From positions 1 through 42,171 of IMG/VR virus record IMGVR_UViG_3300006923_000049: a DNA stretch of 42,171 bases; one strand, given 5' to 3'. How positions within the stretch are numbered: the first letter of the stretch is position 1; every line of letters starts with the position of its first letter. Position numbers and translations under genes: made by a program. The DNA comes from a virus. This document shows, in pieces, positions 1 through 42,171 of the stretch. The notes beneath the pieces are model-generated. The model was not told the DNA's origin, did no database searches, and was given only the letters and a program-made list of their open reading frames with translations.

Positions 1-3000
1 ACATTGGCTCTAAAAGCCGGCTTTATTGCTTGCCCGTGATTTATCAGAGTAATTGAACTACCACTTGTTGAATATTCTAGCCCGCCCAGCTCTTCTGTCT
101 GTCCATTGCAATCTGTCCTGAAGACCGAGTAAGCTCCGTTCTTAATATCGGCTGCTAATGACTCTGAGATTCCAGCCGTAGGAGCTAGAGAGAAGGTTAT
201 ATCTGAAGCAGAAGTATTGAATACAATAGGATCAAGAGTTATCGAATCAAGAATCGTAACTCCCGAGCCAACCACTGGCCCTATTATGAATCCTCCTCCG
301 ATATATGCCTCTGCTATATCAGAATCCTTGAAGATTAAAGAGCGGCCAAGTAATTCGGCTCCCGGGGCTAAACTTTCCGAGGAGAACGTGGAGGATCCGG
401 CCAAAATGGTTCCATCCGTATGATCTTCGTAATATACGATCTTCTCTTCGACAAACCCTTGGAGGACTTCTTTGCCAACGTCTGAAAACTTATCATTAAC
501 ACGGGCTTTTGCGCTTCCTCCGAAGCGGAACAAATTAGGAGCCTCTAGCCCATCAACAAATAAGTGCATTTCGTCTTTTTCGTAAACAGTGTTTAGCCTC
601 CAGCTTGCTCCAATGTGATGGAGCTCGTTGGCCTTAAAATGCTTGATATTTGTAGCTATATTATAGGCGTTTGAGCCATTCTCTGTGGAGCTGCCAAATA
701 TTCTAAAGTTTAGAAATCCCTTTCCGTCTTTAAATATAGATATTCGATTTTTAGACTCACCTTCTCCTGTGTCAAGCAAATACCGCAATTTATCTGATGT
801 AAAAGTTATTTCGTCAACGTCATATACTACCTCAGAGACATATCCGTCATATCCATCGTCATATCCATCGGAATATCCGTCAGAATAGCCATCAACTGTC
901 GAATCCGTAGTGACGAAAGAAAACTCTATTTTTGAATCAGTCGATATGAAGACATCATCACTCTCAAGGAGGCCTAGGCCCTCTTCTCTTCTACCTTCAT
1001 ACTCTATTAGTGATATATCAACAATACTTCCAGTGAAGGCCTGATGAAAAGCCGTAGAATCTATAATTGAACCATCGAATAAGTGGCTTGCTATAAATGG
1101 TTCGCTTAATAGATCGCAAGAATCAACAGATGCATCCTCAAAGTCTCCTGCAGAGATAACGCTCAAAACTTCAGAGTCAGTTTCTACGGAAATTATATCA
1201 TTTTCATTTTTAATAATCAGTTCTTTATACTCTCCATCGCTCCAGTCAAAAAATGATATGTCCAATATATCGCCAGAATGCCCGTCCATCGTTAATAGGA
1301 CCGGCTGAGAGGCGTCGGAGATACCTAGTAATAATTTTATGTTTATCTTTCCATCAAAAATATGCAGCGGCGAAATTCCTGTTAAGTTTCCAGAAACTGC
1401 GCCCACAAATCTGGCCAAAGCAGATCCCTCTATATTGAAGTCCGACTCCAAAACTCTGAAATTAATTGTTGAAGTCCAATCCCCATCCGAACAGGGTATT
1501 CTTCCGAATAGGGTATTCCTATTCACTAGATCTCCGCTCTCTGGATCGACAACAGAAGTTGACGGTCCAATACGATAAACCCCTCCATCTGCAGAGGTGT
1601 TAAAGCTACCAGATTTTGTCCAAAATCCAACATCGTTTTCTGAGCCACCCAGCAGAAGGTTTATAATGGAAGAATCAGTTTCGTTAATCTTTCTCCAGCC
1701 CGCATTCTCCAGAAGATCCTCTCCGCAGTACCTGTAGTGAGCAGAGCAGACTAGGCCCATAGCACAAGAATCATCATCTTCTTTTCGATAGGATCTAGTG
1801 ACAGAGGAAAACTCTCCGTCAGTTAGAATTCTTCCGTCAAAAGTGTGCTCTACTGTGATATCTGATGACTCTAGCTCATAATCAGAGCCGCTTATTGCTA
1901 CCGATGTTGGCAGAGATATAGTTTCTGCAGCACGAGTTCTGAATACCCATTGCCCAGCGTCATCCGAAAGGCTACTCTCACAAAGATTATCAAACCCTAT
2001 AAATACTCCCTCTGAAGTTTCGTAATTAAGAGGAACTCCGACAGAGGTGTTTGGCGAATCATTTTTGCTAATTGAAAATGGATTTCGTTTTGGATTTCTT
2101 CCGAACTTTCCAATGTATATATCGCTTAGGCTAAATCTGTTGGTAATTTTATAATCAAGCTTATTAATATTTATTATCGCCCTACAGCTTTTGTCCAAAG
2201 TTCCTACTGATATCTTATCCTTTAGTCTATCGCTGCTTTCTGCGGGCAAATCAGCTAGATCATCAAGGCTAAATCTTGAAAAAATATAATTTTCATCCGA
2301 AGTATTGATCAGATCTGTATAGAAAAGGCTGACCGTCTTTTTCTCCGAGAATGTCTTAGAGAGAAGATCTATTGTAACTAGATTTTTCCTAGGATCTCTA
2401 AGAATGGAGATATCCAGGCATTCTGTACTCCAATCTGCAACAAAAGCCTTTTCCTCATATCCCAAAACCTTTTCGGAGTCGGTATCAGACTCCGTTAATA
2501 CAGATACAATCTGATAGCTTAAGAATAACTCTCCGAGAGGATTGAAGTCATTCAAAAATTCCGAACCTTTAGCCGTAATTTCTTCATGGTTTTGAGGGAT
2601 CTTGTTAAGCAAAAAGCCTGTAATTTTATCGGGGAATGCCCCAGAGGCTTCCTCTCCATCTTCATCAATAAACCCGTATACCTCATATATTGCTCCGCGA
2701 GAATCTGTTACCTTAAAAGCGGATGGCCCATCGGTTAGAACAGCATTGAGGCTTCGAATGTGAGATATATCGACAGCTGAATCGAATTCAGCCTTGACAG
2801 TCTGAACTTCCCTGTCTCTAAATCCAGAAAGAATAGAAACGGTATCTGTTACGGTACACTTGCAGCTAGTAGTCGGATGAAGTCTATCATACTTGGGAAA
2901 GTCATTTGTCGAAAGATCATCATCATCTATCTCCACGTAAAACACGCTTCCATCAGATGCATTAGTTACGGGCCGCAGCGCAAGCTGTAAGAACAAAAGC

Positions 3001-6000
3001 TTATTATCATCTCCTATTGAAATAAAGCCGGGACTCCCATAGCCTATCGAAGACTGAGAAGGAGTAGACGCCGACAAATAGCCTGGAACATTGTGCGTAG
3101 ACTCGTATAGCCCCAGGACGCCATTCTTTAAAGCAGGAGGTGAGTCGGAGGTTCCAGAGATTTTTTCTGGAATACTGAAGTTGTCAATCTTAATTGAAAT
3201 ACCAAGTTCTAGCTTGGTGGCTCGGGTCAGAGAAGGCTCCCTCTTAGCTAGAGCACTTACTCCAATCTGAAGAACTTCTTCTTCATCTATAAGTACAGTC
3301 CTTCCATTGTGAAGTGTGATGCTTGGAATAGAACTATCTACTCCTCCAATCCTATTGTCGCTGGGAAATAGGCTAAATTTGTTATCATAATTAAAAACAT
3401 CTGTTCCAAGAACATATTTATATGACTGAAGACCTATATTGTCTATTTCAATTGTAATCTCTGCATCATTATCAATTCCAGACCAATGTGGAGTTACCCA
3501 AGCGGAAAATGTGCCTTCATCAAGATTGATATTTGAAACAGAGGGAACGGAAACGATCGTTCCATCTTTTACATCCAAGCCTTCTTTGAATTTTGAATTT
3601 GAAAAACTAATAGGGCCAGAAACCTCTATTTCTTCTGGCTGAAGAAGGTCTCTTCCTAAGATCCAGCTGCCAAATGCGGACTCCGTTATATCCGGCTCTA
3701 TATCTGTAAAGGATTTTACCAAAGTGCCAAAGGAAGATTTTTTAGGCCCGTTAGTAAAGGCCTGCATTGCACCTTGAAGCGCATTACGATACAGCTCCCT
3801 ATCAATATTCAGTCCAAAGTTTTGGAAAAATGGAATTTTAGTTAAGATTCCGAAATTCTTCTTCAGAGCAGCCCTCAGCGCCCCATACTTATAAGAAACG
3901 TAATACTCTTCTCCTTCGCCTATGGCGCTTCCAATAGACCAATCAATTTGATTGTCTCCATACTCATAAGAGACAAAAACATTATCATAAGAATAGGTGT
4001 AATCAAAGTGGATCCTGCCATATCTATAATCTACAGCCACCTTTGTGCCAACAGATGGAACTCCATCTGTTATATAGCTGACCTCAACTAAGTCTAGAGA
4101 GGATATGGCAGCACTATCTGGGATTATAATGACAGCTCCAGTTGAGCTAAGAGTAACTACTCCATCAGTAATGGCTTCGCCCGTAGAGTTGTTCTTTATC
4201 TCGAAAATTGACTCAAGATCAGAGTCAGAAATTCTAATCGTGAAGCTTCCATCTTTCTTGACGACTCGTGTTTTAGATACCTTTTTTAAATCTATAACAT
4301 TCTCTTCAAAAGTTACGTAGGAAGAATCATAAAGATTTGTTCCGCCATCTGAAAATGGAAGGATCGCCTCTGATGCAGCAGAATCTGGGATCCGCTTTGA
4401 AAGCTCTGCAAAGTTTAGGCCAGAGCCATAAAGATATTTTTCGTCAAGAATGGTATTTATCGAGGAGATCTTATGCTCAACGATAATTGTGTAATCCGCA
4501 AGAATTTTGTTCGTTTCCTCTATATTTCCGCTGAGGTCTGCGGCAGATGCTCCAGTATTTCTCAAAAGACTTGTTTCTAAATCATTAATCTTTATAGCAT
4601 TATTTGTATTAAGTATAGAGTTATAATTAATTGCAGAATCAAAAACAGAATTAGATGGAAGAATCTGCTTTGATGCTCTAGAGACGGCTATAATGTTTGG
4701 ATTTCTAGAAATAGATGATCCATGCCTATAGCTGACAAATCCCGCCTCATACTCTTGCTCTTTACTTACTGCCAAGTAAACTTTTCCATGGTCATAATCA
4801 ATACAATAGTCTCCAGGCTTTCTTAAGCGTGAAACGTTTTCTACGGTTACGTCTGCCTTCTCCGATACGAACACACTCTGTAAAGATCCTTTTTCGGGAA
4901 AACTAAGAGAAGGAGATAAGGGCGAGGGCCTAAAGTATTTTTCATTGACGAATACCGAATCATCAGAGAAAATAGCAGAAGTATTAGAAAATGATCCAAC
5001 TGAATCTTGTGTTTTGCTAATAACCTGAGCTTTTTCTAAGCTAAAGACGTAGCCCAATGGTCCCAGCGTCACAGACTCTCCAAGCGATGGAGCCTGTGCC
5101 GTTAGCGATATTCCAAATGAATGAATCAATCCGTTTGAATCAGGCTCTCCAAAAAACCTTATCTGAATATCCTCGGGATCACCTCCGCCGGTTAAGCCCG
5201 TACTTCTGATCAGATAATCCTGAGAATTTAAGTTGATTAACTCAGAAGGAATTCCTGGTGAAAAACGAATATTAGAGTTAGATAGAGCTGTTCTAATCTC
5301 TATAGTGAAAGCCGGACATACGAACTCTCCTACCGCCGCAAGCTCCTCTAGTTCAATCAGATCAAAATTAGCACTTTCCAACCCAGATGTCTTAAACTCA
5401 GGAGATTTTCTTCCTGAGAAAAAGATTTCGTCATCTGTATAATATAGAGGCGAGTATACCTCTCCAGTAGTTTGGTTAAAAATCCTAAAAACGTCCGTAA
5501 CAGGAGTATTTTTAGGACTTATAGAGAAGGACGTGGAGAAATTATTTTCAACTGGCTCATTGAGGATCTCTGTGTGACATGGAGCCGCATAGTCAACTCC
5601 ATCTAGGAAGATTTTCTCATAAGTAAATTCGACAGTAACTTGGGAGCCCTTAAGACTCCTTGTCTTAGAGGCTACAATTTCATTATTGTTGACGTAATAA
5701 TCTAGGTTTTCTACAAAAGAATTTCTGTAAGTATAGGAGGCGATAATTGCACGATTGCCAGTTCCTTCTCCTATTCTCTCTGACCCAACGACAATTACCT
5801 CTCCTGTATTATAATTGACGGTGTACTCTCCTAACTTAGAAGGTAGTTTTGACGCGTTATAAACAAGTTCTCTTCTAAATTCTGCAGGAATTCCGGGAGA
5901 AGCCTGCCCGTATGAAAAGGATATGCCTCCTCTTTCTGGAATAAGATTATTCGAATCTACTATGGGGGCCTTGTTGAGAAAGAATCGGCTGCTATTTGCT

Positions 6001-7064
6001 GGAAGCGATTCTTGAGGAATGGCCTTCAAGTTGAAAATCTCCAAAGAACCTTCGTTAAGCCTGATTCCCGCATCTCGATACAAGTAGGATGCAATAATCT
6101 TATCTCCAACTTTTGGCTTATCTATATTTCCAAATTCGGACAACAAGACCTGATTAGACAAGAGAGAACTATTGCTGAAGGCAAGCTCTTCGTCATACCT
6201 GTTGTCTAGAATTGAATATTTGTAAGTCGATAGACTATATTCTGTCCCAAGATTTCCATCGCAATCTTCGACTTCCCCGGACTTAACAAGAATAAGCTTA
6301 GTTAGCTTGATTACATTCTTCTTTGAAAGATTGACCAGAAAGCCATCGAATGAGGCCCCCTCTGTCCCCAGGGTAATTTCCTCGGCAGTTACTGCCATCT
6401 CCTGAGTAGAGACTGGATAGCTAGGAAAAGAAGAGTGTCTAGAAATACTGGATTCTGCGCTATAATCAAGGCTCCTAAAAATAGACAGCCCCCCTGTAGG
6501 CTCAGAGGATACTCTGTCAATGATAAATGCGTTTTCATTAGACAGTCTGTCTGTTGCTCCAGAGCTTCGAACTCTTCTTTCATCTACAACTGTCTCTGAT
6601 ATGTAATTATCGCTTAAAAGCTCTCCTATATGCTTTTGCGCTCGAAACAGCTCTTCTGCCTGATTATCGATGAGGCTTGTTAGATTTGAATTTTCTAATT
6701 TATAGAGAGATGGTATATTTTGAACAAGCCTATCTCTAACAGGATTATAATTTTTTAGTCCTAGAAAATACAGATCTCGACTAGAATCGTCATTTATTAG
6801 AGCAACACCGTCCAAGGAAGTAAAGTCTGCCCCCGTGGCATCCTTCAGGCTTAGAATGTAATAATTGCCCGCAACCTGCGGCTTCGTGGTTATTACAACC
6901 TGTTTTTCTGATACCGCTACTTTCGTAACCTCTAAATCGCTTACATTTCCGCTTACAGAAGTTATCTTAAAGTTTTCAGCACTTAAGCTTTCAGATAAAT
7001 TCTTATTAAATGTTACCTTTAGCTCTGTACTGGACGGTATTGAAAATAATGTTGGTCGAAGCAT
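1..7064 (-). CDS. Giant gpI-position baseplate/tail surface protein with LamG-like domains (3' end beyond window)
   Basis: An open frame of at least 2354 codons begins at ATG 7064 and leaves the window at the left edge with no stop. The start lies 8 bases past the gpJ-like stop and has an AGGT upstream. Residues 1-100 look like a bacterial Ig-like domain. Residues about 103-158, including RDRLVQNIPSLYK, are helical and resemble the start of tail protein I, which commonly follows gpJ. Beyond this are beta-rich modules: a repeated DYxxGxV...SYxYG motif near 410-446, 750-783 and 1005-1038, a LamG/concanavalin-like strand set near 1168-1215 (GTFSAWVTPHW), and another near 2138-2180 (HHIGASWRLN...HLFVDGLEAP). 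Families of that fold often bind glycans. I infer a wedge-attached, surface-exposed adhesin or fibre fused to a gpI-like anchor. The fold assignments come from motif appearance only. Confidence 0.6.
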   Translation of the reverse strand, partial: MLRPTLFSIPSSTELKVTFNKNLSESLSAENFKITSVSGNVSDLEVTKVAVSEKQVVITTKPQVAGNYYILSLKDATGADFTSLDGVALINDDSSRDLYFLGLKNYNPVRDRLVQNIPSLYKLENSNLTSLIDNQAEELFRAQKHIGELLSDNYISETVVDERRVRSSGATDRLSNENAFIIDRVSSEPTGGLSIFRSLDYSAESSISRHSSFPSYPVSTQEMAVTAEEITLGTEGASFDGFLVNLSKKNVIKLTKLILVKSGEVEDCDGNLGTEYSLSTYKYSILDNRYDEELAFSNSSLLSNQVLLSEFGNIDKPKVGDKIIASYLYRDAGIRLNEGSLEIFNLKAIPQESLPANSSRFFLNKAPIVDSNNLIPERGGISFSYGQASPGIPAEFRRELVYNASKLPSKLGEYTVNYNTGEVIVVGSERIGEGTGNRAIIASYTYRNSFVENLDYYVNNNEIVASKTRSLKGSQVTVEFTYEKIFLDGVDYAAPCHTEILNEPVENNFSTSFSISPKNTPVTDVFRIFNQTTGEVYSPLYYTDDEIFFSGRKSPEFKTSGLESANFDLIELEELAAVGEFVCPAFTIEIRTALSNSNIRFSPGIPSELINLNSQDYLIRSTGLTGGGDPEDIQIRFFGEPDSNGLIHSFGISLTAQAPSLGESVTLGPLGYVFSLEKAQVISKTQDSVGSFSNTSAIFSDDSVFVNEKYFRPSPLSPSLSFPEKGSLQSVFVSEKADVTVENVSRLRKPGDYCIDYDHGKVYLAVSKEQEYEAGFVSYRHGSSISRNPNIIAVSRASKQILPSNSVFDSAINYNSILNTNNAIKINDLETSLLRNTGASAADLSGNIEETNKILADYTIIVEHKISSINTILDEKYLYGSGLNFAELSKRIPDSAASEAILPFSDGGTNLYDSSYVTFEENVIDLKKVSKTRVVKKDGSFTIRISDSDLESIFEIKNNSTGEAITDGVVTLSSTGAVIIIPDSAAISSLDLVEVSYITDGVPSVGTKVAVDYRYGRIHFDYTYSYDNVFVSYEYGDNQIDWSIGSAIGEGEEYYVSYKYGALRAALKKNFGILTKIPFFQNFGLNIDRELYRNALQGAMQAFTNGPKKSSFGTLVKSFTDIEPDITESAFGSWILGRDLLQPEEIEVSGPISFSNSKFKEGLDVKDGTIVSVPSVSNINLDEGTFSAWVTPHWSGIDNDAEITIEIDNIGLQSYKYVLGTDVFNYDNKFSLFPSDNRIGGVDSSIPSITLHNGRTVLIDEEEVLQIGVSALAKREPSLTRATKLELGISIKIDNFSIPEKISGTSDSPPALKNGVLGLYESTHNVPGYLSASTPSQSSIGYGSPGFISIGDDNKLLFLQLALRPVTNASDGSVFYVEIDDDDLSTNDFPKYDRLHPTTSCKCTVTDTVSILSGFRDREVQTVKAEFDSAVDISHIRSLNAVLTDGPSAFKVTDSRGAIYEVYGFIDEDGEEASGAFPDKITGFLLNKIPQNHEEITAKGSEFLNDFNPLGELFLSYQIVSVLTESDTDSEKVLGYEEKAFVADWSTECLDISILRDPRKNLVTIDLLSKTFSEKKTVSLFYTDLINTSDENYIFSRFSLDDLADLPAESSDRLKDKISVGTLDKSCRAIININKLDYKITNRFSLSDIYIGKFGRNPKRNPFSISKNDSPNTSVGVPLNYETSEGVFIGFDNLCESSLSDDAGQWVFRTRAAETISLPTSVAISGSDYELESSDITVEHTFDGRILTDGEFSSVTRSYRKEDDDSCAMGLVCSAHYRYCGEDLLENAGWRKINETDSSIINLLLGGSENDVGFWTKSGSFNTSADGGVYRIGPSTSVVDPESGDLVNRNTLFGRIPCSDGDWTSTINFRVLESDFNIEGSALARFVGAVSGNLTGISPLHIFDGKINIKLLLGISDASQPVLLTMDGHSGDILDISFFDWSDGEYKELIIKNENDIISVETDSEVLSVISAGDFEDASVDSCDLLSEPFIASHLFDGSIIDSTAFHQAFTGSIVDISLIEYEGRREEGLGLLESDDVFISTDSKIEFSFVTTDSTVDGYSDGYSDGYDDGYDGYVSEVVYDVDEITFTSDKLRYLLDTGEGESKNRISIFKDGKGFLNFRIFGSSTENGSNAYNIATNIKHFKANELHHIGASWRLNTVYEKDEMHLFVDGLEAPNLFRFGGSAKARVNDKFSDVGKEVLQGFVEEKIVYYEDHTDGTILAGSSTFSSESLAPGAELLGRSLIFKDSDIAEAYIGGGFIIGPVVGSGVTILDSITLDPIVFNTSASDITFSLAPTAGISESLAADIKNGAYSVFRTDCNGQTEELGGLEYSTSGSSITLINHGQAIKPAFRAN
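840..896 (-). repeat. DGY tandem repeat inside the giant gpI-position protein
   Basis: In the coding strand of the giant protein (residues about 2057-2075) the peptide reads as five successive DGY units separated by S or D, for example DGYSDGYSDGYDDGYDGY. The DNA shows a matching short-period repeat of ATATCC-type units on the plus strand. The stretch is acidic and aromatic and lies just before the C-terminal LamG-like domain, so it is probably a flexible or metal-binding linker. Copy number could vary by slippage. Confidence 0.7.
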
Positions 7065-7072
7065 GCCTTTAC

Positions 7073-10000
7073 CTAGTTGATTCTAAACTTATTCCTCGAA
7101 ACAGCTTCAAATAATATTTCGCCAGGAGAAACAAACTGATTATCGAGAGCTCTAATGAACGGGATTCTTCCTGTTTTGCCATTCTCGTTAAAGATAGAAA
7201 TATTAACAGAGTCAACTCCATCTACTGCAGCTGCCGTTGCAATTATATCGGAATAGTCAACAGTTCCTCCCAATACAGAGGTATTCAGAGCATTCGATAT
7301 AGCATTTATTACAGTTTCAACGATTTTATTAGAATTATTCAAAGCATTATCATTTATAAGCAATGTGCCCTGAACGTCTACGGGTATGTCCTCAGCTTCT
7401 TTTATCAAAATGTCCGCAGTTACAGGCCTTACTCTTTCCGCTTCTATGGTAGAGTCAATAATGAGCTTATTTACATTATACGATATACTGATTCGTTCTC
7501 CTTCTTTTGGCGCAAAAAAGTTATAATCAACGCTATAGGTATCCCCAATATCTGGTTGATTGTCTGCGCTTAACTCAATAGAGCCAACCAGATTGCCTGT
7601 GCTAGATCTAAATCCAGATGATACAGATACCCTCTCTATATGGCCAAATCTATTTTTAGTAGTCTTCTTGGAAGACCCTGAGAAGAATATCTCTTCAGCA
7701 CCATTAGAATCATAAACTAGCAGCTCAACTCTGATTATATCTCCAGCAGATAGGGAGATTGAGTTATTATCTGGAGTAGAAGGAATGACGAACGTATAAT
7801 TACTCAGAGAAGAATCCTCAGCGGCTGTCCCAACGGAATAGGTCACGTCCTCTAGCGAGGAGCCAAGGATATCGAAAGAAGCTTCTACTTCTCCATCTTC
7901 ATCCAAAAGGCTTACTGCATCTACTCTGGCGATTCCAATATTCGTAGGCAAAGATGTTAGTCCCAGAACTGATTTTAAATCAGCTTCCAAATTAAAAATT
8001 TGACCGCTTACTGAGTTGCCTACTTTTACATCTAAAGTATAGCGATTAATAGTTATTCCTGTTAGCTTTATTTTTCCGGAGCTAGTTATTCCAGAAACCT
8101 CGACGGCGACTGGCGTTGGAGAAAATTTAATAATTGGCGTTAAGCTAGAATCAGCTTTATAGTCATAGAATATTGGCTGATTTGAACTGCTTGAGCCAGT
8201 ACCGCTTGATGAGGTCAGCCTATTTGATAAAGCCGCTTCTGTTATAGGAAGGTTGGATAGATTTATCTTGGGATATACGGTTCTAGTACTTAATACATAA
8301 TCGACATAAATATCTTCCTCTGAGAAGAAAGCATCTTCGACTAGAGAGAACAGACCATTTTCTGTCAAAATACCTTCTGATGGAAGAATAATGACATTAT
8401 TATATATAGAGCCGTCTGAGTCTTTTATATCAAATAATTCTTTCTTATTATAAATAACTGTAACGGTATCGCCTATCTCTGCAGAAGTATCTGACGGGAA
8501 GTAGATAACCCTAGATCTAAAGGATCCATCTCCTTCTTCCGTGTTATAAACCTCCAGAAGATCACTGTCTCTTTTTATTGATAAAATTCCCTCGCTAACC
8601 GCTTCGCTTGCAGCAGAAAGAGTTACTCCAATTGCTCCAGATGCGTCAACAGTTGCTACGATAGCAGTTGCTTCAGTTCTCGAATATACAGAGATAGCCC
8701 TGCTTATATCGTAATCTAGAGTTACTTGAAAGTTTAGGCCATCATCTGTCTTCTCAATGATTGACTTTTCCCCAGAAACTCCACCGCTTTGAGCCCAATC
8801 AATTACATCTACTGCGAATGGAGTCTTAAACTGAAACTGGTTTCCTCCGGAGAAGTCGATGTGTTTATCGAAAAACTTTCTCCAAGTATAATTTACACTT
8901 AAAATATCTGCAGAAGTCGGAAGTGATCGTCCGGAAATCTTTATTATTCCGTCTCTGTTTAGGCCGTCTTCACCTAGATTTTGGTTTACAACGGAATATA
9001 CTTCTCCTGTAGTCTTATTTTGGACCCTAGAGACTCTGACGATAGGTGTTTGGCGCAATTTAATAAATTCTGATCCGGCAGTACTTACGTCTGAATTTTC
9101 AGATGTTTCGTTAGAGTCTACATATACTCCGCTAAGACTTTCGAGATCTGAAAACTCCAATGAGTCTAATCCATAAGACTCTCCTTTCGCTACAGGCTCT
9201 GCTTCTACTTCTTTTTTATTTGAAATAAAGTGAATCTTATCAAAGCCAAACGGGCTTCCTCCCGTTTCTGGATTAAGATCTTTTTGAAGCTCAAAGTTTC
9301 CGCGCTTAACTCCATTTTGATCCAAAAATGCTTCGGTCAAAGCTCCAGAGGAACTTCCAACTACAGAGACCATGGAATCTACGGGTTGCGCTGGCAAAAG
9401 GCCTTCTTTGAAAGCCTGGACTCGCCTTTCCTCTGAAGTCCTAGTGAGGTCTTGATTTGACTGGCCTAGTATATAGTCGTTTCTTTCATCGAAAATATTC
9501 CCAGAGCCAGATAGGTCTGTGAATACATATGATTCAGAAATAGCCTCTATCTTTCTTCCCAATATATATATGTCTACCTTTCCGCCTGTTCCTGAGCTTA
9601 AAATTCTACTAGTCCCGTCATCAAGCTCTATTGATTCCGTACCGTCTCTAAGCATAAGAGAGTTACCGGGTTCAACGACTAGCGCATCTAGGACGCCAGA
9701 AACTCCTAATACTGAGTTTCTGTACCCAGCAGAAGTTCCCGTGTTTGCTCCGCTGAATATGGCTAAAATTCTGGCACGAAAAGAGTCATCGCTCTCTTGG
9801 TTTGTTCCGCCAGTAGTCGGAGTTAAATTCACGACTGAGGCAGCACCTTGAAGGTTAGAGTTTATTATTTGTAGCGAACCCACGTTACCTGCCGACCCAG
9901 GCCTAATGGCTCTTATTGGAACCTCTATGGCGTAAGCGCTATTAAGCCCTGCAATGTTCAGTGACTTTCTGAGCCTTGAGGCATTCGCTGCCAAGCGATT

Positions 10001-10390
10001 TTTATCCGCCGAAGACATTACATAATTACCTACTGTTCGAAAGCTGATTCCCCCTCTTGAAGTCCCTGTAGTTCCGCTAGGGATGGAGATATCTGAGGTA
10101 AGACTGTTGGTTGCAAAAATAAGAATTCCGCTAGCCAATGTTCCAGAGTTTTTGAAGACTCCGAAGTTAGCTCCTAAGCGCTCCAAATCTCTTCCTATGG
10201 AGGACGCTAGGGATTGTTTCTCTGAGACTAGGTTTAGAGCAGAATATAGCCTTGACAGCTCATCTGCAGGAAGATCTACGAAGAGATCTCTAGAGACAGA
10301 ACCGGGCTTTGTATCTAGGCTCGGCTGAGAGAGCCTTAACCTCTGCAGCATTGTAGATACTATTTCGCTAAATGATCTAAACGTAGCCAT
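7073..10390 (-). CDS. Baseplate J-like wedge protein, oversized
   Basis: 1105 residues, ATG 10390 preceded by AGGGGA. It follows the gp25-like gene by 8 bases, the standard W-J order of contractile tails. The N-terminal third (about residues 1-330) has the J/gp6 family layout: a helical start (FRSFSEIVSTMLQRL), then SIGRDLERLGANFGVFKNSG, a strand-rich core with IPSGTTGTSRGGISFRTVG, and the G-T-N-Q-E-S-D-D-SFRARIL segment that precedes the family's typical helical region. Known J/gp6 proteins are roughly 300-660 residues and form the ring of wedges around the hub, holding the baseplate in its pre-attachment state. The remaining approximately 770 residues are beta-rich, include VDYNFF and VIYNKK strands like those of the next gene, and are probably added peripheral domains. 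The family is well supported; the role of the extension is not. Confidence 0.85.
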   Translation of the reverse strand: MATFRSFSEIVSTMLQRLRLSQPSLDTKPGSVSRDLFVDLPADELSRLYSALNLVSEKQSLASSIGRDLERLGANFGVFKNSGTLASGILIFATNSLTSDISIPSGTTGTSRGGISFRTVGNYVMSSADKNRLAANASRLRKSLNIAGLNSAYAIEVPIRAIRPGSAGNVGSLQIINSNLQGAASVVNLTPTTGGTNQESDDSFRARILAIFSGANTGTSAGYRNSVLGVSGVLDALVVEPGNSLMLRDGTESIELDDGTSRILSSGTGGKVDIYILGRKIEAISESYVFTDLSGSGNIFDERNDYILGQSNQDLTRTSEERRVQAFKEGLLPAQPVDSMVSVVGSSSGALTEAFLDQNGVKRGNFELQKDLNPETGGSPFGFDKIHFISNKKEVEAEPVAKGESYGLDSLEFSDLESLSGVYVDSNETSENSDVSTAGSEFIKLRQTPIVRVSRVQNKTTGEVYSVVNQNLGEDGLNRDGIIKISGRSLPTSADILSVNYTWRKFFDKHIDFSGGNQFQFKTPFAVDVIDWAQSGGVSGEKSIIEKTDDGLNFQVTLDYDISRAISVYSRTEATAIVATVDASGAIGVTLSAASEAVSEGILSIKRDSDLLEVYNTEEGDGSFRSRVIYFPSDTSAEIGDTVTVIYNKKELFDIKDSDGSIYNNVIILPSEGILTENGLFSLVEDAFFSEEDIYVDYVLSTRTVYPKINLSNLPITEAALSNRLTSSSGTGSSSSNQPIFYDYKADSSLTPIIKFSPTPVAVEVSGITSSGKIKLTGITINRYTLDVKVGNSVSGQIFNLEADLKSVLGLTSLPTNIGIARVDAVSLLDEDGEVEASFDILGSSLEDVTYSVGTAAEDSSLSNYTFVIPSTPDNNSISLSAGDIIRVELLVYDSNGAEEIFFSGSSKKTTKNRFGHIERVSVSSGFRSSTGNLVGSIELSADNQPDIGDTYSVDYNFFAPKEGERISISYNVNKLIIDSTIEAERVRPVTADILIKEAEDIPVDVQGTLLINDNALNNSNKIVETVINAISNALNTSVLGGTVDYSDIIATAAAVDGVDSVNISIFNENGKTGRIPFIRALDNQFVSPGEILFEAVSRNKFRIN

Positions 10391-10398
10391 CTTTTCCC

Positions 10399-10830
10399 CT
10401 AAGCTATTCTTACTGTTATAGAGCTTTCTATCTTATCTAATGATTGAGTTGCTACTGAAATAAATATGTTATACAATCTCGGATCAGCTTTGTCTCTCGT
10501 AACTTCTAAGCCCAAGATATCTACAATAGTTTCTCCAGGAGATAGCGATTGTCTTCTAGACTGTGACCGCTGAAGAGACATTAAATTTCTGAGTGCAGTT
10601 CTTGCAGATGACTCTATATCTAAAGATATAATCCTCTCGTCAACATAGCTTCCTATCTGGAGCTTTCCAACGTGGCTTCCATATTTCGGATGAAATTTAT
10701 TATCACCCAAACTTGTAAGCAAGATTTTTAAAATATCTTGCCTCAGCTTCGAGTTGCCAGCTACGGTAGATAACGTGCCATCAGCATTTATTTTCAAATC
10801 TCCATTTTCTATTCTTAGATCAAAAGACAT
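10399..10830 (-). CDS. gp25/W-like baseplate wedge protein
   Basis: 143 residues. The sequence opens with DLRIENGDLKINADGTLSTV, continues with a QDILKILLTSLGDNKFHPKYGS segment, and ends in beta strands. This is the arrangement of the gp25/GpW/XkdS group of small wedge proteins: a 'gD' strand pair, a helix, then a glycine-bounded pYG turn. The EPR motif of T4 gp25 is not visible. These proteins sit at the inner wedge, join gpJ/gp6 to the sheath and help start sheath polymerisation. Placement immediately before the J-like gene supports the call. The gene is preceded by a 74-base gap without a strong Shine-Dalgarno; the nearest purine run, AGGGAG, is about 18 bases upstream. Confidence 0.8.
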   Translation of the reverse strand: MSFDLRIENGDLKINADGTLSTVAGNSKLRQDILKILLTSLGDNKFHPKYGSHVGKLQIGSYVDERIISLDIESSARTALRNLMSLQRSQSRRQSLSPGETIVDILGLEVTRDKADPRLYNIFISVATQSLDKIESSITVRIA

Positions 10831-10904
10831 ATTATCTACTTAGACTCCCTATTTTGTTATAAAAATAATAGAAATGTCACGAAAGCAAGGCTCAGAAGGA
10901 GGCT

Positions 10905-12887
10905 CTAATCGTTATAGACAAATAGCTCCACGCCCTCACTGGAAATGATAAACCTTACTAGCTCATATCCGTCAAATGCGGCGTCGGAAATCTTTTGAAC
11001 GGCGTCTCCCATGTTCAGCTCTAGCTGGAAGCCGTCGAAAAACCCTTTGGGAAATTCCGACTTCATATAGGCAAATTGCTGCTGGTTTAATAACGAGATC
11101 AGAACGTCAACAGGGACAGAGAAAAAGGCTATTATAAAAACCAAAACATCTATAGACCCAATGCCCTTAGAAACCCCCAGCTTGCTGCCAATGCCTTCTC
11201 TAGCCTTATCCGCCTTATCTGCAGCCCTAATGTTCCTTGAGTTTATATTGTCTATTTTAGAAACAGCCCATCGCCTAGGAACGTCTATTGCCGCCAAAAC
11301 AGCGCTCATAAGATGTGCTTCCTTTATAGCCGAGGATCTTACCGTGCCAGCTTGTAAGTCCAAAACTTCTGGAGAAGCATTTTCACCTAATAGCAAAAAA
11401 ATTGAGTCTTCAATAGTTTTGATCAATTCAAATTGTCTTTGCTCTTCACTTTTTACGTTACCATCGACGTGAGCGTTGGCCTGAGCATCACTCTTCTTTT
11501 CGTCTTTAGTCTTTCTTCCAGTTTTGACCTGCACAACATGCATAGACTTAACTTTGCTCTTAATGTCAAGGGCCATTCCATATAAAGAAGAGAATAATCT
11601 AGTAATCAACAAGGCTTCTAACAGACCGAGCTGATCTCTCGTACCCTCATAGGTCATGCTCTTAGACGCAAGGCCAATCGAAGTAGGGGCCTGAGATCCA
11701 TTTCGCGGATAAGTTACATGTGTTCCAGAGATTACGTCTAACCTTATTCTTATAACGGCTTCCAACAGAGTAGGCTTCATCTTCTTACTATTTATAACCC
11801 TTAGTGCTTTAGGCAGAAAAGGTTCAGCGACTATCTTCTCGCTTTCATTGATGCATTTTTCAATTCTCTCATCTTGTATAGGCGGAAAGAGTAAATAGTG
11901 ATATTTCCAAAAATTCTCGGATAAGTCAAGCCTTCTAACGCTAATGTCTTTTTTCCCCAAAACTTCGCTGTCAAAGATTATTTCGGAAATAATCTCTGCA
12001 GGTACGCGAATAGTTGGCTCCAAAAGCCTTAGAGTCTCGATAAATATATTCCTTAAGATCATCGGCACTGCAAGCTCATTTACTTCATCTTCAGAAAGAG
12101 TCGAGCCTTCCCCAAAGTGCTCAGTCCACGACTTAAGGCTCTCTTTGCTCCGCTCTGTCAAATCAGACTCTTCCTTTGTCGCTTCTACCGTTTTTGTATA
12201 TATTCCTCTTGAAAGCTCTCCTGCATCTTTTGTCGCTTTATTCTTTATATTTTTTAGATTTTTTAGATCCAAAAGAATTTCTCTTAACAAGTCAAGTTGC
12301 TGTAGGCCCAAATCGGACAGCTTGGAAAACGGATCGCTAGCCTTGCTAAGGCTATATATCTCATCTCCAAGAACTTCTGGACGACTATTCTTTCCAAGCT
12401 GCCTTACATCAAGCCTTCCGGCAGTATACTGCTCTTTGTTTAACCCGGTCTTTTTCTTCGCGCCGCTAGCAGTTACATAAGTAAGTCGAACGTTATCCTG
12501 AATATTTGCCGAGGACGGCATTCCCAGCATCCTGAAGAAAGCATTCTCATATGATTCTAAGACCGACTCTGAATTTACAATCTCATTGAAGTTAAGATTC
12601 TCTCCTTCTACAGTCGGAACTTCTTTCGCTAATTCAAAGGGCAAAAATGATGATCTAATTTTATTCAGCTCTGCAAATAATGTTCCAAAGTTTTCGCCTA
12701 TCTCTGAAAACATCTTCTCGTATTCATCGCCCTTGGACTCATGCAGAAACGGATCTACATTATATCTTCCCTCTAAAGCCCCAATTGCTTCTTGCAATGC
12801 AGTTCCAAGAAATGTCTCTTCGCTCACATTTCCGGTCGAAGATGCCAGCCCAATAAGTTCTCCTATCGTATTTAGAATATCTGCCAT
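10905..12887 (-). CDS. Unrecognised virion-module protein, mostly helical
   Basis: 660 residues, starting one base after the stop of the 2532-residue gene, so almost certainly translationally coupled to it. I do not recognise a family. The sequence is charged and mainly helical, with lysine/glutamate-rich stretches near residues 195-255 and 440-470. One clearly hydrophobic segment lies at about residues 575-600 (VLVFIIAFFSVPVDVLISLL), followed by an aromatic turn (FAYMKSEFPKGFFDGF) and an acidic C-terminus. Its position between the spike and gp25 genes says it belongs to the baseplate or tail tip. The shared feature of a hydrophobic segment suggests it may work with the larger neighbour. A structural role is inferred from context only. 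Confidence 0.45.
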   Translation of the reverse strand: MADILNTIGELIGLASSTGNVSEETFLGTALQEAIGALEGRYNVDPFLHESKGDEYEKMFSEIGENFGTLFAELNKIRSSFLPFELAKEVPTVEGENLNFNEIVNSESVLESYENAFFRMLGMPSSANIQDNVRLTYVTASGAKKKTGLNKEQYTAGRLDVRQLGKNSRPEVLGDEIYSLSKASDPFSKLSDLGLQQLDLLREILLDLKNLKNIKNKATKDAGELSRGIYTKTVEATKEESDLTERSKESLKSWTEHFGEGSTLSEDEVNELAVPMILRNIFIETLRLLEPTIRVPAEIISEIIFDSEVLGKKDISVRRLDLSENFWKYHYLLFPPIQDERIEKCINESEKIVAEPFLPKALRVINSKKMKPTLLEAVIRIRLDVISGTHVTYPRNGSQAPTSIGLASKSMTYEGTRDQLGLLEALLITRLFSSLYGMALDIKSKVKSMHVVQVKTGRKTKDEKKSDAQANAHVDGNVKSEEQRQFELIKTIEDSIFLLLGENASPEVLDLQAGTVRSSAIKEAHLMSAVLAAIDVPRRWAVSKIDNINSRNIRAADKADKAREGIGSKLGVSKGIGSIDVLVFIIAFFSVPVDVLISLLNQQQFAYMKSEFPKGFFDGFQLELNMGDAVQKISDAAFDGYELVRFIISSEGVELFVYND

Positions 12888-12888
12888 T

Positions 12889-15800
12889 TTAATTCTCTAA
12901 TTTCGTTCCGAATGTTTGAGGCGATGGCTTAGATGACTTCGCGCTATTTTCTCTGTCCTCATCTCCATAGCCGACTCCAGAAGTGCTTACTGCCGGGACA
13001 AAGAGAACTGTTAAGATTCTGTCGACTTTCGATAAAGCTCCGGGGGCAAATTCCTCACTTGCTTCTGCGACAGTAATTGTAGAATCATCCACACAATCAA
13101 CCTCTACCTCTGCAGCCTCCACTCTTGGATCCACTATTCCTCGGTCGGTAACCGCCTGGACAACGGTTGAGCATATTGTGGCTCTTATTTGAACTTTTCC
13201 TGCTGCAGGAGCAGTAACCGCGAAGGTATACTCTCCACCTTCTTTTTCGAAAATAACAGAAGAATCTTCGGAAGTTGCAGCGACTAGCTCTGCCCCTCCC
13301 GTCTCATCCTTTAGAAAGTCAATTTTGATAGAGTCTGTGAGGTCAAGCGCTGGAGCCAAAACTTCATCATAACAATCTCTTGGAATTATCTTGACGATGG
13401 CCTTACTCCCTACCGCTACTGTTGCCGAATCACCTATTCCGGAAGCATACTCCATAGCCCCTGTTATTTGAGGAAACCCTGCAAGCTCTTCATCGAACTC
13501 TAGCTCATCAACTATATCGAAACCAGCTAGTGTTGCAAGATCCTCCTGCTCTGGGTTCACAAATTCTGCAAGAGCAGTTTCATCATCATCATTCTCAATC
13601 TTAAAAGAAGTATTCAATGGATTTATTACAAATCCGCAAATATTGTCTACCTCATCTTCATAACATTCTTTAAGTGTGTTGTACTGAGCAACTACATCTT
13701 GAACGGAAATCTGACTGGGAATCTTTCCGAGTTCTAACGAATTCCTTATCTTTGGAATTATCCCAATTGGAATTCCCTCGGAGTCCTCTTCTTCACTATG
13801 AAAGAAGCTTAAAAAGGCCTCAAGACAATCTGTAAGGGTTCCGATGCTATCCTCTATCTTGTCAGGCTCTGTAAAGCCAGGAAGATCGAGAAGAAGTTCC
13901 GTTGGGCCAGACGCACCACATGCTGCTGCAATATCTCCAGATAACTGACGCATATCCACCACATAAAGCCTGGGGAAGTCAAAGACATTAATCGTATTGG
14001 CAGCCCTTGTTATGGCGTCAATGTCCGCTGGTGAACCTCCAACATAATCGTAGTCACCTACAGCAGTTCCATCTGCAAAAAATTCGAAAGGCTGATCAGC
14101 ACTGCCTGCAATTGCATTATAATTGGCTTGCTGCCAAATTAGTATCTCTCCAGCATTAATTTCATGATCATTCTCAAGAGCCTCAAGAGAGGCAGCCTGG
14201 GTTGAGGCGGGATCGGGATTCAGCTCTGCAAATGACAGGTATATTTCTCGGCCCTCTACCGTAAAGGCTTTCTTGGGCGCAGTTGGAAAGTTCATCATTT
14301 TGGCGTGAATAGCAGTTATTGCAGGAACTCCGTTCACATCCTCAACTATAATTCCCCCCTGACCAGTACCGGGCGCTTCGACAAAATAGATATTAAACTC
14401 GTCATCTATCAAGGCGATCATTGGGATTGATCCGAATGTCTTGGTCACTTCAACCGGAGTAAATTCGGCAGATAAAGTATCAGGGTTTACTCCAGGCTCT
14501 TGAAGTTCAAATGTTACAGTTAGCGGCTTAGGCTGGTAGGTTCTAGCTCCATTTAAATCGGCCCCTCGTTCTAAAAAGAATCCTCCAGTTGCATCTTTGT
14601 CGGACGCCCCATCAATTGGAGAGACAAAGCCTATGTCATCCATATCTCCTGCTATCTTCAGAGAGTTGCCGTCTGGCTTCAAAAAGCTAGGAGGAGAATC
14701 CAATGTTTGTAAATTATCTATAGTCTTTTTGTCGAAAAATGGAGCGAAAAATGGAATAAAGGCATGTGGAGCAGTTTTCCCACTCTCATTAAATTCAAAC
14801 CAAACCATTCTCGGGTCAGGTCCTGTGAAGATTGCGAACTCCTTTATTGATCTTGAAAATGAAAGTCCAAAAGTTCCCTCAAAGTCTCCTCCATTAAACC
14901 TTAGGCTTTGGTAATTAACGTTATCATGCTCTCCGTTTCCATCTAAGTCTCCCTCGAAAAAGCCTCCCTCTTCAATTAAAATATTGTCTCCCGTCAGACT
15001 GCTCCTTATCCCGGGCAAAGGCCTTCCGCCAAATCCGGTATTGTCAGATACAATTTCAACACCGGAACCTTGCTCTGATACTTCCGATAAGATACTTCCA
15101 AGATCAAAAATTGCTGGAGGGGTATTCCCTGCCGAACCTACGTCATCAACCGGAAGAGTAGTGTACGTTTGAGCCATAGGAAGAAGCGCATCCGGAACTA
15201 TTCTTCCGGCCGGAACAACCTTGCTCATGATTAATCCGGCCAATTGAGATGGATCTATACAGGCCTCTTCATCGGCGTCTGTTTTAATCTGACATGGGAA
15301 TGCGAAGGTTAAACTTAGTAGCTCTAAGAATAAGGCCAGGATATTAAGAATTGGATCCAAAACAGTAAGATCGGCCTCTAGGCTCGCAAGATGCTCACTA
15401 ATCGTTTCCTCAAGAGCTATTATAGCAGGGTAGTTCCTCTGCTCTACTGCGTTTTTAATTGCAGTGGATATTTCATTAATTGCGTTAACAGTACTCAAGA
15501 CCTTCAGGATGATGCAAAGAAGCAATTCGATAACGTGAAGAACGAGCGCCAATAACATTGCCGGGACTGATAGTTGCGGAAGCAATAGAATCAAATCATA
15601 CAAGCACAAGAATAATCTGATTATGGCGAAAACAAGAGCTATCGGATTAAGCAGAGCACAGATAACGTCTATGATGCAGAATATAACTTTAATCGGAACA
15701 AGCAAGACCTTGAAATTTCTTAACTGCAGAGCCAACTCTCCAGTTAAGTGAAACGACATATCGCAAAAGCTTTGAATGAACTCCTTAGGAACATTCGCCT

Positions 15801-18800
15801 TGTCTAAGATTACAGACGTAAACTTCAGCGGCCTATCAGACAGCTTCTCCTTTAAATCCGTTGGTAAGCCGCGCTTGTTTCTTGACCCTCCATCAATGCT
15901 GTCTCCAATCTTCTTATCTAAATCTATTGCAATATCGTTACCTATTTGGCGGGCAACCTGTATGTGCTTCTCGCTAGAGTTTGTTAACGCCAATGTAATG
16001 CAGTCATCCCCACCAAAGGCAGAGGTTTTTGACAAATTCGGGGCCTTAACTTTAAACTTTAGATATATACTTTCTGGAGTAATCTCAAGGATCTTGATAC
16101 GCCTTCCGCCCAGCTCTATCTTTGTATTTCTGGTAGCCCCCTCTGCTACTATGTAGAATACTTGTCCTGATTTTAATACGAATTTAGAGAAGGGCTTATC
16201 CCCACTTCCTCCGGCTAAATGGTCTGGAACATATTCATCGCCACCATCTCCAATAATCCTAATTATCTCTGGAACATTAAATTTAATTGCAGATGTTTGC
16301 CCAAAGCGGAAATCCAAAACAAGCTTTGCCTTCGTAGCATCGTCGCTCATGTCGATAAACGAAGTTGGAATAGATGATTCTTTGTCTATAAAAATATTCT
16401 TAATATTAACTCGACTAAAGTCGCTTTCTCTCGGCCCCATAGCAGAAGCGCTTTGCTCTAATCCTTCGCTTATCTGTCCTGCGAGCCCGGTTAAGCTTGA
16501 TAGCTTGTCAGTCAACGTCTGGATCAGCGCAAGTCCGTCCTCAAGCAATCCTAGGGCATCGTTTGCGGCCCCTACGACGGCTCCTGTGGCCTCCGCAGCG
16601 CCTGCGGCTCCAGCGGCCAACGTAGAGGCTGCGCTGTCGTCTGCGGATACCTCAGACGTTCCGGGCACGGCAGCGTCGGCTGCTGTTAACGCAGAATTAT
16701 ATGCTGCTTCTTTCTCTTCGATAGCCTGAATCTTTCCGTCAATCTCCTGAATCTTCTCATCAGAAAGAAGACCCTCCGGGTCATCCTTACTTGCCTTAAG
16801 GGCTTCCTTCTCTGCATTTAAGTCCTTCAGCTGAGCGCTTCCCTGCTCTCTTATCCTTTCTATTCCAGCGCTTACATCAGATAGCGACAAGAGAACCTCT
16901 GAAGAGCCACTTGTATTTATTTTTACAATCTCTCCAAATGCCTTATCTCTTTCGGGACCTATTGTTATATCTGAGAGAAGCATTCCGTAAGCTATCTTTT
17001 CTTCGCCACCTTCTATCTTAGGCTCTTCTGCTCCAAAGACTAAATCTACACTTGGAAATATCTTTATTGGATTTGGAAAGTTTAGATAAGAATTTACGTT
17101 AGAAGCGTCATCGTTCCCAATGTATGAACCTGTTCTTAAAGGGATTGGAGAAAGATTTAAACTAGCCGGAAAAATATTTGGAAATGGAACGAATCGATTA
17201 GTCCCATCATCTTTTTCAATAATCTTAGGAATAAGCTTATTCGCTTCTTTCGCCAAAATATTATCTTCAGAAGAGAAGAGTCTCGACTTAACGATGGATT
17301 CGTCTATTATTTCAGAATCTTCCTCTGTATCTTCAAAATCAACAGTAAGCCTCTTTCGAACAACGGAATCATAGGTAACATTAAAGCGTCTATCCTTCTT
17401 TGTTACAATAATATCAAGAAAGCCTGTATCGCTCACCCCTCTTATGTCTATATAGTTTGCAATGAGCTTATTTTTTTCGCCCCTAATAAGGCCAAGTCTT
17501 TTGCCTCGTATCTTCTTTACGTTAGCCCCAGATCCTATAGAAACTTTGTAAGATCTGGATATTCTGGGCTCGTCACTATACCCTTCGAAAAGGACTGATA
17601 ATCTGGCGATCTTATTGTTTGTTCTTAGTTCGCTTTCATCTTCAAGCTCATCAATATTTATTCCGCTTATATAATCTCGATACGGCTCAAGAGAAGACCT
17701 AGTAACATTTGAAAATGATTTACTATTGCCTATTCCTACGTTTGACAGCTTCATTGCCAAAGCGTTTACATAGGGAGGGTTTATAAAAGCAGGCTTCTCT
17801 CCATTTTTGCCAGTTGAACCAATCGGAATCATAGCAAAATCAGAAGCCCCAAGAGAGATCTTGTCGTGAATTCGTTTGTTAGAAAGAATAATATAAGCTC
17901 TGGGGTATTCTAGAAATTCTAGATCTCCCTCTCCTCGATCCTCTCCAACCAATTCATTAAACCTGCTTATGTTGAGCTTTGCTCCAGGCCCTGGAAACTT
18001 AAGCTTTACCTTATGGTTGTTGATCCTAGAAAAATCATCGGTTCCAAACACATACTCCATTTTTGTCGGAACAATAAGGGGCGTACTCGATAGGGTTGTC
18101 AAAGCCAGAGGAGAGGAGGAGGGGTTATCTGCTGTCCAGCCGATGTCCTCTTTTAAAATGGAGAGATTATTTCTTTCAGAATCATTTAGTATTCCGATAT
18201 ATCCATATAGAGGCAGACCCTCTCTGAATACAGGTCTGCTGTATTTTAATATAATCTCTGCGCTTGCCTCTCCGTCCATTAGCAATGGAATTGAGTCTAT
18301 TTCTTTCCCAAATCGCGGCGCTGTCAGTCCATCTAGAACTTTAAATTCGATCTTGTCCTCAGGTCTTGCGGGGAGATCTGTAAAGTCAGGAAAAATTGCT
18401 ATTGGCCCAAGATTATCGCTAGCTGACCCATCTTCCGAAACTACTTGGATATAATAAATCCCAGTTTTATTTTCAAACAAAGATTCAACTAGCGGTTCAG
18501 AAGAAGAGATAATTATGCCTGAACCTTGAGAGCTTATTGCTATATCGCTAACATTTATTTCCTCAGATGTATTTAGATCAGAAAATATTCTAACAGAAGC
18601 ATCTGTGACCTCCCTATCAAGGGATAGGGTCATGCTTGTGACATCCGAGCCCAATAGCAAGCCGCCAGCGAACCCGTCTGGAGTAACGCCCTCTATTATG
18701 CTGACCTGAGGAGAAATTGAGATATTCTCCCCAGGCACGCGAACTATCTGCCCATATTCGTCCATGGCATAGAGGGCGAACTGATGCGTCACGCTTGGGC

Positions 18801-20487
18801 TATATCCGCTCAAGCCTCTCTTGCTCAATCCGTCATGATCATAGGGAACGCTTAAATCGATATATTCGCCTGAAGCCTTAGGCTCAAGGCGGATCCAGTT
18901 AGCGGGAACTTGGCTTATATCGGTAAGAATATTTGGACAGACAGACACCATAAGGCTTTTTGCTGAGCAGATCTTTTGATTAAACCACTTTCTATCATTC
19001 TTAATGTAAGTCTCTTTCGAAAAGTCCCTGGAACCCATTAGCATATCAGGCCTATTTAGCTCTCCTAACAAACTTGTAATATTCGGCACCCCAATTGCAT
19101 TCAAAGATACAGACAACGGTAATCCAAGAGACTTCTGAGCGTAATAAGAAGAAGGATTTGTAATGATAGGTGATCCAGAAGACAGTAGATATGCACTTAG
19201 GTCGCTAAAGATGCTCTCTACGCTTGTTCCGTGCTCGCTATCATCAAAGCTAATGATAGGCTTTAGATCCTTATTTTCTGGGTCGAAATATGGAAGAGAT
19301 ATAACTGGGGCAGTGAACATTTCTACTGCGCCCGAAATCTTTACGAATTCTTTTGGAAGAGAAGGACTTTGCTTGGGGGAAATGATTGGGGATAGAAAAT
19401 ACTTAAAAGAAGAATCATGTCCATCGGCAAAAATAGAGATAGAAACAGGAGCCTTGTTTAGAGGGTAGCCTTTTTCTCCGTCTTCTATTTTAATATCAGG
19501 AGGAGCGGCATACTCAAACGCTAGCGCCTTATAGTCCTTAGTCTGCTTGTTTGCCAGCTCTAAGCAAAAGAACAAGGAGTCTTCTTCGTCTTCAACTTCT
19601 AAGTTTGTAATGCCAGAGCTATTTCTTCCGGATATATCTGGAGTTTTTATGTATATATCGTTGTCTATTGCAGTGCAATAACCGACAATATCCTTCGATC
19701 TTTTTCCTTCTAGGAATTTTTCTTCAATATGAAAAATAGGGAATAAATCTAACAGAATTTGAGCAATTTCATCAGGATTAGAGCTTAGCTCCTGACTCTT
19801 ACTCTGTATTCTTAGTTCCCTAAACGTTTTGCCAGATAATCCAACGTAATTGCTTAGACCATAATCTTCATTTTCAAAATCTTCAGGATCAAAAGTGAGA
19901 GCCTCTAATATGGTCTTAACTTTATCAAATGGAATAAACTTTAATCCACCAATTTTGGACATAGAAGAGAGGCGAGACTTTCCACTTTCTGAAATAGAAT
20001 TATTTACATCAGAAACACCACTATAAGAGCCCCTTAGGCTGCTAAGATAAACAGTTGGGATCTGATTAGAATTAAGCCCAGTCGTTATGTTGGGCATATT
20101 TTGAAGAGCTTTGTTTATTGCAACTCTAGCGGCAGTTAAGACAGAAAGCCTCTGCTCTCCACTGCCAGCTTTTACTGAGCCAATTCCGGTCGAAGAAATA
20201 TATTTCTCCAGAGCCTTAACTGGTGCATCATATCTGCTTGACTTCAGCGGACCAAGAGGCTTTAGCTCGTTTCCGAGCGATAGCTTCATAATGGCTCCAC
20301 CGATAAGAGGCACTACATCTTCTTCGGAAGAAGCTTTCGGAAATAATACCTCATATTTAGCGCCTTCCAATCCAGCGCTACTTACAAACTCATCTTCTTC
20401 TGAGCAATTTATGCTTATTTTAGAAAAGTCTTCAGACTGAGATATTGGGCCGATTAAATCTAATAAAATTTTTGAAGAACTAGCCAT
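12889..20487 (-). CDS. Giant virion-module protein with hydrophobic helix cluster, 2532 aa
   Basis: No family is recognised over the whole length. From the N-terminus: a mixed beta-rich region (1-1190) with an Ig-like stretch near 590-690; a charged coiled coil (about 1202-1266, IQEIDGKIQAIEEKEAAYN); an Ala/Gly-rich run (about 1266-1350); a beta-rich block (1350-1590); a hydrophobic cluster (1592-1731) with three or four long apolar helices and several cysteines; a calcium-loop-like DLDGNGEHDNVN (1847-1858); and a filamin/bacterial-Ig-like C-terminal domain (about 2355-2448, ending AAGKVQIRATIC). ATG 20487 is preceded by AGGA, 36 bases after the spike stop. Position between spike and gp25 indicates a baseplate or tail-tip component. 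The apolar cluster could insert in a membrane during genome delivery; this is inference. Confidence 0.5.
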   Translation of the reverse strand: MASSSKILLDLIGPISQSEDFSKISINCSEEDEFVSSAGLEGAKYEVLFPKASSEEDVVPLIGGAIMKLSLGNELKPLGPLKSSRYDAPVKALEKYISSTGIGSVKAGSGEQRLSVLTAARVAINKALQNMPNITTGLNSNQIPTVYLSSLRGSYSGVSDVNNSISESGKSRLSSMSKIGGLKFIPFDKVKTILEALTFDPEDFENEDYGLSNYVGLSGKTFRELRIQSKSQELSSNPDEIAQILLDLFPIFHIEEKFLEGKRSKDIVGYCTAIDNDIYIKTPDISGRNSSGITNLEVEDEEDSLFFCLELANKQTKDYKALAFEYAAPPDIKIEDGEKGYPLNKAPVSISIFADGHDSSFKYFLSPIISPKQSPSLPKEFVKISGAVEMFTAPVISLPYFDPENKDLKPIISFDDSEHGTSVESIFSDLSAYLLSSGSPIITNPSSYYAQKSLGLPLSVSLNAIGVPNITSLLGELNRPDMLMGSRDFSKETYIKNDRKWFNQKICSAKSLMVSVCPNILTDISQVPANWIRLEPKASGEYIDLSVPYDHDGLSKRGLSGYSPSVTHQFALYAMDEYGQIVRVPGENISISPQVSIIEGVTPDGFAGGLLLGSDVTSMTLSLDREVTDASVRIFSDLNTSEEINVSDIAISSQGSGIIISSSEPLVESLFENKTGIYYIQVVSEDGSASDNLGPIAIFPDFTDLPARPEDKIEFKVLDGLTAPRFGKEIDSIPLLMDGEASAEIILKYSRPVFREGLPLYGYIGILNDSERNNLSILKEDIGWTADNPSSSPLALTTLSSTPLIVPTKMEYVFGTDDFSRINNHKVKLKFPGPGAKLNISRFNELVGEDRGEGDLEFLEYPRAYIILSNKRIHDKISLGASDFAMIPIGSTGKNGEKPAFINPPYVNALAMKLSNVGIGNSKSFSNVTRSSLEPYRDYISGINIDELEDESELRTNNKIARLSVLFEGYSDEPRISRSYKVSIGSGANVKKIRGKRLGLIRGEKNKLIANYIDIRGVSDTGFLDIIVTKKDRRFNVTYDSVVRKRLTVDFEDTEEDSEIIDESIVKSRLFSSEDNILAKEANKLIPKIIEKDDGTNRFVPFPNIFPASLNLSPIPLRTGSYIGNDDASNVNSYLNFPNPIKIFPSVDLVFGAEEPKIEGGEEKIAYGMLLSDITIGPERDKAFGEIVKINTSGSSEVLLSLSDVSAGIERIREQGSAQLKDLNAEKEALKASKDDPEGLLSDEKIQEIDGKIQAIEEKEAAYNSALTAADAAVPGTSEVSADDSAASTLAAGAAGAAEATGAVVGAANDALGLLEDGLALIQTLTDKLSSLTGLAGQISEGLEQSASAMGPRESDFSRVNIKNIFIDKESSIPTSFIDMSDDATKAKLVLDFRFGQTSAIKFNVPEIIRIIGDGGDEYVPDHLAGGSGDKPFSKFVLKSGQVFYIVAEGATRNTKIELGGRRIKILEITPESIYLKFKVKAPNLSKTSAFGGDDCITLALTNSSEKHIQVARQIGNDIAIDLDKKIGDSIDGGSRNKRGLPTDLKEKLSDRPLKFTSVILDKANVPKEFIQSFCDMSFHLTGELALQLRNFKVLLVPIKVIFCIIDVICALLNPIALVFAIIRLFLCLYDLILLLPQLSVPAMLLALVLHVIELLLCIILKVLSTVNAINEISTAIKNAVEQRNYPAIIALEETISEHLASLEADLTVLDPILNILALFLELLSLTFAFPCQIKTDADEEACIDPSQLAGLIMSKVVPAGRIVPDALLPMAQTYTTLPVDDVGSAGNTPPAIFDLGSILSEVSEQGSGVEIVSDNTGFGGRPLPGIRSSLTGDNILIEEGGFFEGDLDGNGEHDNVNYQSLRFNGGDFEGTFGLSFSRSIKEFAIFTGPDPRMVWFEFNESGKTAPHAFIPFFAPFFDKKTIDNLQTLDSPPSFLKPDGNSLKIAGDMDDIGFVSPIDGASDKDATGGFFLERGADLNGARTYQPKPLTVTFELQEPGVNPDTLSAEFTPVEVTKTFGSIPMIALIDDEFNIYFVEAPGTGQGGIIVEDVNGVPAITAIHAKMMNFPTAPKKAFTVEGREIYLSFAELNPDPASTQAASLEALENDHEINAGEILIWQQANYNAIAGSADQPFEFFADGTAVGDYDYVGGSPADIDAITRAANTINVFDFPRLYVVDMRQLSGDIAAACGASGPTELLLDLPGFTEPDKIEDSIGTLTDCLEAFLSFFHSEEEDSEGIPIGIIPKIRNSLELGKIPSQISVQDVVAQYNTLKECYEDEVDNICGFVINPLNTSFKIENDDDETALAEFVNPEQEDLATLAGFDIVDELEFDEELAGFPQITGAMEYASGIGDSATVAVGSKAIVKIIPRDCYDEVLAPALDLTDSIKIDFLKDETGGAELVAATSEDSSVIFEKEGGEYTFAVTAPAAGKVQIRATICSTVVQAVTDRGIVDPRVEAAEVEVDCVDDSTITVAEASEEFAPGALSKVDRILTVLFVPAVSTSGVGYGDEDRENSAKSSKPSPQTFGTKLEN
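14914..14949 (-). other. EF-hand/dockerin-like calcium loop in the 2532-residue protein
   Basis: Residues 1847-1858 read DLDGNGEHDNVN. Oxygen side chains at loop positions 1, 3, 5, 9 and 12 with glycine at 6 match the calcium-binding loop pattern. A single loop in a beta-rich context is more likely a structural ion site than a regulatory EF-hand pair. Single matches can arise by chance. Confidence 0.4.
15295..15714 (-). other. Segment encoding the hydrophobic helix cluster (residues 1592-1731)
   Basis: Within the 2532-residue protein, about 70 nearly uninterrupted apolar residues (from FKVLLVPIKVIFCIIDVICA to LLLCIILKVL) are followed by an amphipathic helical hairpin and a second apolar stretch (ILALFLELLSLTFAF). 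Three to five helices of membrane-spanning length are possible. Cysteines occur inside the helices and just after them (FPCQIKTDADEEACI). It is the most hydrophobic region in the window. Confidence 0.7.
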
Positions 20488-20523
20488 TATAATCCTAAGC
20501 TTATATTACTTGTAATAATATAT

Positions 20524-22920
20524 TTACTCACCAACAGAATCCAGCAGGCATTTGATTTGGTCCGGAACTCCCTCAATCGTGGCATCTGGTGTATCCGTAG
20601 ATACAGGATCCTTATAAGTTTTTCTCGGAGGCCTATTCCCCTCTCTAACTTCAACGCTTTGTCCCGCAAGAATTAGCTTAGACGTGCTTTCTAGCGCAAT
20701 ATCTCCATCATTTCTAATCACCATAGGGCTTCCGGGATTCATTCCTGCAATAACCAAGCCATTCTTGCTTATAGATATGATATAATCAGAAGCATTTACG
20801 CTATCGACCTCTTCTCCGAGGAACCCTTTATGATTAACATTTACCCTTAATTCGAATCTTCCTTCATTAAATTGATCGCCATTAGTTCCTCCGATATTAA
20901 ACAACGTATCACCATCAGTCTGTACGACTAAGCTTCTATTGTTTTTATCTTTGCCAAACCATGCGATCATACTGCCTGCTGCATCTAATATAATGCTTTT
21001 TTGATCGTTATTATCTGACCCCACAGATGCTTCTATCGATCCTTCGAAGTTTAGATTGGCGCTCTTGCCACCCGGAGCTTTTCTGGCCTCTTTTGACTTG
21101 TCGATATTCGTAGAGATTAAATCGCCCTGCTCACTTTTACTTACAGCAAATGAATTAGAATACTGAATATTAACTCTGTCTTCATTTTCATTAAACTCCT
21201 GTGTGAAATCTTGTCCCGCGACAAGCACGCCTCCTCCGGGGTCTATAGCGGGAGGGCCGGGATAAACACTCACTGCCGCCATATAATTAACTTGTGCTGA
21301 ATCTTCTCCGTCTAATCCAAAAGTTTCCGATGCTCTCTCAAAAGATTTATTGATCGAATTGCCGGGAATATAGCCTGTGCATTTTGCATTTTGAAATGGA
21401 ATCAAAACGTTATTTATTGTATTCGCAATAAGCATTTCTGCTGCAGCATATATATTGTGATGTTTAGTTGGATTTACTCGAATACTCTCTGAGTCTGCAG
21501 CAGTCTCAGATCCAAGGCCTTCGAAATAATTGTCATCATTCGAATACCTAATTCCGGTAAAACGAGTAGCTCCGCTTTCCTCCTCCTGAATGGCGTCCAC
21601 TGCAGAACTAGCTGGAAACAACACTCCGCTCTCTGCATCTCGCAATGTAATCGGAATCTTTTCCTTTTTTCTAAAGCCATATGTGGTTTCAATTTTATCT
21701 GTTTTTTCAGAATAAAATTCTGCGAAATTAGGATAAGGAATATTTCCAGTATTTGATGTAGCTGGAATATTTGCCTTCAAAGCCCCCTCTTTATCAATGG
21801 ACAAAACGAAGTTGTCTCTGCTATTCGAAGTCTTGCTTGACAAGCTATTCGTAGAAACCTGAAAGTGATAACCGATGCCTCTTCTGGACTTTAGTCTCCC
21901 TTCTTCGTATCCTAAGATGAGATCTGTGCCAGAAGGATGACCCAGGGAATCTCCTATCGATACTCTGCCATAATTTGAATCAAGCACCTCTCCTCTTGAA
22001 TTTACAACGTTTCCTGCAATTACTTCAACAAGCTGATGCGGAGCAAGGTGTAGGGCATTTTCTTGAGAAATGGCTCTTACTTCTTTTTTTGTTGAAAATT
22101 TAGAAGTACTATTAGTCCTTACCAGAGAAGCCTCTTGGTCCCACCCTCTAAAATAGTCTGCCTCAGATATCTCATTTACAACAAGCCTATACTCAGATAG
22201 CGCAGGATTTCTTTTTCCTCCGAACAAGCTTACGGGGGCTGCCTTAAATCCGGGGAAAATACCTCTTGTAATTCCGTAGTCTAAATTATAAGTTAAAAGA
22301 TCATTTCCTACATCTGCAACTCCGCTCTTTTGGGTAAAGCCGCTTGGAATTCTAACGACTTCTCTCGAAGAGATTCTATGTGCAGAACTAACCATCTGGA
22401 CAGAGTCTGAAACGACAGAAAGGTTTGTTTTAGTGGAATTTGTTTTTTCAATAAAGATTCCATTGCTAAGCTCATTCCCCAGGAAGATTCCCGTTCCAGC
22501 TCCTCCAGACCCAGAGAGATATAACTCAGAGCCACCGCCTCCAAAGACCTTTACCTCTCCAGATTTCATGTTCTTTATGGGATACTCAGACCTTCCGGCG
22601 AGAGCATTCTCAGATGGCGTTCCTCCGGCTTCGCTCCCCCTATCTGTTTTGGGGACAATTCTAATCGCCTGCACAATGCCTTTCCCGCCAGGGTATACTC
22701 TTGTGCATATAACTGTATCCCCAATTTCCGGATGCTGATAAATGCCTGCGTCGCCAACTCCTCCGTAATAAACTGGAGGAATAACATAAGGATCATCGTT
22801 GTCAGTTGGATCTGTACTTATTATAAGGTCACCAGTTACCAAGTCTATATCCTTGATAAGAGCCTCAAATACCTTAAAGCTTGAAAGCTGACCCTCTACT
22901 TCTTCTGGGGAAATCGACAT
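20524..22920 (-). CDS. Baseplate central spike, gpV/gp5 OB-fold type
   Basis: 798 residues. The N-terminal 120 residues fit the OB-fold of gpV/gp5/VgrG spikes, with the typical PEIGDTVICTRVYPGGKG segment at about 63-81 followed by the closing strand IVQAIRIV. Downstream is glycine-rich (GGGGSELYLSGSGG), then long beta-rich stretches. The C-terminal 160 residues alternate short strands and turns (DGDTLFNIGG, DGDIALESTSKLILAG), as in the beta-helical needle that pierces the outer layer of the cell. The gene follows the hub gene directly, the usual hub-spike pairing. No lysozyme or peptidase domain is visible. The AGGAAAG ahead of ATG 22920 lies within the end of the hub gene. Confidence 0.75.
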   Translation of the reverse strand: MSISPEEVEGQLSSFKVFEALIKDIDLVTGDLIISTDPTDNDDPYVIPPVYYGGVGDAGIYQHPEIGDTVICTRVYPGGKGIVQAIRIVPKTDRGSEAGGTPSENALAGRSEYPIKNMKSGEVKVFGGGGSELYLSGSGGAGTGIFLGNELSNGIFIEKTNSTKTNLSVVSDSVQMVSSAHRISSREVVRIPSGFTQKSGVADVGNDLLTYNLDYGITRGIFPGFKAAPVSLFGGKRNPALSEYRLVVNEISEADYFRGWDQEASLVRTNSTSKFSTKKEVRAISQENALHLAPHQLVEVIAGNVVNSRGEVLDSNYGRVSIGDSLGHPSGTDLILGYEEGRLKSRRGIGYHFQVSTNSLSSKTSNSRDNFVLSIDKEGALKANIPATSNTGNIPYPNFAEFYSEKTDKIETTYGFRKKEKIPITLRDAESGVLFPASSAVDAIQEEESGATRFTGIRYSNDDNYFEGLGSETAADSESIRVNPTKHHNIYAAAEMLIANTINNVLIPFQNAKCTGYIPGNSINKSFERASETFGLDGEDSAQVNYMAAVSVYPGPPAIDPGGGVLVAGQDFTQEFNENEDRVNIQYSNSFAVSKSEQGDLISTNIDKSKEARKAPGGKSANLNFEGSIEASVGSDNNDQKSIILDAAGSMIAWFGKDKNNRSLVVQTDGDTLFNIGGTNGDQFNEGRFELRVNVNHKGFLGEEVDSVNASDYIISISKNGLVIAGMNPGSPMVIRNDGDIALESTSKLILAGQSVEVREGNRPPRKTYKDPVSTDTPDATIEGVPDQIKCLLDSVGE

Positions 22921-22922
22921 AC

Positions 22923-25900
22923 TTACACGACTTTCCTATCCAACATTCCAGAGGGAATATTTATAATCCCGACTTCTACTATGCTGGCCTTGTATTCTTT
23001 TGTAAAGCTAAAGGCAGTTACTTCTTCTCGAATGTCAGCCCATCCTCCTTGACTTGGCCCTCCCTTTGGAAAAATTCCTGTTATCTGCTCTTCAGACAAG
23101 CCATCTAATTGTTCATCGTGCTTAATTGCGGCCAAGAGGGTCCTGTCCAAACATTGAATCTGTCCAACTGAATTTTCGTCTGTCTTCTTAAAGAAGGAGA
23201 CTTGCTCAATAATCTTCTTTGCAGGTATTTTTGAAACAGGAATGCTATTAGGTAGACGCATAGGCTTCAGTGATCTCGTTTCCGGAATCAGATCATCTCC
23301 TCCAGAAAATGGATTGCTTTGGGCAACTTGAGACGGAGATTCTAGCAGAGACCTTATGGCTGCCATCTTCTTTTTAGCCTCTTCGATCCCGCTTTCATCA
23401 TCTTCGTTAAGAGCAAACCCTCTAATCAGAACGTATCTGTCTCCAGACAAGCCGCCCATTAAATCCAGCATCATATTTGTAAATCTTATTTGGTTATCAT
23501 TAAATGCCAATAATTTGGCGGGCTTTACAGCGCTAGACGGAAAGACTATCGCAGAGTCTGGGCTCAATGGACGATAATTATCATCAGTCTCACTCGATCT
23601 GTATATCAAGGATGGATCCTCAATGAAATTAGAGACCATTTGTTGACCAATAATATCCAATGGGCCAGGAATATAGTCTCCAGCCGGATGGCCGTATTCT
23701 AAGTCTAGCTTTGTCGTATAAGAGCTTCCAAAGCTGAAAGTATGAGAGACACTCTTTACGTAATAGAGAAGCCCTTTGCTTGGAATGAAGACGGTATCTC
23801 CGGGCTGATAGAACTCATTTCCAGAAATAGTAACAGACCCCATATTTACGGCAAACTTTTGCATTCCAAGCTTTAATATCGCATAGGGTTTTGCCTGTCC
23901 TTCTGTATCGCTTATAAAAGGAATAGATTGTTTGGCAGGTTTATATCCATACTGTCTCCATAAATCGAAGTCTGTAGCTCCAGCCCAAAAGTATAGCCCT
24001 TCAAAGCCTCTGTTTAATCCGTCTCCAATAAGTGGAGCATTACCACTTATATCAAGCCTAGTAAACTCAGGAGGGTTTTCGGAAAAAGTTGAACTTATTA
24101 TAAACTCATCTTTTAGAATGAATCTTTTTCCGGAGCCATATCCTAAAAGATTTCTGGTGTCATCTTCAATCAAGTGATCATATACAGCGCCCTCAGACAT
24201 TTTCCCGGTTAAAATATCCGATCCAGTCTGGAGTGCATTTGCGCTTTTTTCCAGAAAATCTACAACCTTATCGTTAATATCCAGCTCTATGTCAGAGCCT
24301 TCTCCAGTTTGCAGGAATGTTTCTATTTCGCTCAATTCTTTTTGCTTGACTAAGTTTGCCTGAAGCATAGAAACAAATGAGTCCCTGTTGGAGATGGCCT
24401 GCTTCAGCTTTCCTAGCAAATCCTCTTCAGAAAAGAATGGATCGCCCTCCTCAGAGGTGACATTTGTAAAATAAGAGAAGTGCTTATCATCGAAAGAATC
24501 TCCTGAGCCGATAAGGCCTGAGGCTGGATCTCTTCCGAATTGTTTTTTAAATGAATTTCTAATATTATTTAAATCAGATGCCGAAAAATGAACAGCCGGA
24601 TATCCAGAATTGCCCCCAACTTGAGTTTGGGAGTCATTTACCAAACTCATCTGCTCCTGAACGATGGGATCAAATGTTCCCAGGAGCTTGTCCGTATTTC
24701 CTCCTAAGACATCGCCCTTCTGCTGAAAGCTGGCAGATAAGTCCAGGCCATTATCCCCGGGCCTTCTAGTGCTAATTGGATGATTTGTCTTAAAGAGAGA
24801 AAGATTCTTTACGTCAGATGATCCTCCTTTGAATTCGTTTGGCCCTGGCTCGTTGTAATAGGAGCTATTATCTTTATGTATATGAACCCCAAAGAAAGGA
24901 AGAGAGGAAGCGCCTCCAAAGCTCATGTTTGGAATCAGATTTCTATCTGGATACTTCCCTAGCAAAAGGGCAATTAAAGCAATCTTTATGTTTAGAGCAT
25001 GAACCTGAAGATAGATTCCCTCGATTCTTGTTTGAAATAGATCAGTTACAAATCGAGGAATAATATTCTTATTCTCATTAGTTTGTCTTCTTATAGCCTC
25101 CCTTAGAATGCTGAGAGGCACTCTGTTCCAGAGCGGAGGCCTAAATTCCAAATGTCCCTGAGAATTGCAAAAGAATTCTAAGTCTAAATAATTAGACGCC
25201 TCATTACATAGCTGCCAAGAATCTTTGAAGAGACCATCAAACAGCTTCCATCCACTACGATTTAGACTTAAGATGAATGGACGGATGTCTGCAGAGTCAT
25301 ACTGATCAGAGACCATAAAGAGATTCCTGTCTCTATTTAGCCTTACATCTTCGATCTTCCTTTGAGCTCCCACTAACATCATGGCTCTAGTTACATCGTT
25401 ATTCTCTTCTTGATCTCCTGATATCGGCAAGTTTGCGGCACCAGATAGGCTTATCTGGATGCCGATTTGCTCCTCAGAAGTTAGAGCGTTTGTAGATGTC
25501 GTGCCAATCTTAATCTGTTCTCTAATGGCTTCATCTATTGCCTGTATTTCCGAAGAAAGAGTGGACGCAAAGATCCCGCCCTGGAGGGTCGGCCCAGAGC
25601 TTTTTTCTATATCTGAAATCTTTCTTCTAAGAAGCTTCTTTCTGGCTTGCAAGCTTTTTATGTTATTGTTTGCTACATCTCTGCGGCTAGCATTATTTAG
25701 CATTTGTTCTGTTGAAGCAGAGTTCATAGTCAGCATTCTGTAAGGCTGAAAATTGCCATAATAGTTATTTTGCTTTCTAACCGTATCCAAAACACCTGTT
25801 AGCGGGTCTAACGGATTGAGCCTTGTGGACTTATCTAGCTTATTATGAGCAGCCAACGCCTGCTCTATAAAGCTCTCTATGTTATAAGGCTGGCCTACGA

Positions 25901-28046
25901 TCAGAATGCTTAAAATATTTGGTATATCTAAGTTGTTCAAAACGTTATTTGTAACAGTTACCTGATAGCGTTGACTAGAATAAATATTATCTTGTAACTC
26001 TCCTGTAGAGTCTGCCGCCTGGAACCCTGCAGTAGCTGTTATGATTCCAGTCTTCCATCTGTAAATAAATCCACTCGGATGTTGCATCACCTTCTTGCCA
26101 CGCAGAGATCCTATTCCGTTATATTGCCCCTGTAGCAAGTTTCCTTCCGAAGCATTTTGGCCCGCAAATAGCCCAGAGTCGTAACTTAGCAGGCCGGTCT
26201 GCAAAAGCTGTTTGTTTTCATACAAAAGCTCTCTTGTTCCGGGAATTACAACTCCCTGCTCATCTCGGGAGAAATCATATGGAGTTAGAGGATCTTCCAG
26301 AATTCCCTTTGGATCGCTTAGTGCTGGCTGAACCGCAAATTGACTCCATTTTAGCCAAGACATATTATCCGTACAAGATACGCTCAGATTGTGAAAACCT
26401 CCAGAGTAATTTTCTGTTATAGACGTTATAAATCCGCCAAAAACGTGAACCATTCCAAAAGAATTATCCTGTCTCCGCCTAAGATCTCGATACTGCTCTA
26501 TGCTCATCTTCTGGTTTGTATACAGAATGTACTCCGCCCTTAAGATGGAATCATCTATAGTTAGATACTCTTTGTCAAATGGAGATTCGCTGGCCTCTTC
26601 GGGATAGACCGAGCCAGAATCTGTAAAGTCAGAGAACGTGCGATTTCCTCTTATGTAAAAATGAACTGGGTCTGATGCATTAATGAAATTTTTGCCCAGA
26701 TAAAAAGTTCTGAGCCTCTCTCTTATATAATCGGTGTCAAGTGACGCATCTACAAACCCCGCGCCGCCAATCTCTAGGGCGGAGGATATTGCGGAAGATG
26801 CATCGAGTTGAGAGGGGTCTCTGGATGCCTCTCCTGCACCAAGGCCTCCACTTAGAAGTTCCGACAAAACTCCCAAAGAGCCGTACAAAGCCTCCTGAAC
26901 AGCATCTTCTATATCTTTCTCGAGAATCGTTCCAATTCGATATGGATATGCGAGATTAAAACTCGCACTTGATGGGTTTGAATCATAATTAGTATTGGTA
27001 TTAAAACTATTGAATATAGCAAGCTCGATAACTCCAGTTCCTGGGCCAAGAGTATAGTTCTCTGGACTATTTGGATCAACTATCCACGTAGTTAGTTGAT
27101 TATCTGTCGAGAACGCATTCCTTTTCAGTACAGAGGCAATATCTTCATTTAGCTGATCATGATTCTCTGCGGCTGAGCCGTAAGAGATAAGGTCACCTAA
27201 GTCAACAAAAAGCTCTTCAAAAGAGTTCGCTGACAATCCACTGTTCGAACTGAGAGAAGCTCGAAAAGCATCGTTTGCACTATCAGCTGCAGATGGAGCT
27301 GCAGATACTCCGTCATACTCTGCTCCAAATTCTGCCCGCTTGTTCGTTAGAATTGCACGAGCCTGAGAAGAAGGAATATTTTTCAGATATTCTCCATTCG
27401 TAATAGTTCTTCTGTTGTCTGCATTTGTGACGAAAGATCTGGTGGGAATATCGAATGATGCAGAAGAACTATTGCCATTCGAAAAATCTTCAAAGTTTTG
27501 AGTGCTAGTATCGAAAGATACGGCAGACATATCCTGGCCAAGCCAAGCCTTAAGTCTTTCTGAGACAAACTCCTCCTTAGTCTTTCCGAGCTTGCTCAAA
27601 TCTATAAAAGACCCTTCTTTTAAAAGTGAGGACAGCAAATTCAAGCTGTACATTTGATTCTTCGAAAAGAAGTTTTCAAATTTAGTTAGGCTTTCATACG
27701 CCCTGATCTGCTGAACCTTGTATGCAAAAAGAGCCTTAGTCGCCCTAAGGAGCATTTTCTCTGTTTTGTCAATATATCTAGTGTCATTAATACTGCCAAA
27801 TGAGGAAAAGACCTTCTTCTTAACCAAGATAGATGCGTCTGGAGACATTGACACTATGTTTCTTGTATCAGGAGTTACTGACGCAGAATGATCTTGATCA
27901 AAAAATATAGCTGCACCAGTGTTTGTTAAAGACGGCTGATTTCCATCATCCAAATTTATATAAGCAGGATGAGAGCCTCCCATTATATCAGAAGCGGCCT
28001 TCTGCAGAGTATGAGATATATTTGCCTTTAATGTCTTATAAGCCAT
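22923..28046 (-). CDS. Baseplate hub protein, gp27/gpD-like, oversized
   Basis: 1707 residues. Three regions match hub proteins. Near 530-565 is GGFITSITENYSGGFHNLSV followed by CTDNMSWLKW. Near 950-985 is YLDLEFFCNSQGHLEFRPP, typical of the second beta domain. Near 1392-1455 the sequence EFYQPGDTVFIPSKGLLYYV is followed by KSVSHTFSFGSSYTTKLDLE, the C-terminal hub signature. Hub proteins form a trimeric adaptor between the tube and the spike; relatives are about 350-450 residues, so most of this one is extra. The N-terminal 170 residues are helical and basic, and 770-870 holds further coiled-coil-like sequence. No clear enzymatic motif was seen. The gene starts at ATG 28046 with only a weak purine stretch (AGAAAG), 22 bases after the preceding stop. 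Confidence 0.75.
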   Translation of the reverse strand: MAYKTLKANISHTLQKAASDIMGGSHPAYINLDDGNQPSLTNTGAAIFFDQDHSASVTPDTRNIVSMSPDASILVKKKVFSSFGSINDTRYIDKTEKMLLRATKALFAYKVQQIRAYESLTKFENFFSKNQMYSLNLLSSLLKEGSFIDLSKLGKTKEEFVSERLKAWLGQDMSAVSFDTSTQNFEDFSNGNSSSASFDIPTRSFVTNADNRRTITNGEYLKNIPSSQARAILTNKRAEFGAEYDGVSAAPSAADSANDAFRASLSSNSGLSANSFEELFVDLGDLISYGSAAENHDQLNEDIASVLKRNAFSTDNQLTTWIVDPNSPENYTLGPGTGVIELAIFNSFNTNTNYDSNPSSASFNLAYPYRIGTILEKDIEDAVQEALYGSLGVLSELLSGGLGAGEASRDPSQLDASSAISSALEIGGAGFVDASLDTDYIRERLRTFYLGKNFINASDPVHFYIRGNRTFSDFTDSGSVYPEEASESPFDKEYLTIDDSILRAEYILYTNQKMSIEQYRDLRRRQDNSFGMVHVFGGFITSITENYSGGFHNLSVSCTDNMSWLKWSQFAVQPALSDPKGILEDPLTPYDFSRDEQGVVIPGTRELLYENKQLLQTGLLSYDSGLFAGQNASEGNLLQGQYNGIGSLRGKKVMQHPSGFIYRWKTGIITATAGFQAADSTGELQDNIYSSQRYQVTVTNNVLNNLDIPNILSILIVGQPYNIESFIEQALAAHNKLDKSTRLNPLDPLTGVLDTVRKQNNYYGNFQPYRMLTMNSASTEQMLNNASRRDVANNNIKSLQARKKLLRRKISDIEKSSGPTLQGGIFASTLSSEIQAIDEAIREQIKIGTTSTNALTSEEQIGIQISLSGAANLPISGDQEENNDVTRAMMLVGAQRKIEDVRLNRDRNLFMVSDQYDSADIRPFILSLNRSGWKLFDGLFKDSWQLCNEASNYLDLEFFCNSQGHLEFRPPLWNRVPLSILREAIRRQTNENKNIIPRFVTDLFQTRIEGIYLQVHALNIKIALIALLLGKYPDRNLIPNMSFGGASSLPFFGVHIHKDNSSYYNEPGPNEFKGGSSDVKNLSLFKTNHPISTRRPGDNGLDLSASFQQKGDVLGGNTDKLLGTFDPIVQEQMSLVNDSQTQVGGNSGYPAVHFSASDLNNIRNSFKKQFGRDPASGLIGSGDSFDDKHFSYFTNVTSEEGDPFFSEEDLLGKLKQAISNRDSFVSMLQANLVKQKELSEIETFLQTGEGSDIELDINDKVVDFLEKSANALQTGSDILTGKMSEGAVYDHLIEDDTRNLLGYGSGKRFILKDEFIISSTFSENPPEFTRLDISGNAPLIGDGLNRGFEGLYFWAGATDFDLWRQYGYKPAKQSIPFISDTEGQAKPYAILKLGMQKFAVNMGSVTISGNEFYQPGDTVFIPSKGLLYYVKSVSHTFSFGSSYTTKLDLEYGHPAGDYIPGPLDIIGQQMVSNFIEDPSLIYRSSETDDNYRPLSPDSAIVFPSSAVKPAKLLAFNDNQIRFTNMMLDLMGGLSGDRYVLIRGFALNEDDESGIEEAKKKMAAIRSLLESPSQVAQSNPFSGGDDLIPETRSLKPMRLPNSIPVSKIPAKKIIEQVSFFKKTDENSVGQIQCLDRTLLAAIKHDEQLDGLSEEQITGIFPKGGPSQGGWADIREEVTAFSFTKEYKASIVEVGIINIPSGMLDRKVV

Positions 28047-28068
28047 AACGCTATTTTACTTTCTGGAC

Positions 28069-29154
28069 CTAAAAAGAGCCTCTTCTTTTTATTGGAACAG
28101 AATTGGGGTCCTGTTCGGCCTCCGGAGCGTCTTCAAACTTAGAAGAAGTAAATCCTGTTGGGCCCACGGAGTTTCTTTCATCAGAAGCTAGCCTTCCGCT
28201 TCCTATGTTATTCCCAGAGTTTATAGGAGGAAAAGACAGCTCTTCGATGCCGTCGCCCTGACCTTTTGCCTCAGTGGTGCTCATACTTATTTTTGCCTCT
28301 CCGTCATGACTAAGTGGATTTCTGTGCCAAGGCATAAAGTTGGTCCTCTTTCCTGTTCTTCTTGTAACTGTGAATCCAAAATTATAGTCAAATAAGCCAG
28401 CTTGTGTAGCCGACTCTGTAGTCGTAAAGCTTGTAAAGTATCCTCGGAAAAATTCTCCCTGATAGTATAGATCAATATTTGTAGCAAAGGCTGCAAGCGT
28501 AGGGGTACTCTTAAATGCTGCCGGACCTCCAAGCCTAGATCCAATATTGGATCCGAATATTAAGTCTATGGAGTTAGAAACTCCATTTACAACTTGAGAA
28601 AATGCACCTCCCGTTAATAGGTCAGATACATTTGAGAAGCTTCCAAAGGCGTCATCTACCGCATTCATTACAGTTTCAGGATCCGTAAACCGTTGGCCGC
28701 TATCTCTTTTGTAGGAAATAATATAATCCATATTCTCCTTTCTTTTCAATAAATTATTGGCCGCATCTTTTGCGTCTTGAGCTGCAGCCTCTGCCATTGC
28801 CCTTTGACGCTTCATCAAGACTCTTCTGAACTGTGTTTGCTCATGTCTATAAATAGACCTTAGAATATTGATGCCCTCTATTCCTGCAGAGCCTGTTGTT
28901 CCATTGACCTGAATGGTAGGCAGATCTTCTCCCCAATACTGAACAACGTATCCTCCTTTCGTCAAGTCTGCTTTAACGAGCTTCTTTTCACTGATGGCAA
29001 AAGATTGAGGGTTGATATACATTTGTCTTTTATCCCAAAAAACTTCTCCATTATCGGAAGAAGAGTAAGGGCTTTGGTCATTTGTAAAAGCTTCCATTTC
29101 TAACGGAAGAAAGAATATAATGGTTTGCCTTCCTATTCTATGCTGATCTGGCAT
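28069..29154 (-). CDS. Tail tube initiator/baseplate-hub-proximal protein (tentative)
   Basis: 361 residues, ATG 29154 with a strong GGGAGG seven bases from the end of the tape-measure gene. Residues about 45-95 contain INPQSFAISEKKLVKADLTK and GGYVVQYWGEDLPTIQVNG followed by TTGSAG. This pattern (N-P-x-S, then 'GGYVV..WG..LP.i.vnG.TG') recurs in baseplate proteins encoded between tape measure and hub in many myophages, often annotated as structural, initiator or LysM-linked. A second beta-rich part near 205-270 (YYQGEFFRGYFTSFTTTES) could form a tube-like barrel. No LysM motif is evident. The C-terminal 80 residues are polar and probably disordered. Position between tape measure and hub supports a role at the tube-baseplate junction. 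Confidence 0.5.
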   Translation of the reverse strand: MPDQHRIGRQTIIFFLPLEMEAFTNDQSPYSSSDNGEVFWDKRQMYINPQSFAISEKKLVKADLTKGGYVVQYWGEDLPTIQVNGTTGSAGIEGINILRSIYRHEQTQFRRVLMKRQRAMAEAAAQDAKDAANNLLKRKENMDYIISYKRDSGQRFTDPETVMNAVDDAFGSFSNVSDLLTGGAFSQVVNGVSNSIDLIFGSNIGSRLGGPAAFKSTPTLAAFATNIDLYYQGEFFRGYFTSFTTTESATQAGLFDYNFGFTVTRRTGKRTNFMPWHRNPLSHDGEAKISMSTTEAKGQGDGIEELSFPPINSGNNIGSGRLASDERNSVGPTGFTSSKFEDAPEAEQDPNSVPIKRRGSF

Positions 29155-29168
29155 TTTACCTCCCGTTA

Positions 29169-31088
29169 TTACCTTGAGACTTGCTTGCCCAAGCTGGCAG
29201 CAACCTCAAGATGGCCCTTCGTTCCCTCTGAAAGAGAAACGTTTATAGACAGATTATCGTTTAGGCTCTGTGTTATTGCTGCGGCCAATGCTGTAACAAA
29301 ATCATCTTTATTTACAAAGCCTGCCTCATTAATTGCTGCAGTACTTGCCGCTGCTGCAGCAGCCTCTGCAGCCATCACTACCATATCTGTATTTTTGCTT
29401 AAAGAATCTGCATTTGGATTTTTGCCTCTATCTTTTTCAGGAAGATCTGTATTTTGCGGATGAGAAGGGCTTTCATCTAAATCCGGCAAGTCGTCGTCAG
29501 CTCCAATTCCTGCGGCACCAAGCAGTCTTTTCATCAGCTTTCCATATGCATTCAGCCCCGCCTCAGCGCTCTCCTTGGCCTTTGCAACTGCCGGATCCAA
29601 GACGTTTTCCCTAAGAGCTCGGCCTCCGTCTCTTTGCTTCATAAAAATTGGGCGAGCTATTATTGCCAGCAAGTTCGATTGTGCTGCAAGATGCCTATTT
29701 GCCTTTTCCCATTCGTCCAGAGTTTTGTCTCTTCCCTCTTTCTCTTGAGTTAGCTGTTTCTCTAGCGAGCTTTTCGCAGTAAGATCTCCAGCCTTAGTAG
29801 CCTCATCTATCTTAGATAAGAGGTCTAACACTCTATTTGCTGAAGCTGCATCGCTTACTCCAAACTGATTTTGTAATAATTGTTGCTGAGTATAAAATTG
29901 TGTCTGTAACTCCGGGCTCTCAGCAGCCTGCTCTACCGTAACTATCTCTCCCCCAGTAAATGAAGCCAAAGTATCTCTCATCCCTTTTGCAAGCTGTGTT
30001 GCAAGCTCAGATTGATCACCTGTTCTGTCTGCCTTCAGAACCTCTGCCTGCAGGCCAATAGACGCGCCCAAGGCCCCGCCTCCAGCGCTACCACTCATCT
30101 CCAATCCTCCGCGCTGGAACATTATATAAGCATTTGCATAATTTGTTGTCAGATCAACAAGAGCGCCTGACAGAGAAGACGTTAGATCTTTTGCGTTTTC
30201 TATTCCAAGGCCCATATCCGTCATCACTCTCGCGAACCCCTGCAGAAGAGGGACGCCAAAATCTGCAGAAATACCAAGCTTTGTGAATCTATCAGCAGCA
30301 CCGTTTAAGGTGCTAGAAACGCTATCTACGCTTAAGCCGGTCTCTTTCGACACTCCGCTGAAAAGGCCCATCATATCAATTGCATCTTGAGCCCCTTTTC
30401 CCTGTTTGTTTAAAGCGATATTCAAAAGATTGACGCCCTCGGTTGTCGTAAGGCTTGTCGCCTTCGATAATGCCATAGCCGCCGTTAGCAGATTTGTCTT
30501 TCCTATTCCAGTTTCTACAGTTTTATTCAATTGATCCAGGGACATGTTGGAATTGCCAGTTGCCCGGGCAAAGGTCATCATTTCATCGAAAGTTAAATTA
30601 AGGCCTCTAGAAAATTGACTAAACGTTTCTTCCTTAAGTGTATCTGAAAACTCAAAGGCCTGATCTATTGTTCCGCCGAATCGTTTGTTTAGAGTAAAGA
30701 CTTCACTGGCAAATCGTCTGATATCTCTTGATGGAGCATCAAATAAATTAAAAGTAGTCTCAGCAACATCTTTGGATACGCCTACAAGGCTTTTCATAGA
30801 AAACTTTAGGATATTTGCTCCAGAGCCTAGAGTCGCAAAGACATCTTCAAGACCTCTCATGCTAAGCAGCTTGGCGGAAGCCTCTGCGGTTCCGCCTATT
30901 GCACTTGTAACGTTTATTGCAGATTTCGCTAAATCGTCAAAAGCAGTCGTCATACCGCCCACTTTGCCTTGTGATCTAGAGCCTAAGTTGGATAAGCGAC
31001 TTATTGCGTCAGCAGCGGCGTTTATACTATCGGTAGCCTTCTTTGCTTTGCCAGAATATTCGTCTAGCTTTTCGATCGTATCGGACAT
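29169..31088 (-). CDS. Tape-measure-like tail protein
   Basis: 639 residues, placed directly after the two chaperone ORFs, the conserved slot of the tape measure. The sequence is predicted mostly helical: a heptad-like N-terminus (KLDEYSGKAKKATDSINAAA), long amphipathic helices, a coiled-coil block at about 410-480, a proline/aspartate-rich hinge (DDDLPDLDESPSHPQNTDLP), an alanine run (AAEAAAAAASTAA), and a short C-terminal strand region. Tape measures fill the tube lumen and set tail length at roughly 0.15 nm per residue, which would give a tail near 96 nm. No clear membrane-spanning helix and no peptidoglycan hydrolase motif were seen. The start at ATG 31088 has only a weak ribosome site and lies four bases after the preceding stop, suggesting coupling. 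Confidence 0.7.
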   Translation of the reverse strand: MSDTIEKLDEYSGKAKKATDSINAAADAISRLSNLGSRSQGKVGGMTTAFDDLAKSAINVTSAIGGTAEASAKLLSMRGLEDVFATLGSGANILKFSMKSLVGVSKDVAETTFNLFDAPSRDIRRFASEVFTLNKRFGGTIDQAFEFSDTLKEETFSQFSRGLNLTFDEMMTFARATGNSNMSLDQLNKTVETGIGKTNLLTAAMALSKATSLTTTEGVNLLNIALNKQGKGAQDAIDMMGLFSGVSKETGLSVDSVSSTLNGAADRFTKLGISADFGVPLLQGFARVMTDMGLGIENAKDLTSSLSGALVDLTTNYANAYIMFQRGGLEMSGSAGGGALGASIGLQAEVLKADRTGDQSELATQLAKGMRDTLASFTGGEIVTVEQAAESPELQTQFYTQQQLLQNQFGVSDAASANRVLDLLSKIDEATKAGDLTAKSSLEKQLTQEKEGRDKTLDEWEKANRHLAAQSNLLAIIARPIFMKQRDGGRALRENVLDPAVAKAKESAEAGLNAYGKLMKRLLGAAGIGADDDLPDLDESPSHPQNTDLPEKDRGKNPNADSLSKNTDMVVMAAEAAAAAASTAAINEAGFVNKDDFVTALAAAITQSLNDNLSINVSLSEGTKGHLEVAASLGKQVSR

Positions 31089-31091
31089 AAT

Positions 31092-31517
31092 TTAATCTAT
31101 ATTTTCTTTTGCAATATTAAGAAGGCCAGCCAAGTTTTTCGGCAGACGAACATTTCGAGCGTCTTTAGCTCTTTCATTACCATATAAATTAGTATTTTTA
31201 TATTTATCCTTGATTGCCTGGACTATATGATCGTCCTTGAATGCTCTATTTAGAATCTGAGCCTCAAACTCAGCATCGTCCATAAACCTGGGATCTTCGA
31301 TAGATTCTCTTGAGTCCCGAATCTTCTTAACAGCTTCGGCATTCCAGAACGAAGCAAGATACTCGGTTATGCTCAAGTCATAATCGTATTGATCTTTTTC
31401 ATCCTGATAAAACATTTGAGCGTACCAAGACCACTGATCTCCTGTTATATCAAGAAATCTCGGATCATCAGAGCTGCAGTTCCAAATTTTGCAGAGTTTC
31501 CATCGGAGCCTACTCAT
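31092..31517 (-). CDS. Downstream tail assembly chaperone ORF (frameshift partner)
   Basis: 141 residues if started at ATG 31517; as the C-terminal part of a -1 frameshift product it is preceded by five additional codons (I-A-S-E-P) after the upstream ORF. The sequence is acidic and aromatic (DPRFLDITGDQWSWYAQMFY), as in 'T-type' chaperone segments that bind tape measure and tube subunits. ATG 31517 is the last base-paired codon edge of a perfect hairpin, and the only possible Shine-Dalgarno (GGAG, 3 bases away) lies inside the stem, so independent initiation should be poor. A frameshift fusion is the simplest expression route. Independent, low-level translation cannot be excluded. Confidence 0.65.
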   Translation of the reverse strand: MSRLRWKLCKIWNCSSDDPRFLDITGDQWSWYAQMFYQDEKDQYDYDLSITEYLASFWNAEAVKKIRDSRESIEDPRFMDDAEFEAQILNRAFKDDHIVQAIKDKYKNTNLYGNERAKDARNVRLPKNLAGLLNIAKENID

Positions 31518-31538
31518 AGGCTCCGATGCTATTTTTTT
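31501..31538 (-). promoter_or_regulatory. Programmed -1 ribosomal frameshift site: A AAA AAA heptamer plus 12-bp hairpin
   Basis: Minus-strand positions 31538-31532 are seven A residues, in zero frame as ATA AAA AAA TAG, so the heptamer A_AAA_AAA is correctly phased for tandem -1 slippage and sits immediately before the stop codon. Three bases (TAG) further on, CATCGGAGCCTA (31528-31517) pairs perfectly with TAGGCTCCGATG (31512-31501) around a TGAG loop. After slippage the ribosome would read ATA GCA TCG GAG CCT and then ATG 31517, entering the downstream frame exactly. The predicted fusion is 162 + 5 + 141 = 308 residues. The spacer is shorter than the usual 5-9 bases, but melting the lowest pairs would restore that distance. 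Confidence 0.8.
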
Positions 31539-32017
31539 ATGTCTTCTAACCCGACCTCTTTATTCGAGCCTTCAATCAGGCTCTCATGGACTCTGTGGAG
31601 TCTTTCTACCAGGGCTATCTGCATATTGAGAACAACAGCCAGCCTTCTCTCTTCCACCGAGAGATCCTCATTCTCATTGAGATCCTCAAGAGGTACGCCG
31701 TTAATTGTTCGAAGAGAATACGATACAGTTAAAGGCTTAATTTCCAGAAGCCTATCAGTCTCGCCAGACTTCATAATCGTTTGCATAATCTGCTTTTGCT
31801 CGCCTATGCTTAGAGTAGATACCTCGAATACAAAGCCATTAATCTTTTCTTTTTTCGTCAATTTACCTAAGAAGATCAAGTCCTTAAGCGAAGCAAGACT
31901 TATCTTTTCAGAAGAATCTTCTTCTTCATCTGGAAGATTCTGCGCCAACCTCTCCATTTCTTCGATATTCACGCTATCTGATTCATTGCTCAATACTTTT
32001 CCGGGTCTCTTAGGCAT
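31529..32017 (-). CDS. Tail assembly chaperone, upstream (G-like) ORF
   Basis: 162 residues, ATG 32017 with GGAG seven bases ahead. After an acidic, probably disordered N-terminus, residues 44-74 read LKDLIFLGKLTKKEKINGF then VFEVSTLSIGEQ. This 'L..fGK...k.ei.G..f...TLs..Eq' pattern is common in chaperones encoded between tube and tape measure of contractile tails. Such proteins coat the tape measure and recruit tube subunits, and are normally absent from the virion. The ORF ends AAA AAA TAG at a slippery run, so a fraction of ribosomes should continue into the next ORF to make the longer form. The two forms are needed in a fixed ratio in lambda-type G/GT systems; here the same logic is inferred. 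Confidence 0.7.
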   Translation of the reverse strand: MPKRPGKVLSNESDSVNIEEMERLAQNLPDEEEDSSEKISLASLKDLIFLGKLTKKEKINGFVFEVSTLSIGEQKQIMQTIMKSGETDRLLEIKPLTVSYSLRTINGVPLEDLNENEDLSVEERRLAVVLNMQIALVERLHRVHESLIEGSNKEVGLEDIKK

Positions 32018-32040
32018 ATTTTAACTCCATTTATAAAGAT

Positions 32041-32046
32041 ATTGTA
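32041..32046 (-). promoter_or_regulatory. Possible -10 box ahead of the chaperone genes
   Basis: The minus strand between the terminator and ATG 32017 contains TACAAT (one mismatch from TATAAT). A start about seven bases downstream would leave a 17-base leader that keeps the GGAG ribosome site. No good -35 hexamer is present at 16-18 bases. The site is attractive only because it follows a terminator; in an AT-rich spacer such a hexamer is expected often. Confidence 0.2.
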
Positions 32047-32077
32047 CGTTTTTTCTTTAAAAACTTTCCCACTAAAA

Positions 32078-32110
32078 CAAAAATGCCGCCCAAAAAGAGC
32101 GGCATTTTTG
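32078..32110 (-). terminator. Rho-independent terminator after the tail tube gene
   Basis: A 12-bp inverted repeat (32078-32089 with 32099-32110, core ATGCCGC/GCGGCAT) surrounds a 9-base loop. On the minus strand the right arm ends in five T residues followed by GTTTT, the U-rich tail expected of an intrinsic terminator. It lies 18 bases past the tube stop and 61 bases before the chaperone start, the only clear terminator in the window. On the plus strand it also has a T run, so it could act in both directions. The position would let sheath and tube transcripts exceed those of the downstream genes, which are needed in fewer copies. Confidence 0.85.
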
Positions 32111-32127
32111 CATAGATTTAATTATCT

Positions 32128-32760
32128 TTAGTAAGCGGCAGAAATCAGCCCAGGGAAGTCAAGAGAGCCTCTGCGCTCGCCAGAGTCGGCTGCGGTCTCA
32201 ATACTATCAATATTTCTGCCCGGGATCTCTCTGGAGCCTTGTGTGCCTTGGCTTAGGGCGATGGCCTCACCGGCTCTCGTTGTAGAGATATGCTCGCAGT
32301 GTACAGTTGCACTTTCTGTAATAGTATAATCACTAGAAGTATAGCTCTTTCCAAGAGAGGTAAACCAGCAGTTGTGGTAAGTCGTTACCACAGCATTATT
32401 TCCATCTCCAGTAAACTTATCAATCACAACAATATCAAAAGGCATCCTTTGAGACTGAATATTTCTAAATCCTCTTGAGAACGCCTCAGGAAGAGATAGC
32501 CCATCGAAAACTATCCTCTGAATAGTTAAATTAAACGTAGAAGGTCCCTGAGGAACAATTTCAATTAGCCCATCTGTTCCTACTTCTGACATGGACTTGA
32601 GAGGCCTTGTTTGGGCCTCTTGGAAGCTCTGAATTGCACCAACAGGCTCATTGTTAACATAAACAATGATCTGTGTTGATAGTCCGGCGCGAGTCCGACC
32701 GCCTGTTTCTGGCGGCGGGCTTCCGTCGAAAAGAGTTCCTGTGCTAGGGTAATCTGCCAT
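32128..32760 (-). CDS. Tail tube protein
   Basis: 210 residues, ATG 32760 with AGGAG eight bases ahead, 12 bases after the sheath stop. Sheath followed by tube is a hallmark order. The central part is beta-rich and tube-like: TQIIVYVNNEPVGAIQSFQE, then SEVGTDGLIEIVPQGPSTFN and LTIQRIVFDG, then a helix (PEAFSRGFRNIQSQ) and further strands (FDIVVIDKF, TYHNCWFTSLGKSY). In this family six subunits form a ring with a beta-barrel lining, and rings stack into the DNA conduit. The N-terminal 25 residues are glycine/proline-rich and the C-terminal 40 polar, both perhaps at ring contacts. Length is normal for the family (about 160-210). Confidence 0.85.
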   Translation of the reverse strand: MADYPSTGTLFDGSPPPETGGRTRAGLSTQIIVYVNNEPVGAIQSFQEAQTRPLKSMSEVGTDGLIEIVPQGPSTFNLTIQRIVFDGLSLPEAFSRGFRNIQSQRMPFDIVVIDKFTGDGNNAVVTTYHNCWFTSLGKSYTSSDYTITESATVHCEHISTTRAGEAIALSQGTQGSREIPGRNIDSIETAADSGERRGSLDFPGLISAAY

Positions 32761-32772
32761 TACTTTCTCCTA

Positions 32773-35700
32773 TTAAATGACGCCAACTTCGATGTCTATG
32801 AAGACATAGTTAATGGGGTAAGCTGGAGCAAATTGCAAAAAGACGTTGATCTGTCTCGGATCTACCTTGTCCTGCTCTACTCTAATGTTTTTAAAGCTTG
32901 TAACCAAACCTTGGCCGATTAAGCCATTCATAATAGTCCTTACCCTGCCACCCATAAGGATATTCGTATCTGCGTTTTGGACTCCACCAATAAAGGGCCT
33001 TAGAGAACTACGAAGGGTCCGCTTAACTGAATCTCTGATGAAGATGATAGAAATCTCTTCATCCTCAATAAAGCCAGATGTGCTGGTAGTCCTTCCTGCC
33101 AAGACTCTTCCGCCTCCTGTTATTGGCTGCAGCACTGTTGCGCCGACTCCACCAAGCTGATTCAGAATTGTTGGGCTATAAACCTTATCTCTTGTGATGC
33201 TAAATCCTGATAGAGGCTTGTCTGTAAGCGGAATTGCCACGTTCTGCTTAGCCGATAAGAATCCGGCTGCCGCAGCTCCCTGGTAGAAACCGTGAAGATT
33301 TACATTAGTTCCGTTTACGTTTCTAACAATACTATCGGGGAAGAGGTAAACGGACCTGTTGCTAGTGTAGTTATCACTTAACTTGAAGTTAACTAGATCC
33401 TCTACGTTTCCATCAAGAATCTCTTCCGCGTCATCTCCCTGGATACCTTCGATTATTCCGATATCTTCTATCGCAATCTCTCTTGTTCCAATGAGGGCAG
33501 CAGGAGTTACTCCTATCTGCGCGCCAATGAAGGCCATTCTTTCTTTGCGGTTTGCAACAGAACTCATGTTCTCACAGTGATTTACAGTTGCCCTAAAGAT
33601 TGAAGAGATCGCCTGATTCGGAAGAGGGACAATTATTTGAGCCTCTGCAGCCTCCATTGCCTCAAGTGCATCAAACCAATTTGTATCAAAAAAGTCTGCA
33701 TCATTCTCGTCAATGTAGGAGATCCTGAGCCCATCGCCTTCCTTTATTACTCCGCTGGATACTAAATCACTGTGTAGGAGAAGGAGCGCATCATCTGCGT
33801 TTGAATCTTCCGGATCCTTGATGAAGAATTGAATATCAGAGTAAGAGCCTTGCAGGTCCAGAGGAGAGCCATTCTCAGCTGATACCAGAACCAGTGAGTC
33901 ATCAGTTACCGAGTCAATTACCAACTCTACAGAGGGAGTCCCTAGGGCGACTCCGAATAGCTCCATCGAGATATCTTCTACAGAGGTGTGTACTATACCT
34001 GTGTCGGAATCTTCCATGCTAGATATAACGATTACGTGTCCAACGTTATCTCCGTCGAAGTCTATCTCTGGAGTTGTAAAGTATTCTGAGCCAGACTCGA
34101 CATCTAGGCTTCCCTCATCTCCATTTCCGACCACTTCCAGTACAGCATCAACAACAGTATATGAGAATGCGCTGTCTGAGCTATCGATCCATTGACCTTG
34201 CTGAATGTCAGTTGTCAGTTGAGAATTATAAAATGCAGACTTATTTGGGAAGACCTGTGTTTCTTCTCCATCTCTTATTACGAAAATGTTTACCCTTGTG
34301 TCGGGGTCAGGACGACCATTTCTAAGTCCAGTTAAAGGCCTTGGAATAGTGAACCTGAGATCATCAACCTCACATGCATCAGCAGATAAGGTTCCGGAAT
34401 CATAACAAGCGGAGAATCCACCTTCTCCAAGAGAATTCCTTTCCTCAAGAAGAGTTACAGAAGTTCTGCGCGGAACAGGCGGTTTGCACTGTAGGGCTAA
34501 GATTCCAGGCGCTCCATTCTCAAGGGCGATCTGAGTTCCTAGAGACAAAGTATTCTCTACGCTGGGAAGGCCGTGCTTTCTGAACAGGTCAGATGCTTCA
34601 ACGAAAAACTCTGGATCATTCAGATCTATAGTCGCTATATATTTAGCCTCAAGAGTATCTCCACGCCCAAGAGCACGGGAGCTAATGTCTACAAAAAACT
34701 TATCGCCAACCTCAAAGCTTGTTGCGCCCTCTTGGATGCCGAGCAACAGAACTCCGTTGTTCTCTAGGAGGTGGAATGTTAGACCTTCAGCCGCTAGGCC
34801 GGTCACAGAGGCACCTGAAGCTTCTTCTAAGTCTTGGAACCCTACCGTTGCATCGTCAAGGCTGTGAAGGCGTACACGTCTTGTAGAGGTAACCTTGCTG
34901 ATTGTAAAGAGGCCTCCATCGAAAGCTCCTCCGTTACAGATCAATACCGTCTTTCCTACATCTGCGCTTGAGAAGTTACCCTCAGAGGCAGGCGCTCCGG
35001 TTAGGCCATTATGTGTAACGGACGGATCATCGATCAATATGTTAGTCGCCCTAATGTCCCAATCATATAAGTCTGCTTCGTCCCAAACCGGTGAAGCCGG
35101 GCCTAAGCTATCTGTAGTTACGGTAATTGTAGTGTCAGTTCCATCATATGTTATGGTCTCAATCTCGTGACCAACATATCCGTCAAGACACAGGAAGTCT
35201 CCCGGCAAAGCCTGACCTTGGCTGACCAAGTCAGCACCGGAAACCATGAATGTGTCACTCGTAGCTAGCGTGTCATCTCCGTCCCTTAGGACGACGCTGC
35301 CACGGGGGAAGTCTGTAACGGAAACACTTCCACTCGCAACGACAACTCCGTCATCACATTCGGACAGATTTCCTGATACAGCTCCGGCTGTACTTGTAAA
35401 ATAAGCACTTGAGAATGTAAGGGGATTTCCAAAGCTATCATAAAGCTGACCAGAAGTATCTCCAGTCGCAGTAAATGTGGCTAGACCGGGAATAGGATCT
35501 CCGTTAGAATCCCTTACGACACTTACACATCTTATTGTCCAGCGCTCACTAGGGGCTGAATCATCGAGAATATCTAGAGTTAAGAGAGGATCGCAGCTAT
35601 CATTATCTACTAAAATGCCGGTTCCTACGTTTCCAGAGCCTGCGGAATATCCCTTTCCGTCTTGATCTCCAATTGAGGCTCCACGCAGCTCGATGCGACC

Positions 35701-36054
35701 ATTGGAAATATCTAGCCTATAATCAAACGGGGAGCTAACTCCTGATGAATCAATGACCTCTTGCTTTCCAAAAAGAAGAGTTCCATTTAGCCTAAGCTCT
35801 GTTCTGCCACTTATTACGGGAACATTGGATAGCTCAAAAAACCGGCCATCACCAGAGCCTGTCGGGCTCCAGCTTGACTCTCCATCCGCGCCGCCGCCTG
35901 CAGCAGACTGAACAATGGTTTCTTCTCTCAGGCCTTCGCCCAATACGGAAACGACTCTTATTCCGCCTGGAATAGAGACGCTGCGAGATACAACTCTATC
36001 TCTTGCAAATGCTCCAGGCTGTATAAAACCCGAAATTCCTGGTATGTTAGCCAT
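32773..36054 (-). CDS. Tail sheath protein, with large inserted domains
   Basis: 1093 residues, ATG 36054 with a strong GGAGGA six bases ahead, fitting a high-copy protein. The N-terminus (IPGISGFIQPGAFARDRVVSR) and the C-terminal 320 residues are sheath-like: EAMEAAEAQIIVPLPNQ near 796, KERMAFIGAQIGVTP, RSVYLFPD, then SFKNIRVEQDKVDPRQINV and a final hydrophobic arm, PINYVFIDIEVGV. Sheath subunits join neighbours by exchanging terminal strands and contract around the tube. Relatives have about 350-700 residues. Here about 400-500 residues in the middle (from about 90) are beta-rich and acidic, probably surface-facing insertions. The family is secure; what the inserts do is unknown. Confidence 0.9.
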   Translation of the reverse strand: MANIPGISGFIQPGAFARDRVVSRSVSIPGGIRVVSVLGEGLREETIVQSAAGGGADGESSWSPTGSGDGRFFELSNVPVISGRTELRLNGTLLFGKQEVIDSSGVSSPFDYRLDISNGRIELRGASIGDQDGKGYSAGSGNVGTGILVDNDSCDPLLTLDILDDSAPSERWTIRCVSVVRDSNGDPIPGLATFTATGDTSGQLYDSFGNPLTFSSAYFTSTAGAVSGNLSECDDGVVVASGSVSVTDFPRGSVVLRDGDDTLATSDTFMVSGADLVSQGQALPGDFLCLDGYVGHEIETITYDGTDTTITVTTDSLGPASPVWDEADLYDWDIRATNILIDDPSVTHNGLTGAPASEGNFSSADVGKTVLICNGGAFDGGLFTISKVTSTRRVRLHSLDDATVGFQDLEEASGASVTGLAAEGLTFHLLENNGVLLLGIQEGATSFEVGDKFFVDISSRALGRGDTLEAKYIATIDLNDPEFFVEASDLFRKHGLPSVENTLSLGTQIALENGAPGILALQCKPPVPRRTSVTLLEERNSLGEGGFSACYDSGTLSADACEVDDLRFTIPRPLTGLRNGRPDPDTRVNIFVIRDGEETQVFPNKSAFYNSQLTTDIQQGQWIDSSDSAFSYTVVDAVLEVVGNGDEGSLDVESGSEYFTTPEIDFDGDNVGHVIVISSMEDSDTGIVHTSVEDISMELFGVALGTPSVELVIDSVTDDSLVLVSAENGSPLDLQGSYSDIQFFIKDPEDSNADDALLLLHSDLVSSGVIKEGDGLRISYIDENDADFFDTNWFDALEAMEAAEAQIIVPLPNQAISSIFRATVNHCENMSSVANRKERMAFIGAQIGVTPAALIGTREIAIEDIGIIEGIQGDDAEEILDGNVEDLVNFKLSDNYTSNRSVYLFPDSIVRNVNGTNVNLHGFYQGAAAAGFLSAKQNVAIPLTDKPLSGFSITRDKVYSPTILNQLGGVGATVLQPITGGGRVLAGRTTSTSGFIEDEEISIIFIRDSVKRTLRSSLRPFIGGVQNADTNILMGGRVRTIMNGLIGQGLVTSFKNIRVEQDKVDPRQINVFLQFAPAYPINYVFIDIEVGVI

Positions 36055-36113
36055 CTAAGATCCTCCGTTTTAGCAATAACTCATCAAATTATTTATTATT
36101 AGTAGTTTCATTT

Positions 36114-36923
36114 TTAATCTATTTCTGTTAAATCAATTATGTCATCAAATCTTCTTTCGAGGAGATCTGCCTGTGTTTTTTCGCCTGGAACAGGGTGCCA
36201 AGTGGGCTCCATAGTAAAGACTATCTTCTCAACTATATTTTCAATGGGCACTTCCACTCTCCACTCCGAGTAAGTGGACAATGATAGTGTTGTACTATAC
36301 ACATAGTCATTAGCATAAGGCTCTGCATTTTCAGCGCCTATTGAAAGCTGATGAATAAATAAGCCATTTGCCCTTAGCTCATTCCATAGAGAATACTGAA
36401 GGGCTAAAGATACAATATCTGTTAGCTCCTGAAGCTCCGCTTGGCTCTCTGAGTAAATTCCAACGTCAAATCTGAGATCCCACCTTCCAGCATACACTCT
36501 GTGAGTAGGGGTGCTAATCATCCTTCTTGCGCCATAATCTGTTTCGAGTAGATCAGTCCTATACTTATAGGTCATATTCTGATTAAAGGATATAGGCTTA
36601 TATGAGCCTCCGTTCGACTTAATTACAATTGCCGGAAAAAATTTGACCTCATAACGATATGTGTCACTAATTAAGATCTTTGTAGTGAGGGCGGAATCTA
36701 TATCTATACCAGTATGGTCTGGGGTAAGAGGGTACCCGTATTCATCTGCTCTATATGTAAAAATGCTATCATTCTTAAAGATCTTTCTCAGACCATCTAT
36801 AAGAAGAGATTTCGGATGAACTACGGCAGACTGCTGAACAACATTATGATCAGAGAAGAAGCTTGAATATACGATATGATCGCCATTCAAACCTGTTCCT
36901 GATAAATTCTGTTCATCTATCAT
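36114..36923 (-). CDS. Probable tail terminator/completion protein
   Basis: 269 residues, encoded just ahead of the sheath, where contractile phages often place the tail terminator or neck-joining protein. Residues about 140-235 are distinctive: TPTHRVYAGRWDLRFDVGI, then a helical ELQELTDIVSLALQYSLWNE, LRANGLFIHQLSIGAENAE and YSTTLSLSTYSEWRVEVPI. A strand, a helix with 'LTDIV.LAL', and closing strands ending at a tryptophan are typical of terminators that cap the tube and stop polymerisation. The first 60 residues are different and may contact the neck. ATG 36923 has only a weak CAGG site. Assignment is by pattern and position; a head-side connector role is possible. Confidence 0.45.
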   Translation of the reverse strand: MIDEQNLSGTGLNGDHIVYSSFFSDHNVVQQSAVVHPKSLLIDGLRKIFKNDSIFTYRADEYGYPLTPDHTGIDIDSALTTKILISDTYRYEVKFFPAIVIKSNGGSYKPISFNQNMTYKYRTDLLETDYGARRMISTPTHRVYAGRWDLRFDVGIYSESQAELQELTDIVSLALQYSLWNELRANGLFIHQLSIGAENAEPYANDYVYSTTLSLSTYSEWRVEVPIENIVEKIVFTMEPTWHPVPGEKTQADLLERRFDDIIDLTEID

Positions 36924-36937
36924 ATAAGAGCCTGCGA

Positions 36938-37279
36938 TTATCTGAAGTTAATCGGAAGATATTTTAATTCTTTAATTTCAGCTGATTGTTCGCAAAAATG
37001 AGCGATTTCTTTAACTAACTTGTCGAGCCTTTCTCTGTCGAGCAGCTCATGTTCCTTTAAGGAGATCTGCTTTTTAATTGTTAGCTCTACGATAATATCA
37101 TCGTCATTATCATTATTACTAGATAAATTACCAGAAACCATTTCAACAGAGTTCTTATCTCTTACTAGAGAAAGCTCCGAGCGCCCATCCTTTTTCAGAA
37201 TGCCTGATAGGTTCTGAATCATTTTCCCAAGAATATTGTTTTCTTTAATTTTATTATTTACAAATTTAATAACAAGCAC
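36938..37279 (-). CDS. Small unknown protein, GTG start
   Basis: 113 residues. The chosen start is GTG at 37279, because it abuts the preceding stop (TAA 37280) and GAGG lies eight bases ahead; the next ATG, 19 codons on, lacks a comparable site. The sequence is charged and predicted mostly alpha/beta, with an asparagine/aspartate-rich loop (SSNNDNDDDI) and a helical half (ELLDRERLDKLVKEIAHFCE). No family is recognised. Position among neck/terminator genes suggests a small structural or assembly protein. Confidence 0.55.
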   Translation of the reverse strand: MLVIKFVNNKIKENNILGKMIQNLSGILKKDGRSELSLVRDKNSVEMVSGNLSSNNDNDDDIIVELTIKKQISLKEHELLDRERLDKLVKEIAHFCEQSAEIKELKYLPINFR

Positions 37280-37774
37280 TTATTTAACCTCATATTCACG
37301 ATCCGCACCTTTAAGCTCAATAGTCCTATTTATTGGCTTAAAATTCTTATGTATATATTCTACTCCGTATCTCCCCTTAGGCAGCCTTACCTCCCAAAAC
37401 CCATCTGGATTAGTAAGGTGATCCTTCACGATTTCGTTCTTATCATCATAAATCTTTACGGATACCTCGTTCAAGGGTCGCTTCTCTTTATTGACGATGT
37501 ATCCGAATACCCGGATATTTCCCAGAAGAAGTTTTTTAACTTTTTGTTGACTAGCAGAATTTTGAGGGCTATTACTCTTAACAACCGGTGCAACTACACG
37601 GGACGATGGTTCCGCTGCTGCAGCTGAGGTCTCAAGTCGCTGGAACTTCGAGAACTTATTGCTAAGGATCTTTACGTTATCGTCTATGACCTGTAGGCGC
37701 TTGTCCATTAGGTCGATCCTGTCAAGGATTTCGTAGATAGCATCGATTGCTGAGATTTCTTTTTTGTCCGACAT
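37280..37774 (-). CDS. Coiled-coil protein with carboxypeptidase-regulatory-like domain
   Basis: 164 residues, ATG 37774 with GAGG nine bases ahead, overlapping the end of the fibre gene's ribosome region. Residues 1-45 form a heptad-like helix (AIYEILDRIDLMDKRLQVID), 46-85 a Ser/Ala/Gln linker, and 88-160 a small beta-sandwich. The last begins RVFGYIVNKEKRPLNEV and carries the typical T-x-x-D-G-F-W-x-V-R-L-P-K-G-R-Y-G-V-E-Y pattern of carboxypeptidase-D regulatory-like/peptidase-associated domains, which are adhesion or ligand-binding modules. The likely architecture is a trimeric or dimeric stalk with a small head. Possible roles are a neck whisker, fibre connector or host-binding accessory. 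The domain is well supported; function is inferred. Confidence 0.65.
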   Translation of the reverse strand: MSDKKEISAIDAIYEILDRIDLMDKRLQVIDDNVKILSNKFSKFQRLETSAAAAEPSSRVVAPVVKSNSPQNSASQQKVKKLLLGNIRVFGYIVNKEKRPLNEVSVKIYDDKNEIVKDHLTNPDGFWEVRLPKGRYGVEYIHKNFKPINRTIELKGADREYEVK

Positions 37775-37775
37775 A

Positions 37776-40700
37776 TTATAGCGCCTCGATAATATTGTTG
37801 ACCTCTAAGATACCAGAGAGGGTATTTGTTGCTGAATTTTCTTGCAGAAGAGTATATCCTCCCGCTACATCAATTGATCTTTGGCTGATGTTATCTGTGA
37901 TTAAGATATTTTTAAACGTATTGCCCTGATTTAAGTATGCCACACATTGCTGGTAGCCAACTCCATCAAAATAGCAATTCTGAATAATTATATTTTGATA
38001 AGTGCCACCACTGTCGTTTCCTATGTGAAAGGGCATTTCATTTTCTGCGCCAGTATATGCAGCGGATGATGAGTAGTCTGCCGCAGCAATAAAGCGAAGG
38101 CCGTCAAATTTAAAACGAGCCTTTGTTGCTCCTGTGTTTGTTATGTTATTTGTTACCCTGAAAACGGTTCCAGACTTACTGGTTGGCTGACCTGTGATTC
38201 CCTCAAATGTCAAGTTGCTTATATCTACTCCATACTGTATCGAGCTAGAGCCTGTATCTGCTCCTATCAGAACCATCTCATGACCTTGAGCAAGGATGCT
38301 GAAGTTGCTAAGGGGGAAGGTAGAGGCTCTCTTGATTATAGAAGTTGGACCTGTTCCGTGTATTTTTACATCGAAATTCAAAGTAAGCTTCTCTGTTAAT
38401 TCATAAGTTCCTTCTTTTACAAATATGCTCGGAGTTCCTACGTCAGGAAACATTTTTGAGAACATTTCTGCATATTTAACTGCACTCTGAAGACTGGCAA
38501 AGTGTCCAAATCTTGTATCATTTGATACGGTTATATCCGCTACTAACTTATAATCAAGGTGGTCAACAAATAGCCTTAAGTCTGTAATCTCTAGGGATGC
38601 AAGATCTATGTAGGCCAAATGTGCAACATTTTGCGTGTAAAATGGAGAGATATAGTCTGTTCCTGCATTTGGATCGACTTCATTACCTATTACTATACAT
38701 CCCTCTCCGTTTAATCCTACGTAGAAGTTATCTGTAGCGCCATTAGTATGCCGATATGTTAGAGCTGCATCTCCTAAGTACTCAATTCTTATTCCGTTTA
38801 CGACTCCAACTCCTGGGTCAATATTTAGAGTAGAAGTTCCATCTCCATTGTCAACAATAGATTTTACGCTTATACCCCTGATAAGTCCGCTTCCTCGAAG
38901 CTCATTTCTTGGACCCTGTATGTATCTTTCTATAAAAGATGAGGAAATGATCGTATCATCAGCAGTTCCGGTCGTCCTTTTGTCAGTAGTGCTGAGTGCC
39001 CCCTTTCCTCCTAAGCCAGCATCAGGTTCTTCAATGACAACTCCAAATTCTGGAGAAAATATAGTTCTGCAGAGATGAAGAGTGGAAGAGGGAAGTTCAT
39101 CGAATCCAAAGATAGATGAGGTTAAATCACTTGCTCCAATCGCTGCGATTGACTCATTGGGAACAAAAACACTTAAAACTACATAATTCATTCCATCATT
39201 TGATAAAACCTTGTACTCTCCTGTGCTTCCAACAAAAACTTCTGGACCCTCTGTTCCGGAGGGCTCTTGCTTCAGGGTGGCCATGCCAGACGTATCTACT
39301 TTTAGAGTATATTCTTGGTCACTAGTTATAAACCCTTGAGTTACGTCTTTTACTGTTGCATAAAAATTGGACAAAGACATATGTCCGACAATATCTAGTC
39401 GTTTTTTAAAGTGTATATTTGCATTATCATCGGCAAATATATCGAGCATCATCAGTCCGTCAAGCTCTATGAAGTTTAGCTCTGAAATTGGAGCTCCAGA
39501 TCTAAGAATAAAAACTGCAGATGTCTCTGAAAGAGAGCCTTGCAGCGTAGATGTGAAATCCAGAGTTATCCTTGTTGCCTCAACCGTTTTTATAGAGTAA
39601 GACCCGTCATCATCAGAGTCAGAGGATCCATCTATTACAACTAAGTCTCCGACTCTTATTCCGCTAGCAAGAAAATCCGTTGCTCCTTTTGCGTTTAATT
39701 CAAGCGTTCCTGTTCCAATAGATATAGATTCAGAATTATGGGTAATTACTTTTCCGAAATCATCAATAAGCATGCCATTGATATGAACAGAATTTCCGAA
39801 AGCTCCCTTTGTCAAGCGATCCTTTATATAGGACAGCCCCATAGCTGCCGATGCATCGTTCGATGATGCGTCAACTATTTTTAGACTTCTTATTCGAACG
39901 TCATCGGCATGATTTGGAATATTATGAGACAATGCTAGCTCATAACAATTTAGAGCCTTTAACTTATAGGCAAAAAAGTTTAACTTATTTTCTGCACAAT
40001 ATTGATTTATTGTTGCGATGACAATATCGAGGGTTTGAACGGTGTAATTAGAGTTGCTTATATCAATTTCGTAAGTTGTTTCTTCATCAACTTCTATGGC
40101 TAAGGTGTCTGAGGTTCCACTTACTATATTCTCCGGCCTAGCGCCAGAAGAAATAATAGTTGCAGAGTTTGGAAGGCAGACCTGAATTGTGGGAGTATTG
40201 CTGAATCCCAACCTCGGTCTAACAGCACAGTTAAGTGCATTTTCATTATATGTTGTATAGACGCTCTTCTTAACTCTAGCAGTAGTTCCCGTCGTTAAAG
40301 CATTTTTTGGGCCACCGTAAACCTCTACCTGACTGAGGTCTCCAGAGGCGTCTAGGGTTACTGAAGATATGAGATAATCTGTATTGTCCGAATCTACTGT
40401 TGCATTTAGTATCTCCAATACGTCAAACTCCTTTATTTCAGAAATAACAGAAGGACTATTCGTAAATGAGATAATAGTTTTTGACCCACCTGTTGGAACG
40501 GGAAAGGATATTTCCGATGATGCAACCAGTATTGATCCAGAATCAATCTTTTCATAGGCGTCTATAGCATCGCCTGTTCTTACTATTCCATTGGAATTTA
40601 GATTTAGAATAGATTTTCTTAGTCCGACGCCCTCTAAGTTAACAAGGTCATCTATAGCTCCTTGGACATCATCAGATGGGATAATATCAGAGGTCTCACT

Positions 40701-41330
40701 GTTATCGTAGTATAGCTGCAAGGCCTTGTGAGAATTATTTGAAGCAGTTAAGTTTTCGCCAGTAAAGTTTATATGGGCATCATAAAGAGCTTCTAGCGCA
40801 GCCTGAACTGTTCCAGAGCTGAGCGACAAGGTTGCAATTGCCGAAGCTACAGATTCAGCCTCTGTTGCGGTAATCGCTTTTGCTTTATGCCTATTTGTTG
40901 CTTCAGGATGTATGTGGGCGCTTAGAATCTTATTAAGCTCATCTAGAGCGGCTATAAAGAGCTCTATCTTATTATCAAGGATAGAAATTTCATCTTGCAG
41001 CAGATGAGTAGGAAAATTTAGCCTTAACTTGGATTCGTCTATGGCGGCTACTTTCGAAACATCTTCATTTGTTATTGGCCCGGACAAAATTCCTGCTCGA
41101 TCTAGAGCCGACTCAATGATGTTTCCATTATCATCAATTAAATTACCCAGCCTTGCCGCAACTGTATTTCCCGCAGCACCCTGCGGGTTTATTCCCAATG
41201 TTCGTTCGATATTGAAAATAGCAGATCTAATGCTATTTAGGACGTCAGACCCAATTTCTGTTATGTTATCTCTTACAGAAGGGATTTCTACAGAAGTATC
41301 AAGCTTTCCTGGGTAATTTGATTTAGACAT
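37776..41330 (-). CDS. Fibre/spike protein with beta-helix-like C-terminus
   Basis: 1184 residues, ATG 41330 with AGGA eight bases ahead. The N-terminal 60 residues (VLNSIRSAIFNIERTLGINP followed by QGAAGNTVAARL) match a segment common at the start of phage structural and fibre proteins. Two motifs of fibre type follow (GTVQAALEALYDAH, DDVQGAIDDL). The middle has many short beta modules. The C-terminal 240 residues look like a right-handed beta-helix of pectin-lyase type, starting FVKEGTYELTEKLTLNFDVK and repeating short strands through YGVDISNLTFEG and YQNIIIQNCYFDG to the end. Such spikes often bind or cut surface polysaccharide; no catalytic residues can be assigned by eye. The position upstream of the terminator, away from the baseplate genes, leaves open whether it is a tail, neck or head fibre. 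Confidence 0.7.
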   Translation of the reverse strand: MSKSNYPGKLDTSVEIPSVRDNITEIGSDVLNSIRSAIFNIERTLGINPQGAAGNTVAARLGNLIDDNGNIIESALDRAGILSGPITNEDVSKVAAIDESKLRLNFPTHLLQDEISILDNKIELFIAALDELNKILSAHIHPEATNRHKAKAITATEAESVASAIATLSLSSGTVQAALEALYDAHINFTGENLTASNNSHKALQLYYDNSETSDIIPSDDVQGAIDDLVNLEGVGLRKSILNLNSNGIVRTGDAIDAYEKIDSGSILVASSEISFPVPTGGSKTIISFTNSPSVISEIKEFDVLEILNATVDSDNTDYLISSVTLDASGDLSQVEVYGGPKNALTTGTTARVKKSVYTTYNENALNCAVRPRLGFSNTPTIQVCLPNSATIISSGARPENIVSGTSDTLAIEVDEETTYEIDISNSNYTVQTLDIVIATINQYCAENKLNFFAYKLKALNCYELALSHNIPNHADDVRIRSLKIVDASSNDASAAMGLSYIKDRLTKGAFGNSVHINGMLIDDFGKVITHNSESISIGTGTLELNAKGATDFLASGIRVGDLVVIDGSSDSDDDGSYSIKTVEATRITLDFTSTLQGSLSETSAVFILRSGAPISELNFIELDGLMMLDIFADDNANIHFKKRLDIVGHMSLSNFYATVKDVTQGFITSDQEYTLKVDTSGMATLKQEPSGTEGPEVFVGSTGEYKVLSNDGMNYVVLSVFVPNESIAAIGASDLTSSIFGFDELPSSTLHLCRTIFSPEFGVVIEEPDAGLGGKGALSTTDKRTTGTADDTIISSSFIERYIQGPRNELRGSGLIRGISVKSIVDNGDGTSTLNIDPGVGVVNGIRIEYLGDAALTYRHTNGATDNFYVGLNGEGCIVIGNEVDPNAGTDYISPFYTQNVAHLAYIDLASLEITDLRLFVDHLDYKLVADITVSNDTRFGHFASLQSAVKYAEMFSKMFPDVGTPSIFVKEGTYELTEKLTLNFDVKIHGTGPTSIIKRASTFPLSNFSILAQGHEMVLIGADTGSSSIQYGVDISNLTFEGITGQPTSKSGTVFRVTNNITNTGATKARFKFDGLRFIAAADYSSSAAYTGAENEMPFHIGNDSGGTYQNIIIQNCYFDGVGYQQCVAYLNQGNTFKNILITDNISQRSIDVAGGYTLLQENSATNTLSGILEVNNIIEAL

Positions 41331-41339
41331 TTCTTATTC

Positions 41340-42171
41340 CTATCCGCAGTGATATGTGCATCCAACAAATGCTTTTCTATAAGTTTGGCCATCATGCTCA
41401 AACTCTAAACAATCATACGTTTCGCTATCTAAATCAAAAGTACAATCACAGGTTATTTTTGCAACAGTATAATTATGGAGAAGATCATCATCTTGAAGCA
41501 TTCCATATCCTGGAATTTCGCATGTAGTTATGTAATCTCCATTTTCAAAATCTCCATTAATATTGCAAACCCAAATGCCGCCCTCTCCAAGCGCATTAAT
41601 AATTAGCCTATCGTCCTTCTTGCTAAGAACCGACACAAAAGATCCTGAAGCATACTCTCTTCTTTCTCCTGAATCTTCAATGTTAGAGATAACTCCATAA
41701 GCCTTTTTATCTTTTCTTTTTGAAGCAAGACCAACAGTTGGAAGTGCTTCATTTATCTCTGCCTTGACAGATAGATCGAGATTTATATACTCTCCTAAAG
41801 AAGAAACGATTAGCCCTATATTTTCTACATTTTTTAATGCTGGGTCAGAATCAGAGCGATGCTGTCCTGTAAAATCAAGCTCTCCAGGCGTAGCAGTAGA
41901 GCTAACGTACGCCTTTGTAGGGTAATTAACTCCATTTGTTGTAAAGTCGAAATAAAGCCCAGTAGGGGCCCCGATTGGATCGGCAGCAGCAGTATAATAT
42001 ATAGCACAAGCTTCAGTTTGATTACCAGAGTGGGCTGCAAGCTCTATTCCTCTACCACTTTCTCCGCCTGTCGCCAAAGAAGGGCTGGGAACATTCTGTA
42101 TCACTGTAAGCTTAGCTCTTGGGCTGGAATTCTCAAGTCCAACGTTTCCGTCCTCTCCAATTGTCATGCGA
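41340..42171 (-). CDS. Fibre-like protein, C-terminal part (5' end beyond window)
   Basis: The visible frame is open through the right edge; the first ATG, at 42167, is preceded in frame by CGC (Arg). RMTIGEDGNVGLENSSPRAKL closely resembles the 'R-M-x-I-x-x-x-G-N-V-G-I-G-x-x-x-P-x-A-K-L' repeat of phage fibres, so translation surely begins upstream. After that come a short strand region, GQHRSDSDP, and a C-terminal block with INEALPTVGLASKRKDKKAY, ALGEGGIWVCNINGDFENGD and GYGMLQDDDLLHNYTVAKI, found at the ends of many phage and large-virus fibre proteins. The last 45 residues are cysteine-rich (CDC, C, FVGCTYHCG). No S74-type chaperone is obvious. Role: receptor-binding or surface fibre, by similarity. 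Confidence 0.7.
   Translation of the reverse strand, partial: RMTIGEDGNVGLENSSPRAKLTVIQNVPSPSLATGGESGRGIELAAHSGNQTEACAIYYTAAADPIGAPTGLYFDFTTNGVNYPTKAYVSSTATPGELDFTGQHRSDSDPALKNVENIGLIVSSLGEYINLDLSVKAEINEALPTVGLASKRKDKKAYGVISNIEDSGERREYASGSFVSVLSKKDDRLIINALGEGGIWVCNINGDFENGDYITTCEIPGYGMLQDDDLLHNYTVAKITCDCTFDLDSETYDCLEFEHDGQTYRKAFVGCTYHCG

Follow-up and report, generated by a model that had tools for sequence, protein, structure and literature searches.

The junction between the two tail chaperone reading frames of the window (the whole 42,171-nucleotide stretch analysed) very probably carries a −1 programmed ribosomal frameshift signal, for which comparison of 66 related junctions gives exceptionally good support. 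The original prediction of such a tail-chaperone frameshift is supported by a slippery heptamer common to all homologous junctions, a gapless frame in the main set of relatives, a hairpin beyond coding need and start codons that are mostly absent. That interpretation is essentially right, and the signal is a new member of the lambda G/GT kind of −1 frameshift, in an uncultured lineage of large phages. Both proteins of the junction are encoded with 100% identity in two other IMG/VR contigs (70,589 and 211,453 bases), and a large phage is therefore probable.

The junction and its gene neighbourhood

The features of the locus are:

29169–31088 (−), 639-aa ORF, candidate tape measure from its position and constant size only
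31092–31531 (−), downstream (−1) frame, I-A-S-E-P plus 141 aa, predicted to form the T-like portion of the fusion; relatives do not conserve the nominal ATG at 31517
31529–32017 (−), upstream ORF, 162 aa, putative tail assembly chaperone (G-like), zero-frame product; assigned by fold model and PHROG matches of relatives
31532–31538 (−), slippery heptamer A_AAA_AAA, its phase set by the 162-aa ORF
31529–31531 (−), UAG zero-frame stop, abutting the heptamer
31501–31528 (−), putative stimulatory hairpin, perfect 12-bp stem with TGAG loop
31528–31517 (−), 5' arm of this hairpin, CATCGGAGCCTA
31516–31513 (−), loop of this hairpin, TGAG
31512–31501 (−), 3' arm of this hairpin, TAGGCTCCGATG
31519–31525 paired with 31504–31510 (−), conserved core of this hairpin
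32078–32110 (−), terminator-like hairpin between the tube and chaperone genes
32128–32760 (−), tail tube protein gene; phrog_985 (virion structural protein), E 8e-9; phage G gp180, E 3e-10

Most ribosomes would terminate at the UAG codon and release the 162-aa chaperone. A minority could be paused by the hairpin while two lysine tRNAs occupy A_AAA_AAA; these ribosomes would slip back one base, read AUA-GCA-UCG-GAG-CCU and continue through 141 further codons to a predicted 308-aa chaperone fusion. By analogy with lambda gpG and gpGT, the abundant short form would coat the tape measure protein, and the rare long form would recruit the tail tube subunit. The occurrence of slippage, its rate and the roles of both products are what we infer from this arrangement.

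The minus strand bears out the predicted layout. The 162-aa ORF ends in GAC ATA AAA AAA TAG, which places the heptamer in phase and directly against the stop (31538–31529). Translation of the −1 frame gives K K I A S E P M S R L R W and enters the 141-aa ORF (31092–31517) exactly, with the K-K-I-A-S-E-P-M junction and 308-aa in-silico fusion foreseen earlier. The perfect 12-bp hairpin, three bases past the heptamer, is present as described; its predicted folding energy is −21.8 kcal/mol (z −6.0 against dinucleotide shuffles and −5.0 against synonymous-codon shuffles). It is the only perfect stem of at least 12 bp with a 3–8 nt loop in the window, and 0.017 such stems are expected in simulated sequence of the same dinucleotide composition. 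The earlier figure of 0.003 per 42 kb covered one loop size. The partner's ATG (31517) had been placed inside the stem, which holds for its A; the T and G belong to the loop. Since the junction DNA, including the A7 run, is identical in the two other contigs, the run is not a lone sequencing error, a possibility raised with the original prediction. Two more A7 runs lie within long genes on the minus strand of the window (at 22090 and 17477). Rfam gave no match in the window at the gathering threshold of its curated families, frameshift element families included.

The gene order of the window is sheath, tube, chaperone pair, 639-aa ORF and further tail genes, including Baseplate_J. The sheath is identified by phrog_2839, and its match to the Pfam sheath C-terminal domain falls below the cut-off. 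The sheath-like protein (32773–36054, 1093 aa) is about twice as long as the sheath of phage G (579 aa); the C-terminal domain matches near its end only, and the remainder may hold large inserted domains. Relative to lambda G/GT, the location agrees on the tube side; on the other side the tape measure gene is a candidate, assigned by position and constant size only. ORFs of about 590–745 aa follow the junction in most relatives with a long enough contig. The 639-aa ORF had no PHROG or Pfam match, and phage G gp183, in the equivalent place, is annotated as tapemeasure.

For the upstream protein, AlphaFold2 gave a model (pLDDT 79) similar in fold to tail assembly chaperones. Its comparison with the HK97 tail assembly chaperone 2OB9 gave Z 8.2 (rmsd 4.1 over 101 residues), well above unrelated entries, and that with YqbN (3KLU) gave Z 7.5; Foldseek reached an E value of only 0.15. 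PHROG tail assembly chaperone families (2792/2992) were matched by 22/46 family members; the window protein itself had no match to them. The downstream domain is modelled as helical (pLDDT 79), with no credible match in the PDB fold search. Pfam returned only scattered chance matches for both proteins of the pair.

A terminator-like hairpin with a T run stands between the tube and chaperone genes in 41/52 related loci, including phage G, with differing stem sequences (simple scan). Such a hairpin would favour the tube protein over the chaperone and tape measure proteins.

Access to the downstream frame and the slippery heptamer

Homologous junctions were gathered by searches with the downstream protein and its alignments, and duplicates were removed. 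The main set comprises 52 junctions (51 from IMG/VR and that of Bacillus phage G), where the window is counted as its identical copy L030; with 14 further junctions the total is 66 distinct ones (65 from IMG/VR and phage G). One homologous locus with a different arrangement, L099, is left out of the 66 and is discussed in the last section.

Between the point where the −1 frame opens and the conserved Trp, 47/52 junctions contain no ATG, GTG or TTG, and frameshifting is therefore the sole conventional access to the downstream frame there. The five exceptions are the window, L095 and L100, which carry ATG, and L067 and L068, which carry TTG at the Leu of LRW. These counts bear on translational coupling. 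In that scheme GGAG and the AUG at 31517 are masked by the hairpin until a ribosome terminating at UAG unwinds it and initiates again, and the partner is made as a separate protein. In the window lineage GGAG lies 3 nt upstream of the ATG, both overlap the hairpin and separate initiation would indeed be permitted; L095 also has an ATG at that place. Most relatives, however, have no start there. The ATG residue, regarded earlier as an unusual partner start within the stem, is a non-conserved loop codon, replaced by GTA, ATC, ACT, TAC, GAA and others in relatives, and coupling would leave the conservation of the heptamer without a reason. Coupling is thus very unlikely, and −1 frameshifting is the preferred reading.

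An in-phase slippery heptamer stands at the end of the upstream ORF in 66/66 junctions, as A_AAA_AAA, A_AAA_AAC, A_AAA_AAG or U_UUA_AAA, and at the sequence level the overlapping or abutting ORFs are joined by a −1 shift at this heptamer. The rest of the upstream ORFs holds few in-phase heptamers of these kinds: 29 were counted in 8,213 codons, and A6T accounts for 14. At least 11 changes of heptamer are required on the family tree. In three main-set junctions A_AAA_AAA is combined with U_UUA_AAA, giving UUUAAAAAAA. The stop follows the heptamer directly in 46/66 junctions and after one sense codon in the other 20, so that slippage right before the stop, thought unusual at first, is the family rule. 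In the main set U_UUA_AAA is followed by one sense codon; some further relatives have the stop one codon after an A6N heptamer, and contact between stop and heptamer is therefore common rather than required. The distance from the stop codon to the conserved Trp is exactly 29 nt in 52/52 main-set junctions, including phage G.

The heptamer variants also bear on transcriptional slippage, in which one A would be added on the A run and the frame shifted in a fraction of mRNAs. The window does have an A7 run, and bacterial polymerases slip on about nine A or T (PMC5009743). Fifteen junctions, however, have UUUAAAA before a G, so that no more than four A are consecutive, and three have A6G; the hairpin and the codon phase are conserved as ribosomal slippage would expect. 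Slippage by the polymerase is accordingly even less plausible than coupling. A point against ribosomal slippage on the window heptamer is that A_AAA_AAA is weaker in E. coli than A_AAA_AAG, which shifts more (PMC5009743).

The hairpin under selection and its registers

For each junction, the 45 nt that follow the stop were tested against randomised sequences encoding the same peptide with the codon usage of the same genes. The natural hairpin was stronger than these synonymous shuffles at p<0.05 in 43/52 junctions and at p<=0.01 in 30 (mean z −3.27); the junctions share ancestry and the counts are not independent trials, which is answered in part by the positional control, where only the segment beginning at the junction reached a mean z of −3.2, six upstream segments gave −0.3 to +0.1 and downstream z decayed towards 0. 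Codons within the stem are biased relative to background (given second): Glu GAG 33/34 (33%), Leu CTC 27/37 (7%), Arg AGG 24/27 (21%) and Arg CGN 37/37 (21%). The conserved Glu after Trp (codon 10) is GAA in 10 and GAG in 2 cases where it is unpaired (type I), and GAG in 12/12 where it lies within the stem.

Three registers of the hairpin are distinguished:

Type I (the window and most relatives), GGAGCC paired with GGCTCC
Type II, AAAGCTCC paired with GGAGCTTT, the 3' arm on the Trp-Glu-Leu codons
Type III, AGAGCTCCC paired with GGGAGCTCT, the 5' arm closer to the stop

Types II and III each form one clade, and the two are joined with moderate support (93/89); their loci are L082, L083, L085, L086, L087, L089, L091, L092, L093, L094, L096 and L101. 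Replacement of the stimulator has thus proceeded with no insertion or deletion in the coding frame.

In the type I alignment 84.5% of the tested-stem cells are paired. The covariation score of 0.158 (0.120 +/- 0.011 in shuffles) was exceeded by 0 of 500 shuffles and by no slid register. A point on the other side is that the core is nearly invariant; two-sided compensatory changes inside it are few, and most are found at the tip. This comparison of the A7-stem pair in relatives, suggested along with the original prediction, supports −1 frameshifting. RNAalifold on the whole type I set recovers a 5-bp core only, because the foot and tip pairs differ between clades. The 3-base spacer of the window, previously listed among the unusual points, reflects extra foot pairs, which are probably melted by the ribosome by the time of the slip. 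Between the heptamer and the conserved core, CGGAGCC, the distance is 6 nt, and most-studied heptamer-structure spacers are 5–9 nt (PMC5009743); a structure at the usual distance is conserved beyond coding constraint.

The hairpin is not universal: in phage G, the L067/L068/L168 group and the distant L115–L119 group the heptamer is present, but the sequence that follows forms no significant simple hairpin.

On the plus strand the same stem is followed by CTA-TTTTTTT and was reported by a terminator scan; an intrinsic terminator blocking antisense transcription could be read from it. Against this, the T run shrinks to four in U_UUA_AAA relatives, the core stem ends about 6 nt from the T run in most relatives, and the stem has moved in the type II and III clades, with the in-frame heptamer alone constant. 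A terminator would also leave the missing start codons unexplained, and this function is highly improbable. A single gene broken by an indel or sequencing error, which two ORFs reading as one protein might suggest, is refuted because 66 junctions that differ in sequence all show this frame break together with an in-phase stop, and its probability is practically negligible.

Known systems and replacement of the parts

In lambda, both gpG and gpGT attach to the tape measure protein, the tube protein is the partner of the T part, and the gpG:gpGT molar ratio is about 30:1 (PMC5009743). The chaperone frameshift is widely conserved among long-tailed phages (PMC5009743, PMC10885494). As in lambda, the −1 shift is placed near the 3' end of the chaperone gene that follows the tail tube gene, and the downstream part would be made only as a fusion, a prediction here. 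Unlike lambda, the present phage is probably large and has a contractile tail, its proteins have no Pfam match to known G/T families, and A_AAA_AAN or U_UUA_AAA occurs with a strong hairpin, the zero frame ending at the heptamer or one codon later.

A parallel in annotation is Bacillus phage G, where gp181 and gp182 are annotated as tail assembly chaperones and gp182 as a joined CDS. The genes are homologous to those of the window and the gene order is shared, gp180 being situated just before gp181/182; the signal is A_AAA_AAC-UAG, and the stop-to-Trp spacing is identical. In contrast to the window, phage G has a longer downstream part (about 250 aa, ~24% identical) and no significant hairpin. 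Apart from this annotation, no published description of a frameshift in this phage group was found.

Among bacterial genes, E. coli dnaX likewise combines an A-rich heptamer (A_AAA_AAG) with a subsequent RNA hairpin. The dnaX frameshift shortens its product and is stimulated by a Shine-Dalgarno element upstream. Here, by contrast, the shift would extend the product, and an upstream Shine-Dalgarno stimulator is not enriched (18/51, 19.4 expected).

In this family of uncultured large phages, annotation should fuse the downstream ORF to the chaperone; the ORF may escape gene callers, because in most cases it lacks a start codon. Natural variants of heptamer and hairpin, all on one constant protein frame, form a series in which the determinants of frameshift efficiency could be tested.

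The frameshift itself is a known phage device, and the turnover of its parts is the more interesting aspect. In L099 (2454–3316, a single contig) the homologues of chaperone and partner (profile E 5e-22 and 3e-22) occupy two genes with a start codon each. This locus apparently does without a frameshift. A perfect 11-bp stem followed by T8, terminator-like, lies between the two genes. If the arrangement is real, the product ratio may be set there by transcription termination. Tentatively, and with slightly less than even confidence, the ratio of the two chaperones could be what is conserved while the parts are replaced: heptamers exchange, possibly via double-heptamer intermediates, the hairpin is rebuilt in three registers, and in L099 read-through of the terminator-like hairpin possibly takes over. 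The L099 arrangement points to transcription as another level at which such a ratio can be fixed.
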